Source of the DNA: Lentisphaeria bacterium
GTDB lineage: Bacteria; Verrucomicrobiota; Lentisphaeria; Victivallales; Victivallaceae
DNA: 64,000 bases
Direction of reading: 5' to 3'
Assembly: GCA_017508385.1 (NCBI GenBank)
Contig: JAFVZB010000072.1
Location: 1 to 64,000, forward strand
This document shows positions 1 through 64,000 of the stretch, one piece after another. The translations under genes were made by a program, and so were the position numbers. The notes under the pieces are model-generated. The model saw nothing but the letters and a program-made list of their open reading frames with translations, did no database searches and was not told where the DNA came from. Positions within the stretch are counted from its first letter, which is position 1; each line of letters starts with the position of its first letter.

Positions 1-88
1 GAGAGGGAAACTTCTTTTCACGGGAAAAGAAGTTTCCCTCTCTCCCCGCACCCCTCTCACCCTTCAAGAAAAGCGGAGTACTTTTTGG
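1..88 (-). repeat. Dispersed hairpin repeat, copy 1 (cut by window edge)
   Basis: Positions 1-19 and 24-42 form a perfect 19-bp inverted repeat around the loop ACGG. It is followed by a pyrimidine-rich stretch and then, read on the minus strand, by the block that starts the other copies (AAAAAGTACTCCGC...). This is the same family as 2134-2281, 55532-55679 and 57589-57726, in the opposite orientation. The left part lies outside the window, so its full stem and its left neighbour cannot be judged. Confidence 0.85.
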
Positions 89-307
89 AAAATAATACAA
101 CGGCGAAACACATATTTGACAAGTTTTGCTCACAAGCAGTTCGATAAGTGTAAATTTCTTTGCTGATTTCATAGGTTTTGCCTCCGTTTTGCTTGTAATA
201 TAATACATTTTTTTGTCTTATGGTTATAATTATACGGCATAAACTGTTTTTTTGCAAGTCTATAATGGAAAAAACACAATTTTTTTCTGTTTTTGCCGCT
301 TGCGCCC
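89..307. other. AT-rich intergenic stretch, no gene seen
   Basis: No reading frame with a ribosome binding site or recognisable protein motif was found here on either strand. The translations that run through it are extensions or shadows of the pseudopilin gene at 379. It probably holds distal promoter DNA. Confidence 0.5.
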
Positions 308-336
308 TTGCGGAAAACTCTTTTCTGTGGTATAAT
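308..336 (+). promoter_or_regulatory. Promoter of first pseudopilin gene
   Basis: TTGCGG at 308-313, a 17-nt spacer and a perfect TATAAT at 331-336, about 40 nt before the start codon at 379. The -10 is consensus and the -35 matches in part. Assignment is by sequence only. Confidence 0.6.
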
Positions 337-378
337 ATGGATAAACAAGCAGGTTTTATACCGTACAAAGGAGAAAAA

Positions 379-1179
379 ATGAAACAGCGCTCACTTCCGG
401 AAGTGAGAGTAAAGCACCGCTTTACTCTTATTGAACTGCTGGTCGTCATTGCGATAATTGCCATTCTGGCGGCCATCCTCATGCCTGCACTCTCGAGTGC
501 GAAAGAGCGTGCCAAGTCGAGTCAGTGCCTCAATAATTTGAAGCAGGCAGGCGTCGCAGTTCACAGCTATGTCGATGATAACAAGTGTCTGGCGATCTAT
601 ATTCAGAGCTACTTCCAGTGGAATATGTTTCTGAGCAAGTCCGCCATGGTGGAGTACAAAGGTAAAGCATTCCCCAAAGCCTGGGGAGTCACCGGTTATC
701 TCGAAGACCGCAGAATGCATATGTGCCCCTCGATTTTCCCGTTCGCTCCGCAGAAAAACAACTATGTCACTCCCAACGGCACAACTTATGCCGGACGCCA
801 CGTTTCGACCTACGGATTTATGCCCAACTCAAACACTATCCCTCCGGATAAACTGATGAGCTCAAGCGATCTTGCCGCCTGGAGAAACAAGTTCTCTGTC
901 GAGCAGACCGACGGCGGCGGAAATTACAATGTTTTCAGACCCCAGTTTATGAACGTGCCGTCAAGATTTCTGCTGCTTGCCGGAAGCTGGTACACTCCGA
1001 CCCAGACCTCGTGGTACTGGCTGTCGAGCTCCTCATACATGGCTCCGCACAACGGCAGGATAAATATTCTGCTCGGTGACGGACACGCTCCGAGCCTCGA
1101 ACCGGGAGCACTCTCAGCTCAGTTCCCCGGCTACACCGGTAAAGTATTCATCAGTCCGAACGAATCAATACGGTTCTGA
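379..1179 (+). CDS. Prepilin-like protein with H-X9-DG motif (1)
   Basis: A 266-residue type IV pilin/pseudopilin-like protein. The N-terminus has a short basic leader followed by [17 protein letters not shown], the class III signal cleaved and methylated by prepilin peptidase before the Phe, then a hydrophobic helix. Near the C-terminus His, nine residues, then Asp-Gly ([12 protein letters not shown]) is the H-X9-DG processing-associated motif common in PVC pseudopilins. The start at 379 is set by the GGAG at 370-373; an upstream in-frame ATG at 220 has no such site and lies before the promoter. The protein is probably assembled in or exported by a type II secretion/pilus-like machine. Its exact role is unknown, since these families are very large in such genomes. 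Confidence 0.88.
390..428 (+). promoter_or_regulatory. Double palindrome inside pseudopilin gene 1
   Basis: CTCACTTCCGGAAGTGAG (390-407) is an 18-nt perfect palindrome. It runs directly into a 9-bp stem, AGAGTAAAG (406-414), loop CACCG, CTTTACTCT (420-428). It begins 11 nt after the A of the start codon. The same block with the same spacing occurs at 1278-1316. Confidence 0.8.
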
Positions 1180-1266
1180 AATAAGTTTTTTACATGTATA
1201 ATATAACAAGAGTCAATGGTGATCATGCTTTGAAGAACATGATGTTTTAACAGAAAGGATTTGAAA

Positions 1267-2085
1267 ATGAAAAAGTACTCACTTCCGGAAGTGAGAGTAA
1301 AGCACCGCTTTACTCTTATTGAGCTTCTCGTTGTAATTGCGATTATCGCTATTCTTGCATCCATCCTGATGCCGGCACTTTCGAGCGCAAGAAACAGGGC
1401 GAAGTCCGCCCAGTGCCTCAATAACCTGAAACAGAGCGGAAACGGAATCCTCTCTTACATCGACGATAACAAAGAGATGATGATGTACTACGGCTATGTT
1501 CAGTGGACAATGCTGCTCAACCGTGATGCCTTTGTCGATTACCACAGCACCAACGCCAAAACCTGGAAAGGCGGAAATTATATTGCAAGCCGTAATTCCA
1601 TGATGTGCCCCGCCATTTTCCCCTACACCTGGCAGAAGAAGAACTGGCGGGTCACCAAAACCGACGGAGCACTGAGCGATGTTATCGGACGTCATGTCTC
1701 AACCTACGGTTTTACCTGCATTTACACCGAAACACAGCGTGATAAATTGATGACCAATGCCGAGTTCAATGAGTGGAAAGTAAAATTCGCTATCACCGAC
1801 AGTGCAGGTGCAATGTCAGGATACTCTTTACGTCCGCAATTCCTCCATAACCCCTCGACTATGTTCGTGCTGGGAGACAGTTATTACAAAACAACCAGGA
1901 GTTCATGGTACTGGATAGCTTTCGGAACCAGCACCAACGTTGCTTATGCCGCCCACAACGACAGAATGAATATCCTCTGGGCAGACGGCCACGCCGATGC
2001 CAACGGGCAGGGCGACATAAGCAGAAAAATGCAAAGAGACAGGAAAGCCCTGTTAAGCTCCAGTCTGGAAGTCGCAGAATTCTGA
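1267..2085 (+). CDS. Prepilin-like protein with H-X9-DG motif (2)
   Basis: A 272-residue paralogue of the gene at 379. It has the same leader (residues [10 protein letters not shown]), the same [17 protein letters not shown] methylation helix, the same CLNNLKQ segment and an H-X9-DG motif ([12 protein letters not shown]) near the end. The start at 1267 is chosen over the TTG at 1261 because AAGGA at 1255-1259 is correctly spaced for it. The gene follows the first by 87 nt with no clear terminator between; a TATAAT-like box at 1197-1202 could give it its own promoter. The mature parts of the two proteins have diverged widely while the leader DNA has not. Confidence 0.88.
1278..1316 (+). promoter_or_regulatory. 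Double palindrome inside pseudopilin gene 2
   Basis: Identical in sequence to 390-428: the palindrome at 1278-1295 and the stem 1294-1302/1308-1316, again 11 nt after the A of the start codon. Identity with gene 1 continues only to 1322 (TTATTGA). After that the same amino acids are encoded by different codons. Confidence 0.8.
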
Positions 2086-2101
2086 TGATATGAAACACCC
2101 C

Positions 2102-2130
2102 AAGCCGTCCTCACCGGGCGGCTTTTTTTT
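2102..2130 (+). terminator. Rho-independent terminator after pseudopilin 2
   Basis: AAGCCGTCC, loop TCACC, GGGCGGCTT, then eight T residues. It lies 17 nt after the stop codon. Confidence 0.85.
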
Positions 2131-2133
2131 ATG

Positions 2134-2281
2134 GCTCTGTTCCCGACACGGGCAGGTAAAGGTAAATAAAAAAGTTTCCCCGCTTTTCTTGAAAGGGAGA
2201 GAGGGGCGCGGGGAGAGAGGGAAAACTTCTTTTCTCGTGAAAAGAAGTTTTCCCTCTCTCCCCGCATCATCTTCCCATATC
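2134..2281 (+). repeat. Dispersed hairpin repeat, copy 2
   Basis: A 148-bp unit nearly identical to 55532-55679. Its core is a perfect 27-bp inverted repeat (2208-2234 and 2239-2265) with the 4-nt loop TCGT, preceded by a GCTTTTCTTGAAAGGGAGAG block. It sits between the plus-strand pseudopilin terminator and the minus-strand rpsU terminator, i.e. at a convergent junction. Confidence 0.85.
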
Positions 2282-2308
2282 AGACAGCCGATCCCCGAAA
2301 ACAGGCAT

Positions 2309-2340
2309 AAAAAACGCCAACCTTTTTCAAGATTGACGTT
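2309..2340 (-). terminator. rpsU terminator
   Basis: Read on the minus strand: AACGTCAATC, a short loop, GGTTGGCGTT, then a T run. The 10-bp stem contains G-U pairs. It lies about 50 nt after the rpsU stop codon. Confidence 0.75.
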
Positions 2341-2388
2341 GTTTGGTTTGAGATGCTTCAGCGACCTCATTTTCAGTGTGATACTGAA

Positions 2389-2556
2389 TCAGTGGCGACG
2401 CTGTTTGGCCTCACGGCGTTTGATCTCGCTCGGCTTCTCATAGTGACGGCGGTTGCGCAGTTCTTTGAGGGTGCCTTCCTTGTCGAGCTTCTTTTTCAGA
2501 CGACGCAATGCGCGGTCGATAACTTCGCCCTTTTTGACGCGGACTTCAGTGGTCAT
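2389..2556 (-). CDS. rpsU: Small ribosomal subunit protein bS21
   Basis: A 55-residue basic protein beginning [20 protein letters not shown] and ending in an Arg/Lys-rich tail (RREAKQRRH), which is the bS21 pattern. S21 binds the 30S subunit near the anti-Shine-Dalgarno end of 16S rRNA and takes part in initiation. The start is fixed by a strong AAGGGGGTGA ribosome binding site. It is transcribed on its own, with a promoter at 2609-2637 and a terminator at 2309-2340, although transcripts from ftsW upstream could read in. Confidence 0.95.
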
Positions 2557-2608
2557 TTGGATTCACCCCCTTTCTCTATCTTGTTAATAGCTTTACACAT
2601 CATTCTAT

Positions 2609-2637
2609 AATATATTACTCCAAGTGTGATTTTTCAA
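2609..2637 (-). promoter_or_regulatory. rpsU promoter
   Basis: On the minus strand TTGAAA (2632-2637), a 17-nt spacer and TATATT (2609-2614), about 50 nt before the rpsU start. Confidence 0.65.
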
Positions 2638-2665
2638 GCCGCAAAACACAATTTTTTCAATCAGA

Positions 2666-3874
2666 TCACGCTTTGCCGGAGTTTTTCCGCCTGCGGAAGA
2701 AGAAAAGTGCATTTGAAATGGATTCTCTTATGCGCCTGTCGGCTTCGGCATCGTAGGCTTCTGAAGCTATGGATATCAGCAGTCCCACGGCAATCAGACA
2801 AGATATCATGTTGCTGCCTCCGTAGCTGATAAACGGAGCGGGCATACCTTTTGTGGGAGCACTTCCTGAAATCACCATCAGGTTGATGACCGCCTGCAAG
2901 GTGACTCCGCAGCAGAGTGCGAAACCGAGCAGAGTTCCGAGTCTTGAGGTGGAATTGAGTGCGATTTTTGCGCTGTTGCGGCAGAATAAAGTGTAGAGCA
3001 CGATGATCGTGAGCAGGGCGATGAAACCGAGCTCCTCGCCGATGATGGCGATGATGAAGTCGGTGTGAGCTTCGGGCAGATACCTTGCTTTCATGCGGCT
3101 TTCCATGAAACCGATACCGCACCAGTTTCCTGAGCCGAGAGCGATCAGAGAGTTCCAGAGCTGATAGCCGTCTGTTTTGGTCACGCGTTCAGGATGGAGA
3201 AACGAGGTCGCACGGCTGAGACGCTCAACATCAAAGAAGTAGATATAAGTTGCAAGCATACCGCCGAGCGCAACAGGAATTACCAGATACCTCAGATACA
3301 ATCCGGCGGCAAGCATGGCGGCGAAAGCGGTGGTGAAAATGAGGATGGCGGTTCCGAAATCCTTTCCGGCGATGACCGCACCGACGACCGGAGCGAGGAT
3401 AAGTCCCATTTTCAGCAAGCCGTTCTGAGTTTTTAATTTGGAAAATGTCCACGGATGGTCGCTGCAGTACTTCGCCACGAAAAGCGAGGCGGCTATTTTG
3501 GCAAACTCCGACGGCTGAATGGAAAATCCTCCGAGCTGTATCCACCTCTTAGCTCCGTTGATTTCCGGGAAGAAGAGACAGATGACGAGTGCAACGAATG
3601 AGAGTCCCATCCAGATGAGACTGAGTTCCGCCATTCTGCGGTAGCCGATGACGAAACAGCTTATTGCTCCTGCGGTTCCGATCGAGACCCAGATCAGCTG
3701 ATTGCTGAAAAATTTGACTCCCGACCTGCCGGAGCTTGCCGAATAGAGCATGACCAGACCGAAAGCAACAAGTATGGCGACAACAATGATGAGAGAGAGC
3801 GCAGTTTTCACCATCTGAGTGTTATCGCCCTGTTGAACGGCGGATATGTTTTTGTGTCTGCCCGGAACCAGCAT
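2666..3874 (-). CDS. ftsW: SEDS peptidoglycan glycosyltransferase FtsW
   Basis: A 402-residue polytopic membrane protein of the SEDS family, the lipid II polymerase that works with a class B PBP, here most like FtsW of the divisome. Visible motifs are GLVMLYSAS (residues 39-47), KRWIQLGGFSIQPSEFAK (109-126), GKDFGTA (170-176), PEAHTDF with the catalytic Asp272, and KGMPAPFISYGGSN (342-355). It starts 4 nt after the stop of the upstream pyrophosphorylase gene, so the two are cotranscribed. Met21 (3814) is an alternative start. The gene is outside a mur/fts cluster. RodA cannot be fully excluded, but the PAPFISYGG segment favours FtsW. Confidence 0.9.
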   Translation of the reverse strand: MLVPGRHKNISAVQQGDNTQMVKTALSLIIVVAILVAFGLVMLYSASSGRSGVKFFSNQLIWVSIGTAGAISCFVIGYRRMAELSLIWMGLSFVALVICLFFPEINGAKRWIQLGGFSIQPSEFAKIAASLFVAKYCSDHPWTFSKLKTQNGLLKMGLILAPVVGAVIAGKDFGTAILIFTTAFAAMLAAGLYLRYLVIPVALGGMLATYIYFFDVERLSRATSFLHPERVTKTDGYQLWNSLIALGSGNWCGIGFMESRMKARYLPEAHTDFIIAIIGEELGFIALLTIIVLYTLFCRNSAKIALNSTSRLGTLLGFALCCGVTLQAVINLMVISGSAPTKGMPAPFISYGGSNMISCLIAVGLLISIASEAYDAEADRRIRESISNALFFFRRRKNSGKA

Positions 3875-3878
3875 CCTG

Positions 3879-5306
3879 TTAACCTATAACAAGAGTTTCT
3901 CCTGCTTTGACACAGGTGATGTTGTTGTCTTTGACGTACTTGGCGGCATCTTCCTCATCGAGTATCAGAGCCGGAGATATCTCGATGAGGGCATCGACCG
4001 AGCCATCGGCTTTGCGTGCGACACAGACTCCTGCTTTTTCCAGACGTTTTGCATCGCGCTCAATGAGCATGGCGCGGCAGCTCTCGACGGAATCGACTCC
4101 GGTGGGATTCTTGGTGGGAGCAAAGACTTCGTTGCGGTCGCACTCGAGCACCATGGTGCGTCCGGCAAGCGGAAGAGCATCGAAGATGAAAGACTCAAGT
4201 TTGACTCCGTTGGGTTCGGCAGGAGTTGCGGGATTGCCGTTTGCGTCGATGAACGGAATCTTTTTGTCGGCACGGTGCCACGGCAGTTTAAGTTCGCCTC
4301 CTGAGGTGAGTCTGCCGATAAAATCACGGGAAATGAGGTGGATAGCCGGACTTCCTGCGATATAGCAGAGCTTGCCTGAGGCATCGGTTTTTTCTGCGAG
4401 CTCCTTGGGCAGGTCGCTGTATTCGATGATGTTGAGCCTGCCGTTTGAAACACAGAAATTGCCGAGCTTTTCGTAAGCGTTGGTCTTGGCGAGCATGACC
4501 GCACTCATCTCAGCGTTTTCGAGGTCGTGCAGACCGATGAAGAGCGGATTGGTCATCTTGATGAGGGGATTGTCAACCTGAAAATATGATATGATGTTGG
4601 TACCCTCATCTTCCATCCTCTTGAGTGCTCCTGACTTTCTCAGAGCCAGCAGAGTTCCGCCGTGACCGTCGGGAGAGAGTGAGAGAGAATCCTTTGCGCC
4701 CAGCAGGAGTTTGCCGTCATAACCGATGGCGGGCATAGTTCCCTGAGTGAAGAAGAAGACCTGCTCTTTATCCAAACCGAAGTAGTTGTTTTCGGCAAAG
4801 AAGCGGGTGGTGGCTTCGTTGTTGAGCAAACTGGTCATGATGTACCATGAGAATTTGACTTGGTATTTCTGCCCCGCCCTCAGGATGTTCTGGGCGAAGT
4901 AGGCAAAGAGAGTTCTTCCGGTGACGGGACCGATGGGATAAGTTCCTTTCGGACCGTCAAAGCCGAGACGTGTTCCCTGACCGCCTGCGACGGTGAGGAA
5001 ACATACTTTGCCCGCTTTCAAGAGTTCAATGCCCCGCTCGTAAGCCCGGGCGTAAAGCTCTTTCTGTTCCTGAGTTTCCGGAGTCATCGGGAAATACGGA
5101 GCCGGAGCAAGGTCGTCGGGAATCACCGTTTTCGGACGGCTGGTGACATATTCGGGAATAAGTCTTGCAAGCTCGGCAAAATTGATTTTTTCCAACTGAC
5201 CGGCAAGCTGTTTGCGGCTGCTTTCGTCGAGTTCGTTCCAGTATTGCAGAACATGACCCTGTCCGGCGGAAATGATGTTGTTTTCAAGTTCTTTATCGAT
5301 AGTCAT
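3879..5306 (-). CDS. UDP-N-acetylglucosamine/UDP-sugar pyrophosphorylase (UAP1-like)
   Basis: A 475-residue member of the eukaryote-type UDPGP family, which makes UDP-GlcNAc or UDP-glucose from the sugar-1-phosphate and UTP. The nucleotide-binding signature VAGGQGTRLGFDGPKGTYP spans residues 106-124, and a substrate loop around YFQVDNPL follows. It differs from the bacterial bifunctional GlmU. Enzymes of this type are frequent in PVC bacteria. It is cotranscribed with ftsW (4-nt gap), which links precursor supply to septal peptidoglycan synthesis. Whether it prefers GlcNAc-1-P or Glc-1-P cannot be read from the sequence. Confidence 0.85.
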   Translation of the reverse strand: MTIDKELENNIISAGQGHVLQYWNELDESSRKQLAGQLEKINFAELARLIPEYVTSRPKTVIPDDLAPAPYFPMTPETQEQKELYARAYERGIELLKAGKVCFLTVAGGQGTRLGFDGPKGTYPIGPVTGRTLFAYFAQNILRAGQKYQVKFSWYIMTSLLNNEATTRFFAENNYFGLDKEQVFFFTQGTMPAIGYDGKLLLGAKDSLSLSPDGHGGTLLALRKSGALKRMEDEGTNIISYFQVDNPLIKMTNPLFIGLHDLENAEMSAVMLAKTNAYEKLGNFCVSNGRLNIIEYSDLPKELAEKTDASGKLCYIAGSPAIHLISRDFIGRLTSGGELKLPWHRADKKIPFIDANGNPATPAEPNGVKLESFIFDALPLAGRTMVLECDRNEVFAPTKNPTGVDSVESCRAMLIERDAKRLEKAGVCVARKADGSVDALIEISPALILDEEDAAKYVKDNNITCVKAGETLVIG

Positions 5307-5392
5307 GATTGAGCTCCCTGTTGATTGAAATGTGCCTGATAAAATATAATATTGCTCCTGCTTTTTTTCCAGTTGTTTTTTTGATAAAATGC

Positions 5393-5427
5393 AAAAAAAA
5401 GCTCCCGGAAATCATTTTTCCGGGAGC
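5393..5427 (-). terminator. Terminator after fucI
   Basis: CTCCCGGAAA, 5-nt loop, TTTCCGGGAG, then an uninterrupted T run on the minus strand. It separates the fucI transcript from the pyrophosphorylase/ftsW pair. Confidence 0.9.
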
Positions 5428-5446
5428 AGGAGTTCTATCGTTGTTT

Positions 5447-7228
5447 TCAGCGGTAGATCGGACCGAGTGCGGCGCAGGCTCTGAAATCTGCACCCTCTTT
5501 ATCCATGCCGAAAGCACTCCAGGTGCTCGGACGGTAAATTCCATCCTCATCGACGTTGTGCATACACACCGGAATGCGCAGCATCGCCGCCAGAGTGATG
5601 AGGTCTTTGCCGATGTGACCGTAGTTGAAAGCACCGTGGTTTGCACCCCAGTTTGCCATCACGCTGTAAACATCTTTGAAAGCACCCTCACCGGTGAGTC
5701 TGGGCACGAAGAAGGTGGTCGGCCAGCCCGGATCAGTGCGGTTGTTGATGGTTTCAAATATCTTCTCATCGACGTCGCAAGTCCAGCCCTCGGCGATCTG
5801 GAGCACGAGACCGAGACCCTTGACGGTATTGAGACGGGTCATGGTGACGGGCATTCCGCCTTTTGACAGGAAGTGGCTTGAGTAGCCGCCGCCGCGGAAA
5901 TATCCCAGACTTGCCGGGATCCAGCTGGTGGCTTCAAGACTGTCGTTGATCTCTTTGTCGTTGAGCTCCCAGAAGGGTTTCATCACCGGCTTGCCGTCTT
6001 TCTCAGCGCATCCGGCGGCATCGAGACAGGTCGCGCCCGAGTTGATGAGGTGGATGAAACCGTTGGCGGCGAGTCCGGTCGGCTTGATACCGCTGACACG
6101 CTCGACGGCTTCAGGACTCCAGTAGGTTCTGACGTCTGAAAACGCTGAGGCGGTTCCGGTGAGCAGATGACCGAAGAGCATCGCCATACCGTTCATGGCA
6201 TCGTTTTCGGTGGCAACGACGTAGGGCTGACGTGCGCCTTCCCAGTCGAAAGATGAGTTGAGTATAGCTTCCATGAAGTCGCCGTTGGGCATGTGGTCGG
6301 TCCACTGACGCTGACCCTGGAAACCTGAGGCGATGGCGTTGTGACCGAGAGCTTCCTCACCGAAACCGAGCTCGGCGAGTTTCGGATTACCGCCCATGAG
6401 GTCTTTGGCGATGATAGCCATCTTGACCACATACTCCCAGATTTCCTGCTGACGCTCTTTGGAAAGTGATTCTTTGTTGTAAACGTCCGGACCCTGTTTG
6501 CAGTTCTTTTTGGTCCACTCAAGAGCGATTTTGTACTCTTCGGGGTCGAAGATTTCCTCATTGACACGGCGGATGAATTCGCTCATGTCGATGGAAACGC
6601 AGCGCATACCGAAGTAGTCCTCGAAGACGTTGGGATCGACGATCGAACCTGCGATACCCATGGAAACGCTGCCCATCGAGAGATAGCTCTTGCCGCGCAT
6701 GGTGGCGACGGCGAGTCCGGCTCTGGCGAAACGCAGGATTTTTTCTTTCACATCATCCGGAATAGTAGTGTCGGTGCTATCCTGCACGTTGTGACCGTAA
6801 ATTCCGAATGCGGGGAGTCCCTTCTGACTGTGGGCGGCGAGCACGGCTGCAAGATAGACGGCTCCCGGTCTCTCAGTGCCGTTGAATCCCCAGACTGCTT
6901 TCGGAGTGAGGGGATCCATATCCATGGTCTCCGAGCCGTAGCACCAGCAGGGAGTGACCGAAAGAGAGACACCGACATTGTTTTTCTGAAACTTAGCCGC
7001 ACACTTTGCCGCCTCAGCGGCTCCTGCGATACAGGTGTCGGCGATGACGCACTCAACGGCTGAACCGTCGATGTGGCGGATATTTTCTTCAATGAGTTTG
7101 GCGGCGGCTTTCGCCATATTCATAGTCTGATCTTCCAGACTCTCTCTTACTCCGCGGCGTCTGCCGTCGATTACCGGACGGATACCGATACGGACTTTTT
7201 CGCCCTGAAAACGATCTGTGTTACGCAT
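5447..7228 (-). CDS. fucI: L-fucose isomerase
   Basis: A 593-residue enzyme, about the length of E. coli FucI (591). It converts L-fucose to L-fuculose (and D-arabinose to D-ribulose), the first intracellular step of fucose use. The Mn-binding catalytic acids appear as Glu341 ([10 protein letters not shown]) and Asp365 (AFSDVRTYW), matching E337 and D361 of the E. coli enzyme, and the C-terminal HFLSKGGMP loop is present. It is the last gene of a minus-strand run with thyX 17 nt upstream and ends at a strong terminator. No fuculokinase or aldolase lies nearby, so the rest of the pathway must be elsewhere. Confidence 0.95.
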
Positions 7229-7245
7229 TTTATATTCTCCTTTTT

Positions 7246-7941
7246 TTACCAGGTTTGACCCTTTTTCTCGAAGTAGGCAGCCACGTTGGGAACGATCGGT
7301 TTGATCAGTTTTTTGATTGCCTGAGCGTACTCTTTGATTTCCGCCTGAGCGTGGTCACTGTCACGCAAGTTGAGGAAGTGCAGCAAATTTGAGAGGTCAA
7401 CAGTTCCCCAGAAGGTGACCATCATGTTCTGCGGCAGCACTCCGCGCGCCTGCTCACGGCAGACTCCTGAAGCCAGCAGCTTTTCGTAGAGGGCGAAAGA
7501 CTCCCTGTTGTGGGCGGAAATCGCCTCACGCAGCTCAACCGGATTGAAGTCGGGGTCGCTGTACGATGCCTGACGGTTGTTTTCTGACTGGCGGCGCAGC
7601 ACGTCAGGAGTGTAGAACTCCATGTCGATTTCGGTGTAGCGTCTGGAAATCTCGTTGTAGCTCCAGGTGCGGTGACGGTGCCACTGACCTCTGATGAAGA
7701 GCGGGCAGTGGATACTGAATGTGAAAACAATGTGCTCAAGCGGACTTGTGTGGCGGTTTTCTATGAGATACTCAAGCAGCTTGACATCCCGCTCATCCAT
7801 GGTGCTTTTGAGTTTGCCGAAAGAGACTCTGGCGGCGTTGACGATGGTGCTTTCAGTTCCGAGAGAGTCGATGAGACCGACCCATCCCTGACCGCCGAGA
7901 ACCTTGACGTGATTTTCCGGAGGCGTGTTGAGGTGTTCCAT
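7246..7941 (-). CDS. thyX: FAD-dependent thymidylate synthase
   Basis: A 231-residue ThyX, which makes dTMP from dUMP using methylene-tetrahydrofolate and FADH2. The family signature [14 protein letters not shown] is at residues 89-102. The C-terminal half carries [22 protein letters not shown], split here as NMMVTFWGT and LLHFLNLR, another ThyX hallmark. It lies between an ADP-ribosylglycohydrolase and fucI with gaps of 24 and 17 nt, so it is probably in one transcript. The context is not functionally obvious. Confidence 0.95.
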
Positions 7942-7965
7942 TGTGATTTCCTTTTATTTTAAGTT

Positions 7966-9435
7966 TCAGTTGTTTTTCAAAATCTTGCGCTCAAAGGCGT
8001 TGTGGATGTGCATTCTGGTCACGGCATCGCCGACTGAAAAGAACAGCGGAGCATCTTCCATATCCTCAGTTGCCGGAGCAAGTGCGAAAGTAAGAGTGTG
8101 CCTGCCTTTTTCGAGCCGGGCAGTGCATCTCTGATTGAGCGGAGTGCGGTGCAAAGCCGGCAGGAACCTGCCGAATTCCTGACCGAACTCGTACTTGCCG
8201 TCGATCCACGCACGCATATTTGCCGTGGTGGAGACCATGACGATGTACTCACCATCTTTTTCGAGCTCGAATTCAACATTATAAACCAGCAGAGTGTCGG
8301 GTTTGAGTCCTCTGAAATCGACCTCGACATAGTTGCCTGAAAAGGTGACTTCGCTCTTGCCATCGACCTTGATTTCGCATTTGCGGAAATCATCGGCAAA
8401 CCAGTGAGCGACCGTGCCGCAGGTACCTTTTATTTCCAGAAGTTTTTCCGGAATATCCTGCTTGGCATCGTCGATGACGGTGATGTTTTTTCTCAGCTCA
8501 AGAATCATATCCGCAAACTCATCGATGGTGGATGGTGGATTTATGCCGGTGATCTCCTTGCTGACCACCAGATTTCTGCCGATGGGACTCAGCCATTTCG
8601 GCGGAATACCCTCAGGGTCGATGATGCCGAGAACCGCTCCGACAGTAGCTCCGGTGCAATCGGTGTCGCATCCGAAATTCACCGCAAGAGAGATGCTCTT
8701 GCCGAAGTCACCTTTTCCGAGAAGCAGAGCGGCAACTGAGAATGCGATATTCTGGTGGACATCGGTGAAGTTGTCGCAACCGAACTCTTCAAGTATCTTC
8801 GCTCTGATTTTTTTGACGTTGCTGCTCTTTTTGCAGAACTTTGCAGTCTCCTTGATGACCTCACGGAGCAGCGATTTTTTAGGAATCAGTTCAACACTCT
8901 TTTTTATGAGTTTTGCGATATCGGGTTCTGAGAATGCCATGCTTTCCAGCGCAGTGAGAAAGACCGCTGCATCGAGACCGCTGCCGAAGTGGTCGATGCA
9001 GGCATCCATTTTGGCATATTTGATGGCGAGTTCCGGGTTTCCGGGAGCGAGAAATGCCCAGAGTTCACTGCGGATAGCAGCTCCGAGACCGTCGGCAAAA
9101 GCGTTGTCGTAAATTCCGATGGCTTTACCTCTGAGTCCGAGCTTGATGTTGCGGATGGCAATGCCGTATTCGTCGAACGGAAAAGCCACGCAGTTGACCC
9201 ACGCATCGGCTAAGTTGTCACAGCTTAAAATGCCGTTCCAGTCGTCACGGAGCTTGCACGCCCAGAGTACCTGCAAATCGAGGTCGTCATTGGGCAGCAT
9301 CTCTTCGGGAACGGGGTCGTAAAACTTCAAGTTGAGCGGACCGCGGCATCCCTCGTAAGGAGCGCCGAGAGTTCCTCCGACGGCTTTGCCGAGCAAACCG
9401 CCGATAATTTTTTCACGCAGAAGATTTTTTGACAT
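7966..9435 (-). CDS. ADP-ribosylglycohydrolase-fold protein with C-terminal beta domain
   Basis: A 489-residue protein. Residues 1 to about 320 match the all-helical ADP-ribosyl-[dinitrogenase reductase] hydrolase family: GGLLGKAVGGTLGAPYEG at the start, the metal-site acids in NDDLDLQ (49-55) and CDTDCTGATVGAV (256-268). The last 150 residues are a beta-rich domain (ANMRAWIDGKYEF, GRHTLTFALAP) resembling a PA14- or carbohydrate-binding-like sandwich. There is no signal peptide. It may hydrolyse an ADP-ribose bond or another N- or O-glycosidic bond; catabolic homologues in sugar clusters make a carbohydrate substrate plausible. The exact substrate is unknown. Confidence 0.8.
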   Translation of the reverse strand: MSKNLLREKIIGGLLGKAVGGTLGAPYEGCRGPLNLKFYDPVPEEMLPNDDLDLQVLWACKLRDDWNGILSCDNLADAWVNCVAFPFDEYGIAIRNIKLGLRGKAIGIYDNAFADGLGAAIRSELWAFLAPGNPELAIKYAKMDACIDHFGSGLDAAVFLTALESMAFSEPDIAKLIKKSVELIPKKSLLREVIKETAKFCKKSSNVKKIRAKILEEFGCDNFTDVHQNIAFSVAALLLGKGDFGKSISLAVNFGCDTDCTGATVGAVLGIIDPEGIPPKWLSPIGRNLVVSKEITGINPPSTIDEFADMILELRKNITVIDDAKQDIPEKLLEIKGTCGTVAHWFADDFRKCEIKVDGKSEVTFSGNYVEVDFRGLKPDTLLVYNVEFELEKDGEYIVMVSTTANMRAWIDGKYEFGQEFGRFLPALHRTPLNQRCTARLEKGRHTLTFALAPATEDMEDAPLFFSVGDAVTRMHIHNAFERKILKNN

Positions 9436-9452
9436 ATCTGTTACCTGTTATT

Positions 9453-10775
9453 TTATAGTTCCGGCAGACGGCGGAATCCTTTTATCTGATTGCGTTTGAG
9501 TTCAAATTTGATTTTGGGAGAGGGTCCGAAAAGAATACCGTCAGGAGTCTCGTAATAGAGAGCACCGGTCTCTTTTCTGCCGTCGGGATAGGTGACTTCG
9601 CAGTTTGCTATCCAGATTTCCACCGGCTCATCGGGTTGATACATCTTGCCTTTTTCGACCTTGAAGGTCAGCCTTCTGGTCGAGGGTTTCGCCATCGGAT
9701 GAGTCATTTCAAGCACATGTGTTCCCGGCGAGAGCTTGGTGAAATTGACCTCTTTGTGACCGTTGCCGCCCATCGGAACTCTGCCCATATCTTTTCCGTC
9801 GAGCTTGAGAGCCACGTTGCCCGGGAAAATCAGGAACCTTGCGCTGCCGGTCGCACTGCCGAGGGTCAGAACCATCTCTTCGTTCTGGGCAGGAGCGACC
9901 GTTATGGTGCGGTCGGTGTGGTCAAAGCCGTCTTTTTCCAGCCTCAGACGGTGTTTTCCGGCATCGAGTTCAAGCGTGAGCGGAGCGATTCCCCGTTTTT
10001 CGCCGTTGATGCTGACGATCGCACCTGCGGGATTGCTGACGATTTTCAAAGTTCCCGGACGGGCTTTCAGTACGAAATTTTTTCTGAACGACGTGGAGCG
10101 TTTGAGATTTATCTGCTCAGTGATTTCCACAAAACCGCTCTTGTTGAGCTTCACGATGTGCAGCCCGGTCTCGAAGTTGCCCTCGAAGGGAGTCTTGCCC
10201 ACAGGAACGTCATCGACAACGACCTCTGCTCCCTCAGGACGTGAATTTATGCGTACTTTGACCGTGTTTGAGTCAAGTGAGACCTTGATTTTCGGCAGCG
10301 GACGCGCATCTTTGATATTCCAGCTGATTTCCTTTGCCGCATATCCCGGCATCTCGAGATGAGCCTTGTGAGTTCCGATTTCAAGGTCGCGGAGCACCAG
10401 CGGAGTCGTTCCTTTGTTGCTGCCGTTGAATTTTACCACCGCTCCGGAAGGAGTGCTTTCGATAAGCACCGCCGAAAGAGTTTTCTTCATCTTCGGAGCG
10501 TAGGTGTATTTTTTTCTCTCTTTGACAACTATCCTGCGGTAAATCGTTTCGTAACCGGGCGCAGACAGTTCAAGCAGATGATTTCCGGGAGCTATTTTCA
10601 AACGCACAGTTTTATCTGCTCTTATCACATTTTTTCTGTTGATTTTGAGGATTCTCCCCGGCTTGCCCTCGACGGTGAGGTAAGAGCTTTTATCCTGTTT
10701 TCCGCATCCGCAGGCAAGGAATATCAGGCATATAACTGACAGAATACAAATACAGTTGAAAGCGGTTGTTTTCAT
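9453..10775 (-). CDS. PEGA-repeat lipoprotein
   Basis: A 440-residue exported protein. The hydrophobic N-terminus ends in FLACGCGK, a probable though imperfect lipobox with Cys22 or Cys24 as the lipidated residue. It is followed by about five PEGA-like repeats of roughly 70 residues, recognisable by STPSGAVVKFNG, SRPEGAEVVVDD and SNPAGAIVSING, each followed by a P-L/F turn and a G-x-H-x-x-x-L strand. PEGA domains occur in surface-layer-associated proteins and next to signalling or secretion modules. Its start overlaps the end of the FHA gene by 4 nt (ATGA), so the two are translationally coupled and probably act together. Confidence 0.85.
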   Translation of the reverse strand: MKTTAFNCICILSVICLIFLACGCGKQDKSSYLTVEGKPGRILKINRKNVIRADKTVRLKIAPGNHLLELSAPGYETIYRRIVVKERKKYTYAPKMKKTLSAVLIESTPSGAVVKFNGSNKGTTPLVLRDLEIGTHKAHLEMPGYAAKEISWNIKDARPLPKIKVSLDSNTVKVRINSRPEGAEVVVDDVPVGKTPFEGNFETGLHIVKLNKSGFVEITEQINLKRSTSFRKNFVLKARPGTLKIVSNPAGAIVSINGEKRGIAPLTLELDAGKHRLRLEKDGFDHTDRTITVAPAQNEEMVLTLGSATGSARFLIFPGNVALKLDGKDMGRVPMGGNGHKEVNFTKLSPGTHVLEMTHPMAKPSTRRLTFKVEKGKMYQPDEPVEIWIANCEVTYPDGRKETGALYYETPDGILFGPSPKIKFELKRNQIKGFRRLPEL

Positions 10776-12127
10776 CGACGGTTCCTCCCCCGTGAGAGAG
10801 CACGGTCAAGTTTGAAGAGTTTACGTTTTGTCCGGTCAAAAGCTCTGGTTCCGGTATCTGAAAGTTTTATCATCTTGAGGTAAACATTCCTCAGTTCATC
10901 GAGCTGATTTGTGTCAAGACATCTGTTTTCGGCAAGTTTGAGTTCATCGAGTTTTCTCTTGCGAATCTCTTCGGCTCTGATGAGTTGACGCATCGCCTTT
11001 GTCGCCATCGGCGGAGGCGGAGAGTATTGCGAGAGATAACGCACGGCGATTTTGTAACGTAAAATCGCATCCCTCAGATTTTCCTCAGCCGCCTCGGAGT
11101 TGTTGAAAAGGTCTTCGGCTTTGTGGAAATTTTCTGCCGCGATCTGCATGATCTCTTCGCTGGTGCGGGAAACTGTTATCATTCCGCAGCTTTCGGCAAA
11201 TTCGTCAATGGCGGAGGCTATATCATCGAGATCTTTGGGCAGAGCCTCACCCTCGATCTTGTAATCGACACAGTTGCGGTCGCTTATCAGAGTGATTTTG
11301 GTGCTCACGTTGGGAGAACCCGGCTGGAAACTCTGTTTTTCGGTCATTATTCCGGTTTCGAGTATCTGGCTTCTCAACGTATCAGCTCCGGCGGGGTCGT
11401 CAATAACTATCTCTTTGGAGTGGCGGTTGGTGGCGACATCATCTATCACGAAAACGGCTTTTCTGCCATCGAGAGTCATGGTGAAGCGGAATACATTGTT
11501 GTCGTAGTACCTGACCCGCTCAAAAATAATGGTTTCCAATTGTTCGTCACCGGCTCCTGATTTTTCAGAGGCCGAGCCGTTTTTGTTGGAAAATACCTTT
11601 ACAGCAGTCGTGATACCCATGATGGCAATACAGACGATGATGGTGTAGTAGAGACGGTTGGAAAAGATACGTTTTCTGTTTGTCTGCTCCGGCTTGGGGT
11701 CATCTGATTTTTCTCCGTCGGCGTCAGGAGAAAAGAGCGGAGCCTTGAATTTGTCAAGAATACTGGTATCTTCCGCAACCGTTTCCGCACTGTTTTGCTC
11801 TCCGGGAATCGTAACGACCGGAGTGACAACCTTGCCGGAAGAAACGATATCCGAGATCGTGAAAGAGTGCTCACCGATAGTGACCACGTCGCCGTTGGTG
11901 AGTTTTGAACTTGCCTGAAGAACGGAATTTATTTTTACGCCATTGGTGCTGTTGAGGTCTGATATGCTCCAGGAGTTGTCGAGATATGATATCAGAGCAT
12001 GATAACGTGAAACTCCGCCTGTTTCCAGACAGAGAGTGTTATCCGGTTCTCTGCCGATGGTGATGTTGCAGTCGGAGTATTCAAAACTCCTGCCGGTCAT
12101 ATCACCGCTTATAAAAGTTATCTTCAT
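10772..12127 (-). CDS. FHA-domain membrane protein
   Basis: A 451-residue protein with an N-terminal forkhead-associated domain: GREPDN at 25-30, SRYHA at 40-44 and LNSTNG at 58-63 are the phosphothreonine-binding loops. A low-complexity linker, one transmembrane helix (about 159-179) and a 270-residue helical C-terminal part follow. FHA proteins of this kind recruit Thr-phosphorylated partners and are often coded near Tad/T2SS genes. It has its own promoter (12169-12196) and is coupled to the PEGA gene downstream. The partner kinase is not in the window. Confidence 0.85.
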   Translation of the reverse strand: MKITFISGDMTGRSFEYSDCNITIGREPDNTLCLETGGVSRYHALISYLDNSWSISDLNSTNGVKINSVLQASSKLTNGDVVTIGEHSFTISDIVSSGKVVTPVVTIPGEQNSAETVAEDTSILDKFKAPLFSPDADGEKSDDPKPEQTNRKRIFSNRLYYTIIVCIAIMGITTAVKVFSNKNGSASEKSGAGDEQLETIIFERVRYYDNNVFRFTMTLDGRKAVFVIDDVATNRHSKEIVIDDPAGADTLRSQILETGIMTEKQSFQPGSPNVSTKITLISDRNCVDYKIEGEALPKDLDDIASAIDEFAESCGMITVSRTSEEIMQIAAENFHKAEDLFNNSEAAEENLRDAILRYKIAVRYLSQYSPPPPMATKAMRQLIRAEEIRKRKLDELKLAENRCLDTNQLDELRNVYLKMIKLSDTGTRAFDRTKRKLFKLDRALSRGRNRR

Positions 12128-12168
12128 TTTATATTGTCCACATGGTATTTGATTTTATCACATACTAT

Positions 12169-12196
12169 AAGATATCATAACAGATGATTTTGTCAA
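12169..12196 (-). promoter_or_regulatory. Promoter of the FHA-PEGA operon
   Basis: On the minus strand a perfect TTGACA (12191-12196), 16-nt spacer and TATCTT (12169-12174), about 42 nt before the FHA start codon. Confidence 0.65.
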
Positions 12197-12216
12197 TGGA
12201 GCAAACTTGTTTTTTA

Positions 12217-12555
12217 TCAGCTAATTTCTATAATATCACCAATTGAGCACAATGAATCAGAGAGCGTTCCTGCCGGAAGCTCAATGGTCGTGCACCTTTT
12301 TTCACGGACTGAAACGATTTTCCACGGAGCGACATTGGCACAGACTGCCGCAACGTGACCTGAGTTGTCAACAAAAATCACATCGAGCGAAAAACGCATT
12401 CCGAAAGTGTGTATTGCATTGCAGTTTTCAAACACGATGGCATCCAATGAGTTGGAAAATCTGCGGGTGAGCATTCCGGTCAGCCGCAGGAAAAAAGTTC
12501 GGGCGATCAGTTCGTTCTGAGCAATGATTCTGCCGTTTGAAAGGTTGCGTATCAT
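12217..12555 (-). CDS. DUF192 protein
   Basis: A 112-residue protein of the DUF192 (UPF0127) family. The signature is CNAIHTFGMRFSLDVIFVD in the middle and ELPAGT near the end. Most homologues are exported, but no signal peptide is visible here. Its ATG overlaps the tadC stop codon as TGATG, so it is translated by coupling and belongs to the tadBC operon. The molecular function of the family is not established. Confidence 0.85.
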   Translation of the reverse strand: MIRNLSNGRIIAQNELIARTFFLRLTGMLTRRFSNSLDAIVFENCNAIHTFGMRFSLDVIFVDNSGHVAAVCANVAPWKIVSVREKRCTTIELPAGTLSDSLCSIGDIIEIS

Positions 12556-13433
12556 CAGCTGAACATCCTCACTGTTTGAACTGCAAGAGGTCCGAGCAGG
12601 ATTATGAACACTGCGGGAAGAATGAAAATCACCACCGGAATAATGATTTTGACTGCGGCTTCATTGGCGAGTTTTTCCGCCAGAGCAAAACGCTTTGCCC
12701 TCTGCGTGTCGCTCTGTATCCTCAGCTGTTTACCGATGCTCACTCCGAGCTCTTCCGCCTGAATTATGGCATTGACGGTGGCGGTGAGGTCGATCTGGCG
12801 CACCCGGTCGGCGAGGGCACGCAATGCTTCGGTGCGCTTTCTGCCCAGCTGGATCTCGTGAAAAGTTCTGGTGAGCTCTTCGCCGAGGGCATCCTGTTTT
12901 CTGCGGTTGAGGATATCGCGCAAACTGGAAATCAAATCACGTCCCGACTCAACAGAGAGGGTCAGCAGGTCGAGCACATTGGGCAGAGCCTTCATGATTT
13001 CGGTGTGTCTTCTCTTTATCGTGCCTTTGAGCCATGCGTCAGGATAAAAACTCAGCAGTACCGCCATTATCGCACTGATGGCGATGCGGTCGGCAAAGGC
13101 TCCGAGCAGGAGTATTGCCAGAGCAAGAGCATAGAAAACAAATTTGAGCGAGATGTAACTTTCGGCATCGAATTCATCATCGCTGAATCCTGCCATGTGG
13201 AGCTGGTTTGCCGCACTCTTTTTCCATGCGGCAAGTTCATTTTTCTTTACCGTGCTGCGGAAAATCCCGCAGAGCGGCAGTAAAATCTTTATCAGCAGCG
13301 GAAAGCGTTTGCCTGACTCCTCGTTGCGGGCTTCGAGTTTGGCATTGGAAAGCATCTTGAGAGCACAGTAAAAGAAGCTGCCTGCGGATAGTCCGGTAAA
13401 GAGAGCGGCGCAGAAGGTCAGAACAGTATCCAT
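12555..13433 (-). CDS. tadC: Tad pilus inner-membrane platform protein TadC
   Basis: A 292-residue type II secretion F-domain protein. It has a short N-terminal membrane segment, a cytoplasmic helical bundle (LDLLTLSVESGRDLISSL and the ELGVSIGKQLRIQSDTQR segment, typical of TadC) and a C-terminal hydrophobic hairpin ending in FILPAVFIILLGPLAV. With TadB it forms the platform on which the TadA ATPase assembles Flp-type pili. The start lies one nucleotide after the tadB stop. The assembly ATPase, pilin and secretin genes are absent from the window. Confidence 0.88.
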   Translation of the reverse strand: MDTVLTFCAALFTGLSAGSFFYCALKMLSNAKLEARNEESGKRFPLLIKILLPLCGIFRSTVKKNELAAWKKSAANQLHMAGFSDDEFDAESYISLKFVFYALALAILLLGAFADRIAISAIMAVLLSFYPDAWLKGTIKRRHTEIMKALPNVLDLLTLSVESGRDLISSLRDILNRRKQDALGEELTRTFHEIQLGRKRTEALRALADRVRQIDLTATVNAIIQAEELGVSIGKQLRIQSDTQRAKRFALAEKLANEAAVKIIIPVVIFILPAVFIILLGPLAVQTVRMFS

Positions 13434-13434
13434 G

Positions 13435-14325
13435 TTACACCTCGATCGTGGTTATTTTTTTGATTGCGAGAAATCCGCATATCACCAGCACGAATACGGC
13501 GACGATGGCGATGATGCCGACGGCACTGTTGAAAAATATCTGCATCATCTGCGGAGCGATATGGCTGAGTCCGAACAGCAGCAGGAACGGCATGGCACCG
13601 ATCATTATCGCCTGAAGTCTGCCCATGGCGGTGAGTGAATGGACTTTTCTTGCGATGCGCACCCGCTCACGGATGAGACCGGCGACTCTTTCGAGGGCAC
13701 TTGAAAGTTCTCCTCCGGTCTGGCGTGCGGTGATTATTGCGGTCACGACCAGCTCGAAATCGTCTGATTCCACCCTGCGGTTCATGTTTTCGAGAGCCTG
13801 TTCGAGCGGAACGCCCAGTCTCAACTCATTGGTGAGCAGCCTGAATTCTATTCCGACCGGATGCATGTCGCAGTTGGCTATCTCATCGAGAGCCTGATGG
13901 ATGCTGAAACCTGTTTTGAGGGCACTTGACATCATTCCGAGCGCATCCTCGAGCTGGAGATTGAATTTCTGCAGACGCTTTTTCTTCAAAGTCTTGAGCA
14001 CGATCCTCGGAACGGGGAAGAGCACGCTTCCGGCGGCAACGGCAAAGAGGATTCCCCAGTGCCAGGCAAATTCATCCATCTGCACTGCGGTGATGACCAG
14101 AGTTATGACCGCACCGAGAACGCTCACTGCAATGGATATATCCAACACCCGGTTCGCCGGCATCTGAATGAGCACATCATCTAATTCGGTTTTCGCCTCT
14201 TCGAGATACCGTTCACGGTAGCGTGAAGCGATAAAGAGACCGAATTCGATCAATGTGTATGCGGCGATGGTCACGCCTGCAAAGGCGAATGCTGCGGGCC
14301 AGAACGAGTGTTGAAAAAAATCCAT
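13435..14325 (-). CDS. tadB: Tad pilus inner-membrane platform protein TadB
   Basis: A 296-residue T2SSF-domain protein with TadB features: LEDALGMMSSALKTGFSIHQ and RQTGGELSSALERVAGLIRERV in the cytoplasmic domain and two C-terminal membrane helices. It partners with TadC, encoded directly downstream. It is placed 14 nt after a rhamnosidase gene, an unusual neighbour for tad genes, which suggests the locus has been rearranged. Confidence 0.88.
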   Translation of the reverse strand: MDFFQHSFWPAAFAFAGVTIAAYTLIEFGLFIASRYRERYLEEAKTELDDVLIQMPANRVLDISIAVSVLGAVITLVITAVQMDEFAWHWGILFAVAAGSVLFPVPRIVLKTLKKKRLQKFNLQLEDALGMMSSALKTGFSIHQALDEIANCDMHPVGIEFRLLTNELRLGVPLEQALENMNRRVESDDFELVVTAIITARQTGGELSSALERVAGLIRERVRIARKVHSLTAMGRLQAIMIGAMPFLLLFGLSHIAPQMMQIFFNSAVGIIAIVAVFVLVICGFLAIKKITTIEV

Positions 14326-14339
14326 GCGGGTTCGCTCCT

Positions 14340-17153
14340 TTAAAGAGTTATATCATTGTAACGGATATCGAAACTGTCTATGGAGGCATTGGAAACGAAA
14401 GAGCACTTTATCTTTTCCGGATGACGGCAGGTGATGTCCAAAACTCCTGCTTCACGGTCGAGCTTCCACTCCACTTCGACAGTGCCGTGCGGAGTTGTCC
14501 TTGCTCCGCCGGCAAAGTCGAGGTCGGCAACAAAGGGAGAGATGTTGAATTCCCGGCATCCGATGCCCTGCGGTCTGATACCCAGAAGCAGGCGGGGGAA
14601 GAGTGCCAGAGGAATTGATGACCACGCATGACAGTTGCTCCGGGTCGGGAAAAATGCGCTGTTGGTGTGAGTGTGGTCATAATTGGCTTCGGCAAAGGTC
14701 TCCCAGACGGTGGTGGCGTCGAAGTCGAGCATTTTGAGATAGTCACGCCTGACCTTGTTGTAGCTCTGCTCCCAGGCTCCGAGTTTGTCGTAAAGCTCGT
14801 GCAGATAGTAGGTGAAGAACGGCGAGCCTGCCGGAATAAGATCGTTGCGCTCTCCGAGAATATTGGCACGCACAGACGGAGCGTGAGCTTCGCTGACCAC
14901 ATCATAAAGCAGGGCGAAAAGATTGGTGTGAAGAGAAAACTGTTCCACGGCATTGCCGTTTTGGTCAACAGCTTCAAAGTAAGCCTGTTTGCGCTCATCC
15001 CAGAAGGTGTTGAGGGTTGCGGATATTTTCTCTGCTTCTGAATTGAAAGCATCGGCTTGCTCATTCATCTCAAGCTGCAAAGCCAGCCTTGCGGCGGAGC
15101 GCAGACTTCCGGCAAGGAGGAATGTATTGTAGAGCATGTAGGGGTGCTGGGTATCCATGTTGCTCCAATCGAGGAAATTCCAGTCGTAAGTTTCCATCAG
15201 CCCCAAGTCATTGCGGCAGAGATTTGAAGCACGTCTGAGCATCTCAACGACTGCGGGAAACATCTCTCTGACAAAATCGATATCGGCGGTCTCAGTGTAG
15301 TAGTCCTCGATCGACATCTGCCACATGAAAGCGAACGCAGGTATCTGACAGCTCCACGCCGAGGGAACCTGACAGCCGAAAAATGGCAGGTGGCGCATTG
15401 ATTCCGCCGCAAGTCGGATGCAGTGGCGCACGATATCATAACTGCGGCATGAATTCATGGCGAAGAGACCCTCGTTGCGGCCGTCACCGATCCAGTAGGT
15501 CTGCTCGTAGAGCGGACAATCGGTGAACGTGTCTTCCATGCAGAGCTTGAGAGTCCTTGCGGAAATATCGTAAATTTTATCCAATCGTATATCGCTTGAG
15601 CGGAAATATCCCTCGAACACCGCAGGATAAGTTGACTCCACCATGCGGAAACTGCGGAATTTTACCGGAGCAGTGATGTTTCTCAGAGTGATGGTGACAA
15701 ACCTGCCGCCCCTGCGGTAGTAGCTGGTGTAGCGGTTGAGACCCTCACGGCAGATGTAGCGCATCGAGTTGAGATAACGCTCACCCGGCTGCTGAAGGAT
15801 TCCCTCCGGAGTGATGTATTCCACAGCGGCGATATCGACGATGGTTCCGGCGGAAGCATACAAATTGAAGTTCCAGTAGCCGACACTCTGAGTTCCGAGG
15901 TCGCAGAGCAGCTGAACATCGCATCCCTCAGCGGGATAGATCACAGTGTCACGGTCGTCGGGATAGACTATATTCTGCGGCTCATCGACCCTGACTTTTG
16001 CCGACAGATAGCGGGGGCAGAAAGCTGAGACCGCTCCGGCGGCTTCGGTGAAGTCGGAGCTTGAAAACTCTTTGGCATCGGGGAAACGGCGCAAAAAGGT
16101 TTCCATGTCTGAGCAGCTGAACGCCTTTTCTTTTTCCGTTTCGTACTTTTCAAGCCGCAACCGGTGTTCCGGGTTCGCCCACGGATAGAGCGGAACATCT
16201 TTGGTCAGACTGGCGATATCTTTCAAAACACAGCAGTGGATTTTTCCGGCTTCAAGCTCATACTCACGGGCGAAAGCGACGGCTGAGTTCGCATCGTGGC
16301 CGCAGGCGGAGTGCATGGCGCAGACCACGGTGTTGACTCCGGCACGTAAGTGCAGATTTCCGTTGTCGTCGGCGGCTTTGCCGTTGACACAGGCGACGGC
16401 ATTGAGGTATTCAGGCTTTACGCTCTGCTCACGGGGAGAAATCAACTCTATCGCCATGACGTACGGGACGATATCCTGATTGTTGATGGTGAAGTGCTCA
16501 GGGAAAAGCATACGGTGCGGATGCAGTGAAAAGGTGAGATACTCCTTGTTCACCGCACGGCATGATATGACCTTTTTCAACAGGGATTCCTCACGGGTGA
16601 GCATAGGAGTCTCACGGGGATAGAGGTTTTTCCACGGAGCGTCGTTGACGTTTCCGATGATGTAAACGCCCTGCCACTCACAGCTTTGATTTTTCGAAGC
16701 ATCGAAAAGCTCCCACGGGTATAGCTGCGGAGCGGCTTTCGGAGTATTCTGTACCCATTGCGGCAGATGAGCAGCTTCCCATGAGTCATCAGAGATGACA
16801 ACTGTTTCGCCGTCGATATCCAGCTGACAGAGAAATCCTCCCCGCTGAGGAATTTGATGAAAAGTGCCGCATCCTGCAAAGCGCACCTCGCACTCTATGC
16901 GGTTGAGTCCGACTCTCAGCAGGCTTGAGAGATCGACGACATCGTAGCTGTAATGGTCGAAGTAAGCTCTTGCCGGACCATCTGCGCACCACTGCCCGTT
17001 GACTTTCAAACGGTATTTCGTATCGGCGGTAACGGCAAGTTTTGCCTCGCTCACAGCCGAGTCGAGACGGAAATCTTTTCTGAATACGACATGAGTATTG
17101 TAGTCAAGTCCGCTGTTTCCGTTTATCCAAATCCAATTTGCTGTGATGTTCAT
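14340..17153 (-). CDS. Alpha-L-rhamnosidase family protein (GH78)
   Basis: A 937-residue multidomain glycosidase. N-terminal beta-sandwich domains (ANWIWIN..., a Bac_rhamnosid-N-like region) precede an (alpha/alpha)6 barrel with the family motif DTFTDCPLYEQTYWIGDGR near residues 545-560, whose acidic residues are the expected catalytic region. RSNCHAWSSIP follows in the last quarter, before a C-terminal beta domain. It would remove terminal alpha-L-rhamnose from plant or bacterial glycans. No signal peptide is visible, so it probably acts on imported oligosaccharides or glycosides. It sits 5 nt after the DD-carboxypeptidase gene. Confidence 0.85.
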   Translation of the reverse strand: MNITANWIWINGNSGLDYNTHVVFRKDFRLDSAVSEAKLAVTADTKYRLKVNGQWCADGPARAYFDHYSYDVVDLSSLLRVGLNRIECEVRFAGCGTFHQIPQRGGFLCQLDIDGETVVISDDSWEAAHLPQWVQNTPKAAPQLYPWELFDASKNQSCEWQGVYIIGNVNDAPWKNLYPRETPMLTREESLLKKVISCRAVNKEYLTFSLHPHRMLFPEHFTINNQDIVPYVMAIELISPREQSVKPEYLNAVACVNGKAADDNGNLHLRAGVNTVVCAMHSACGHDANSAVAFAREYELEAGKIHCCVLKDIASLTKDVPLYPWANPEHRLRLEKYETEKEKAFSCSDMETFLRRFPDAKEFSSSDFTEAAGAVSAFCPRYLSAKVRVDEPQNIVYPDDRDTVIYPAEGCDVQLLCDLGTQSVGYWNFNLYASAGTIVDIAAVEYITPEGILQQPGERYLNSMRYICREGLNRYTSYYRRGGRFVTITLRNITAPVKFRSFRMVESTYPAVFEGYFRSSDIRLDKIYDISARTLKLCMEDTFTDCPLYEQTYWIGDGRNEGLFAMNSCRSYDIVRHCIRLAAESMRHLPFFGCQVPSAWSCQIPAFAFMWQMSIEDYYTETADIDFVREMFPAVVEMLRRASNLCRNDLGLMETYDWNFLDWSNMDTQHPYMLYNTFLLAGSLRSAARLALQLEMNEQADAFNSEAEKISATLNTFWDERKQAYFEAVDQNGNAVEQFSLHTNLFALLYDVVSEAHAPSVRANILGERNDLIPAGSPFFTYYLHELYDKLGAWEQSYNKVRRDYLKMLDFDATTVWETFAEANYDHTHTNSAFFPTRSNCHAWSSIPLALFPRLLLGIRPQGIGCREFNISPFVADLDFAGGARTTPHGTVEVEWKLDREAGVLDITCRHPEKIKCSFVSNASIDSFDIRYNDITL

Positions 17154-17158
17154 AAAAG

Positions 17159-18382
17159 TTATCTCTTCCTGCTTTTTCTGCTTTTGCTGCTGCTGACAGC
17201 GGATTTCCGTTTGCCCGGAGCCTGACTTTTTTTCTGTACTGCGATCTTCTTTTCGGGTTCAAAAGCCCAATCGACCAGCTTGCGGCAGAAGCGGTCACGA
17301 TCGACCCTGCTTTTGAAACCGGTCACGCATCCCATGATTCTTTTTCCGTTGCGTTTTGCGGAAAACACCAGACAGAATCCGGCGGCACGGGTGAAGCCGG
17401 TTTTCATGCCGTCAACTCCGGGATAGCGCGGATTTATCAGCTTGTTGGTGTTGGTGTAAACCAGCGGTTTCTGCACTCTCAGTGAGCTCTGCTGAGTCGA
17501 AAAATACTCCATCAGCACGGGATAAGCGAGCAGTTTCTCTCCGAGGATGACCATATCCAGAACGGTGGAAGTCGGAAAGACGTACTTGCCGTCTTTGTTT
17601 TTTTCGGTGAGTCCGTGAGCGTTGATGAAGTTGGTGGAGTTCATGCCGAGTTCAATGGCTCTTTTGTTCATCAGCGCAGCGAAGCTCTTTGAGTCCTGAG
17701 CAACGGTGAGGGCGAGCATTTCTGCGGCATCGTTGGCACTCTTGATGGAGGCGGCTTTGACGATGTCGGAAAACTTGAATTTCTCACCCGGAGCAAGATA
17801 AACCACTCCGGTGCGGGGAACGTTCATCACCCCTTTGGGAACGATTGTTTCAGTGTCGAGAGTGAGCTCTTCATTGGCATCGATGTACTCCATGAAGAGA
17901 AGAAGAGTCATGAGTTTTGCCATGCTGGCGGTTCCGGTCTTGAGCCTGCAATTTTTCTCCCACAAAACTTTTCTGGTCGAGAGATCGACAACGATACCGC
18001 TCTTTGCGCCCCTGCTTCCCGGAGCGTAGTAATCGGGCAGTTCGCCGTGTCGTGCGGTCGAAAAATCAAAGGGAGTACCGAATCCGGGCACATCCGCCGG
18101 AGCTTTGCGGTAGATGAGAACCGGTTTTTTCTTCTCAGGTTCAGGCTCTTGAGGCTTATCCGCTTTTTTTTCAGTTTCGGCGGCAGGCTTCTCTTTTTTG
18201 CCTGAAAACAGCCGCTCAAAAAATCCCGGAGACTCCCCGGAAACAGCCTCTTTTTTGTCGTCTTTGATGTTGCTGTCAGCCCCGCTGCATCCTCTGATTG
18301 CGACGGCGATGACCAGGTGTATGGCGATCACCGCAGCGGCAAGTATCAGCCAGCGGGAGTTTTTTTGTATTTTTTCGTTCAT
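17159..18382 (-). CDS. D-alanyl-D-alanine carboxypeptidase (S11, PBP5/DacA-like)
   Basis: A 407-residue serine DD-peptidase that trims the terminal D-Ala of peptidoglycan stem peptides. The active-site triad of motifs is complete: Ser153-Met-Ala-Lys156, Ser215-Ala-Asn217 and Lys327-Thr-Gly329. An N-terminal hydrophobic segment (11-30) ends at Cys32 (AIRGCSG) and may be an anchor or lipoprotein signal. It is followed by a Lys/Glu/Pro-rich linker (about 60-90). The C-terminus is a strongly basic Ser/Lys tail in place of the beta-rich PBP5 domain. It is first in the operon behind a promoter at 18421-18449. Confidence 0.9.
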   Translation of the reverse strand: MNEKIQKNSRWLILAAAVIAIHLVIAVAIRGCSGADSNIKDDKKEAVSGESPGFFERLFSGKKEKPAAETEKKADKPQEPEPEKKKPVLIYRKAPADVPGFGTPFDFSTARHGELPDYYAPGSRGAKSGIVVDLSTRKVLWEKNCRLKTGTASMAKLMTLLLFMEYIDANEELTLDTETIVPKGVMNVPRTGVVYLAPGEKFKFSDIVKAASIKSANDAAEMLALTVAQDSKSFAALMNKRAIELGMNSTNFINAHGLTEKNKDGKYVFPTSTVLDMVILGEKLLAYPVLMEYFSTQQSSLRVQKPLVYTNTNKLINPRYPGVDGMKTGFTRAAGFCLVFSAKRNGKRIMGCVTGFKSRVDRDRFCRKLVDWAFEPEKKIAVQKKSQAPGKRKSAVSSSKSRKSRKR

Positions 18383-18420
18383 TTTTCCCTATTGAATTAA
18401 TTAAAAGTTACAGTTTATGG

Positions 18421-18449
18421 AATATACCCGAAATTTTGCAAAATATCAA
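18421..18449 (-). promoter_or_regulatory. Promoter of the dacA-rhamnosidase-tadBC operon
   Basis: On the minus strand TTGATA (18444-18449), 17-nt spacer, TATATT (18421-18426), about 39 nt before the start codon. Confidence 0.65.
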
Positions 18450-18513
18450 GTCAAATATCCGTTTTTTTTTAATTCTGTCTGAGAAAAAATTTGAATTTTT
18501 TTCGGAATCGCCC

Positions 18514-18541
18514 TTGACATAACGCCGCATTGAGGTATATT
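18514..18541 (+). promoter_or_regulatory. Promoter of the aroF-pheA leader
   Basis: Consensus TTGACA (18514-18519), 16-nt spacer and TATATT (18536-18541). Transcription would begin near 18548, about 40 nt before the leader peptide start. Confidence 0.8.
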
Positions 18542-18587
18542 ATCTGCAGAAAGCGGGTCAGGTGACCTGCGAAAAACAGAGAGTATT

Positions 18588-18677
18588 ATGATAGAATTCG
18601 TTTACAGCAGCTTTTATTTCAGCTTTGGTTACCGCTTTTACTTTAGAAGCGGGGCCCGCTGTTGCATGGCTGCGTGA
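18588..18677 (+). CDS. Aromatic leader peptide
   Basis: A 29-residue open frame starting MIEFVYSSFYFSFGYRFYF. Six Phe and four Tyr fall in the first 19 residues, then the frame continues RSGARCCMAA and stops. An AGAGAG stretch precedes the ATG. The composition matches leader peptides such as PheL, whose translation rate reports charged tRNA-Phe/tRNA-Tyr. It has no expected function as a product. The downstream genes make aromatic amino acids, which fits. Confidence 0.82.
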   Translation: MIEFVYSSFYFSFGYRFYFRSGARCCMAA

Positions 18678-18714
18678 CCGATACGCCGCAGGCGTTGAGG
18701 ATGCAAGGTAACGG

Positions 18715-18745
18715 GCTCCGTAACAGAGGTTGCGGAGCTTTTTTT
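18715..18745 (+). terminator. Attenuator terminator
   Basis: GCTCCGTAAC, loop AGAG, GTTGCGGAGC, followed by seven T residues. The 10-bp stem has one T-G pair. It ends 50 nt before the aroF start codon, so it must be bypassed for expression. Confidence 0.9.
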
Positions 18746-18795
18746 ATTGAAAATTTTGTGCATGATATGCAGTAATTATAAAAGGAGAAATCAAA

Positions 18796-19806
18796 ATGAT
18801 CATCATTCTGAAAAAGGATGCACCGGCATCTCAGTTGGATATGCTCACCAGCTGGCTGAAAGAGCGCAATTTACAGGTGCATCACAGTGAGGGAACCAGC
18901 CAGACCATCCTCGGATTGATCGGCAATACCCACCACCTCGATATCGACCTCATCAAGCAGATGGAAATCGTCGAGGATGTCAAACGTATTCAGGAACCGT
19001 TCAAAAACGCCAACCGCAAGTTCCATCCGCTCGATACCGTCGTCAAAGTCGGTACTCAGAACATCGGTGACGGCGGACTTACTGTCATTGCCGGTCCCTG
19101 TTCCGTCGAGAGCGAAGAGCAGATCGTGACCGTGGCACGCAGCGTCAAGGCTTCAGGAGCGACTCTGCTGCGCGGCGGAGCTTTCAAGCCCCGCACCTCT
19201 CCCTACGCATTCCAGGGGTTGCGTGACGAGGGTATCCGTCTCTTGCTCGAGGCGAAAAAAGATACCGGACTTCCCATCGTGACCGAGATCATGGATATCT
19301 CCCAGCTAGATCTCTTTGCCGAGGTCGATGTGATTCAGGTCGGAGCCCGCAACATGCAGAACTTCGAGCTGCTCAAACAGCTTGGTCACTGCAAGCAGCC
19401 GATCCTGCTCAAGCGCGGACTTGCCAACACCTATCAGGAGCTCCTGATGAGTGCCGAGTACATCATGGCATCAGGAAATGAAAACGTCATGCTCTGCGAG
19501 CGCGGGATCCGTACTTTCGAAACCTACACCCGCAACACTCTTGATATCTCTGCGGTTCCCAGCCTCAAGACTCTGAGTCATCTGCCGGTGGTGATCGACC
19601 CCAGCCACGCTGCCGGAATTTCCCGCTTCGTCTCTCCGCTTTCGAAGGCGGCAGTCGCCATCGGCGCAGATGCCCTTATCATCGAAGTTCACAACAATCC
19701 CGCCTGCGCCCTCTGCGACGGAGCTCAAAGCCTCACCATGGAGGCGTTCGACCGGTTGATGAAAGAGCTCAAGGGGTTCGTTGACGCAAGAGAGTTGTGC
19801 AAATAA
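18796..19806 (+). CDS. aroF: 3-deoxy-7-phosphoheptulonate synthase, type I-beta
   Basis: A 336-residue DAHP synthase that condenses PEP and erythrose-4-phosphate, the entry step of the shikimate pathway. Residues 1-70 form a ferredoxin-like regulatory domain as in the Thermotoga enzyme. The barrel follows with VIAGPCSVES (near 97-106), RGGAFKPRTSPY and VIDPSHAAG. The start is fixed by AAGGAG at 18782-18787. It is the first structural gene after the attenuator and is followed 14 nt later by pheA. The N-terminal domain probably mediates feedback inhibition by Tyr or Phe. Confidence 0.95.
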   Translation: MIIILKKDAPASQLDMLTSWLKERNLQVHHSEGTSQTILGLIGNTHHLDIDLIKQMEIVEDVKRIQEPFKNANRKFHPLDTVVKVGTQNIGDGGLTVIAGPCSVESEEQIVTVARSVKASGATLLRGGAFKPRTSPYAFQGLRDEGIRLLLEAKKDTGLPIVTEIMDISQLDLFAEVDVIQVGARNMQNFELLKQLGHCKQPILLKRGLANTYQELLMSAEYIMASGNENVMLCERGIRTFETYTRNTLDISAVPSLKTLSHLPVVIDPSHAAGISRFVSPLSKAAVAIGADALIIEVHNNPACALCDGAQSLTMEAFDRLMKELKGFVDARELCK

Positions 19807-19820
19807 CAAGAGGTGATAAA

Positions 19821-20960
19821 ATGAGTTTGGAAAAATACCGCAGTGAGCTGGATAAGATCGACAGTCAGATGCTTGAGCTTTTCCAGGAGCGCATGAAAGT
19901 AGTAAAAGATATTGCCGAGTACAAACGGCAGAACCATGCGGCAGTGCTCGATAAATCCCGTGAACGCCGCATTCTGATGCGCATATATAACGAAGCTCAG
20001 GATAACATGGGCAAGCCCTCCGTTGCGCTCTTCCGCACCATCATCGAGCAGAGCAAGGCTTACCAGCGTGAGCTGATGCCGGGAAACGGTAAAATCGCCA
20101 CCCGTATTGCCGAAACGCTCAAAAGCACTCCGCAGATATTCCCCGAGGCGGCGACCGTCGCCTGCATGGGAGTCGAGGGAGCCTACGCCCAGATCGCCTG
20201 CGACAGAATGTTCAAAGTCGCCAACATCATGTACCTGCGCAACTTTTCCGGAGTCTTTCAGGCTGTGCAGGAGGGTGTTTGCGATTACGGACTTCTCCCC
20301 ATCGACAACACCACCAGCGGAACTGTCGATGCGGTCTATGATCTGATGAAGAAATTTGATTTCCACATCGTCCGCAGTTTGCGCCAGCAGGTATCGCATG
20401 TACTTCTGGTTCCCGAGGGCGTGAAGCTCGAGGATATCAAAGAGATATACTCACACGAGCAGGCATTCAAGCAGTGCGGCAAGTTCCTCAAAGGACTCAA
20501 AGATGTTCAGCTCACCGTCAGCGACAGTACCGCTACCGGAGCTCAGATCGTCGCCCAGTCAGGACGCCGTGACGTGGCTGCCATCGGTGCAAGAGAGTGT
20601 GCAAGCCTCTACGGTCTGACCGCCCTTGATGTCAACATTCAGAACACCGATTACAACTACACCCGATTCATTTGTATATCCCGCAAGCCCGAGATCTACC
20701 CGGGCGCAAACAAGATAAGTTTGTTCGTGGTGCTGCCCAACAAGCCGGGAGCTCTGCACAACGTGATATCCAAGTTCGCCGCCCTCGACCTCAATTTGAC
20801 CAAACTCGAGAGCCGTCCGACTCCGGGCAGGGAGTTCGAGTACAGTTTCTACCTCGACTTTGATGCTCAGGTGGTGGCTCCGGGGATCCCCCAGCTCTTC
20901 GATGAGCTGGAAAATGAGGCTGAGGAAATAGTGTTCCTCGGCAATTACAGCGAGTTCTGA
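19821..20960 (+). CDS. pheA: Bifunctional chorismate mutase/prephenate dehydratase
   Basis: A 379-residue P-protein that turns chorismate into prephenate and then phenylpyruvate. The chorismate mutase domain spans about 1-85 (LDKIDSQMLELFQERMKVV). The prephenate dehydratase domain spans about 105-285, with VEGAYA, PIDNTTSGTV and the YTRFICI segment. A C-terminal ACT domain carries the Phe-binding GALH and ESRP motifs. The start at 19821 is preferred over 19797 because AGAGGTG precedes it; 19797 lies inside aroF. It ends at a terminator at 20995-21033. Confidence 0.95.
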   Translation: MSLEKYRSELDKIDSQMLELFQERMKVVKDIAEYKRQNHAAVLDKSRERRILMRIYNEAQDNMGKPSVALFRTIIEQSKAYQRELMPGNGKIATRIAETLKSTPQIFPEAATVACMGVEGAYAQIACDRMFKVANIMYLRNFSGVFQAVQEGVCDYGLLPIDNTTSGTVDAVYDLMKKFDFHIVRSLRQQVSHVLLVPEGVKLEDIKEIYSHEQAFKQCGKFLKGLKDVQLTVSDSTATGAQIVAQSGRRDVAAIGARECASLYGLTALDVNIQNTDYNYTRFICISRKPEIYPGANKISLFVVLPNKPGALHNVISKFAALDLNLTKLESRPTPGREFEYSFYLDFDAQVVAPGIPQLFDELENEAEEIVFLGNYSEF

Positions 20961-20994
20961 GCTGCCTTACCAGCTTGTTGAAACGTTTGCAATA

Positions 20995-21033
20995 GCGCTC
21001 TTCCCCTGAAAAATGGGGATGGGCGTTTTTTTT
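20995..21033 (+). terminator. Terminator after pheA
   Basis: GCGCTCTTCCCC, loop TGAAAAAT, GGGGATGGGCG, then eight T residues. The stem has one mismatch. Confidence 0.85.
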
Positions 21034-21036
21034 GTG

Positions 21037-21065
21037 TTGACAATAAAGCGCAAATGTGTTATAGT
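21037..21065 (+). promoter_or_regulatory. Promoter of the export operon
   Basis: TTGACA (21037-21042), 17-nt spacer and TATAGT (21060-21065), close to consensus. It lies directly after the pheA terminator and 37 nt before the HlyD start. Confidence 0.8.
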
Positions 21066-21101
21066 AATACAACGGCAGAAAATCAACTCACAGGAGGAAA
21101 A

Positions 21102-22190
21102 ATGAATATCAAAAAACTTATCATCGCCATGGTTATCATCGCTGCAGCCGGACTTGGATTTTATTTTATCAAATCTTACCGTGAAAATGCGCTTTACCGC
21201 AATCCGGGTTTTGCCTCAGGTAACGGCAGACTTGAGGCTACCGAAGTGGATGTCGCAGCCAAACTTGCCGGCAGGATCGAAGCGATCTATGTCAACGAGG
21301 GGGATATGGTGAAAAAGGGTCAGCTTCTGGCAAAGATGCAGACCAACACCCTCGAAGCTGAACTTGCCCAGGCGAAAGCAAAATACTCACAGGCAGTCGC
21401 CTCCGAGGCGGGAGCCCGTGCCACCATCGGAGTGAAACTCAGCGAACTTGAGGCGGCAAAAGCGGTCGTCAGTCAGAAGAATAGTGCGCTTGACGGAGCA
21501 AGAAAACGCTATGAGCGGGCTCAGAAACTTATCAAAGACTCCGCCACCAGCCAGCAGACTTTCGAGAACGATGAGACCATCTATCTTACTGCCAAAGCCG
21601 AACTTGAGGCGGCGAAAGCCAGCGTCAAACAGTGTGAGGCGGCGATCAATGAGGCGAAGGCGAAAGCTGCCGGAGAAAAGGCGAATATCAAAGCCGCCGA
21701 AGCCGATGTGGCAAGAATACAGGCTGATATCGACGACTGCAATCTGACTTCTCCCATCGGCGGAAGAGTCCAGTACCGCATCGCCGAACCGGGTGAGGTG
21801 CTCAATGCCGGAGGCAAAGTCCTCAATCTGGTCGATCTCACCGACGTTTATATTACTTTCTATCTTCCCGAGGAAACCGCAGGAAAGGTCAAGATCGGAG
21901 CCGATGTCCGCATCGTTCTTGATGCACTGCCGAACATTCCCATTCCGGCGAAGATATCCTACGTTGCGAGCGTTGCGCAGTTCACTCCCAAAACGGTCGA
22001 GACCAGAATCGAGCGTCAGAAGCTGATGTTCCGCATCAAGGCGAGGATCGCTCCTGAGTTGCTTGCCAAGTACATCGAGTATGTCAAGACCGGACTTCCC
22101 GGAGTCGCATGGGTGCGCATCAATCCTGACGCGGAGTGGCCCGAGTCACTCAAACTCATGAAAGAGCGTGGAGAAAAACCGGCAAAATGA
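21102..22190 (+). CDS. HlyD-family membrane fusion protein (YhiI-like)
   Basis: A 362-residue periplasmic adaptor. It has an N-terminal membrane anchor (about 5-22), a lipoyl half-motif (AKLAGRIEAIYVNEGDMVKKGQLLA), a long Ala/Lys/Glu-rich coiled coil (about 85-205) and a beta-barrel region (NLTSPIGGRVQYRIAEPGE). It links an inner-membrane ABC exporter to an outer-membrane channel. The start is fixed by AGGAGG. Its stop overlaps the start of the ABC gene (ATGA). Order and types match E. coli yhiI-rbbA-yhhJ. No outer-membrane TolC gene is present here. Confidence 0.9.
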   Translation: MNIKKLIIAMVIIAAAGLGFYFIKSYRENALYRNPGFASGNGRLEATEVDVAAKLAGRIEAIYVNEGDMVKKGQLLAKMQTNTLEAELAQAKAKYSQAVASEAGARATIGVKLSELEAAKAVVSQKNSALDGARKRYERAQKLIKDSATSQQTFENDETIYLTAKAELEAAKASVKQCEAAINEAKAKAAGEKANIKAAEADVARIQADIDDCNLTSPIGGRVQYRIAEPGEVLNAGGKVLNLVDLTDVYITFYLPEETAGKVKIGADVRIVLDALPNIPIPAKISYVASVAQFTPKTVETRIERQKLMFRIKARIAPELLAKYIEYVKTGLPGVAWVRINPDAEWPESLKLMKERGEKPAK

Positions 22191-24946
22191 GCGATACTCC
22201 CAAAGCCTGCTCCGCAGTGAGCGTAAGTGGTGTGACGTTCAAGTTCGGCGGAGTGACTGCGCTCGACAATGTTTCCGTTGAGATACGCTCAGGAATAACC
22301 GTCGGACTCATCGGTCCGGACGGAGTCGGCAAATCGACTTTGCTTTCTCTTGTCACCGGAGCCCGTGCCATGGGCGACACAGGTGATATCAGGGTGCTCG
22401 GCGGAGACATGCGCAGCAAGAAACACCGTGATAAAATCTGTCCGAAAATCGCATACATGCCTCAGGGACTCGGTAAAAACCTCTATTTTACCCTGACCGT
22501 CGAGGAAAACTTGCAGTTTTTCGCCCGTCTCTTCGGACACGATGCCGCCGAGCGGCGCAAACGCATCGACCGCCTGACCCGCAGTACCGGACTTTATCCG
22601 TTTCTCAACCGTCCGGCAGGAAAACTTTCAGGAGGCATGAAGCAGAAGCTCGGACTTTGCTGCGCTCTCATTCACGACCCCGACATCCTCGTGCTCGATG
22701 AGCCGACCACCGGAGTCGATCCGCTCGCCCGCCGTCAGTTCTGGGATCTGGTCGATGCCGTGCGCCGGGAGCAGCCGCAGATGACCGTCATCGTGGCGAC
22801 CGCCTACATGGATGAAGCTCAGCGTTTCGACTGGCTCATCGCCATGGATAGCGGCAAGATACTCGACACCGGAACTCCGCAGGAAATTTTCGACCGGACA
22901 GGCAAAGATAATCTTGATGAGGCATTCATCGAGCTGCTTCCCGAGAGCAGCCGCACCGGACACAAAAAGTTGACCGTGCCTCCGCTCGAGAGCGATGAAA
23001 ACGATATATCCATCGAGGCTGAGGGGTTGACCAAGCGTTTCGGAGACTTTACCGCAGTTGACCATGTGAGTTTCAGAATACGCCGCGGCGAGATATTCGG
23101 CTTTCTCGGTTCCAACGGATGCGGCAAAACAACCACCATGCGTATGCTTACCGGATTGCTTCCGGCAACTGAGGGAACCGCCCGTCTCTTCGGCGAGTCG
23201 ATAGACTCCAACAGTATGGCGGTGCGCCTTGAGCTCGGATACATGACCCAGCTCTTTTCTCTTTACGGAGAGCTCACCGTAAGACAGAACCTCATGCTCT
23301 ACGCCCGTCTTTACCGCATCGAAGAGAAAGATGTGAAACTGCGGGTCGAAGAGATGATAGAGCGTTTTCAGCTGGGGGAAGTGGCAGACACCGTTCCCGG
23401 AGATTTGCCGCTCGGAATAAAACAGCGTCTTTCGCTTGCCGCAGCTGTGATACACCATCCGAAAATCCTCATCCTCGATGAGCCGACTTCCGGAGTTGAC
23501 CCGGTCGCCCGTGACCTTTTCTGGGAGCTCATCATTGAGCTTTCACGCCGTGACAAAGTTACCATTTTCATCACCACTCACTTTATGAACGAAGCCGAAC
23601 GCTGTGACCGCATCTCACTGATGCACGCCGGACGTTCTCTTGCCTGCGGAGCTCCTGCGGCACTGGTAGCCGAGCGCAAAGCCGCAACTCTCGAGGAGGC
23701 GTTCATCGGTTATCTCGAAGATGCCGACCCCTCATCGAAAGAGAAGGTTGAGTACTCCGCTTCTGCGGCAGAGCCTGAAGATAAAGCGAAACACGGTGCC
23801 CTGGCAGAGTTTTTCACTTCAAAATTCAGTATCCGCCGCTGGTACAGCTGTTTCTGGCGTGAGACACTTGAACTTATGCGTGACCCGATACGGGCAACGC
23901 TTGCGCTTTTCGGAGCTCTTCTGCTCATGGTGGTAATGGGATTCGGTATCACTATGGATGTTGAAAATCTGCCTTACGCAGTTCTCGACCACGACCGGAG
24001 CGGTTTGAGTCACCAGTATGTTCTGCACCTGGCAGGCTCTCCGCGCTACTTCAAAGAGTGTCCTCCTGTAATTGACTACGATGATATCGACAAACGTATG
24101 CGCTCAGGCGAACTGAGTCTTGTCGTCGAGATACCTCCGGGGTTCGGCAGGGATGTTCAGCAGGGAAAAAATCCGCAAATCGCCTTCTGGGTCGATGGAG
24201 CAATGCCAAGCCGTGCCGAGACGGTCAACGGATATGTTTCAGCACTCCACAACAGCTTCATCGAAAAGTACAACCGTGAAAACGGAACAAGTTTATCTGT
24301 GCCTGCAAACGTTGAAACCCGTTACCGTTACAATCCTGATGTATTGAGTCTGCCTGCGATGGTTCCGGCGGTGATACCGATACTTCTGATGATGATTCCG
24401 GCAATTCTTTCGGCTCTTGCGGTCGTGAGAGAGAAAGAGATGGGGTCGATCATCAACTTGTACGTCACTCCGCTCACCCGCACGGAGTTCATGCTCGGCA
24501 AGCAGATGCCTTACGTGCTCTTTTCGTGCCTGAGTTTCATGATGCTGGTATCCATGGCGGTGACGCTGTTTGACGTTCCGGTGAAGGGAAGTATCACTGT
24601 TCTGGTGATATCGCTTATACTCTACTGCTTCTGCTCCACCGGAATGGGATTGCTGGCAAGTTCCGTCACCCGCAGTCAGATCGCCGTGATATTTCTCACC
24701 ATGCTGGGAACAGTTCTGCCTGCCACTCAGATGTGCGGAATGGTCAATCCGGTAGCCACTCAGCAGGGAATGGCGAAAATCATCGGAACTCTTTATCCCA
24801 CAAGCTACATGCTGCTCATCAGCCGCGGAGTATTCAACAAGGCTCTCGGATTTGCAGAATTGAAGATGCCGATGCTGATCCTTGCCGTGACCATACCGGT
24901 CGTCATCGGAGCCGGAGTCTTGTGTCTGAGAAAACAGGAGCGTTGA
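22187..24946 (+). CDS. Double-ATPase/ABC-2 permease fusion (RbbA-like)
   Basis: A 919-residue fusion. The first ATPase has GPDGVGKST, LSGGMKQKLGL and LVLDEPTTGVDP. The second has GSNGCGKTT, a degenerate signature DLPLGIKQRLSL and LILDEPTSGVDP. From about residue 540 an ABC-2 permease follows, with one N-terminal helix, a large periplasmic loop and a C-terminal helix bundle. Residue order and length match RbbA of E. coli (about 911). The weakened LSGGQ in domain 2 suggests unequal ATP sites. It probably exports a lipid-like or drug substrate together with the HlyD and YhhJ-like partners. Confidence 0.9.
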   Translation: MSDTPKACSAVSVSGVTFKFGGVTALDNVSVEIRSGITVGLIGPDGVGKSTLLSLVTGARAMGDTGDIRVLGGDMRSKKHRDKICPKIAYMPQGLGKNLYFTLTVEENLQFFARLFGHDAAERRKRIDRLTRSTGLYPFLNRPAGKLSGGMKQKLGLCCALIHDPDILVLDEPTTGVDPLARRQFWDLVDAVRREQPQMTVIVATAYMDEAQRFDWLIAMDSGKILDTGTPQEIFDRTGKDNLDEAFIELLPESSRTGHKKLTVPPLESDENDISIEAEGLTKRFGDFTAVDHVSFRIRRGEIFGFLGSNGCGKTTTMRMLTGLLPATEGTARLFGESIDSNSMAVRLELGYMTQLFSLYGELTVRQNLMLYARLYRIEEKDVKLRVEEMIERFQLGEVADTVPGDLPLGIKQRLSLAAAVIHHPKILILDEPTSGVDPVARDLFWELIIELSRRDKVTIFITTHFMNEAERCDRISLMHAGRSLACGAPAALVAERKAATLEEAFIGYLEDADPSSKEKVEYSASAAEPEDKAKHGALAEFFTSKFSIRRWYSCFWRETLELMRDPIRATLALFGALLLMVVMGFGITMDVENLPYAVLDHDRSGLSHQYVLHLAGSPRYFKECPPVIDYDDIDKRMRSGELSLVVEIPPGFGRDVQQGKNPQIAFWVDGAMPSRAETVNGYVSALHNSFIEKYNRENGTSLSVPANVETRYRYNPDVLSLPAMVPAVIPILLMMIPAILSALAVVREKEMGSIINLYVTPLTRTEFMLGKQMPYVLFSCLSFMMLVSMAVTLFDVPVKGSITVLVISLILYCFCSTGMGLLASSVTRSQIAVIFLTMLGTVLPATQMCGMVNPVATQQGMAKIIGTLYPTSYMLLISRGVFNKALGFAELKMPMLILAVTIPVVIGAGVLCLRKQER

Positions 24947-24948
24947 AA

Positions 24949-26061
24949 ATGATGCAGAGTATCAAAAATATATTCCATCTCGGAGTCAAGGAACTGCGCG
25001 GACTTTTCCGGGATTATATGCTGGTGATTCTTATCATCTACTCATTCTCTCTCGGAGTTTACGTTACCGGTTCAGCCACTCCCGACTCCATCACCAATGC
25101 GGCGATAGCGGTGGTCGATGAGGACCACTCCCAGCTTTCCCGCCGTATTATCGACTCACTCATGCCGCCGATGTTCCTTAAACCGGTCGAGATAACCCGT
25201 CCGGAAATAGATGCCGAGCTTGACAGCGGCAACTTCACCTTTGTGGTGGTCATTCCCAATAACTTCGAGCGTGATGTCAGGGCAGGGCGGGCTCCTGATA
25301 TCCAGCTCAACGTCGATGCCACCCGTATGAGTCAGGCTTTTACGGGAAGCGGATACATCCAGAAGATAATTGCCCGGGAAGTTGCGATTTTTTCCGGCAC
25401 AGCCAACGCCTCAACTGCGGCGGAAACCGTCATCCGCAACCGCTTCAATCCCAATCTCACCCAGATATGGTTCAGCGGAGTCATGCAGCTGGTCAACAAC
25501 ATCACCATGCTGGCGATCATCCTCACAGGAGCAGCTCTCATCAAAGAGCGTGAGTGCGGAACTCTCGAACATCTGCTGGTGATGCCGGTCAACAGTTTTG
25601 AAATCATGGTCTCGAAAATCTGGGCGATGATGGTGGTGGTGCTTGCGGCATCGGCATTTTCACTTGTTTTCGTAATTGAAATGGCGATGAATATTCCCAT
25701 CGAGGGGTCGATACTGCTCTATCTTGCAGGAGTCGCACTGCATCTCTTTGCCGTGACCAGTCTGGGAATATTCCTGGCGTGCATAGCGCAAAACATGCCT
25801 CAGCTCGGAATGTTGATGATACTGGTGCTTCTGCCGATGCAGATGCTTTCGGGCAGTTCAACTCCCCGTGAAAGTATGCCGCTCTGGGTTCAGGATATCA
25901 TGCTTGCCGCCCCCAATACCCATCTGGTCGAGCTGAGTCAGGCGGTGCTTTTCAGAGGAGCAGGAATAGATGTTGTTTATAAACAATTCATCATGCTTTT
26001 CATCATCGGCAGTGTGCTCTTCTGGATATCTTTGGTGCGTTTCAGAAAGAGTGTGGCTTAA
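24949..26061 (+). CDS. ABC-2 transporter permease (YhhJ-like)
   Basis: A 370-residue permease with one N-terminal helix, a periplasmic domain (VVDEDHSQLSRRI and related segments) and five or six C-terminal helices (KERECGTLEHLLVMPV at the start of the core). It is the third member of the YhiI-RbbA-YhhJ arrangement and probably pairs with the permease half of the upstream fusion. The start at 24949 follows the upstream stop by 2 nt, with AGGAG in position; longer in-frame versions would run inside the ABC gene. Confidence 0.9.
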   Translation: MMQSIKNIFHLGVKELRGLFRDYMLVILIIYSFSLGVYVTGSATPDSITNAAIAVVDEDHSQLSRRIIDSLMPPMFLKPVEITRPEIDAELDSGNFTFVVVIPNNFERDVRAGRAPDIQLNVDATRMSQAFTGSGYIQKIIAREVAIFSGTANASTAAETVIRNRFNPNLTQIWFSGVMQLVNNITMLAIILTGAALIKERECGTLEHLLVMPVNSFEIMVSKIWAMMVVVLAASAFSLVFVIEMAMNIPIEGSILLYLAGVALHLFAVTSLGIFLACIAQNMPQLGMLMILVLLPMQMLSGSSTPRESMPLWVQDIMLAAPNTHLVELSQAVLFRGAGIDVVYKQFIMLFIIGSVLFWISLVRFRKSVA

Positions 26062-26067
26062 AAAGTT

Positions 26068-27462
26068 ATGGATAAGTTTCGCAAGTATTCAGTTGCCGTT
26101 GTCCTGCTGTTCTTTCTGTTGGCGGCAAGGAGTTACATGACAAGGGAGTTCTGGTTTGACGAATCGCTGACTCTGCTCAATTTTGCTCTGCTGCCGCTGG
26201 AAAAGATATATTCCAATTACGCCATTCCCAATAATCACATCGGCTATACCATGCTGCTGCATTGTCACCGGATGCTCGCTCCTGAAACGGTGCGCCTCGA
26301 TGTCTGGTGCCGTCTGCTTTCTCTCGGACTTGCGGCGGTGTTCATCATCCGGTGGTGGAGCAGCTTCAAAGGTTTTGCCCACCGTGTCTGCCTGCTTTGT
26401 TTTGTGACATCTCTGCCGTTTGTCATCTACGCCACCGGAGTCCGCGGCTACATGGCTGCGCTGCTTTTTTCGGTGCTTGCGCTCGATTTCGGAAGAAAAT
26501 TTATTGTGCACGGAAAAGTAAAATACGCTGTCGGATTTTTCTTTTCCTCTTTCGCCTGCGCTTCGGTGCTGCCGAGTGACCTCTTTTTACTGGGAGCAAC
26601 GGTGTTTGCCGCCTCAGGAGTTTTGAAAAAGCGTTTTGTTTGCGAAAAAAAATTCTATATCCTCGGGCTACTCGCTTCCGCAGCTTTTCTCCTCTTCTGG
26701 GGAGCACTTATTCCTCAGGTGATAGCCGCAAGCCGTCTGGGCGAGGGGTGGCATGACAGGTGGAGCTCACTTTTCGCAGGAGCGGTATCGTTTACCGCCT
26801 GCGCTCCCATTGTCGTGATATGCGCTATTGCTGCGTGCGCAGTAAGAAAGCAATTTGGCAGCTCCATTCTTTCGTTTTTCTGCGTATTGCCTCTGGTGTT
26901 CTGCGCCAAAGTCGCACCCTTCCCGAGAGTGTACTTCCCTTTTTTCGGAGTATTTCTGTTTGTTGTTTCCAACGGAGCAACTCACCTCCTTGCCCTGATG
27001 AGATATAAAAAACTCCTGCCGTACAAAAAAGTGAAAGCGATTTTTGCGCTTTGCTGTATCGGAGCAGCTTTGCTTGTCAACTACCTGCCGTCATCGCAAA
27101 AAGTTTTAAGTCAAATCAACGGAACAGCAGTCGCAGACGATTTCTTTACTCCGTGGTACACTTCAAAAGAGCACCGCCCTGAGGAGACCGCCCGTTTTCT
27201 TGCGCTCCAAAATGCGGAGTTCTGCTATCTGAGTTTCTCATCCGACCCGTGGAGCATCATGTTTTACACCGCAGTAAACGGCAAATCCCCGGGAAACATG
27301 ATTTTCGATGGTCCCTGCGGCAGAATAGAAGAGCTCAAACCGGGATGGATTGCCGTGATAAACAAAACAGAAGATGTATCCACGCTCGAAAGCCGTTTCA
27401 AAATGAGCTTCACCGAAATAGGCAGAACACCGATGCACAAAATCTACCGTGCCGGATTTTGA
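26068..27462 (+). CDS. GT-C type membrane glycosyltransferase-like protein (1)
   Basis: A 464-residue polytopic membrane protein with about ten hydrophobic helices. After helix 1 it carries REFWFDESLTL (Asp31, Glu32), the acidic first-loop motif of polyprenyl-phosphate-sugar-dependent GT-C enzymes (GT39/83-like). A soluble C-terminal domain follows. It would transfer a sugar from a lipid carrier to a lipid, glycan or protein on the outer face of the membrane. It follows the permease by 6 nt and so joins the export operon. Its 3' end overlaps the convergent abfA gene by 19 bp. The substrate is unknown. Confidence 0.75.
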   Translation: MDKFRKYSVAVVLLFFLLAARSYMTREFWFDESLTLLNFALLPLEKIYSNYAIPNNHIGYTMLLHCHRMLAPETVRLDVWCRLLSLGLAAVFIIRWWSSFKGFAHRVCLLCFVTSLPFVIYATGVRGYMAALLFSVLALDFGRKFIVHGKVKYAVGFFFSSFACASVLPSDLFLLGATVFAASGVLKKRFVCEKKFYILGLLASAAFLLFWGALIPQVIAASRLGEGWHDRWSSLFAGAVSFTACAPIVVICAIAACAVRKQFGSSILSFFCVLPLVFCAKVAPFPRVYFPFFGVFLFVVSNGATHLLALMRYKKLLPYKKVKAIFALCCIGAALLVNYLPSSQKVLSQINGTAVADDFFTPWYTSKEHRPEETARFLALQNAEFCYLSFSSDPWSIMFYTAVNGKSPGNMIFDGPCGRIEELKPGWIAVINKTEDVSTLESRFKMSFTEIGRTPMHKIYRAGF

Positions 27463-28961
27463 AGTTTCAGCAGAAACATATTCCATGAGTACGGTTTGAG
27501 CTGAGCTGAAAGTTGATTGCCTTTGAGTTCCGCCAAGTGCAGGTCGATACTCTTTGAGGTGATGTTTTGAGCATCGGCACTGTTTTTGGCATCAAGGTCG
27601 GGATGGTGGATCTCTTTTGCTTCAATGAGTGACGGTGTTGAAAAATCTCCGAGTTCAGCAGAGAAATCCATCGTTTCAGCAGCACGGTTTATGGCAAATA
27701 TGGCGATTTCATTTTTCTCCTGATTCCAGACGGCAGCCGCGCGCAGATATTTTACCGGTTCTCTGCCGGGCGCAGGAGTATAAGCTGGCGAGTCAACAAC
27801 AGAACGCATGACCATTCCCCTGCCGTGGCGTGAGGTTTCTAAAAACGGGTAATAAATGCTCTGTTTCCATGCTTTGCCTCCCTTTTCGGTCATGATGGGC
27901 GCAATGACATTGACAGTTTGAGCGATGCACGCCATCTTCAAGCGGTCGGCGTGGTCGAGCATACTCAAAAGAGAGCCGCCGACGACAAGAACATCTGCCA
28001 TATCATAATTTTCTTCCAGTATCGGAGGAGCGGTTTTCCATGCGTGAGTTTCATCGGTTTTACCGTTTGTTCTGTACCATACGTTCCACTCATCGAGGGA
28101 TATCATTATGGTTTTTGAGCTCTTTTTTTGGGCTTTCACCGCATCACAGCAGGCAATCACATCCTCGATCCGGCGGTCGAGTTCTTCCGGGGAGGCAAGA
28201 AACTTTGCGATGTTTTTATCGCCGTTTCCGAAGTAACGGTGTATTGAAAGATAATCAACGTCATCATACAAATATTGCATTATTTGCTCATCCCAGAGCG
28301 CAAAGGAGGGCAGGGTTCCCGATGAAGAGCCGCAGGCGCAGAGTTTTATTGAACCATCGATGATTTTCATCATCTTGGCAGTTTCGTGAGCTATCCTGCC
28401 ATACTCCTGCGGAGTTTTGTGACCGATCTGCCAGTCGCCATCCATTTCATTGCCGAGACACCAGTATTTTATGTTGTGCGGAGTTGCCGAACCGTTTTGT
28501 TTGCGCTTGTCGCTCCAATAGGTTCCTCCGGGAAGATTGCAGTATTCGACGATCTCCTGAGCCGACTTCGGAGTTCCTGTTCCGAGATTCACGGCATATA
28601 TCGGAGTTGTATTGGCTTTTTTGCACCACTTCATAAATTCATCAATGCCGACGCTGTTAGGCTCGATTGATTTCCAGGCGCAGTCAGGACGTGCAGGACG
28701 TTCATTTTGCGGACCGATGGCATCTTTCCAGTCAAATCCGGAAACAAAATTTCCTCCGGGATAACGGGTCACCGGCATATCGAGCTCTCTTACAAGTTCA
28801 ATGACATCCTGTCTGAACCCGTCTTTATCGGCGGTCGGATGAGACGGCTCATAAATTCCTGAGTAAACCGCCCTGCCGATATGTTCAATAAAGCCTCCGT
28901 AAAGAGTATCTTCTGCTTTGCCGACAGTGAAATTGCGGTTGATATAAATTTTGCCGTTCAT
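27444..28961 (-). CDS. abfA: Alpha-L-arabinofuranosidase (GH51)
   Basis: A 505-residue intracellular GH51 enzyme releasing L-arabinose from arabinan or arabinoxylan fragments. The catalytic acid/base is Glu172 in CLGNEMDGDW and the nucleophile is Glu291 in SLDEWNVWY, near positions 175 and 294 of the Geobacillus enzyme. The substrate-site segment RYPGGNFVSGFDWKDAIGP is intact. No signal peptide is present. It is transcribed divergently from an AraC-type regulator across a 91-nt gap. An AAAGGAG ribosome binding site precedes the start. Confidence 0.95.
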   Translation of the reverse strand: MNGKIYINRNFTVGKAEDTLYGGFIEHIGRAVYSGIYEPSHPTADKDGFRQDVIELVRELDMPVTRYPGGNFVSGFDWKDAIGPQNERPARPDCAWKSIEPNSVGIDEFMKWCKKANTTPIYAVNLGTGTPKSAQEIVEYCNLPGGTYWSDKRKQNGSATPHNIKYWCLGNEMDGDWQIGHKTPQEYGRIAHETAKMMKIIDGSIKLCACGSSSGTLPSFALWDEQIMQYLYDDVDYLSIHRYFGNGDKNIAKFLASPEELDRRIEDVIACCDAVKAQKKSSKTIMISLDEWNVWYRTNGKTDETHAWKTAPPILEENYDMADVLVVGGSLLSMLDHADRLKMACIAQTVNVIAPIMTEKGGKAWKQSIYYPFLETSRHGRGMVMRSVVDSPAYTPAPGREPVKYLRAAAVWNQEKNEIAIFAINRAAETMDFSAELGDFSTPSLIEAKEIHHPDLDAKNSADAQNITSKSIDLHLAELKGNQLSAQLKPYSWNMFLLKLQNPAR

Positions 28962-28989
28962 TTGAAATATCTCCTTTAATATTTTTATT

Positions 28990-29030
28990 GGTGTGCTATA
29001 TTATTATACACCGTAAATATCTTTTTACAA
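28990..29030 (-). promoter_or_regulatory. abfA promoter and candidate operator
   Basis: On the minus strand TTGTAA (29025-29030), 16-nt spacer and a perfect TATAAT (29003-29008). The -10 region is framed by the inverted repeat GGTGT (28990-28994) and ACACC (29008-29012), a possible regulator site. Binding by the adjacent AraC-type protein is inferred from position only. Confidence 0.6.
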
Positions 29031-29052
29031 CGTTTTCCAATATACAAAAAAT

Positions 29053-29880
29053 ATGAAAAAACAAACCAAAACTATTTTTTTGCCATCAGGAAGTTCCGAA
29101 CGCTTTGTCTCTTTCGACAGCTTTGGAGGTGCTGAGTATTTTGGTAAAACAGTTTTCCTTTCAGCCTTGTGCAGCTATCCAGCAGGCTATTATGTTTTTT
29201 ATCCGGCTCCGAAGCGGCATTTGGCTGTTTTTTGCCGCAGCGGCAGTTTTGAATACAGCTCAGGAGAAGAAAGCGGAGTTTTGTCTGCCGGAGAATTTGC
29301 GCTGATGCCTGCCGGAGAGTGCCAGACAATAAAATCCACTGAAAGATCCGAAAGCATGTTTTTTCTGCTGAAACCATCTCCCAGCTGGAATTTTGACCGT
29401 CATCTGCACTCTTCAACAGAAGAAATCGAGCTGATGTGGCAGCTTATGGAAAAGGCTTTCCGCTTGAATTCTGCTGCGCTTGACCACGCTCACCAGAAAT
29501 CGACCCTCGGAACGCTGCTGTTTGATATTTTGAAAGAGCAGATACACAATGCATCGGATGATTTTTCGGGTTTCCGTTTGCTGTTGTCAAAATTGATAAT
29601 GACTCCGCAGGCAGATTGGAGTGTAAGTAAAATGGCAGAGTTTTGCGGAGTATCTGAGCCGTATTTTTTTGTGTTGTGCCGGAAATATTATGGTTCTTCT
29701 CCTTATTCAGTGCTCAAAAAAATCCGTATGGAACAGGCAAAACAGTTGCTGCTGTCAACAAGTTACCCCATAAAAAACATAGCTTCGCTCTGTGGTTACG
29801 GACATCAGTTTTCTTTTTCCCGCAGTTTCAAACAGCAGTACGGAGTTTCTCCTGAAAAGTTCCGTGAAAGCCAAAGTTGA
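29053..29880 (+). CDS. AraC-family transcriptional regulator
   Basis: A 275-residue regulator. The N-terminal half is a cupin-like sensor domain. The C-terminal 100 residues form the double helix-turn-helix: WSVSKMAEFCGVSEPYF is the first unit and IKNIASLCGYGHQFSFSRSF the second, with the final YGVSPEKFR. Divergent placement with abfA suggests it controls arabinoside use and perhaps itself. The promoter of this gene is not obvious and its leader must be short. Confidence 0.9.
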   Translation: MKKQTKTIFLPSGSSERFVSFDSFGGAEYFGKTVFLSALCSYPAGYYVFYPAPKRHLAVFCRSGSFEYSSGEESGVLSAGEFALMPAGECQTIKSTERSESMFFLLKPSPSWNFDRHLHSSTEEIELMWQLMEKAFRLNSAALDHAHQKSTLGTLLFDILKEQIHNASDDFSGFRLLLSKLIMTPQADWSVSKMAEFCGVSEPYFFVLCRKYYGSSPYSVLKKIRMEQAKQLLLSTSYPIKNIASLCGYGHQFSFSRSFKQQYGVSPEKFRESQS

Positions 29881-29917
29881 AGAGACTGTTTCATATACGG
29901 ACAGGGAGTTTTACGAC

Positions 29918-29954
29918 AAAAAAAGATGCCGTCCACTTTACTGTGAACAGCACC
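29918..29954 (-). terminator. Terminator between tRNA-Thr and the AraC gene
   Basis: A 12-bp stem with G-U pairs (29925-29936 with 29943-29954), a 6-nt loop and a seven-residue A run at 29918-29924, which reads as T on the minus strand. The plus strand also has a T-rich stretch after the hairpin, so it may serve both convergent transcripts. Confidence 0.8.
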
Positions 29955-29967
29955 CTTTGTTTTTTGC

Positions 29968-30043
29968 TGGAGCCGACTGTCGGATTCGAACCGACGACCT
30001 GCTGATTACAAGTCAACTGCTCTACCAACTGAGCTAAGTCGGC
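29968..30043 (-). tRNA. tRNA-Thr (anticodon UGU)
   Basis: A 76-nt cloverleaf including an encoded CCA end. The acceptor stem is GCCGACT with AGTCGGC, the D arm GCTC/GAGC, the anticodon stem GTTGA/TCAGC with loop CTTGTAA (anticodon TGT), and the T arm GTCGG-TTCGAAT-CCGAC. The discriminator is T73. It reads ACA codons. Confidence 0.97.
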
Positions 30044-30052
30044 GTTTTGTCT

Positions 30053-30081
30053 AATATATCTTCAACTCTTATGTTTTTCAA
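30053..30081 (-). promoter_or_regulatory. tRNA-Thr promoter, overlapping the end of nfo
   Basis: On the minus strand TTGAAA (30076-30081), 17-nt spacer, TATATT (30053-30058); the tRNA 5' end follows 9 nt after the -10 element. The -35 box overlaps the last codons of the upstream nfo gene. Confidence 0.7.
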
Positions 30082-30926
30082 GCGTTTTTTGCATAATCGT
30101 GAAGTTTTTGTACCTCATCGAGCCAGAGTGATTCATCAATGGTCTCCAAAATGAGCGGAATTTTATCAAAACGCTCATCCTGCATTATCCATTTGAAAGA
30201 CTCCCAGCCGATGTTTCCGACTCCGAGGCTGTGGTGACGGTCGAGACGGCTGCCGAGAGTGCCTTTTGCATCGTTGAGGTGCATTCCTTTGAGATAGCGG
30301 AATCCGATTTTGCGTTCAAATTCCTCAAAAACTTTTTCGCATGACTCAGGAGTTGACAAATCGTATCCGGCGGCAAAAGCGTGGCAGGTGTCGATACAGA
30401 CTCCCACGCTGTCAGGACGGTCTGTACGCTCGAGCATCAGCGCAAGCTGGTCGAAAGAGTAACCGAGGTTGCTGCCCTGTCCGGCTGTGATTTCAAAAAC
30501 CGCCGTTACCTGAGGCACCATGTCGATGGCGTTGCGCACGCTTTCGGCAATGAGCGAGATACACTGGTCTTCGCTGATGAGTTTGAGATGACTGCCGGGA
30601 TGAAAGTTCAAACGGTCGAGTCCGAGCTGACTGCACCGGGTCATCTCATCGACAAAGGCGTTGAAACTCTGCTTGCGCTTTTCAGGGTCGGGCTGTCCGA
30701 GATTTATCAGGTAGCTGTCGTGAGCGAGTATCATCTCAGGAGTGTAGCCGCAAAGAGCGCAGTTTGCCTTGAATTTCTCAATACTTTCCTGCTTCAGTGC
30801 AGGAGCGACCCATTGCCGCTGATTTTTGGTAAAGAGGGCAAAGGCAGTCGCATTCAATGCTTTGGCGTTGAGCGGAGCGTTTTCGACTCCTCCCTGCGTG
30901 CTGACGTGAGCTCCGATGTACTTCAT
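30078..30926 (-). CDS. nfo: Endonuclease IV (AP endonuclease)
   Basis: A 282-residue TIM-barrel AP endonuclease that nicks DNA 5' of abasic sites in base excision repair. Visible signatures are [13 protein letters not shown] at the start, [40 protein letters not shown] and [19 protein letters not shown], which supply the His/Glu/Asp ligands of the tri-zinc site. Length agrees with E. coli Nfo (285). It is the last protein gene of the topA-led operon, 13 nt after the MBL-fold gene. Confidence 0.96.
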
Positions 30927-30939
30927 GTTTTAATGCTCC

Positions 30940-31722
30940 CTAAAATTCTCTTGTTTCCGCATCTTCGGCAATGAAGAAGCGTTCTCCGAGAAACTCCTGT
31001 GTTCTGGCTTTTGACTCTTCATAATTATTCAGAAAAGCCCTGCCGTTGTGGATGTATCCGACCATTCCCGGAGCAGGGTAGGCTTTGAGCTGTTCTGCAA
31101 TGGATGCCGGATGATTGTGTCCGGTCTCACACAAAAACAGGTCGCAGCCGTCGGCAAGGAAAGTTGCGATATCCTCAAGTTTTTTGATATCTCCCGAGAA
31201 GACGATGGTTTTACCCTCACAGAAAATCCTGTAAGAGAAACTTCTCCAAATTCCGTCGGCGGGCACACCCATGTGCAGGTTGTGCAGAGCCTCGACCTTG
31301 ATGTTGTTATCCTGATAGACTGTTCCGTCGTGCACCTCATTGACATCATAGACGATGTACTCCGCCATGTTGCTGCGGCGCATATCGGTACCCAGTTCAC
31401 TGGCGCACTCCCACAGGCGTAATTCAGGAACGGCGACACTGACATTGAAACTCCTTTCCTGAAGTTTCCTGACCCAGCACAGCTTGGTCATGGTGAATAT
31501 CCAGTGCGGCAGCCCTCCGGTGTGGTCGATGTGCGGATGGGAAATGAAAAGTGCTTTGGTTTTCAGTAAATCAAGTCCCATCGTGGAAAACGCTGTGTAG
31601 GCGCATGATTCGCCAGCATCGAACTGATAGAAAGCTCCGTTTGTCTCAATAATGAATGACGAGTGGTGCCTTCCCTGCATCGGCTCAGTTCCTGCGCAGG
31701 TGCCGAGAAAATGTATCTTCAT
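30940..31722 (-). CDS. MBL-fold metal-dependent hydrolase
   Basis: A 260-residue metallo-beta-lactamase-fold protein. The metal motif is His62-Pro-His64-Ile-Asp66-His67 (SHPHIDHTGG). Later metal ligands are likely in FSGDIKK and ETGHNH. It resembles RNase Z/arylsulfatase-type phosphodiesterases more than beta-lactamases. The start is taken at 31722, 1 nt after the upstream stop, since longer versions run inside the neighbouring gene. The substrate is unknown. Confidence 0.82.
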   Translation of the reverse strand: MKIHFLGTCAGTEPMQGRHHSSFIIETNGAFYQFDAGESCAYTAFSTMGLDLLKTKALFISHPHIDHTGGLPHWIFTMTKLCWVRKLQERSFNVSVAVPELRLWECASELGTDMRRSNMAEYIVYDVNEVHDGTVYQDNNIKVEALHNLHMGVPADGIWRSFSYRIFCEGKTIVFSGDIKKLEDIATFLADGCDLFLCETGHNHPASIAEQLKAYPAPGMVGYIHNGRAFLNNYEESKARTQEFLGERFFIAEDAETREF

Positions 31723-31723
31723 G

Positions 31724-32671
31724 TTACTTGAAGTTCCTGAAAAGTTTGTTGGCGGAGTCAGAGAGCCCTTTGCCGAGATCTTTGGTTGATTTCGAAAGGT
31801 CATCACCGAGTTTGCCTGCGGCATCGGATAAGCCTTTGCCAAGTTTTCCTGCCGAGTCAGAGAGAGCGGAACCGGCATCTTTGAGTGAGTTGCTGAGTGC
31901 TCCTCCGACACTTGAACAGGCATCGAAAACGGAAGTCAGAACCCTGATCAGGATCTCATTGACGGTCTCGGCAATACTCTGACCTCTGCCGATATCCTTC
32001 AGACTGATGGGCACGAGCGGAATTTTAGTTGTCAGGTGAAGTGTTGCATTCGAGAAACTGATATAGTTGTTGTTGATATCAAGTTTCTCAATGACCACGC
32101 TCTTCTGCGGTTTTTCAGAGTCGGTTTCAGAGACCTCCTGCTTCTCAGCCGGCTTACCTGACTTTGCCGGAAGTTTGCTTTCAATGTTTTTCTGGAGATC
32201 AGTGAGGTTGGTGCGGTTGAGTTTTGCCTCAAGATCGACCTGCATACCGGTCACAAGAATCTCATGAATGATGATCTCATTGCTGAAAAGCGAGGGTATG
32301 GAAATATCGACAAAGACTCTTTCGAGCACGAAAGCGTTGGGATTGTTGTATCCCTCGGGGTTGGCGACGCTCAAGCCCTGAATGTCGATTTTACCGGTGA
32401 GCGAGCTGGAAAACTTTTTGAGCTCGACTTTGGTTCCGAGTGCATAGGTTCCTGCTTTGGAAACTACTGCCGGAATGTAAAAATCACGGAAAATCAGCAG
32501 CAGTGCGATGACCGCAACGATCACTCCCAGCACCCAGAGCACGACCTTGCGTATTTTCTTGCAGGCGCAGGGTTTCTTCTGATTCTCTTTTTCATTGCAT
32601 CCGCAGTTGCATTCGGTGTTTCCTGAGTTCTCAACTGCCTGCTGATCGGTGTTCTGTTCCAATTCACTCAT
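31724..32671 (-). CDS. AsmA-like membrane-anchored protein with Cys cluster
   Basis: A 315-residue protein. The cytoplasmic N-terminus has five cysteines in two groups (CNCGC at 21-25 and CAC at 35-37), then one membrane helix (about 42-61). A periplasmic AsmA-like beta region follows (TKVELKKFSSSLTGKIDIQGLSVANPEGY). The last 80 residues are an amphipathic repeat (GKLGKGLSDAAGKLGDDLSK). AsmA-like proteins act in lipid transport or outer-membrane homeostasis. The Cys cluster may bind metal, which is unusual for the family. It lies 1 nt after topA. Confidence 0.65.
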   Translation of the reverse strand: MSELEQNTDQQAVENSGNTECNCGCNEKENQKKPCACKKIRKVVLWVLGVIVAVIALLLIFRDFYIPAVVSKAGTYALGTKVELKKFSSSLTGKIDIQGLSVANPEGYNNPNAFVLERVFVDISIPSLFSNEIIIHEILVTGMQVDLEAKLNRTNLTDLQKNIESKLPAKSGKPAEKQEVSETDSEKPQKSVVIEKLDINNNYISFSNATLHLTTKIPLVPISLKDIGRGQSIAETVNEILIRVLTSVFDACSSVGGALSNSLKDAGSALSDSAGKLGKGLSDAAGKLGDDLSKSTKDLGKGLSDSANKLFRNFK

Positions 32672-32672
32672 T

Positions 32673-35192
32673 TTACTTTACTCCATATTTGGTTGCCAGT
32701 TTGTCAAGTGCAGAAATCTGTTTGGGAGAGAGAGTTCTGCCGTCATCAAACTGTTTTTTTACTGATTGGAAAAACTTTTTGTCATCGAATGAAAATTTGC
32801 CTCTTTTGACCGGTTCTTCCCACTTTTCGACCTTGCAGAGAGCCGCAATAAGCTCACTTGCTCCGGCGGAGGCAGCTCCGCTGTTTTCCTGCTGAGCCGC
32901 ATTTTCCTCTGCAGGAGCAGGAGCCACATTCAAAATGGCAAAAACATTTTCTGCATTATCAAGTTGGCTCTGATATTTGTTCGCCATCTTGACCAGAGCT
33001 GCGGTCTGACGGTCACTGAGCAGTTTGCCTGCGAGAGCCTGTTTTTTCAGAGAGTCGAAGAACTTTTTGTCATCGTAAGTCACTCTGCCCCGCTTGACGG
33101 GCTCATCCCACTTGACCTTGTCGAAAGCGGCGAAGAGTCCGGCGTAGTCGATCTCTTTAGCCTGAGCGGCTTCGACCTCCTGCACGGCGGCTTTTTCCCG
33201 GAGTTTGGCTGCCTCATTCTCGATCGCAGAGCGCAGATTGTCGGGAAGAGCAAGCAAAGTCTGATCTGAAAAACTGTCAAAATACCTTGCCGCCAGATTG
33301 AGCAGGGCACTGTACTGTTTGGCACTTATTTTTCCGTCGTTGGAAAATTTGATGCGCACCGAGTTGACAAAATCTCCGTCGTTGAACGTGCGCCTGCCGA
33401 CCTTGCGGGCAGGAGCGTAGGTGACGTTGTCGAACAGAGCAAGGATAGCTGCGGCATCACTGCTTTCAGGAGCATCGGCATCTTTTGCTTCCCTGAGCCA
33501 CAGGATAAATTTGTCATAAAACTCCTGCATCATGCTGACCCACGGCTGTTTGCCCTCTTCGACCATGTCGAGTTTCTCTTCCATCTGGGCGGTGAAGCCG
33601 ATATCGAAGAGTTCGGGAAGTCTGCCGACGAGGAAATCGTTGACCTTTATTCCGAGCTCGGTGGGAACAAGTCTGCCCTGATCCCGCTTGACGTACTCTC
33701 TATCCTGAATGGTGCGCATGATGGCGGCGTAGGTTGAGGGACGTCCTATTCCGTTCTCTTCGAGAGCCTTGATGAGACTTGCCTCGTTGAATCTCGGCGG
33801 AGGCTCAGTGAATTTCTGCGTGCCGTCGAATTTGGTTATCACCAGCGGCATTCCGCAGGAAAGCTGTGCGAGCACCGGAGACTCATCTTTATCTTTGCTC
33901 TCTTTTTCTGCATACTCGTAAAGTTTGGTGAAACCGGGGAAGGTTACTACTGAACCGACCGACCTGAAGGTGTATTCGCAATTGTCACTGCCCTGAATGC
34001 GGCTGTCAACAGTGGTCTGGTCGATTTTGCAGCATGACATCTGACTTGCGACGAAACGCTTCCAGATAAGCGTGTAGAGCTTGAGCTGCTGCGGGTCGAG
34101 GTACGGAGCTACCGACTCCGGAGTGCGGCGCACGTCGGTCGGACGGATAGCTTCGTGAGCCTCCTGAGCGGCGGCCTTGTTTTTGTAGGCGTTGAATTTT
34201 TCAGGAGCGAAAGCCTCACCGTAAGTCTCACGGATGAAATCCCTTGCGGCAAACTGTGCCTCTTTGGCGATGGTCACTGAGTCGGTACGCATGTAGGTGA
34301 TGAGACCGACTGCGCCCTTGTTGCCGAGTTCCACACCTTCGTAGAGCTGCTGGGCACAGCGCATGGTTCCGGTGGCGGACATCCTCAAATTGGAGCTTGC
34401 CGCCTGCTGGAGCGTACTGGTGGTGAACGGAGGAGCTGCAAAACGGCGTCTTTCCTGACGGTTTATCTCATCAACAGCCGGAGAAGAACCCTGCAAAACC
34501 GCTTTTTTCAGAGCCTCGGCATCGGTTTGATTGGTGATTTTGAAGTCTTTGCCGTCGATTTTGAAGAGACGGGCATGGAAAATTCCCGGTTTCCCGGCAT
34601 CGAATTCGACTCCGAAGTTCCAGTATTCCTCAGGCTTGAAAGCCTCTATTTCCCGCTCTCTCTCGACCACGAGCCTCAGAGCGGCTGACTGCACACGTCC
34701 GGCACTGCTGCCCTTTTCGAGCTGACGCCAGAGCAGCGGACTTGTTTTGTATCCCACGATGCGGTCGAGGATACGTCTTGCCTGCTGGGCATCGACCAGA
34801 TCGGGGTCGATATCGCCGCGGTTGGCGATGGCGTTCTCGATGGCGGTGCGGGTGATCTCATGGAAACTCACCCGGTAGAACGGTGACTTGGTTGATTTTT
34901 TCAAAACATCTTTCAAGTGCCACGCAATAGCCTCTCCCTCACGGTCAGGGTCGGGAGCGAGATAGATTTCATCGGCAGTTTTCGCCGCATCTTTCAGCCG
35001 TTTGACAATGCTTCTGCTTTTGGGTGAGTCAACATACTGCGGAGCAAAATCATGTTCGATATCAACTCCGAGCTCATGTTCGGGCAGGTTTCTGATGTGA
35101 CCCATCGAAGCGATGATGGTGTAGTCCTTGCCGAGCATCTTCCCGATGGTATTCGCCTTGGTCGGAGACTCGACGATCAATAATCTGTTCAT
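32673..35192 (-). CDS. topA: DNA topoisomerase I with unusual C-terminal repeats
   Basis: An 839-residue type IA topoisomerase relaxing negative supercoils. It has a Toprim domain (LIVESPTKANTIGKML and PDPDREGEA at 81-89), the active-site Tyr300 (ITYMRTDS) and GRPSTYA at 484-490. In place of the usual Cys4 zinc ribbons the C-terminus carries three copies of a 55-60-residue domain at about 583-638, 684-742 and 780-839. Each has an acidic-aromatic start (F-D-x-V), a basic-gly turn (VKRG or VGRR), F/Y-D-D and a closing L-S-x-K/R-Q-x-x-A-L helix. It has its own promoter and heads an operon. Confidence 0.93.
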   Translation of the reverse strand: MNRLLIVESPTKANTIGKMLGKDYTIIASMGHIRNLPEHELGVDIEHDFAPQYVDSPKSRSIVKRLKDAAKTADEIYLAPDPDREGEAIAWHLKDVLKKSTKSPFYRVSFHEITRTAIENAIANRGDIDPDLVDAQQARRILDRIVGYKTSPLLWRQLEKGSSAGRVQSAALRLVVEREREIEAFKPEEYWNFGVEFDAGKPGIFHARLFKIDGKDFKITNQTDAEALKKAVLQGSSPAVDEINRQERRRFAAPPFTTSTLQQAASSNLRMSATGTMRCAQQLYEGVELGNKGAVGLITYMRTDSVTIAKEAQFAARDFIRETYGEAFAPEKFNAYKNKAAAQEAHEAIRPTDVRRTPESVAPYLDPQQLKLYTLIWKRFVASQMSCCKIDQTTVDSRIQGSDNCEYTFRSVGSVVTFPGFTKLYEYAEKESKDKDESPVLAQLSCGMPLVITKFDGTQKFTEPPPRFNEASLIKALEENGIGRPSTYAAIMRTIQDREYVKRDQGRLVPTELGIKVNDFLVGRLPELFDIGFTAQMEEKLDMVEEGKQPWVSMMQEFYDKFILWLREAKDADAPESSDAAAILALFDNVTYAPARKVGRRTFNDGDFVNSVRIKFSNDGKISAKQYSALLNLAARYFDSFSDQTLLALPDNLRSAIENEAAKLREKAAVQEVEAAQAKEIDYAGLFAAFDKVKWDEPVKRGRVTYDDKKFFDSLKKQALAGKLLSDRQTAALVKMANKYQSQLDNAENVFAILNVAPAPAEENAAQQENSGAASAGASELIAALCKVEKWEEPVKRGKFSFDDKKFFQSVKKQFDDGRTLSPKQISALDKLATKYGVK

Positions 35193-35230
35193 TTGCCACT
35201 ATCCGTAAATTAAGAAATTCAAAGCTCTTT

Positions 35231-35253
35231 CGCGCACGCGTACGCACGCACGC
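35231..35253. other. Alternating purine-pyrimidine tract in the topA leader
   Basis: CGCGCACGCGTACGCACGCA followed by CGC is 23 nt of unbroken pyrimidine-purine alternation rich in CG and CA steps, the pattern that favours Z-DNA under negative supercoiling. It lies 11 nt downstream of the topA -10 box, in the initially transcribed region. Confidence 0.75.
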
Positions 35254-35263
35254 TTACAATTCT

Positions 35264-35292
35264 ACAATATCAGAAAAAATAACTTTTGTCAA
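35264..35292 (-). promoter_or_regulatory. topA promoter
   Basis: On the minus strand TTGACA (35287-35292), 17-nt spacer and TATTGT (35264-35269). It lies between the lipoprotein gene and topA; no strong terminator precedes it, so some read-through from upstream is possible. Confidence 0.75.
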
Positions 35293-35309
35293 GTTTTTTT
35301 TGAAATTTT

Positions 35310-36068
35310 TTACAACACCGGAGGATTGAACTCATTGTCATCGACCGGAACATCCAGCTTGTAGAAGATGACCTTCTGAGTCTGTTCCTCATCACCGGTA
35401 ACAGAGACCGACTCATCGGGAATCCTTATTCCCTCATAAAGAGTGTAGCTTTTCATGCGGCTGTCGGTGTTGAGGGTTCCCGAGGGAAGCCGGAACGAGG
35501 TCTTCATGCGTGAAGTGAGATAAGTCGAGGCATTGATGTATATCTCAAAGGAGTTTTTCTGATTGTTTGAGCAGTGCAGCTTGAAAAACTCTCCGTCAGA
35601 AGTTTTGCACCGGAATATCTCAACATTTTTGAAAACATCTTTATATCTGGTCGCCGGAGTGTTGAGTTTGGTCAGAGTCTTTATCATCACCATGTGCTGA
35701 GGCGGGATAGGAACAACTTTGTTTGCGCTGTAATCGATACTCCAGGCTGAATTGCCGTTGATGATGTATCCTGAAATCGCTTTGCCGTCTTCCATGACGG
35801 TACATTTGATTTTATCAGGACGCTTGTATTTCAGTTCGATGATTTTGTTTGACGTTCCACCGAAGATACCGCTGTCGGATATATTCTGACGCATGATGTA
35901 GCTCGAAGCCTTTGAAAACTTGCCTTCGGGGTCGGTCGCCGCATCTTTGCGGATTTGCAGTTCGTCAACTGATATCTCTGATGGCAGGAGCGTTTCATCG
36001 GTGCTTGCGCATCCGGAGAGCACGAGCACTGCTGCGAGTGTTGAAAACAGAGTAAAAAACTTGTTCAT
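35310..36068 (-). CDS. Lipoprotein, LolA/outer-membrane-sorting-like fold
   Basis: A 252-residue lipoprotein with signal peptide and lipobox LSGC (Cys20). The mature part is beta-rich with the pattern KYKRPDKIKCTVMEDGKAIS...YIINGNSAWSI, similar to LolA- or LolB-like lipid-binding folds, here quoted in two parts. It lies 21 nt after a HAD phosphatase gene. Its function is not known; a periplasmic role in lipid or lipoprotein handling is a guess from the fold-like pattern. Confidence 0.65.
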   Translation of the reverse strand: MNKFFTLFSTLAAVLVLSGCASTDETLLPSEISVDELQIRKDAATDPEGKFSKASSYIMRQNISDSGIFGGTSNKIIELKYKRPDKIKCTVMEDGKAISGYIINGNSAWSIDYSANKVVPIPPQHMVMIKTLTKLNTPATRYKDVFKNVEIFRCKTSDGEFFKLHCSNNQKNSFEIYINASTYLTSRMKTSFRLPSGTLNTDSRMKSYTLYEGIRIPDESVSVTGDEEQTQKVIFYKLDVPVDDNEFNPPVL

Positions 36069-36089
36069 GATTTGCCTCTTTATATATAG

Positions 36090-36668
36090 TCATTTATCCA
36101 GAATACGGATTATTTCCAGTTTAAGTATCTCAGCCGAGCGGAAACAGTGGGCGTTCCAGCCGTATTTTTCAGCTCCTTCGATAAGATCACTGCGGTCGTC
36201 GGCGTATATCACCGGCTTGCCGTATTTCTTCTCAAACGCTTCAAAAAGTATCGGAGAGGGTTTGTAAGCACCGTAGTCAAAACTGTAAATTCCCTCGAAA
36301 TTGCGCATTTCAGGAAATCTCTTTCTGCTGCCCTCGAGGTGGAAAGTTGAAATATCCGAAAAGAACACCGGAGTTACCCCCATTTCAGGCAAACTGCACA
36401 GCAGTTCCGGCATACCCGGCACGGGATGCAGCAGAATACTGTCGTAAAGCTCGGCAGCTCTCTCAACGGATATGTTTTTACAATAGGGCAGGGCGGTCAA
36501 TCTGCGGAAAAACTCCTCTTCACCGATCTGCCCGAACTCAAAAGCGGCTACGCACTCAGCCAATCCCGGAATATTTCCCTGTTCGACCGGAAGTCCCATT
36601 CCTTTGAACGGAGCGGTTTTTTCAATGGCGATACATACATTGCCGATGTCTATTGCGGCGTATTTCAT
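36090..36668 (-). CDS. HAD-superfamily hydrolase
   Basis: A 192-residue haloacid dehalogenase-like protein. Motif I is IDIGNV with the nucleophile Asp7; the position usually held by the second Asp is Gly (DxGN type, as in YihX-like phosphatases). Motif II is FFSDIS, motif III has the Lys in YKPSP and motif IV is YADDRSD. It is probably a small-molecule phosphatase. Its start overlaps the Mur ligase gene by 4 nt, indicating coupled translation. Confidence 0.8.
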   Translation of the reverse strand: MKYAAIDIGNVCIAIEKTAPFKGMGLPVEQGNIPGLAECVAAFEFGQIGEEEFFRRLTALPYCKNISVERAAELYDSILLHPVPGMPELLCSLPEMGVTPVFFSDISTFHLEGSRKRFPEMRNFEGIYSFDYGAYKPSPILFEAFEKKYGKPVIYADDRSDLIEGAEKYGWNAHCFRSAEILKLEIIRILDK

Positions 36669-38068
36669 AATTTGGCAAGCTCCACTGCAAAATCTCCGAG
36701 GGAGTTATCCCTCGCACCCATAACAACCGCAATGTCGCCACTTGCGGCATTCTCTTTTATATATCCGGCAAGCGTTTTTCTATCCGGAAACAGCAGATAT
36801 TTGTTCCTGTCTGCGGCTCTCTGCTGCCAGTCGCTCCACACCTCGGCGGCGGAGGGCTTTTTGCTTGATGTGCCTCCTGCGTAGTAGGGTTCGAGCAGAC
36901 AGAATACATCGTCTTTACGGAGCACCTTTTCAAGCGCGGCAAAGAGTTCATCACGCATAAATCCGAACGGACCGTAGCCGTGCGGCTGGAATATGGCAAA
37001 CACTCTGCCGCTGGCAAGGCTCTGCATGGTTTCCAGACACGAGGAGACTTTTTCCGGATTGTGGGCGTAGTCATCATAAACCTGATACCCGGTAACACTT
37101 GTTCCGCAGAAATCAGTCCTGCGTTTTATTCCGTCAAACCTCTGTACGGCATTGATGGCGGTTTTGCGGTCAAATCCGGCAAGCTCGAGCAGGGAAATGA
37201 TGGCAAGCGCATTTTTCGCCATGTGAAAGCCGCACTGGGGAAGAGTTATCTTTTCATCACATCCGGTGAACGAGGCAACAGGATTCGGAGTTTTGCCGCT
37301 TTTATCAAGCTGATAACCGGTTACTGCATATTCGGCGTGTTCATCAATGCCGCTCTCAAAAACTTTCACTTCAAGCTGCGGAGGAATAAACTCTCTGACC
37401 AAGTCGTAAACTCCCCGCTCAACGACAGCTCCTTTGCGGGTGGAACTCAGGAATTTGCCGAACACCTGAGCGAGCTCCTCTTTGCTGTAATGGTCGGTTC
37501 CGATATTGAGGATAACGGCGTAGTCGGCGGAGTAGTTGAGCAGACTTTTGTCGCTCTCATCGGCTTCAAAAACAAAGAATTTTCCGTTGCCGCTGCGGTA
37601 GTTTCCCACGCAGTTTTCACTCATGAACCGTTTTGAGACTGCTCCGTTGAGACATCTCGGGTCGGCTTGACAGTTGAGCAGAGCCTCGGCGAGATAGGCG
37701 GTGACGGTGCTTTTGCCGCAACTTCCGGTAACGGCGACAGAGTATTGTTTGTCTGAGCTCAGATTTATCAATTTTGCCAGCAGTTCCGAGCGGTGAAGCC
37801 TTTTGATGGATTTTCCTGCAATGAAGTCGGGATTATCCTCTTCGATGGCACTCGAATAGACCAGAAAATCCGGAGTTCCGGCTTTTGTGTAGGAGCCATC
37901 CTGCGGAAAAATCTCTATGCCCTGATTTTTCAATGGTTGTATGATGTGACGGTTTTCCGGATTAAGTGCTCCGCGGTCGCTTCCGGTGATTTTGTGACCG
38001 AGGTCACGGAAAGCGGCGGCAAGACCGCTCATGCCGATTCCGCCGATGCCGATAAAGTGCAGATGCAT
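36665..38068 (-). CDS. Mur ligase (MurC-like)
   Basis: A 467-residue ATP-dependent ligase starting MHLHFIGIGGIGMSGLA, the UDP-binding motif of UDP-N-acetylmuramate-alanine ligase. The ATP loop reads TGSCGKST (114-121) in place of the usual GTHGKTTT of MurC. FEADESD and DDYAHNP are present. MurC adds L-Ala to UDP-MurNAc; Mpl adds recycled tripeptide. The glycine-rich start favours MurC, but the divergent ATP loop leaves a recycling or paralogous role open. The start is taken at 38068, just after the holA stop. Longer versions would run inside holA. Confidence 0.78.
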   Translation of the reverse strand: MHLHFIGIGGIGMSGLAAAFRDLGHKITGSDRGALNPENRHIIQPLKNQGIEIFPQDGSYTKAGTPDFLVYSSAIEEDNPDFIAGKSIKRLHRSELLAKLINLSSDKQYSVAVTGSCGKSTVTAYLAEALLNCQADPRCLNGAVSKRFMSENCVGNYRSGNGKFFVFEADESDKSLLNYSADYAVILNIGTDHYSKEELAQVFGKFLSSTRKGAVVERGVYDLVREFIPPQLEVKVFESGIDEHAEYAVTGYQLDKSGKTPNPVASFTGCDEKITLPQCGFHMAKNALAIISLLELAGFDRKTAINAVQRFDGIKRRTDFCGTSVTGYQVYDDYAHNPEKVSSCLETMQSLASGRVFAIFQPHGYGPFGFMRDELFAALEKVLRKDDVFCLLEPYYAGGTSSKKPSAAEVWSDWQQRAADRNKYLLFPDRKTLAGYIKENAASGDIAVVMGARDNSLGDFAVELAKL

Positions 38069-38069
38069 A

Positions 38070-39161
38070 TCAGTAGTTCCTCCTTTTTTGCGGAGCCGAG
38101 GTGAGTTTGAGCACGAGCTGCTCAAGAATGATGCGTGAGTTGCCCGCTCCCGAAACAAGAGCTCTTGAGGCATCACGGATGTAAGATATCTTTTCAGCCA
38201 GCTCAGGAGCAGAAAATCTTGTCGCCGCCTCACACACCTTGAACGCCCGGAACGGGTGCATTTTCAATAACATATTGTCGGGATTGGCTTTGCGGATATC
38301 CTCAGGGATATTGTCAAAAGTCCGGGGATTGACATTGCCTCTGATGTGCAGGTCGTCGAGAGCCTTTCTCACCTGTATGGTTTTCTGGAACTCACCTGAA
38401 ATTATCGCCATCAGTTTGATTTCATGCTCCTGCCTTGCCAGCAGAGCTCCGAGCAGAGTTATCGCCTCTTTCTGGTTGTTGGCAGTGAGTGCGGCAGTGA
38501 ACTCCCATGCGATAGCCTCAGGAGTCCTTGAAACCACACATTTGCAGTCATCGAGGGTGACGGTCGGACGGTTTCCTGTGTAGCAGTAGAGTTTTTCCAG
38601 CTCATTGGCAAGAGCGGCACTTGAACCGCCCACCACCTCAGCGAGATACTGAACGGCATCGGCATCGATACGCTTGCCGCACTTCTGGCTCCACTGGAAA
38701 ATTTCCTGCCGTCTGGAGTCGGCGAAATTTCTGTCACCCGGCTTGGAAGTGACTTTGTTTTCGATGACCGCTCCTGCGGCTTTGAGCTTTTTGGCAAAAC
38801 TCTTCCTCTGGTCGAGATTGGGAGCGTCGATGATCACCGTAAGCTCATCGGGCAGCGGGGAAGTGAGCTCTTCGATGACCGAGGCGACGACTTTCGACGG
38901 TTCGTCACCTGAAAAAATTTCCATATCCGGCAGATGTCTGAGCCAGAGTTTCTTGGAGTCCGCCAGAAACGGAGGCGTGCGCAAAGCGTCGAGGAAACGT
39001 ATCAATATATTGTCGATACTTTCCTCGGCGTCTCCTGAGATGACCTCAAGAGCCGGGTCATTTTCCGGCTCGTCGCACTGAGTTATTTCACAGACGACCT
39101 CACGCACCCTGCGTTTGCGGGCGACATCGTCATCTCCTGAAATAATGTATAGTTTACCCAT
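38070..39161 (-). CDS. holA: DNA polymerase III subunit delta
   Basis: A 363-residue clamp-loader delta subunit. It opens with LYIISGDDDVARKRRV. The central segment QYLAEVVGGSSAALANELEKL and the C-terminal helical collar with LLARQEHEIKLMAIISGEF match HolA. The P-loop is degenerate, as expected for delta. It opens the beta clamp during loading. It lies 5 nt after argC and 1 nt before the Mur ligase gene. Confidence 0.9.
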   Translation of the reverse strand: MGKLYIISGDDDVARKRRVREVVCEITQCDEPENDPALEVISGDAEESIDNILIRFLDALRTPPFLADSKKLWLRHLPDMEIFSGDEPSKVVASVIEELTSPLPDELTVIIDAPNLDQRKSFAKKLKAAGAVIENKVTSKPGDRNFADSRRQEIFQWSQKCGKRIDADAVQYLAEVVGGSSAALANELEKLYCYTGNRPTVTLDDCKCVVSRTPEAIAWEFTAALTANNQKEAITLLGALLARQEHEIKLMAIISGEFQKTIQVRKALDDLHIRGNVNPRTFDNIPEDIRKANPDNMLLKMHPFRAFKVCEAATRFSAPELAEKISYIRDASRALVSGAGNSRIILEQLVLKLTSAPQKRRNY

Positions 39162-39166
39162 TTTGT

Positions 39167-40195
39167 TCAGATAAGACCGGCAGCCTCATCGAGTCCGAAG
39201 CGGATGTTGAGGCACTGGACAGCCTGACCTGAAGCACCTTTGGTGAGGTTGTCGATACAGCTGGTGAGAATGACTTTGTTGGTGCGGGGGTCGAGGTTGA
39301 ATCCGATCTCGCAGCAGTTGGTCATAAAGACATACTTGGTATCCGAAGTGCGTTTGGCAGGCAGGACACGGACAAACTGCTCATTGGCGTAAGCTGCCTC
39401 ATAAGCGGCGGCGATTTTTTCCAGTGTGCAGCCGGGCATGGCTTCCATGATGATGGTCGAGTTGATTCCTCTGCTCATGGGGGCGAGGTGCGGAATAAAG
39501 TTGATGCTCAACTCGTCAACTCCGGCGGCGAAAGCCATTTCCTGCTCGATTTCCGGAGTGTGGCGGTGTCCGACCACTCCGTAGGCTCTGAGGCTCTCGT
39601 TGCACTCGGGGTAGATGTATGGCAGGTCAACTTTTCTTCCGGCTCCGGTGACTCCCGAGCAGCTGCTGACGATGATGTTTCGGGTGCTGACCAGACCTGC
39701 GGCAAGCAGCGGAGCAGTCGGCAGAATCGAGCTGGTGGGGTAGCATCCCGGGCAGGCGATGAGGTCTGCTGTTTTAATATCTTCACGATAACGCTCAGGC
39801 AGTCCGTAAACGGCAGTTTTGAGCAGTTCGGGAGCGGGATGCTCGGTTTTGTAGTATTCAAGATATTTTGCCAGACTCTTCAAGCGGAAGTCGGCTGAGA
39901 TGTCGAATACCTTGACTCCTGCTTTGAGCAGGGGAAGAGCGAACTCGGCGGCAAGACCGTGGGGCAGTGCGAGGATGGCGGCATCGCAATTTGCGGCGAT
40001 CTTCTCAGTCTCAGGAGCGACAAAAGTAAGACCGCTTCCGGTGTAGCGGGGGAACACCGTCGAGACGGGCTCGCCTGCGTTTTTGCGTGAAGTGATGGCG
40101 GTTATTTCGACATTGGGATGGCGCAGAAGAATACGCAGAAGCTCCTCACCTGCGTAACCTGATGCTCCGAAAACGGCGACTCTGACTTTATTCAT
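39167..40195 (-). CDS. argC: N-acetyl-gamma-glutamyl-phosphate reductase
   Basis: A 342-residue enzyme of arginine synthesis reducing N-acetylglutamyl phosphate to the semialdehyde with NADPH. The Rossmann motif is FGASGYAGEELLR (9-21) and the catalytic cysteine is Cys151 in ACPGCYPTS. HRHTPEIEQE near the middle is another family mark. No other arg genes are adjacent. It is placed 33 nt after a DUF349 gene in a mixed housekeeping operon. Confidence 0.96.
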   Translation of the reverse strand: MNKVRVAVFGASGYAGEELLRILLRHPNVEITAITSRKNAGEPVSTVFPRYTGSGLTFVAPETEKIAANCDAAILALPHGLAAEFALPLLKAGVKVFDISADFRLKSLAKYLEYYKTEHPAPELLKTAVYGLPERYREDIKTADLIACPGCYPTSSILPTAPLLAAGLVSTRNIIVSSCSGVTGAGRKVDLPYIYPECNESLRAYGVVGHRHTPEIEQEMAFAAGVDELSINFIPHLAPMSRGINSTIIMEAMPGCTLEKIAAAYEAAYANEQFVRVLPAKRTSDTKYVFMTNCCEIGFNLDPRTNKVILTSCIDNLTKGASGQAVQCLNIRFGLDEAAGLI

Positions 40196-40228
40196 TTTAT
40201 GTTTATCCTTATGTTATGTGAAAGTGAT

Positions 40229-42202
40229 TTATTGCTGATTGGCGGAAATTTTTGCCAGAAGCTCCTCAACTTCGCTGACGGCATCTGAGAACTCATCGGC
40301 GTTCAGATAGATGGTCATAAACTCCTGACGCAGATGTCGGATGTCGGAAATACGGGCTTTGCGGCTTCTTTCAACTTCGGTGCGGGCGAAGTTGCCGAGG
40401 ATGGCGGCTTCGAGCTCCTGCGCGAGAGTAAGCGGCTGTTCGTTGTCATTTCCGGCAAGTTCACGCAGTTCAGAGAGTATCTTTTCTGTTGTTTTGCGTG
40501 ATGCCTGAATGATTTTATCCAGCTTTGCTGCGGCATTGGCTTCGGTCGAGTTGAGCAGCTCAAAGACAGTCGCAAGACGGCTGAACTTCACTATTCCCTC
40601 AGGCTTTTCGGCAGGATTGTTGCCGAGAGCCAGCACGATGCGCTTGAATTCGGCAAATTTATCGTTATCGGCTTTGCTCATAGCCTCTTTTTCGGCACGC
40701 TCAAATTTGGAAATCGCCTCGTGCTCTTTTCTGGCGTTGTTGCGGACTTTGAGCTGAGCAAGTTCAGTCATGATATCCTCAGCTCTGGTTCTTCCGGGAA
40801 GGGGGTCGGCGGCGAGGGTCTCAAGCTCTTTCACCAGTTCGGAACTGCGGTTTTCCTTGCGGGAAATGCTCTCTCTCAGGGCTGAGAAGAAGGCATCCAT
40901 GGCGGAGTCGAACTGTTTTCTCAAATCGAGTTCAAACTTACCTGCATTGGCAGTTGCTTTGAATTCCTCACGCAGTTTCTTTGCTCCGTTGCGGTCGGCA
41001 GGGTCGAGCTCTGCAACTTTGGCAATGAGAGCAAGTTTAGCCTCTTTTGCGGCATCGATTTTGCTGTTGCGCTCCTTGAAGAAGGCGTCACGGGCGGTGA
41101 AGAACTTGTCTGCGGCGGCACGGAAACGGGTGAAGAGCTCCTTTTCTGTGCTTCCGGTGTGCGGTAGCTGTTTCCAATCGGCCTGCATGGCTTTGAACTG
41201 TTCAGAAGTGCTTTTCCAGCTGGTCGAGTCGGCGAGAGCCTCAGCAGTGGCGCACATGAGCATCTTCTGCTCGACGGCGACTTTTTTTGCCTGCCTGAGC
41301 TGAGTGTAGTAGTCGTCGATGCGCTTTTGAAGCGGACGGGTGAGTTCGAGGAAACGGTTGTTGACCTCATCTTTCTTCTCATTGGGAACTACTCCGCACT
41401 CTTTCCACTTGAGTCTGAGTTCCTGCAGTTTTGCGGCGGCGGTGTTCAGCTCTTGGTCAGGAATAGCGGCGAGCTCTTCGATTTTTTTGAGCAGATCGAG
41501 TTTTCTGGTGTAACTTTCCCAGCGGGCGAGGTCGAGAGTCTCGTAGTGCTGATTGAGTTTGGTTCTGATTTTGTTGAGCGCATCGGAGTAGCGTTTTGCG
41601 TTGGCAGAGGGAACGCTTCCGATTGAGTCGTACTCTTTTTTGATCTCCTCTTTGGCAGCTTTGATGGCGGCGAAATCCTCAAGAGCGTCGAGAGCCTCGA
41701 GTTTTGCGGTCAATTCGTCGCATTTTTTGATGCGCTCAAGTTCGGCGGCCTGCTCGGATTTGATTTTTTCGAGCAGCGGAGCAAGTTTGTTCAAACGCTC
41801 CTGCACATCACTGTTTTCGGCGGCTCCGTCAAACTGGGAGAGCTTTTTCTCGATGCTTTCGACCTCTTTGGCGGTGGCGAGCTCTCCTGCGGCGATGACG
41901 GAATCGGCTGCCGAGATGATTTTCTGCAGTTCACAGCTGCGCTCTTCGATTTCCTTTCTGAAGAGCTGTACTTTCTTTGAAGCATCGGCATAGCGTTTGT
42001 TGATGACCTCAGCGAACTCCTCCGGAAGTTCGGGCAGGGCGTTGAATTCCGCATCGATCTGCGCAATTTTTACATCGACATCCTGAATCGGAGTATCGGG
42101 CAGCTCTTCAAGTTTTTTGCAGACGCTTTCATAGCGGTGCAGCAGCTCTTTCAACGGTTCCGACAGAGACCCGGACGACAGTGATTGCATTTCGTTACTC
42201 AT
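40229..42202 (-). CDS. DUF349 coiled-coil protein
   Basis: A 657-residue, almost wholly helical, Glu/Lys/Ala-rich protein with several DUF349-like repeats, marked by LRLKWKECGVV, MQADWKQLPHTG and EEFKATANAG followed by a conserved (F/L)-x-x-R-F/Q-x-x-x-x-D-x-F-F pattern. There is no signal or membrane segment. The family has no settled biochemical role. It heads the minus-strand operon with argC, holA and the Mur ligase and is divergent from htpG. Confidence 0.8.
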   Translation of the reverse strand: MSNEMQSLSSGSLSEPLKELLHRYESVCKKLEELPDTPIQDVDVKIAQIDAEFNALPELPEEFAEVINKRYADASKKVQLFRKEIEERSCELQKIISAADSVIAAGELATAKEVESIEKKLSQFDGAAENSDVQERLNKLAPLLEKIKSEQAAELERIKKCDELTAKLEALDALEDFAAIKAAKEEIKKEYDSIGSVPSANAKRYSDALNKIRTKLNQHYETLDLARWESYTRKLDLLKKIEELAAIPDQELNTAAAKLQELRLKWKECGVVPNEKKDEVNNRFLELTRPLQKRIDDYYTQLRQAKKVAVEQKMLMCATAEALADSTSWKSTSEQFKAMQADWKQLPHTGSTEKELFTRFRAAADKFFTARDAFFKERNSKIDAAKEAKLALIAKVAELDPADRNGAKKLREEFKATANAGKFELDLRKQFDSAMDAFFSALRESISRKENRSSELVKELETLAADPLPGRTRAEDIMTELAQLKVRNNARKEHEAISKFERAEKEAMSKADNDKFAEFKRIVLALGNNPAEKPEGIVKFSRLATVFELLNSTEANAAAKLDKIIQASRKTTEKILSELRELAGNDNEQPLTLAQELEAAILGNFARTEVERSRKARISDIRHLRQEFMTIYLNADEFSDAVSEVEELLAKISANQQ

Positions 42203-42307
42203 ATTTTTTCCTGTATTTTTGGACAGTGTTATTTTTCAAATCAACTTACCAGTTTTATAATAATAGCCCGATTTCTGTTTTTTGCAACACTCTATTGCGT
42301 TTAAGAC

Positions 42308-42335
42308 TTGATTTTTTCGTAAAAAAAACTATATT
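42308..42335 (+). promoter_or_regulatory. htpG promoter
   Basis: TTGATT (42308-42313), 16-nt spacer and TATATT (42330-42335), about 43 nt before the htpG start. No CIRCE-like inverted repeat was seen around it. Confidence 0.65.
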
Positions 42336-42378
42336 CAACACTTGTCAAAAGGTTTTTCAACACAAAAGGAGTTTTTTT

Positions 42379-44259
42379 ATGGCAAAGACCCAGAAATTCA
42401 AAACCGAAGTAAATCAGCTTATGGAGCTGATGATCCACTCACTTTATTCCAACCGCGACATCTTCTTGCGCGAGCTGGTCGCCAACGCCGCAGACGCCAT
42501 CGATAAGGCGCATTTTGCCGGCTTGACCAACCCGGAACTGATTCAGGATTGGAGTATCCGTATCGACATCGACAGCGAGAACAAAACCGTCACCGTCACC
42601 GATAACGGAATCGGTATGAACGAAGCCGAAGTCATCGAAAACATCGGAACTATCGCCCGCAGCGGAACCAAAGCCTTCATGCAGATGCTCAGCGAGCAGA
42701 AAGAGAAACTTGCCGAGACTCCCGAACTCATCGGTCAGTTCGGTGTCGGATTTTATTCCGCCTTCATGGTGGCGGATAAAGTTGAGCTGCGCACCAAAAA
42801 AGCAGGCTCCGACGACCCCGCCGTGCTCTGGAAAAGCAGCGGCACCGGCAGTTACACTCTCGATGACTGCGACAAGACCACTCCCGGAACCGAGATCAAA
42901 CTCTTCATCAAAGATGATGCCGCCGTCTATCTTGACCGCTGGAAACTTGAAAACATCATCCACCGTTACAGCGATTATATCGCTTACCCCATCATCCTGC
43001 CGGTAAAGAAGGTCAACGAGGATAAGAGCGAGAGCATCGAGGATAAAGTGGTAAACACCTCCAAAGCCATCTGGCTGAGAAAACCCTCTGAGATCACCGA
43101 GGATGAGTACAAGAGCTTTTACAGCCACCTTTCCAATTTCGGAGGCACCGATTATCTCAAAGCCATCCACGTTTCAGCCGAGGGTGTCAGCGAGTTCAAG
43201 GCTCTGCTGTTCCTGCCCAAAACCGCTCCTTTCAATCTGCTGATGCCCGATATCCAGAAGAAAGGACTCCAGCTTTACGTCAAGCGTGTGTTCATCACCG
43301 ACGAGTGCAAAGAGCTGATTCCCGACTACCTGCGCTTCGTCTGCGGAGTGGTCGATTCCAGTGACCTGCCGCTCAACGTTTCGAGAGAGATTTTGCAGGA
43401 AAATCCCCATCTGGCAAAAATCGAAAAGACCGTCGTCACCAAAGTTCTCGGAGAACTCAAAAAACTGCTCGAAAATGACCGCGAAAGCTATGAGAAGTTC
43501 TTTTCCGAGTTCGGACGTATGCTCAAAGAGGGACTCCATACCGATTTCGCCAACGCCGAGAAACTCAAAGACCTGGTCATGTACGAGAGCCTCAACAGCG
43601 AGCGCGGCAAACGCATAACTCTTGCCGAGTACGTCAACGCCATGCCCGAGAGCCAGCAGGATATCTATTACATCACCGGTGAAAAAACCGATGCCGTCGC
43701 CTCCAACCCTGCATTGGAGTATTTCCGCAAGCAGGGATACGATGTTCTCTTTATGACCGACCCCATCGACGAGTGGGTGATGCAGTCGATGTTCCAGTAT
43801 CAGCAGAAGCACTTCAAATCGGTCACCAAGGGCGATATGGAGTTTGACGGCGAGAAAGAGAAGATCGAAGAGGCACAGAAGAAGTACGCCCAACTTGTCG
43901 ATTACCTCAAGAGCGAGCTCGGAAACGAAGTGAGCGAAGTGCGCTTTTCCGCCCGTCTCACCGACAGTCCCTGCTGCCTCATCGTTGACGGAGCGGCACT
44001 CAGTCCGCACATGGAGCGTCTCTTCAAAGCGATGCATCAGGATATTCCTGAATCCAAGCGCATCCTCGAGCTCAACGCCGACCACGCTCTCATCGAAGCA
44101 CTCAACGCCATGGTGGGTAAAGAGGAAAAGAAAGAGGAGCTTTCACAGTTCGTCCGCATCCTCTGGGAGCAGGCGCTCATCGCCGAGGGAAGTCCGCTCA
44201 AAGACCCGGCTGCATTTGCCAAAGCGGTCACCGCTCTTCTGCTGAAATCAGCGAAGTAA
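42379..44259 (+). CDS. htpG: Molecular chaperone HtpG (Hsp90)
   Basis: A 626-residue Hsp90. The N-terminal GHKL ATPase domain has SNRDIFLRELVANAADAIDK, VTDNGIGM, IGTIARSGTKAF and IGQFGVGFYSAF. The middle and C-terminal dimerisation domains are full length. Ala replaces Ser in the usual ELISNASDA sequence, a minor change. The start at 42379 follows AAAGGAG; longer upstream frames would overlap the promoter. It ends at a perfect terminator hairpin. Confidence 0.97.
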   Translation: MAKTQKFKTEVNQLMELMIHSLYSNRDIFLRELVANAADAIDKAHFAGLTNPELIQDWSIRIDIDSENKTVTVTDNGIGMNEAEVIENIGTIARSGTKAFMQMLSEQKEKLAETPELIGQFGVGFYSAFMVADKVELRTKKAGSDDPAVLWKSSGTGSYTLDDCDKTTPGTEIKLFIKDDAAVYLDRWKLENIIHRYSDYIAYPIILPVKKVNEDKSESIEDKVVNTSKAIWLRKPSEITEDEYKSFYSHLSNFGGTDYLKAIHVSAEGVSEFKALLFLPKTAPFNLLMPDIQKKGLQLYVKRVFITDECKELIPDYLRFVCGVVDSSDLPLNVSREILQENPHLAKIEKTVVTKVLGELKKLLENDRESYEKFFSEFGRMLKEGLHTDFANAEKLKDLVMYESLNSERGKRITLAEYVNAMPESQQDIYYITGEKTDAVASNPALEYFRKQGYDVLFMTDPIDEWVMQSMFQYQQKHFKSVTKGDMEFDGEKEKIEEAQKKYAQLVDYLKSELGNEVSEVRFSARLTDSPCCLIVDGAALSPHMERLFKAMHQDIPESKRILELNADHALIEALNAMVGKEEKKEELSQFVRILWEQALIAEGSPLKDPAAFAKAVTALLLKSAK

Positions 44260-44280
44260 CTCCTTTCCCAAACGCACATC

Positions 44281-44317
44281 TTCCGGAACTTCACTGCAGG
44301 TTCCGGAATTTTTTTTG
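44281..44317 (+). terminator. Terminator after htpG
   Basis: TTCCGGAAC, 10-nt loop, GTTCCGGAA, then a long T run. A perfect 9-bp stem. Confidence 0.92.
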
Positions 44318-44399
44318 CCTGAAAAGCCATTTTAACAAAAATAAAACAATTCGTTTTTGCGTTATATTGGCAAACGAACAAAAATGAAAGGTTTGAAAA

Positions 44400-44528
44400 A
44401 TGTATATTGACGGCGGTACAGGCAGTATGTTGTTTCAGGCGGTTGCAGTAGGATTTTTTTCGTGTCTGGTATTTTCGAGACAGATAATTTCCAAGCTCAA
44501 GCAACTCTTTTTAAGAGATGACAAATGA
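44400..44528 (+). CDS. YID-GTGS membrane microprotein
   Basis: A 42-residue protein beginning MYIDGGTGSMLFQAVAVGFF. It has a hydrophobic helix (about residues 10-27) and a basic C-terminus (SKLKQLF). It resembles the small proteins with a YIDPGTGSM opening that occur beside envelope or polysaccharide genes in several phyla; here Gly replaces Pro. AAAGG lies 8 nt before the ATG. Its stop overlaps the start of the methyltransferase gene (ATGA), so the two are coupled. Its function is unknown; it may be a membrane partner or assembly factor for its neighbours. Confidence 0.8.
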   Translation: MYIDGGTGSMLFQAVAVGFFSCLVFSRQIISKLKQLFLRDDK

Positions 44529-45889
44529 CTCCGGCAGCACAGGCTGAACGCCTGCCGTCAAGTTTCCGTGACCCGTCGGGATTTGTGTATCGCAAGGACG
44601 GAAAAGTGTTCCGCTGCATCGGTAAAAATGCGGTGGCTGATTTTGATAAGTTCATCTCGAGCGGACTTGCCGGTGTACTGGTGGAAAGAGAGCTGCTTTT
44701 ACCTTTTGAAATCATTGCAAAAAACAATGACTCCATCACTCTTGAACCGGAACAGATACCGTTCATAACCTGGTGTTACGAATGGAGTTACAATCAGTTT
44801 CTCGATGCGGCGCAAGTTACGGCTGAAATCTGCCGCACAGCACTGGGATACGGTTTTATCCTCAAGGATGCCAGCGCATTCAATCTGGCGTATCACAAAG
44901 GAAAAATGTATTTCATAGATCACACAAGTTTTGTTCCGTGTGATTTGAAAACCCCATGGATGGCATATAAACAATTTTGTATGCAATTTTTTGCCCCGCT
45001 TATGCTTATGAAATATGTATCTCCTGAAACTCTTGCTCTTTTGAAGAGCGATGTGGATGGTATAAAACTTGATGTCGCATCAAAGATGCTGCCGTGGAAA
45101 AGTTACTTTTTTCTTCCTGCACTGACCCATATCCATCTGCACTCTCTTGCTGATAAAAAGTATTCAGGAATGAGCTCGGGAAACCGTTCGGTGCGGATGA
45201 AAGCCGACGGACTGCATGACCTTTTTGAAACGATTCTGCACGATTTGCAAAGTTTGAGAACCAATACCAATAAGACGCTCTGGCAGGATTATTACCTCTG
45301 TGACCACTATTCAAAAGCAAGTTTTGAGCACAAAAAAGCGTTGGCTGAAGAGTTCTGTTCCCAAAGAAAGCCGGGTGTGCTTCTCGATGCCGGAGCAAAT
45401 TGCGGACTCTTTTCTCAGATAGCCTCACGCCACTCATCCATGGTCATCGCTGCTGATTTTGATGCCAATGCTGTCGATGCACTCTACCTCAAATGCCGGA
45501 ATACAGACAGTAATATCGTTCCGGTGAAACTTGATATATTCAATCCTACTCCCGGAGCGGGAGCGTTCAACGAGGAGCGCAGCAGTTTTTTTGACCGCTG
45601 TCAACCTGACTGCATCATGGGACTTGCTCTGATGCACCATTTGCGGGTGACCGGAAACTGGAATCTTGAAAAAATCGTAAAATTTTTTGCCATAGCGAAA
45701 AAATCTGCATTGGTTGAGTTTGTGCCGCACGACGACCCGATGATGCAGCAGCTGGTTCGGGGCAGGGGGAGTATTTACGCCGATTGGAAGCTCGAAAATG
45801 TCGTGACGGCATTCAAAAAGAGTTTTCCAAGAGTACGTATCCGTGAAATAAACAACAGTTCCCGTGTACTTATCGAACTTGACAAATGA
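44525..45889 (+). CDS. Kinase-like/SAM methyltransferase fusion (NoeA-like)
   Basis: A 454-residue cytoplasmic protein. The N-terminal half carries ILKDASAFNL (Lys114, Asp115, Asn120) followed ten residues later by FIDHTSF (Asp132), a spacing like the catalytic loop and DFG-type metal site of kinase-like phosphotransferases. The C-terminal half is a class I methyltransferase with the SAM motif LLDAGANCGLFS (287-298), and DFDANAVD as the acidic loop. Overall it resembles nodulation-type NoeA methyltransferases. It is translated by coupling to the microprotein and precedes a membrane sulfatase. The substrate is unknown. Confidence 0.75.
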   Translation: MTPAAQAERLPSSFRDPSGFVYRKDGKVFRCIGKNAVADFDKFISSGLAGVLVERELLLPFEIIAKNNDSITLEPEQIPFITWCYEWSYNQFLDAAQVTAEICRTALGYGFILKDASAFNLAYHKGKMYFIDHTSFVPCDLKTPWMAYKQFCMQFFAPLMLMKYVSPETLALLKSDVDGIKLDVASKMLPWKSYFFLPALTHIHLHSLADKKYSGMSSGNRSVRMKADGLHDLFETILHDLQSLRTNTNKTLWQDYYLCDHYSKASFEHKKALAEEFCSQRKPGVLLDAGANCGLFSQIASRHSSMVIAADFDANAVDALYLKCRNTDSNIVPVKLDIFNPTPGAGAFNEERSSFFDRCQPDCIMGLALMHHLRVTGNWNLEKIVKFFAIAKKSALVEFVPHDDPMMQQLVRGRGSIYADWKLENVVTAFKKSFPRVRIREINNSSRVLIELDK

Positions 45890-45896
45890 GGTTTTT

Positions 45897-48207
45897 ATGA
45901 AATTGGCATTTCTTCCGGAGAAAGCGGATATTTTTCTGCTTTCCCTGACTGTCGGAGCGGTTTTTGCTGCTCCTGTGATGAATATTTATCTGACAAATAA
46001 AAGTGCGTTTATCTTGAGCACTCCTGCGGCGGCGGCAATCTGTTTCGCCATCATGGCAGTGATATCTGCCGCTGTTGCCGGACTCCTTCTGGTTTTGCGC
46101 CCATACAAATCAGGCGTGGCGGCTTTGGTATTGGCTTTTTCAGTGAGCATGCTTCTGCAATTTCATTTTGCCGAAAACTATTTCCGGGATTACACCGACC
46201 CTGCAATCGGTGTATCTGACAGAATAATAATGTTTTCCGCCCACTTTTTTCTTCTTGCCGTTCCCTTTTTTGCGGCTTGGAAACTGCGGAAAATCGTGTC
46301 TGCCAACATCTGCCGTATATCATCGGTGCTGCTGTTTGCCCAGCTCGCTTACGCAGTGCTTCCGCTCTTTGACCGGAGTGCCCGGCAGGAGCAGTACGAC
46401 TATCAGGAGTACTGTTTCAGTGAGCAGGATAAATTTACCTTCGGCAGTAAAAAGAATGTCATCCTGCTGGTAGTTGACTCCATGGGTGTGGATATCGCCC
46501 GTGAGCTTCTGGAAAAATATCCTGAAGTCGCATCGGCACTTGCAGATTTCACCATGTACGACAATTACACCAGCGATCTTCCCCGCACGATGTACGCCGT
46601 TCCTGCGATGCTGAGCGGAATACCTTACGACTCAGATGAAAACGATGATGACGGCCATTCAAAATATCTGGAGCGGGTCTGCCGTGATAAAAACTCCCTC
46701 TTTTCGGGATTGAAGCGGCACGGTTTCAGAGTTGAGGGATATCCGTTTATTCTGCAAACGATAAGTTATGCTCCTGACGTGATAGACAACTCAACTGAGG
46801 TCACTCGTGAGGTGCACAAGGCGTCGTTCAGAAAACTGCTTGAGATCACATTCAGCAGGATGGTCATGGTTCCGTTGAGGAAGCTGTTTCGGACGAAAGA
46901 GACTCTTCCGTTCGTCGTGCCGTCGGAAAAACAGCACAGGTGAGCCGTACGACAGGATATTTTACCGTTCACTGGTGAAAGAGTTTAAGGTCGGAGAGCA
47001 AGAAAATGTATTCAAATATCTCCATCTGCACGGAGCCCACGACCCGATTTCCACCGATGAAAACTTGGAAATATCAGCAAAAACTCCGTTGCGTGTCGAT
47101 CAATTAAGAGGAAGTTTCAAAGCGGTTTTGAAACTCATCGAGCTGCTCAAAAGCCACGATTTGTGGGAAAATACTTCTGTCATCATTACCGGAGACCACT
47201 CCGAATTATACACTCCGGGAACCGTCTGTTTTGTCAAAAATGGCAAAAGTACCGGTCGTCCGTTGATGGTCAATCATGCTCCGGGAAAAGTGAATTACCT
47301 CACAGGAACCATACTCAAAGAGTTTGAAAAAGATATTCAGCTGCCGTCACTTGATACCGGGGCGGCAACGCCGGAGTATCAGCCGCAAAAAGGTCATGCA
47401 TCGGTGGGAAAGGCAACAGCTTGGAAAAAGGTGTCATCATCAGCACCTCCGGCAAACAAAACTCTCAACACCAACTGTTACCTTGACGGAAACAAACTCT
47501 TTTTCGAGACTTATCCGGATGCTGTGGATGCACATTGCGGTTACCGCATTGTGGTAAGAAGTGAGGAAAACAATCAGGTGTGGTCAAGTGAATATATCTT
47601 TTCTGCCGATCAGGTGCGTTATGTAAAAAGTTGTGATTTTCCCTTTCCTGACGGTAATTACCGGGTTGAGATCCACAGCCTCGGCAGGAATGAACTTCAC
47701 CTTGAACCGCATTTGCAATCAGAATCACGCCGTTTGTGGGAAAACTTTCTTCATATAAAAGATGGCAGGGCGCAGGTGATAAAGGAGCATGAAATTGCGG
47801 CAAAACGTCACCTCTCTGTCGGAAATACGATAGATTTCGGTATAAAAAGCACCTTTCCGATGCTCAGGATTTCGGAAAAAGCCTCGTTCCGGGATGAGCA
47901 TCTGCTGCTTGCCGATGGAGCTGTTCTGGAAATATCTCTCGCCGCAAATCCACGCTCAGGAGCCCTGCGATTTACCGTCACGGGTCAATACCGCAGAGGA
48001 GGCGTGCTGACAATAAGTTACGGTAATGATATCAACACTCAGATAAAGCTGAGAGCAGGAATGGTGGAAAATGTTGATATTCCGCTGTCTGCCAATGCCG
48101 CTGCTGAAAAAATCACGCTCAAATTCAATTACGTTTCAGAAGATATTCCCAATGCCGCCCCACTGCGCAATGCCGGAGTGAACCTGCTGCGCATAGAGCG
48201 GCTGTGA
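45897..48207 (+). pseudogene. Membrane-bound sulfatase/phosphotransferase, frameshifted
   Basis: Two adjacent frames together make one LTA-synthase/sulfatase-like protein. The 5' frame (45897-46943, 348 residues) has about five membrane helices, then NVILLVVDSMG and LPRTMYAVPAMLSG of the alkaline phosphatase fold. The 3' frame (open from about 46930 to 48207) has HLHGAHDP and ITGDHSEL, the metal-binding end of the same fold, then a beta-rich C-terminal domain. The frame changes at the five-A run 46927-46931. Removing one A would restore a 769-residue protein (...VPSENSTGEPYDR...). It may be a true lesion, a phase-variable tract or an assembly error. Confidence 0.78.
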
Positions 48208-49854
48208 TCAGTTCCGTTTACGGTAATAGATGCGGTAGAGAAAGACATCTTTGCCGAAGAGGTCGGGGCAGTATCTCTCTTTGAAAATATTGTTGCGTAC
48301 ATGACGGGGAACTGTGAATTCTTTATCCTCGGATGAGATATAAAAATCGAATTCCTGATTTGGCGGAGCAAGACGTACATAACTTTTTTCCTCCTGAGAG
48401 AGCATTGAAAGAGCGTTGAAGCTCACCAGACTCATCCTGATGGCGGAATTGATTTGCTTTTGCTTTGAGTAACTTGCGATCTGCCGGTAAGCATCTGCCT
48501 GCGAGAGCCGCCAGTAGTCGGTTTCAAAATGGGAATTGGGGTCTCCTGCAAGAATATTAAAATAACAAAATTGCCACGGATGAGCGTTGATGTTCCAAAC
48601 AACGATGTAAACGGCGAAGAGAGCTGCGCTTGCGGCGCAGAGCGTGCGTAAAAACTTTTTGCGTGAGCACTCCTGATAAATCCGGCAGAACCCCTCTGCG
48701 GTCAGGAAAAAGAGCGGATACGCAAGAAAGTAAAACTGCCTCCAACCGTTGTAAAACACTTTTGAAACGAGAGAGAGAAAGAGCACACCTCCGAAAAAGA
48801 GCAGCAGCATGAAAAGACGGTACTGGAAATGCCGTGCCTCAGCAGAGGAGCTGCGGAGGAGCAGAATAAATCTTTTAAGCGTACTTGAGCGTTTTGCGAT
48901 ATCCCAGAAGCCGAAAAAACTGCCGCATATTCCGCATAACAGCAGAAAAACCGGAGTCGTTACCGCTATCCAGACAATGAGATAGTACTTCGGCAAAGCG
49001 ATGCTTTCATGGATTTTGCCCATGAAAAAGACATGACCTCTCCACGGATGATCAGACATCACTTTGACCGCATCAATGAAAAATTTTGCCGAATTTTCAT
49101 AGGATGCCGGATAAAACATCGTCAGCAGCAGTATAAAAAGAAGTGTGAAATATGCCGCTCTTGCGAGCCTGCGGGGGAAAGCCGGTTTGAACGTGAGCAG
49201 AATTTTGACGACTCCGGCAAGAAAAAATATGATTCCGAAAAATCTCAAACCTGAAATAAAAGCCGCCGCCAGAGCCAGCAGAGAGATGCTTTTTAGGTCA
49301 TTTTTCTTTGCCATCCACATGAGAGCTCCGCCGCCGAACATGAATCCGGCAAGCAGAACGATATCTTTCACGTTGTAGAAAGACTCGGCGAAAAATCTCG
49401 GCATGAGCATGAACGATAACACTGTAAAGAGCGGAAAATACGGATTGCCGTTCCTTTTATTGTACTCTTTTGCGCTGAAATAGAGAACCGCCAATCCGAG
49501 GGTGACGAAGAGAAAAGTCACTCCGTGCCGCAGGTGCCAGATGCTGCGTTCAGCGTATCGTATGGGATTTACATTGCCGTGAGTGCAGATTTTTTCGGCG
49601 GTGAGAAGAATATGCTGAAACGCCATTCCGTAATATTGGTCAATTCCCCAGAGAGAGCGTATCTCATCCGGAATTTTCTCACCGGCGACAAATGATTTGA
49701 AAAATACATCTGAACATATTCCGGAGTTTCTCTCGACCGGTTCATCCCACGAGAGTCCGTAATCCCTGAAAACGGCAATTCCGGCAATGCACCACAGCGC
49801 AAACACGAGCAGCGCACTCCTTGCCGGAGTTATATACTTGAAACAGTTTTTCAT
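48208..49854 (-). CDS. GT-C type membrane glycosyltransferase-like protein (2)
   Basis: A 548-residue protein with about ten to twelve hydrophobic helices. The first-loop acidic motif is GLSWDEPVE, as in GT39/PMT-like enzymes, and a soluble C-terminal region follows. It probably transfers a lipid-linked sugar in the envelope. Its stop codon abuts that of the convergent sulfatase gene (TGATCA). It follows the PPC-protein gene by 3 nt and is last in the rdgB-led operon. Confidence 0.75.
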   Translation of the reverse strand: MKNCFKYITPARSALLVFALWCIAGIAVFRDYGLSWDEPVERNSGICSDVFFKSFVAGEKIPDEIRSLWGIDQYYGMAFQHILLTAEKICTHGNVNPIRYAERSIWHLRHGVTFLFVTLGLAVLYFSAKEYNKRNGNPYFPLFTVLSFMLMPRFFAESFYNVKDIVLLAGFMFGGGALMWMAKKNDLKSISLLALAAAFISGLRFFGIIFFLAGVVKILLTFKPAFPRRLARAAYFTLLFILLLTMFYPASYENSAKFFIDAVKVMSDHPWRGHVFFMGKIHESIALPKYYLIVWIAVTTPVFLLLCGICGSFFGFWDIAKRSSTLKRFILLLRSSSAEARHFQYRLFMLLLFFGGVLFLSLVSKVFYNGWRQFYFLAYPLFFLTAEGFCRIYQECSRKKFLRTLCAASAALFAVYIVVWNINAHPWQFCYFNILAGDPNSHFETDYWRLSQADAYRQIASYSKQKQINSAIRMSLVSFNALSMLSQEEKSYVRLAPPNQEFDFYISSEDKEFTVPRHVRNNIFKERYCPDLFGKDVFLYRIYYRKRN

Positions 49855-49857
49855 AGT

Positions 49858-51918
49858 TTACCTGACCGATATCCTGCGTACAGGCAGCGTTATGGCATTC
49901 TTCGCTTTTTTGATGATTCCGCGGCGGTCGGGTTTTCTGTCGTAGCTCACACGCACCAGGAAGAGTTGATTTCTTTCAAACTGAGCGCAATCCTTTGAGA
50001 CATTGTATTTGAAAGAGAGTGTTCCGTCAATGAAAGTCATATCTGAAACGGTGACTCCGGTCGGCGGGTCGATCGGTTCGACGCTGTCGATGGTCGGATT
50101 CTCTGTCTGAGGCAAATTACCAACTTTGATTTTGAATGTGGCGGAACCTCCTTTTTTGATGGAAACTTTTTTCAAATCGCTCCACGCAAAGAGATGGGCG
50201 TTCCATGACCATGACGGAGCAACATAGAGTTTTTTCGAGGGTACGACATGGTAGTAGGCGAACGCCTGCATCAGCTCGTCACCGGCGCAGAAGTTGATGA
50301 TTTCCCTGCCGTTTCGGGCAAATACTTCGATGTTGACCAGTTTGTTGATCGCTTTTTTCGGAGCCTGCAAGGTGAATGTAGCCCGCTCTGACTTTGCCGG
50401 AATGGTGTTTTCTCCGATAAGTTTGCAGCCGTGCGAGTTGCGCAGCTCAAGTTTGATTTCTTTGTCAAAACCGTCGAGCCGCTCAACGATGGCGGTAAAT
50501 TGTTTGCATCCGTTGCGCGGAACTGAAAGCAGGCTCGGAGTGATGTAACCGATGAATCCCGGACGGGGGAAATCTATTCTCAAATGATAATAGTGTTCTG
50601 CACTTCCGGCCCCGGTGGTATCGGCTATTTCAACTCTGTAACCGCCTTTTTTCGGAGCCTTGAATAAGAGATAGCTGTCGGCGTTGTGCAGAGTAAGTCC
50701 GACTCTCGGTCTCTTTATGTCGTCGTTGGAGGCGATGAGTTTGTTATCCTGGTCATAGATATTGATTATGCCATCCAGCGGAGAGCCCATTCTGCGGGCG
50801 AAGAGTTCGAGCACGACCGGTTTTTCAGGTGAGGCGTTCAATATGAAACTGAATTTTTCCTGCGGTTTGGAAATCACTCCCTGCAAGCGGGCAGGGGGAG
50901 TCACTGAGCCGTTTCTTCCGTCGAAGAGAACAAGATCGCTTATCCTTGCCGGAGCAGGAGGCATAACGAACTTCGGAGCTCCTCTTACTGCGCTGATACG
51001 GTAAACAAAGTCGGCTCTGCCGCGGTAAATTGCATCTCTGATGGCGAGCGTGTAAACTCCGTCTGCGGGAGCTTTGAATACCATCAGCGGGTCGGGATTG
51101 AAGTGGTGGTCATCGGCGAACGCCACGCTCCTGCCGTCTGAGTTGAAAACCTCGAGCACGGCTTGAAAGTGACCGGGCACTCCGTCGCCGATGAAGGGCA
51201 CGAGCTCTCTTGCGGTGGTGGTGAAAGTTATGACTTCGCCCTTTTTGGCTTTGAAGAGAAACTTGTCGCACTCTCCCGGATAGATTTGACCGTTTGCAGT
51301 TCCCGGAACCGGAATATACGGCGTCGGAACGACCTCTTTGCTGCCCGGTCGCCGGTAGAGCGGCTCTTTTATTTCCGGAGCGTCACTTACGAAAAACGGA
51401 ACCGGATTTGTGACGTCAGAGTATGATTTGAGCCGCAGTTCCCGTTTTCCCGTCGGCGCATTTTTGTCTATCTTCAACTTCAAAATCACCCGCTGATTTA
51501 TCGAGGGCGACATCTGGAGCGGATTGCGGGGAGTGAAGAACCATCTCTGGAAAATGGCGGTCTCAAGTTCGTTGAGCTTGTCGAGATTGTCGTACCACGG
51601 AGTGACTCGCCAGAACTGGGTGTTTTCCGGCATGACAGGACGCGGTTTATTGTGTTCGAGAGCCTCTATCCACCTGTGCATGTATCTTCTCTGGTCACCC
51701 GCCGGAACCGGAAATCCCGGAACGTAGGTGATTTTTTCGATCTCTATTCCCGGACCTGCATCTATTTGCCGTTTGCCGCCGATACCCTGACCTCCGAGAA
51801 CGATGTCAACGGTTTGACCTCTCTGTGCTCCGGCGGGATAGCAGAATCCGATATGACCTGCGGCAAAAACATTCGCCGCTGTGAGTGCAAATGCAGCTGT
51901 GATAAATAACTTTTTCAT
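49858..51918 (-). CDS. Secreted PPC-type beta-domain protein
   Basis: A 686-residue exported protein with a signal peptide (cleavage near residue 20, VFAAGH). It has several beta-sandwich domains with pre-peptidase C-terminal (PPC)-like patterns such as FLFKAKKGEVITFTTTA, VFKAPADGVYTLAIRDA and LLFKAPKKGGYRVEIADTTG. Proteins of this kind are paired with DUF1549/DUF1553 proteins in Planctomycetes and relatives, as here (18-nt gap). The role is probably in the periplasm or at the surface; no enzyme domain was recognised. Confidence 0.8.
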   Translation of the reverse strand: MKKLFITAAFALTAANVFAAGHIGFCYPAGAQRGQTVDIVLGGQGIGGKRQIDAGPGIEIEKITYVPGFPVPAGDQRRYMHRWIEALEHNKPRPVMPENTQFWRVTPWYDNLDKLNELETAIFQRWFFTPRNPLQMSPSINQRVILKLKIDKNAPTGKRELRLKSYSDVTNPVPFFVSDAPEIKEPLYRRPGSKEVVPTPYIPVPGTANGQIYPGECDKFLFKAKKGEVITFTTTARELVPFIGDGVPGHFQAVLEVFNSDGRSVAFADDHHFNPDPLMVFKAPADGVYTLAIRDAIYRGRADFVYRISAVRGAPKFVMPPAPARISDLVLFDGRNGSVTPPARLQGVISKPQEKFSFILNASPEKPVVLELFARRMGSPLDGIINIYDQDNKLIASNDDIKRPRVGLTLHNADSYLLFKAPKKGGYRVEIADTTGAGSAEHYYHLRIDFPRPGFIGYITPSLLSVPRNGCKQFTAIVERLDGFDKEIKLELRNSHGCKLIGENTIPAKSERATFTLQAPKKAINKLVNIEVFARNGREIINFCAGDELMQAFAYYHVVPSKKLYVAPSWSWNAHLFAWSDLKKVSIKKGGSATFKIKVGNLPQTENPTIDSVEPIDPPTGVTVSDMTFIDGTLSFKYNVSKDCAQFERNQLFLVRVSYDRKPDRRGIIKKAKNAITLPVRRISVR

Positions 51919-51936
51919 GGATATCGCCTCGCTGTA

Positions 51937-53505
51937 TCAATGCTGATAGATAAACTCCTTCGAGTTGACCAGTGCCCAGACCAGATCACCCCAGAGAAGC
52001 CATTTTTTCTTCAAATCATTTTGGTACTTTCTTATGGTTTTGAATTCACTGTCAGTAACGTGACGTGAAAGTATCGTGAGATAGACCGTATCAACCTTAT
52101 CCCTCAGCTTCAAACGGCTCTTTTTGCCGAAAGTGCGGTTGTGGAAACGGCCGGCATTGTTGTAAATCCAGCCTGAGTTCATCAGAAAGAGCCGCTGTGA
52201 GTCGTCGATGATGCGCTTTCTTTCGGATATCCTGCCTGAGTCACGCGGAGGACGTCCGAAACTGTCGAGCAGACGGCTGGAAATACTGCCGTCGGATATC
52301 TGTACCGCTCTTGTTGCCTGCGGCAGAAATGTGAACGGCTCAGGGATCACACTGGTATATTTCTCATAAACTCCCAGCACCCGGGAAATGATATCGACCA
52401 GCACTTCGGAATCCAGACGGCGCACCGGGTAAACTGCGAACCGTTTTTCGGCGGCTGCCTGCTGGTGATTTACCGTTTTCCAGTGGGCGTTGTACGCCTT
52501 GCTCAACATGATGAGGCGGATGAGTTTTTTGGTGCTGCCGTTGTTTTTTGTAAAGTAGTCCGCCAGAAAGTCGAGCAGTTCCGGATTGGATGGCTGTTGA
52601 CCTGACGGCGTGCTGAGTTTGAGTTTGTTCCAGAAATTTTCCGGCAGCGGCATATCGTCTGCGGGGTCAACGATACCTTTCCCGAAGAGCCAGCTCCAGA
52701 CCCGGTTGACGTAAGCTCTGGCAAAATAGCGGTTTCCCGGAGAAGTCATCCAGTCGGCGAGAACTTTTCTCGGGTCGGTGTCGGGAGTTTTGATGGTGAA
52801 ATCGATTCCGTCAGGAGTTCCGGCTTCGATGGTGCGCGGAGTGTTGTCGTTGTAAACGATCTCCTCTTTCCACTCATCAGTGCTCTTGTATTTTATGCAC
52901 TTGAAGAATCCCTCGAAAGCCTGCTTGCGGTCGCCGGAAAAGTTTTCAAACCTCATTCCGAGCAGAGAGAGAGCCGTGCTCTGGGCGAGTCCTGACGGAG
53001 TGCGGTTGGCTGAGGCTCTGAAAAAGTTTGCCGGAGCGACTCTGAAATTGCTGCCGTTCGAGGTGAGCAACTCACGGGTCACGGTGTAGAAAGACCTGTC
53101 ATGCCTTGCGTTTTCCAGAAAATAGTGATGGTAGGCATGGACGGCGTTGGGCCAGAGATTTATGGGGAACTCCGACTTTATCCTGAACATATCGCTGTAC
53201 CGCATCGCCATGAGTTCGGCATACTCTTTTGACTCGAGCATATCGTCGATGAGTTTTGCCCGCTTTTGCGGATTTTTATCGGCGAGAAAACGCTTCACTT
53301 CGTGTGGTTTGGGTAAAATTCCCCTGATATCAAGCATGGCGCGACGCAGGAAAACGTGGTCGGGTGCGACCGGAACTTCCTCAAGCTGATGTTTTTTCCA
53401 GTCTGCTTCAAGCAGCGCATTGAGCTTTTCAACATCTTTGTCTGCCTGGGCAAACAGCGAAATCGAAAGCAGTGTTAAAAATAAAGCGGTGAGCAGTTTT
53501 TTCAT
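51937..53505 (-). CDS. DUF1549/DUF1553 secreted protein
   Basis: A 522-residue exported protein (signal MKKLLTALFLTLLSISLFAQ). The N-terminal part is DUF1549-like (FLRRAMLDIRGILPKPHEV, YAELMAMRYSDMFRI). The C-terminal part is DUF1553-like (NRYFARAYVNRVWSWLFGKGIV, YPVRRLDSEVLVD, DSQRLFLMNSG). No CxxCH heme motif is present, unlike many planctomycetal versions with a fused cytochrome domain. The start at 53505 is set by GAGGTGG. Longer versions would overlap rdgB. The function of the family is unknown. Confidence 0.85.
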   Translation of the reverse strand: MKKLLTALFLTLLSISLFAQADKDVEKLNALLEADWKKHQLEEVPVAPDHVFLRRAMLDIRGILPKPHEVKRFLADKNPQKRAKLIDDMLESKEYAELMAMRYSDMFRIKSEFPINLWPNAVHAYHHYFLENARHDRSFYTVTRELLTSNGSNFRVAPANFFRASANRTPSGLAQSTALSLLGMRFENFSGDRKQAFEGFFKCIKYKSTDEWKEEIVYNDNTPRTIEAGTPDGIDFTIKTPDTDPRKVLADWMTSPGNRYFARAYVNRVWSWLFGKGIVDPADDMPLPENFWNKLKLSTPSGQQPSNPELLDFLADYFTKNNGSTKKLIRLIMLSKAYNAHWKTVNHQQAAAEKRFAVYPVRRLDSEVLVDIISRVLGVYEKYTSVIPEPFTFLPQATRAVQISDGSISSRLLDSFGRPPRDSGRISERKRIIDDSQRLFLMNSGWIYNNAGRFHNRTFGKKSRLKLRDKVDTVYLTILSRHVTDSEFKTIRKYQNDLKKKWLLWGDLVWALVNSKEFIYQH

Positions 53506-53527
53506 TTGACCACCTCGGGGGTTCAAC

Positions 53528-54121
53528 TTAAAAGTCAAGTGCAGAGAGGGTATCTTCAACGAATTCCAATGCTTTGGCAAAAGCGTTTGCACGGTGACTG
53601 ATTTTGTTTTTCTCTTCTCCGGTAAGTTCGGCAAAGGTTTTGTCGTATCCGTCGGGCAGGAAGACCGGGTCGTAACCGAAGCCGTCTTTGCCTCTCGGGG
53701 CAAGGGTGATAGTTCCTTTTACTTCACCCTCAAACACTTCGAGCACCTCTCCGTTGAAAGCGATGGCGATGGCGCAGACGAAACGGGCTCTGCGGTTTTC
53801 GACTCCGTCGAGCTCTTTGAGCAGTTTTTCAATGCGCTCGGGGTCGGTGGGAGCATAACGTGAAGAGTAAACTCCGGGACGTCCGTCGAGAGCCTCGACT
53901 TCGAGACCTGAGTCATCGGCGAAAGCTGCGGCATCGCAGTAACTGCTGGCGGCGGCGGCTTTCAGCGAGGCGTTTTCGGCAAAATTTTTACCGTTTTCCT
54001 CGACGTCAGGAGCTCCGGGAAAGTCGGCTAGACTGAGCAGTTCGACATCCTGATCGGCAAGCAGACGGCGGAATTCTTCAACTTTGTGGGCGTTTTTGGT
54101 TGCAACTACGATATGTGCCAT
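53528..54121 (-). CDS. rdgB: dITP/XTP pyrophosphatase
   Basis: A 197-residue Ham1/RdgB house-cleaning enzyme that hydrolyses non-canonical purine triphosphates to monophosphates. Signatures are VATKNAHKVEEF at the start, FADDSGLEVEALDGRPGVYSSRY in the middle (here split FADDSGLEV and GRPGVYSSRY), DGFGYDPVF and ISHRANA at the end. It is first in the minus-strand operon that continues into the DUF1549 and PPC genes. Confidence 0.96.
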   Translation of the reverse strand: MAHIVVATKNAHKVEEFRRLLADQDVELLSLADFPGAPDVEENGKNFAENASLKAAAASSYCDAAAFADDSGLEVEALDGRPGVYSSRYAPTDPERIEKLLKELDGVENRRARFVCAIAIAFNGEVLEVFEGEVKGTITLAPRGKDGFGYDPVFLPDGYDKTFAELTGEEKNKISHRANAFAKALEFVEDTLSALDF

Positions 54122-54145
54122 GATAAATATTTCCTTGCAGTTTTG

Positions 54146-54173
54146 TTGACATAATTTTATTCCAGTCTATATT
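54146..54173 (+). promoter_or_regulatory. tilS promoter
   Basis: TTGACA (54146-54151), 16-nt spacer, TATATT (54168-54173), about 45 nt before the tilS start. Confidence 0.75.
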
Positions 54174-54217
54174 ATATCATGTGAAAACTCAAAATGCAAG
54201 TGCAGGAAGCAAATGAA

Positions 54218-55567
54218 ATGAAACTTGATAGCGCAAGAGAGCTTTTTTTAAGAGAAAAAACGCCTGTGATGCTCTGCGGATTTTCAGGAGGAGCAGACAG
54301 TACGGCTGCGCTTTGTGTTTCAGACCTGCTGAAAAACGAGTGCGGATTTTCTCTTGTGGCAGTCCATTTTGACCACGGTCTGCGCAGGGAGTCCGCAAGT
54401 GAAGCCGAGTGGTGTCAGGAGTTCTGTGCGGCGAGAAATATCCGCTGTATCGTGGAAAAACTCAACGTTTCAAGCGACGGCGGCGGTCTGGAAAACGCCG
54501 CACGTCAGGCACGCCTTGCGGCTTGGAAAAGATTGTCAGCACTCCACGGAAACGCCGCAGTCATCACCGGACACCACGCCAATGACAAGTGCGAAAACCT
54601 TTTTCTGCGCCTCTTCCGTGGGTCAAATGCCAGCGGATTGACCGGCTTGCGCAGTGTAAGCGTGGTGGAACAAATCAAATTCATCCGTCCGCTTCTCGAT
54701 GTCACCAAAAGCGAGATCGAGGAGTATCTGCGTCGCAACGGCATAGAGTCGTGGATGGTCGATCAAAGCAACTTCGACTCAGCCATGCTGCGCAATTATT
54801 TGAGGAATGAGGTCATTCCCGGCATTGTAAAAAGAGCTCCGTTTGCCGGAGCAGGGTTGATGAAGTCCCTCGACGTCCTCGCCTGCGATGCCGATTTCAT
54901 CGAGCAGGAGGCGGAAAAAATCTACGCCTCGGGCAACGTCAACGCAAGAACATTCTGGATGGCTCTTCACGATGCAGTGGCGGTTCGGGTACTGCGCAAA
55001 TACCTTGCAAAAGAGAGCGGCAACGATGTTCCGGTATCATCCGAAAGTTTCGCCCGTTTCAAGTCGGAAGTTTCCAAAAACAAGAGCGAAATGCGCATCA
55101 TTCCCGTGGGCGGAGGAGTGGAAATCGCAGTTCAGGGAGAGCGTGTCGATATTCTGCATCCGGCTCCGCAGCAGCTCATCTGGAACTGGAAAACTCAGGA
55201 GTCTATCCAGTTCGGGGAGTTCATCATCGAGCGCCGTTACACCTCTTCTGCCGACAAAGCCGGAGCCGACCGGGCAAGTTTTGATGCCGCTCTGCTGGAT
55301 GATACTGTGATGTTGTCAGCGGCAGTTGAGGGTGAAAAATTTGTTCCGTTCGGCAGAAAAAGTCCGGAAAACATCAAAAAATTGCGGGTTGACCGTAAAA
55401 TTCCGTCTTATCCCGTTCTTCCGGTGTTCCGTGATTTGACCGGCAATGCGCTCTGGCTGCCCTTTGTGCGCAACGGAAACCGTTGTCTGGTGAGCAGTGA
55501 CACAAAAGAAATCGTCACCTTTTATGCCAATGCTCTATTTCCGACACGGGTAGGTAAAGGTAAATAA
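54218..55567 (+). CDS. tilS: tRNA(Ile)-lysidine synthetase
   Basis: A 449-residue enzyme that converts C34 of tRNA-Ile(CAU) to lysidine. The PP-loop motif SGGADS is at residues 23-28, HFDHGLR and HHAND are present, and the N-terminal ATPase domain is followed by TilS-type substrate-binding domains. The start at 54218 is preferred over 54194 by spacing from AGGA. The last eleven codons and the stop (55532-55567, ALFPTRVGKGK) lie inside the dispersed repeat, so the original C-terminus may have been replaced. Confidence 0.93.
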   Translation: MKLDSARELFLREKTPVMLCGFSGGADSTAALCVSDLLKNECGFSLVAVHFDHGLRRESASEAEWCQEFCAARNIRCIVEKLNVSSDGGGLENAARQARLAAWKRLSALHGNAAVITGHHANDKCENLFLRLFRGSNASGLTGLRSVSVVEQIKFIRPLLDVTKSEIEEYLRRNGIESWMVDQSNFDSAMLRNYLRNEVIPGIVKRAPFAGAGLMKSLDVLACDADFIEQEAEKIYASGNVNARTFWMALHDAVAVRVLRKYLAKESGNDVPVSSESFARFKSEVSKNKSEMRIIPVGGGVEIAVQGERVDILHPAPQQLIWNWKTQESIQFGEFIIERRYTSSADKAGADRASFDAALLDDTVMLSAAVEGEKFVPFGRKSPENIKKLRVDRKIPSYPVLPVFRDLTGNALWLPFVRNGNRCLVSSDTKEIVTFYANALFPTRVGKGK

Positions 55568-55679
55568 AAAAGTTTCTCCGCTTTTCTTGAAAGGGAGAGA
55601 GGGGCGCGGGGAGAGAGGGAAAACTTCTTTTCTCGTGAAAAGAAGTTTTCCCTCTTTCCCCGCATCATCTCCCCATATC
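55532..55679 (+). repeat. Dispersed hairpin repeat, copy 3
   Basis: A 148-bp unit nearly identical to 2134-2281. The 27-bp stem is 55606-55632 with 55637-55663 (one G-T pair), loop TCGT. It starts within tilS and ends 11 nt before the stop of the convergent UPF0489 gene. The outer ends TTTCCGACA and TATCGGGAA are partly complementary, hinting at short terminal inverted repeats. Confidence 0.85.
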
Positions 55680-55690
55680 GGGAACAAAGC

Positions 55691-56371
55691 TTATGCCAAA
55701 AGGGTCTCAAAGAGCGACAGCAGATGATCGGCAATCTCTTCTGCCGTTATGTTTTCGTTGCGGAACTTGAGTATCCGCACATAATCGCTTTCAAGTGACA
55801 CCGATATCGCCGTGGCGTGTCTGATAAGTTTGTGCCACAGCTTTGAGTTCTGAGGAAAGAGCGCATCACGGCAGAGAAAGTTGTCGCAATCGATATCGAG
55901 AATGTACGCTCCTGACGGAACGTCTCGCAGCAGCGGAGTCAGAAACGAGTCGTCGAGCACATTTTTTGCCATGGGATAAAACTTTTCCGGTTCGTTGAGT
56001 TGAGTCAACTCATCGGGAAACTTCGGGTCGAAAAGCAGCTCCATTCTTCCGTTTGCCGGAGTCGTTTCATTGACGTGAGCAATAACTTTGGCGTAATCGG
56101 TCAATCCCGATTGCAACGCCCAGTCGATGTGCTCATCGTGTTTGAGCTGCGCTACGGCATCGAGCACGCACTCTTTTGATTTCCAGGCTCCCGGCATGAC
56201 CTCTTTTGCTCCGCGGAACGCCTGCACGACATCGGTGTGGTGGTCGAGCGTGACCGTGCCGAGACTTCTCTCAGGGGAGCTGCGTTTCACCTCAGCCCAG
56301 AGTTCGAGAACTTCGTGATGATAATCCGATACCGAGACCGGAGTGTTTTTGAACTGAAAAAAAGTTGTCAT
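55691..56371 (-). CDS. UPF0489 family protein (arginase-like fold)
   Basis: A 226-residue protein with VTLDHHTDVVQAF near the start and YILDIDCDNFLCRDAL in the last third. These His/Asp motifs are of the UPF0489 (C5orf22-like) family, related to arginase/deacetylase folds. The start at 56371 is set by a strong GGAGGAGG. Its substrate is unknown. It is convergent with tilS across repeat copy 3 and divergent from azlC. Confidence 0.8.
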   Translation of the reverse strand: MTTFFQFKNTPVSVSDYHHEVLELWAEVKRSSPERSLGTVTLDHHTDVVQAFRGAKEVMPGAWKSKECVLDAVAQLKHDEHIDWALQSGLTDYAKVIAHVNETTPANGRMELLFDPKFPDELTQLNEPEKFYPMAKNVLDDSFLTPLLRDVPSGAYILDIDCDNFLCRDALFPQNSKLWHKLIRHATAISVSLESDYVRILKFRNENITAEEIADHLLSLFETLLA

Positions 56372-56410
56372 AAAAGACCTCCTCCTTAAGATAACTCCAT
56401 AATATTGAAG

Positions 56411-56439
56411 TTGCAAACCTTACTCGAAGGATGTATATT
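56411..56439 (+). promoter_or_regulatory. azlCD promoter
   Basis: TTGCAA (56411-56416), 17-nt spacer, TATATT (56434-56439), about 30 nt before azlC. Confidence 0.6.
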
Positions 56440-56468
56440 ATAAATCAGCATTTTTACAGGAATATATC

Positions 56469-57188
56469 ATGTTTTTTACTGAAAAGAGTATAATATCCGC
56501 ATTCCGGGTGTCACTTCCGGTGCTCATGGGTTACACCACGATGGGAATGGCATTCGGCATATTGATGGTGACCGACACTCAGTTCGGACCATTGTGGGTG
56601 CTTCTTCTGAGCATAACTCAGGAGTCAGGCAGTCTCCAGTTCGCCGCCGTTGGAATGATGAAGCAGCTCATGCCGCTTGCCGAAACTGCACTGATGTCGC
56701 TTCTGATAAATATCCGTTACAGCGTTTACGGACTCTCTCTCATCGAGCCGTTCAAAAAGTGCGGCTGGCGGCGTTTTTACATGATAGGAGCCCTGACCGA
56801 TGAGACCTACGCACTTCTGGTGCAGGATGAGCGTCCGGCAGATGTCAAACGTGAGGACTTCATGTTTCTGGTCGCCATCTTCAACCACCTCTACTGGATA
56901 GTCGGAACTCTCGCAGGAGCTCTTGCCGGAAAGATGCTCAAATGCGATATGCGCGGAGTCGATTTTGCCATGACCGCTCTCTTTCTCGTGATCATGACCG
57001 ACCAGCTGAGAGAAAAGAAAAACCGTGTCCCGGCGGTGATTGGATTTATCTGCACATTGGTGTCTCTGCTGATTTTCGGAGAAAACCGGATGCTGCCTCC
57101 GGCGATGCTGGCGATGATTTTTATACTGATATTTATCCGCAACACACCTCTGCTCAAGGAGTTGAAGAAGGAGTCATACAATGAGTGA
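56469..57188 (+). CDS. azlC: Branched-chain amino acid exporter, large subunit AzlC
   Basis: A 239-residue membrane protein of the AzlC/BrnF family. It has PVLMGYTTMGMAFG near the start, the QESGSLQFAAVGMM half-helix region, LINIRYSVYGLSL, and GALTDETYAL, all characteristic. With AzlD it forms an exporter of branched-chain or related amino acids. It overlaps azlD by 8 nt. Confidence 0.92.
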   Translation: MFFTEKSIISAFRVSLPVLMGYTTMGMAFGILMVTDTQFGPLWVLLLSITQESGSLQFAAVGMMKQLMPLAETALMSLLINIRYSVYGLSLIEPFKKCGWRRFYMIGALTDETYALLVQDERPADVKREDFMFLVAIFNHLYWIVGTLAGALAGKMLKCDMRGVDFAMTALFLVIMTDQLREKKNRVPAVIGFICTLVSLLIFGENRMLPPAMLAMIFILIFIRNTPLLKELKKESYNE

Positions 57189-57510
57189 CGTAACGCTTCA
57201 CGCTCTTTTGATGGTACTGGTGATGTCGGTTGTGACCCATCTTCTGCGGGCATTCCCATTTATTGTTTTCGGAATAACCGGCAAAGCTCCGAAGATAGCA
57301 GTTTACCTCGGAAAAGCCCTCTCACCTGCGGCGATAGCGATGCTGGTGGTGTACTGTTTCCGTCAGGTCGAATTGACCGTGCCGGAAAAATTCCTGCCTG
57401 AACTGATATCATCCATCGCAGTAATTTGGCTGCATCTCTGGAAAAAGAACCCGCTGATATCCATCTTCAGCGGAACAGTTCTCTACATGCTGCTCATACG
57501 CAGCATCTGA
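57181..57510 (+). CDS. azlD: Branched-chain amino acid exporter, small subunit AzlD
   Basis: A 109-residue protein with three or four hydrophobic helices, including THLLRAFPFIVFG and LGKALSPAAIAMLVVYC, the AzlD/BrnE pattern. It is translated from a start 8 nt inside azlC and is the partner subunit. The gene is followed by repeat copy 4 before the convergent C10 peptidase gene. Confidence 0.92.
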   Translation: MSDVTLHALLMVLVMSVVTHLLRAFPFIVFGITGKAPKIAVYLGKALSPAAIAMLVVYCFRQVELTVPEKFLPELISSIAVIWLHLWKKNPLISIFSGTVLYMLLIRSI

Positions 57511-57588
57511 TTGTTTTTCAGACATTTAAGGCAGAAAATAAAGACAGCTGCATGCGGCGTTGCAAACCAACTCTTTAAGAGAAATTAA

Positions 57589-57726
57589 AAAAGTACTCCG
57601 CTTTTCTTGAAAGGGAGAGATCCGCCGTCGCCAAGGCTATGGCGGGACAGGGGGAAAAGAATAACGAAGCCGACGTTCGGCTTCTTTTCTCGTGAAAAGA
57701 AGTTTTCCCTCTTTCCCCGCATCATC
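57589..57726 (+). repeat. Dispersed hairpin repeat, copy 4 (remodelled)
   Basis: The outer parts match the other copies: AAAAAAGTACTCCGCTTTTC at 57589-57608 and the CTTTCCCCGCATCATC end. The inner 9-bp stem CTTCTTTTC/GAAAAGAAG with loop TCGT is kept. The left arm of the long stem is replaced by about 60 nt carrying two new palindromes, CCGCC...GGCGG (57622-57645 region) and GAAGCCGA-CGT-TCGGCTTC (57666-57684). It lies between convergent azlD and the C10 peptidase gene. Confidence 0.8.
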
Positions 57727-57735
57727 ACTCCACTG

Positions 57736-60700
57736 TCAGGAAATGACTGCGAATTTGCTTTCGAGGTCGGTTTCGATTCTGGAGTTGAGGTCGTTCCAGT
57801 TTCCGGCGTAGCCGGCTCCCCAGTAGCCGATTCCTCCCCAGCCGGTGACGTGTTCTCTGAGCAGGATATCGTCGTAACCGTCGCCGTTGAAGTCGCCGAC
57901 GGATTCGACTTCAAAGCCTGTATCCATAGTACCTGCCCAGCGGCTGTTTGATGAGTTGCCGTTTTCCCAGATCCACACTTCGTTGTTGTATTTGTTTACC
58001 ACGACGATATCATCGATCTGGTCTGCGCTGAAGTCGCCGGAAGCGGCGTATTCCCAGGCTGAGCCGAGGAATCCTGCGGTGCGGATACTCCAATCCCAGC
58101 TCTTGAAGGTGCTGTCGTTGTTGCCCCAGAGGTAGAGGAACTTGTTGTCATTATTTTTGACGACAAGGCTGTCTGTCGGAGCTCCGAAATTGCCTGAACC
58201 GAGCAGTTCCCAGACGATTTTGGCATTATCCTCAACGTGCCAGATATCTTTGTATGAAGTTCCGTCGAGAACAACTCCGAAGTTGCCTTTTTCGTCGGCG
58301 ATGAGGATGTCATCAAAATCATCGTTTCCGCCGAGGGCGCCGACAGATTTTGCATTGAAATTGCCTGCGACGTGGCAGAGGCTGACGTAGCCGTAGTCGG
58401 CACGGTCGATGTTGCTCCATGCGGCGAAAGTGCTGTTTGCGGCGTTGTAGAGCAGTATTCCGTCTTTCTTGACGGAGGAGCCTGAGAAGCGTCCTGTTCC
58501 TGCGACACGCCACATATCAAGCTCTTTTTCGCTCCACTCCCATACTCCCTGCCACTGCGGAGCGGTATCGGCGTTGATGGCGACAAAACCGACCTTGCCC
58601 TGTTCCTGATCCCATGCGAGTATCTGGCTGAGGTTGTTGCCTTTGATGTTATCCACCGGAGTGATGTCGGTGATGTTGGTGATTATCGCACTGTCGAGCG
58701 TCTCATTGCCGACATTGTCGGTGACTTTGAAGTGGACCATGCCGTTTTCATACATGGTGACAGAGCTTCCGGTGAACCACTTGATGTTATCGAAGCTGTA
58801 CTGGATCGAGGCGACTCCGCTGCCGTCATCGGTTCCCTGCGCGGTGATGGTGATTTCACTTGCCACGGCGGCGGTCGTGGATTTTTTCAGCTGAAGCTCA
58901 GGAGCGGTTTTATCAATGTTTTTCACCGTAAGAGAGGTGATGCTGCTGTTGCCTGCGGCATCGGTCGAGCGCAGGAGCACATCGGCATTTTCGGATACGG
59001 TGATGTTTCCTGAGTAAGCCATCCACTTGCCGCCGCCGATCTTGTACTCGTTGAGAGCTGAATCTGCGGCGAAAGCGGCGGTGACGATGACCTCTTTATT
59101 TGTCCACCCGGTCGTGTTGACGGTGTAGAGAGGTTTATCCGGAGCGATTCTGTCGATGTTGTTGACGGTGTACGCTGCGATATCTCCGACGTTTCCTGCG
59201 GCATCGGTCGAGCGGAAATATACTGTTCCGTTGGCGGTGAATTTGATGGCTGAGGTGTAAGTCAACCACTCTTTGCCGTCGAAGGAATACTCATTTGTTC
59301 CGTTGACTTCGGTGAAAGCCGCTGAAACATAAACGTCCTTGTTGGTCGGAGCAGTGATGTTCGCAGTTACTTTCGGAGCTTCAGGAGCGACACGGTCGAT
59401 ATTGGTGACGGCGTAGTTGGTGATGGAAGCGTTTCCAAGCTCATCGCTTGAGCGGAAACGGATGATTCCGTTTTCAGTGAAGAGTATCGGCTTGGTGTAA
59501 ACCTGCCACTCTCCGCCGTTGACGGAGTACTCGTTTTTCACCGAGGCGGCGTCAAAAGTTGCGGAAACGGTGACGTTTGCACGGGTCGGAGCCGTTATAT
59601 CCGCAGAAGCCACCGGTTTTTCCGGAGGAGTCTTGTCGATGTTGTCAACGACATAACTTGCAACTTCACTGATGTTTCCCGCCTCATCGAGCGAGCGGAA
59701 ATATACGGTGCAGTTTGAAGCGATGATTACCTTGTTCTGGCAGTTCGTCCAGCTGCTGCCGTCAAGCGAGTACTGCTTGTAGAAACTGTCTGAAGCGAAC
59801 GTGACCGACAGAGTGACATCTTTGTTGGTAAGTTCGGTGATGTCCGCCGTCACAGAGGGTTTATCCGGAGCAACTTTGTCGATATTGTCAACGATATAAT
59901 CGGTCACGGGGGAGTTGTTGCCTGCGGCATCGACAGCTCTGAAACTTACTTTGCCGTTCTGGCTCATCACAACTCCGTTTGCCGGATACTCCTGCCAGTT
60001 ACCGTCATTGATGCAGTACTCTTTTTTGATCGCATCAGAGGGGAACGTTGCGCTGACGGTGACGTCCTTGTTGGTCATCTTTGTGATATCGGCGGTCGCC
60101 ACCGGAGCGTCAGGAGCAATGGTGTCATTGACCGAAAGCAGTATCTTGTTGTCGGCAAAGGCAAGAGTGTAGGCATCGCTGGCAAACGGATTGCTGCTGT
60201 TGAGCGTGTATTTCTGGCTGCCGACACTCAATGTGACGCTGAAAGTGCGCAGTTTTGTTGAGTTCACTCCTTGAACGAGAGTAAAGGTCTCAGCCATGAT
60301 GTCCTGATTGATGGTGACATTGATGGAGCTTCCGGTGGCGGTGGCAAAACCGGTCTCTCCGGCGGTGTCACTGAGGACGAGCATCGGTCCGATATTGGTC
60401 ACATCATCAATGACCATAGTAACATCCAGAGAGTTTTCTGCGCCTCCGAAAGAGCCGTAAATGAGAGAACCGTTGTTGATGGAAATAGCGTTTTTGCCTC
60501 CGCCGAGGTCGATATCGCCCATGACGGCGGAGTTTTTGTCGAGCGAAATCGAGTCTGAGCCGGCACCGCTCCGGACGGCGTAACCATTTACTGAAGCGAC
60601 GAAGTTTTTATCGAGCTTGTCGTAAAAGTATCCGTTTTCGATGTTGAGATTTTTTTCGATGTACTCAAAGCCGTTGGCGTGATTTCCGGCAAACACAAAG

Positions 60701-61983
60701 CTGTTGTCAAGATTGATATCGACAGCCTCGGAGCCGTTCTGCTTGAAAACGGAGTCCGCTCCTGAGACGTTGAGGATGATTCCGGCATCGATAACCTCAA
60801 AACTCATGGCGTTCTTGGATTGGAAACCGATGGAAGAGCTGAATCTGAGGTTGGTTTTGATATTCTGAAACGACACATCGACGTTGGAAGTGATTTCAGC
60901 TTTGGTTTTGATGGTGATGGTTTTTCCGGCAAGCGCATCATCAAAGGTGAAAGTTGTCGCCTTATCGACCTGGATATTGTTGATTCTCTGCATACCGCGC
61001 AGGAAAGAGCCTCCGTAGTATTCGCTCTTGTCTGAGGTGACTTTGACGGTCACATCGGGTGAGAGGTCGATGGTGATGTAGTTGAGTTTGAGATTGGTCA
61101 ACTCATTGACAGTGTACCATTTGGAGTTTGAAGCGTTGATTCCCCAGCCGTAGTTGAGGTGATACTCATATCCGTTTGCATCGGTTTTTCTGTAACCATC
61201 CATGTAGATGGCGTGACCGGGAATACCGACTCTGAGCGGCTCGCCGTAGTCGAGCACCTCTCTGATGACCGAGTAGCCGACATCGTTGAGCGTTCCGTTA
61301 TTGGTGATGGTTTTGTCGGTTTCGCTGCTGCCTTTGAGGTAGATGAAGAAGTGGCTGTCGAAGCCTGCGGCTTTGAAAGCGTTGCTGCTTCTGCCATCGG
61401 TGGAGTCAGTTAACCACCACGATGTGCCGGTTGAACTCGCGTAAGTTGAGTGATTTTTCAGACCGCAGTAAAAGTTGAGTGCGGCAATGAAGTCTCCGCT
61501 TTTGAGGTCGGGAGTTTTGAGCAGGTTGTTGATTTCGCTCATCGAACCCTCGCCGTTGGTCGGATTGTCGCTGGCGTAGTAGGTTTTTTGATCGTGGCCG
61601 AGAATGTAATAATCGTTTGAAGTTACGGTGAAGCTGAGTTTGTAGCCTCTCTCGAGCCAGTAGTAAAGGATCTGTGAGTCTGCGGTATTCGAGCATCCCG
61701 TGACGCTCTTGTTTGAACTTGTTGCAGATATGTTCGGACAGAATTTATTGTAGGTGTAACCGGTAAGAGCGGTCTGTTTGCCGTTTATCTTAATGTAAAT
61801 GGTTCCGCTCTGGTTCCACAAAGTCGAGGTGAGGATAGTTCCCGGAGTATAGGTGTAATCCGCTTCGGTATTGATGATTATTGAAACATAGTTCTGTGCG
61901 GAGTCACCCTCGATCAGCAGATCGATAAGGTCTTCACTCTGAGCGGCGGCAACGTCTGATACCGGTGTGAAAAAATTCGACAT
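57736..61983 (-). CDS. C10-type peptidase with Ig-like repeats and FG-GAP domain
   Basis: A 1415-residue multidomain protein. An N-terminal streptopain-like C10 cysteine peptidase has WNQSG and NKFCP (near 57-84), the nucleophile Cys97 in VTGCSNTADSQILYYW, His257 in GIPGHAIYMDGY and Trp280 in HLNYGWG. A beta-helix-like region follows (about 310-610). Then come six Ig-like repeats of about 87 residues, each opening D-x-x-A/P-P-(D/E) with ADIT...TNKDVTVSA. A C-terminal FG-GAP/VCBS-like propeller ends with GDFNGDGYDDILLRE. No classical signal peptide is visible. It is probably a surface or secreted protease/adhesin, possibly self-processing as C10 proenzymes are. Confidence 0.85.
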   Translation of the reverse strand: MSNFFTPVSDVAAAQSEDLIDLLIEGDSAQNYVSIIINTEADYTYTPGTILTSTLWNQSGTIYIKINGKQTALTGYTYNKFCPNISATSSNKSVTGCSNTADSQILYYWLERGYKLSFTVTSNDYYILGHDQKTYYASDNPTNGEGSMSEINNLLKTPDLKSGDFIAALNFYCGLKNHSTYASSTGTSWWLTDSTDGRSSNAFKAAGFDSHFFIYLKGSSETDKTITNNGTLNDVGYSVIREVLDYGEPLRVGIPGHAIYMDGYRKTDANGYEYHLNYGWGINASNSKWYTVNELTNLKLNYITIDLSPDVTVKVTSDKSEYYGGSFLRGMQRINNIQVDKATTFTFDDALAGKTITIKTKAEITSNVDVSFQNIKTNLRFSSSIGFQSKNAMSFEVIDAGIILNVSGADSVFKQNGSEAVDINLDNSFVFAGNHANGFEYIEKNLNIENGYFYDKLDKNFVASVNGYAVRSGAGSDSISLDKNSAVMGDIDLGGGKNAISINNGSLIYGSFGGAENSLDVTMVIDDVTNIGPMLVLSDTAGETGFATATGSSINVTINQDIMAETFTLVQGVNSTKLRTFSVTLSVGSQKYTLNSSNPFASDAYTLAFADNKILLSVNDTIAPDAPVATADITKMTNKDVTVSATFPSDAIKKEYCINDGNWQEYPANGVVMSQNGKVSFRAVDAAGNNSPVTDYIVDNIDKVAPDKPSVTADITELTNKDVTLSVTFASDSFYKQYSLDGSSWTNCQNKVIIASNCTVYFRSLDEAGNISEVASYVVDNIDKTPPEKPVASADITAPTRANVTVSATFDAASVKNEYSVNGGEWQVYTKPILFTENGIIRFRSSDELGNASITNYAVTNIDRVAPEAPKVTANITAPTNKDVYVSAAFTEVNGTNEYSFDGKEWLTYTSAIKFTANGTVYFRSTDAAGNVGDIAAYTVNNIDRIAPDKPLYTVNTTGWTNKEVIVTAAFAADSALNEYKIGGGKWMAYSGNITVSENADVLLRSTDAAGNSSITSLTVKNIDKTAPELQLKKSTTAAVASEITITAQGTDDGSGVASIQYSFDNIKWFTGSSVTMYENGMVHFKVTDNVGNETLDSAIITNITDITPVDNIKGNNLSQILAWDQEQGKVGFVAINADTAPQWQGVWEWSEKELDMWRVAGTGRFSGSSVKKDGILLYNAANSTFAAWSNIDRADYGYVSLCHVAGNFNAKSVGALGGNDDFDDILIADEKGNFGVVLDGTSYKDIWHVEDNAKIVWELLGSGNFGAPTDSLVVKNNDNKFLYLWGNNDSTFKSWDWSIRTAGFLGSAWEYAASGDFSADQIDDIVVVNKYNNEVWIWENGNSSNSRWAGTMDTGFEVESVGDFNGDGYDDILLREHVTGWGGIGYWGAGYAGNWNDLNSRIETDLESKFAVIS

Positions 61984-62033
61984 GTTTTACAGCTCCTGTA
62001 AGGTGTAACTTGTTATTATATACCGTCAGAGCT

Positions 62034-62062
62034 AAGATAGCACATAAGAGTGTAAAAATCAA
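62034..62062 (-). promoter_or_regulatory. Promoter of the C10 peptidase gene
   Basis: On the minus strand TTGATT (62057-62062), 17-nt spacer, TATCTT (62034-62039), about 50 nt before the start codon; AGGAG precedes the ATG. Confidence 0.6.
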
Positions 62063-62116
62063 GCTGTAAAGTACTGTTTTTGCACAAAAAAGATACTTTT
62101 TACACGCAGAACTGTT

Positions 62117-62773
62117 TCAGTCTACTGTGATTTCCCGCAATTTGTTTTCGATTTCACTGCGGAACTTTTCCAATTCATCGGCAGTGGCATTTTGCGGAGC
62201 GTAAAACGGCCCCCTTATTACCAGCGTGATGGTGGCTCCCGGCTTGGGAAGTTGAAAACGGTCCCAGCTTTTGAGCTGCCAGTATTTTGAGGCGTTGAGC
62301 GAAACAGTAACAATGGGAGCTCCGGTGAGGGCGGCAAGCTGAATGGCTCCCTTTTTGAGCGTGTACGCAGGACCTCTCGGGCCATCGGGAGTGAGTGCTA
62401 CATTGTACCCCTCTTTCAACACTCTCAATGCTTCGAGCTGGGCGTGAGCTCCGCCCCGTGAGCTTGACCCGCGGGCGCAGTTTATTCCGAGATGCTTGAG
62501 CAGGTCGGTGATGTACTGCCCGTCTCTCGAAGCACTTACGATGGCGACGGTCTGCGACCTCATCGGGTCTTTGATGGCGCAGGGGAAGTATAAGAGCCGG
62601 TTGTGCCATGTAAGACCGATTTTGGGATAGGTCGTTTGCAGTATTCCTGCCGGGTCATCGGTTTTGTGGCGGAAGAGCACAGTGTACATCAGTTTGAGCA
62701 GCTGCGCCGGAAACCAGTAAAGCCAGGTCGGAAACTTTTTTATATTGCGGAATTTTTTCTTGAGAAATCCCAT
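62117..62773 (-). CDS. DUF374-type lysophospholipid acyltransferase
   Basis: A 218-residue membrane-associated acyltransferase-like protein. The catalytic-type motif is TWHNRLL (His, then Asn/Arg in place of the usual Asp spacing) and TPDGPRGPAYTLKKGA is the DUF374 signature. Such proteins act in lipid A or phospholipid acylation. The start at 62773 overlaps the nth stop as TAATG. A longer in-frame version lies inside nth and is rejected. Confidence 0.82.
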   Translation of the reverse strand: MGFLKKKFRNIKKFPTWLYWFPAQLLKLMYTVLFRHKTDDPAGILQTTYPKIGLTWHNRLLYFPCAIKDPMRSQTVAIVSASRDGQYITDLLKHLGINCARGSSSRGGAHAQLEALRVLKEGYNVALTPDGPRGPAYTLKKGAIQLAALTGAPIVTVSLNASKYWQLKSWDRFQLPKPGATITLVIRGPFYAPQNATADELEKFRSEIENKLREITVD

Positions 62774-63408
62774 TATCTCCCCACTCCCTTTTTGGAACAT
62801 ATTTTTTCCAGCACACAATTTTTACACTTCGGTTTGGCTGCTGAACAGCACTTTCTGCCGTGCCGGATTATCAGATGAGAAAAGTTGGTCCAGAGTTTAT
62901 CTTCAACGCAGCTGCAAATTTCTTTTTCGATGATTTCAGGATTTTGGCTCCGGGTGACTCCGAGGCGGTTGAGCACTCTTCTGACGTGAGTATCGACCGG
63001 GAAACCGGGAATTCCGAAAGCGTTGCCCAGCACCACGTTGGCACTTTTTCTGCCGATGCCGGGCAGGGCGGTCAGCTCCTCCATGGTCTGCGGGACGGAA
63101 CCGTTGAACCTCTCAAGTATCATCATGCTCGAGGCGAGAATGTTTTTGCTTTTTGCTCCTGATAACCCGCAGGGGTGGATGATCTCTTCGATTTTTTCCA
63201 ATTCAAGAGCCGCCATCGCTTTGGCATCGGGAGCGAGGGCAAAGAGTTTTTCTGTCACCTGATTCACCCGTTCATCCCTGCATTGGGCAGAGAGCATCAC
63301 CGCAATGAGCAGCTGATAGGCATCCGCATGGTTGAGCGGACACTCACACTCTCCCATTTCGGCGTAGAGCAGATCGTGGATTTGATGCAGTTTCTCTTTT
63401 TTGGTCAT
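62773..63408 (-). CDS. nth: Endonuclease III
   Basis: A 211-residue DNA glycosylase/AP lyase for oxidised pyrimidines. It has the helix-hairpin-helix LPGIGRKSANVVLG with the catalytic Lys, the catalytic Asp in FPVDTHVRRVLNRLG, and the C-terminal [4Fe-4S] ligands with C-x7-C-x2-C-x5-C spacing (CSAAKPKCKNCVLEKIC, preceded by one further Cys). Length matches E. coli Nth (211). It is translated ahead of the DUF374 gene with a 1-nt overlap. Confidence 0.96.
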   Translation of the reverse strand: MTKKEKLHQIHDLLYAEMGECECPLNHADAYQLLIAVMLSAQCRDERVNQVTEKLFALAPDAKAMAALELEKIEEIIHPCGLSGAKSKNILASSMMILERFNGSVPQTMEELTALPGIGRKSANVVLGNAFGIPGFPVDTHVRRVLNRLGVTRSQNPEIIEKEICSCVEDKLWTNFSHLIIRHGRKCCSAAKPKCKNCVLEKICSKKGVGR

Positions 63409-63481
63409 CAGAGGCTTTCCCTGTTGTTTTAGGCTGTTTTCTTAATATACATCGGAAAATCGGATTTTTCCATGTTGAAAC

Positions 63482-63524
63482 AAAAAGAGTTCCACCATTT
63501 ATCTGTTTTGATGGTGAAACTCTT
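63482..63524 (-). terminator. Terminator after the His/Pro-rich gene
   Basis: AAAGAGTTTCACCAT, 12-nt loop, ATGGTGGAACTC, then TTTTTG on the minus strand. The stem is long with one G-T pair. It separates this gene from nth. Confidence 0.85.
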
Positions 63525-63547
63525 TTGTGTGGAGTGCAACCGTCAGT

Positions 63548-63877
63548 TCAGCGGCGATGACCTGCCGGAGCTCCGTGATGTCTGCCGTCGTTAGCAGGAT
63601 TATGTTTGGGGGCAGGCTTGGGAGCAGGTTTCGGAGCCGGCTTTGAAACGTGGTGGCGCACCGGTTTGGGAGCGGGTTTCGGAGCAGGTTTCGGAGCATG
63701 ATGATGTTTCGGCGGCGGAACCGGCTTCGGAGCATGATGATGTCTCGGCGGCGGAACCGGCTTCGGAGCATGATGATGATGGTGATGATGTCTCGGCGGC
63801 GGCGGCGGAACCGGAGCCATCGCATACACTCCCAGTCCGAAAGTGATTGCGGTAACGGTTAGTATTTTTTTGAACAT
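63548..63877 (-). CDS. His/Pro/Lys-rich exported small protein
   Basis: A 109-residue protein with a signal peptide (MFKKILTVTAITFGLGVYA). The mature part is low complexity: a proline run, seven consecutive His, then 12-residue repeats of the form RHHHAPKPVPPP and a PAPKPAPKP section. It contains 19 His and no Cys. Composition suggests metal (Ni, Zn, Cu) binding or an extended periplasmic spacer. The ribosome binding site GGGAGG is strong. The DNA is a 36-nt tandem repeat and could vary in copy number. No homologous family was recognised. Confidence 0.75.
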   Translation of the reverse strand: MFKKILTVTAITFGLGVYAMAPVPPPPPRHHHHHHHAPKPVPPPRHHHAPKPVPPPKHHHAPKPAPKPAPKPVRHHVSKPAPKPAPKPAPKHNPANDGRHHGAPAGHRR

Positions 63878-63919
63878 TTTATTCCTCCCTTTGGGGTTGG
63901 TTGAGAGTAAGTTTTATGA

Positions 63920-63948
63920 AATATATTCACTGCATGACAAAAATTCAA
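63920..63948 (-). promoter_or_regulatory. Promoter of the His/Pro-rich gene
   Basis: On the minus strand TTGAAT (63943-63948), 17-nt spacer, TATATT (63920-63925), about 43 nt before the start codon. Confidence 0.65.
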
Positions 63949-64000
63949 GAGTGTGAATGAAAATTTGTGATATTTTCTTTCTCTTTCGGACGAAAAAAAA

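Follow-up and report, generated by a model that had tools for sequence, protein, structure and literature searches.

The topoisomerase I gene (topA) of the Lentisphaeria bacterium studied here, and of much of its genus, carries just past its predicted promoter an uninterrupted alternation of pyrimidines and purines, and on sequence comparison the conserved property is this alternation and not the sequence that composes it. Retention of the zigzag while its letters change suggests a role for DNA shape at this site in the control of topoisomerase I. The tract probably senses or buffers negative supercoiling, and we give about even weight to the reading that it is a supercoiling sensor, a DNA-structural (B-Z) element maintained by selection where transcription of topA is predicted to begin. 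That it constitutes a natural bacterial Z-DNA switch, selected as a physical property instead of a sequence and letting topA sense supercoiling in cis, is proposed more tentatively. The use of Z-DNA for regulation in bacteria is an old open question, and the topA tract offers a directly testable case: the element sits on the supercoil-relaxing gene itself, it is retained across much of the genus with changing letters, and subclades devoid of it provide a natural control.

In the window, that is, the whole 64-kb stretch of DNA analysed, topA occupies 32673..35192 on the minus strand and encodes a type I DNA topoisomerase of 839 aa with Toprim and Topoisom_bac domains. Its identity was confirmed by a TIGR01051 score of 698.5 bits, against a cut-off of 456.4, and the closest named records for the start of the protein are from uncultured Lentisphaerae (70, 62 and 64% over ~200 residues). 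Past residue 555 TopA has no Pfam match and no zinc finger match, and its C-terminus (window 32673-33470) is made of about three repeats of ~58 residues (..KWDEPVKRGRVTYDDKKFFDSLKKQ..). The gene upstream of topA (35310..36068, minus strand) codes for a 252-aa predicted lipoprotein-like protein with no NCBIfam or Pfam match, and proteins resembling it (..SEISVDELQ.. / ..SDITLAELEK..) neighbour topA in several other genomes of the genus, where they are frequently divergent from it.

A promoter-pattern scan found a single promoter-like site between this gene and topA, TTGACA-17-TATTGT on the minus strand (10/12 matches), with the -35 box at 35287..35292 and the -10 box at 35264..35269. As 1.2 such sites are expected in shuffles, the predicted promoter rests on conservation in relatives, where TTGACA or TTGCAA is also found before topA. 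The transcription start inferred from the -10 position, ~7 nt past the box (35255..35259), gives a predicted 5' leader, from start to ATG, of 35193..35257, all on the minus strand. The sequence-only reading had claimed a 23-nt unbroken alternation 11 nt downstream of the topA -10 box, and direct reading bears out both figures: the tract spans 35231..35253, reads CGCGCACGCGTACGCACGCACGC on the plus strand and GCGTGCGTGCGTACGCGTGCGCG in the sense of topA (minus strand, 35253-35231), has zero breaks and begins 11 nt beyond the end of the -10 box. Were transcription to start ~7 nt past the -10 box, the tract would begin at about +4/+5, and for that predicted start its proposed location within the first transcribed bases of topA is supported. 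TA occurs just once among its 11 dinucleotide units, the tract being the CG- and CA/TG-rich alternation characteristic of Z-DNA-forming sequence.

Runs of this length are rare. The topA tract is the longest alternating run of the window, the next three having 13 nt. In the whole assembly (2.48 Mb, 94 contigs) there are 10 distinct tracts of at least 17 nt, and the sole run longer than that of topA, 29 nt on contig C42, lies inside an open reading frame. Eight of the nine other runs fall within open reading frames by crude ORF calling, while the ninth, with 17 nt (G000:C80:22588-22604; L163 988-1005), is located in the DNA that separates nifJ from a ROK-like repressor gene of divergent orientation; the topA tract is thus the longest run outside an open reading frame among those examined. 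In the topA neighbourhoods of 29 genomes of the genus (583 kb), 17 runs of at least 14 nt were counted, with 15 of them in the topA leaders of 14 genomes (three were scored as coding by the crude ORF caller) and two elsewhere. Of 8566 windows of 150 nt drawn at random from these neighbourhoods, 0.13% contained a run of at least 13 nt.

The start of topA could be recovered from 29 of 34 genus genomes, which are assemblies, many of them incomplete, with start codons, promoters and anchors all predicted, and the 150 nt before the start were taken as the leader. Runs of at least 11, 13 and 14 nt were present in 20, 16 and 14 of the 29 leaders, respectively, with tract lengths of 30 nt in G026, 24 in G005, 23 in G008, 21 in G030, 19 in G006 and G033, 18 in G021, 17 in G020 and 15 in each of five others. 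In most genus members the alternation sits just past the -10 box with its letters changed, and in all 21 tract leaders the distance from the -10 region to its first base is 2-22 nt (anchors set by eye). Subclades share no tract sequence and their letters differ freely, with a partial motif, TGTGTACG, in one part of the genus (group A) and AT-rich portions, AT being a weak Z-former, in some tracts (G008, G026). Absence of the tract from close relatives, an outcome named beforehand as refuting the idea of a supercoiling-sensitive switch, was not observed: G015, which at 83% protein identity is the nearest relative, has runs of 15 nt and 11 nt whose bases differ from those of the window tract.

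The expectation that the tract would be retained in relatives despite base changes is therefore sustained for the 16 of 29 genus leaders with runs of at least 13 nt, and fails for 8 of the 29, where the longest run has at most 9 nt, and for all 24 genomes of other genera. One further genus leader reaches 10 nt. No run of at least 13 nt was seen in the 24 topA leaders from other genera of the same order or in the 80 from other phyla, and none of either set attains 12 nt. Its lack in these 8 genus members means that the element is dispensable. On the topA tree they fall into two groups (G010, G012, G013, G022, G024 and G027; G019 and G032), and since carriers adjoin both, G006 beside the first and G000 with G015 beside the second, loss in two subclades appears likelier than repeated gain, with a low support of deep nodes (0.36-0.65).

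The way in which tract bases change also points to the alternation. In seven sister pairs, the ratio of transitions to transversions was 39.5:21 inside tracts versus 103.5:141 outside (Fisher p 0.0015, from rounded counts). When all pairs within groups A-E were compared, the corresponding values inside tracts were 225:100, 42.5:13, 9:1.5, 4.5:3 and 19:3, the pairs being non-independent and the G006 row of group D badly aligned; outside the tracts of the same five groups substitutions were mostly transversions. The sister pair G005/G026 showed no transition bias inside its tract (7.5:7), and G001/G020 was even on very small counts (1.5:1.5).

The propensity of these leaders to adopt the Z form was scored with the B-Z dinucleotide energies given in PMC3024258, using a single-run model of a 5-kb domain without Z-Z junctions. 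This model ignores competition and junction twist, and its sigma values are relative. The earlier claim of a Z-prone tract agrees with the scoring, in which the tract has the lowest critical sigma of the window, -0.0449 compared with -0.0593 for the next site, and is its most Z-prone site under this simplified model. Compared with 1136 background windows, 15 of 29 genus leaders lie below the 1% quantile and 19 below the 5% quantile, as against none of 24 leaders from other genera at either quantile (G054 yielded no candidate). Leaders with runs of at least 11 nt have predicted flip points between -0.045 and -0.069. Unconstrained superhelicity in living cells is usually quoted as ~-0.03, and the flip point predicted by the model, being more negative than this, counts against a Z-DNA switch.

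In the mechanism envisaged, an excess of local negative superhelicity, whether global or generated behind polymerases as they leave the promoter, would cause the ~22 bp of the tract to flip to left-handed Z-DNA, absorbing about 4 turns (22 bp x 0.18 turn per bp), and the output of topA would thereby follow the same torsional stress that topoisomerase I relieves. The response could take the form of activation, if a B-Z junction beside the region melted at the start raised output, or of relief of torsional stress by the tract; it could also be a brake, with Z-DNA in the tract blocking polymerase. The classic experiments of Peck and Wang on E. coli are reported to show Z-DNA-forming repeats stalling RNA polymerase. 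Stalling of polymerases by Z-DNA, described in PMC5295012, would have the wrong sign for simple supercoiling homeostasis. We lean slightly towards activation or torsional relief, given that homeostasis needs topA to go up with negative supercoiling and that the B-Z junction would adjoin the start site. A fall of topA promoter activity on relaxation is documented in PMC4770202, and according to PMC9825172 topA of Synechocystis also falls on relaxation.

Among the alternatives, the one that survives best, and which we still consider unlikely, is that the tract acts as RNA, forming a 5' stem-loop of the topA mRNA that would influence message stability or translation, with the alternation as a by-product. 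GC-rich alternating sequence folds readily as RNA, and for this reason the excess was compared at the DNA and RNA levels, with anchors for the folding tests set by eye. Against shuffles of full composition the 21 tract leaders do fold stably (mean z -1.63), and clear hairpins are present in single leaders, namely in G029 (dinucleotide z -6.59), G001, G023 and G021. With dinucleotide shuffles, however, the tract leaders (n=21) had a mean z of -0.93, the 8 without tract one of -0.44 and 150 control leaders one of -0.29, and values below -2 were no more frequent than in controls (2/29 topA leaders versus 7.3% of 150). When shuffling preserved the R/Y alternation of the first 50 nt, a small extra stability remained on average (mean z -0.65, sem 0.30, n=21), but it was absent from the seven longest tracts (at least 19 nt), where z averaged ~+0.1. 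As regards a cruciform, the perfect palindrome of the window tract has only 8 bp (GCGTACGC) and the longer hairpin requires G-U pairs.

The relation between hairpin and alternation was addressed by keeping the hairpin pairs and randomising their orientation, after which the probability of a run as long as that observed was below 0.05 for 20 of 21 leaders; as long runs are destroyed in this way, the alternation is not accounted for by the hairpin. Neither conserved structure beyond composition nor an Rfam family, as expected from a structured 5' leader RNA, was found in the topA leaders, with 2/29 having z below -2 and the Rfam search at gathering score returning no family and two chance-level matches. 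The impression of a hairpin conveyed by single leaders (G029, G031, G001) was accordingly mostly rejected after the shuffle and pair-orientation tests. The small excess of RNA stability, together with the failure of hairpins to explain the runs, leaves the alternation as the main conserved property. Regarding individual leaders, that of G029 (L028 / L189) combines a short alternation with two tandem identical hairpins, GTATGC-GAGAAGAA-GCATAC, and that of G024, from a tract-less subclade, has another, distinct stem-loop shortly past the -10 box (L201; GGCCGTCGTCGTCACGGCC).

A further reading, which we consider rather improbable, is that a protein recognising the shape or flexibility of pyrimidine-purine steps, be it a nucleoid protein, topoisomerase I or a local regulator, binds the tract, with no Z form involved. 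Retention of the tract at a single place before a single gene, and the motif shared by part of the genus, would suit a binding site, but a sequence-reading protein would not tolerate the freedom seen between subclades; with no sequence common to them only a shape-reading protein fits, and we know of none. Least probable is chance followed by inheritance, in which an ancestral alternating or microsatellite-like leader, aided by dinucleotide slippage, drifted without selection: the GCGT repeats of the window tract, the lack of tracts in outgroups and two subclades, and a transition excess that is moderate and missing in one sister pair agree with it, whereas the almost run-free state of nearby intergenic DNA, the concentration of 15 of 17 runs of at least 14 nt in topA leaders, the persistence of alternation while tract bases turn over and the general suppression of alternating patterns in prokaryotes, as stated in PMC4060949, all oppose it.

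The structural element favoured here has partial counterparts in known systems. For mycobacterial topoisomerase I, PMC4770202 also proposes a promoter cis element that follows supercoiling with no dedicated regulator; in that system a -35/-10 spacer of sub-optimal length (14-16 nt) acts as the sensor, whereas here it would be an alternating tract past the start, and "Z-DNA" is nowhere mentioned in that paper. The window spacer, with 17 nt, is not of the mycobacterial sub-optimal type. The GC-rich discriminator, as described in PMC8422995, is likewise a start-adjacent sequence whose physical behaviour depends on superhelicity, but it is a stretch of 5-8 nt that separates the -10 box from +1 and works through melting, in contrast to the downstream tract of 23 nt; in the window, TATTGT is followed by the AT-rich AGAATTG and not by a GC-rich discriminator. 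The polymerase-stalling repeats of PMC5295012 resemble the tract in being alternating sequence in transcribed DNA, yet they are model inserts and not a conserved natural leader of topA. Mammalian Z-prone start sites share with it a B-Z susceptibility near starts driven by polymerase-made supercoils, although in mouse, according to PMC3024258, such regions lie mainly upstream of the start and concern thousands of genes, unlike the downstream tract of one bacterial gene. A literature search of open-licence papers found none on a Z-prone topA leader.

Searches across the 34 genus genomes gave matches to topA in 29, gyrB in 34, nifJ in 31 and gyrA in 32. None of 27 gyrA leaders (27 located of 28) has a run of at least 13 nt, and upstream of gyrB such runs exist in 3 of 29 genomes (G033, 21 nt; G016, 15 nt; G023, 14 nt), figures that speak against a general rule for topoisomerase genes. 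In G033 (L284) and G016 (L285) the gyrB runs are ~130 nt upstream of the ATG and upstream of the promoter, an architecture that therefore differs from that of topA; they give a weak hint of a wider link to topology, at a different position. Also near gyrB, G009 has 11 nt ~130 nt upstream, G023 (L301) has its 14 nt in the leader, and G030 (L299) has a 12-nt run apparently in the promoter spacer. For nifJ, runs of at least 13 nt were limited to the close pair G000/G015 (2/26), upstream of the likely nifJ promoter, with none in the other 24 genomes examined. The G015 counterpart (L277 1267-1287) is a 20-nt run between nifJ (pyruvate:ferredoxin oxidoreductase-like) and the divergent ROK-like repressor gene.

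An element common to many genes was mostly rejected: by hand tally, the 34 genomes contain 34 distinct runs of at least 19 nt, 7 of them in topA leaders. Many of the remaining 27 overlap an open reading frame, as called by a crude tool whose output frequently includes frames that overlap on opposite strands, and some precede single genes, which from their protein N-termini we take to be thrS, carB, cysS, fabH and others. No leader other than that of topA recurred across the genus with such runs among the 27 loci examined. A composite pattern (-35, -10 and a run of at least 13 nt) matched 19 distinct sites in the 34 whole genomes, 11 of them topA, compared with 2 for a reversed-pattern control; it does not capture topA leaders whose -35 box or spacing differs (G005, G026, G008, G015). 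Of the eight non-topA sites, five lie within long open frames and one at a tRNA, and the other two precede rpmH and one further gene. The rpmH-like gene (N-terminus KRTFQPSNRRRKRRIGF) of G018 (L228; G018:C129:2650) is preceded by a promoter and then TTTGTGTACGCATGT, resembling some topA leaders of the genus.
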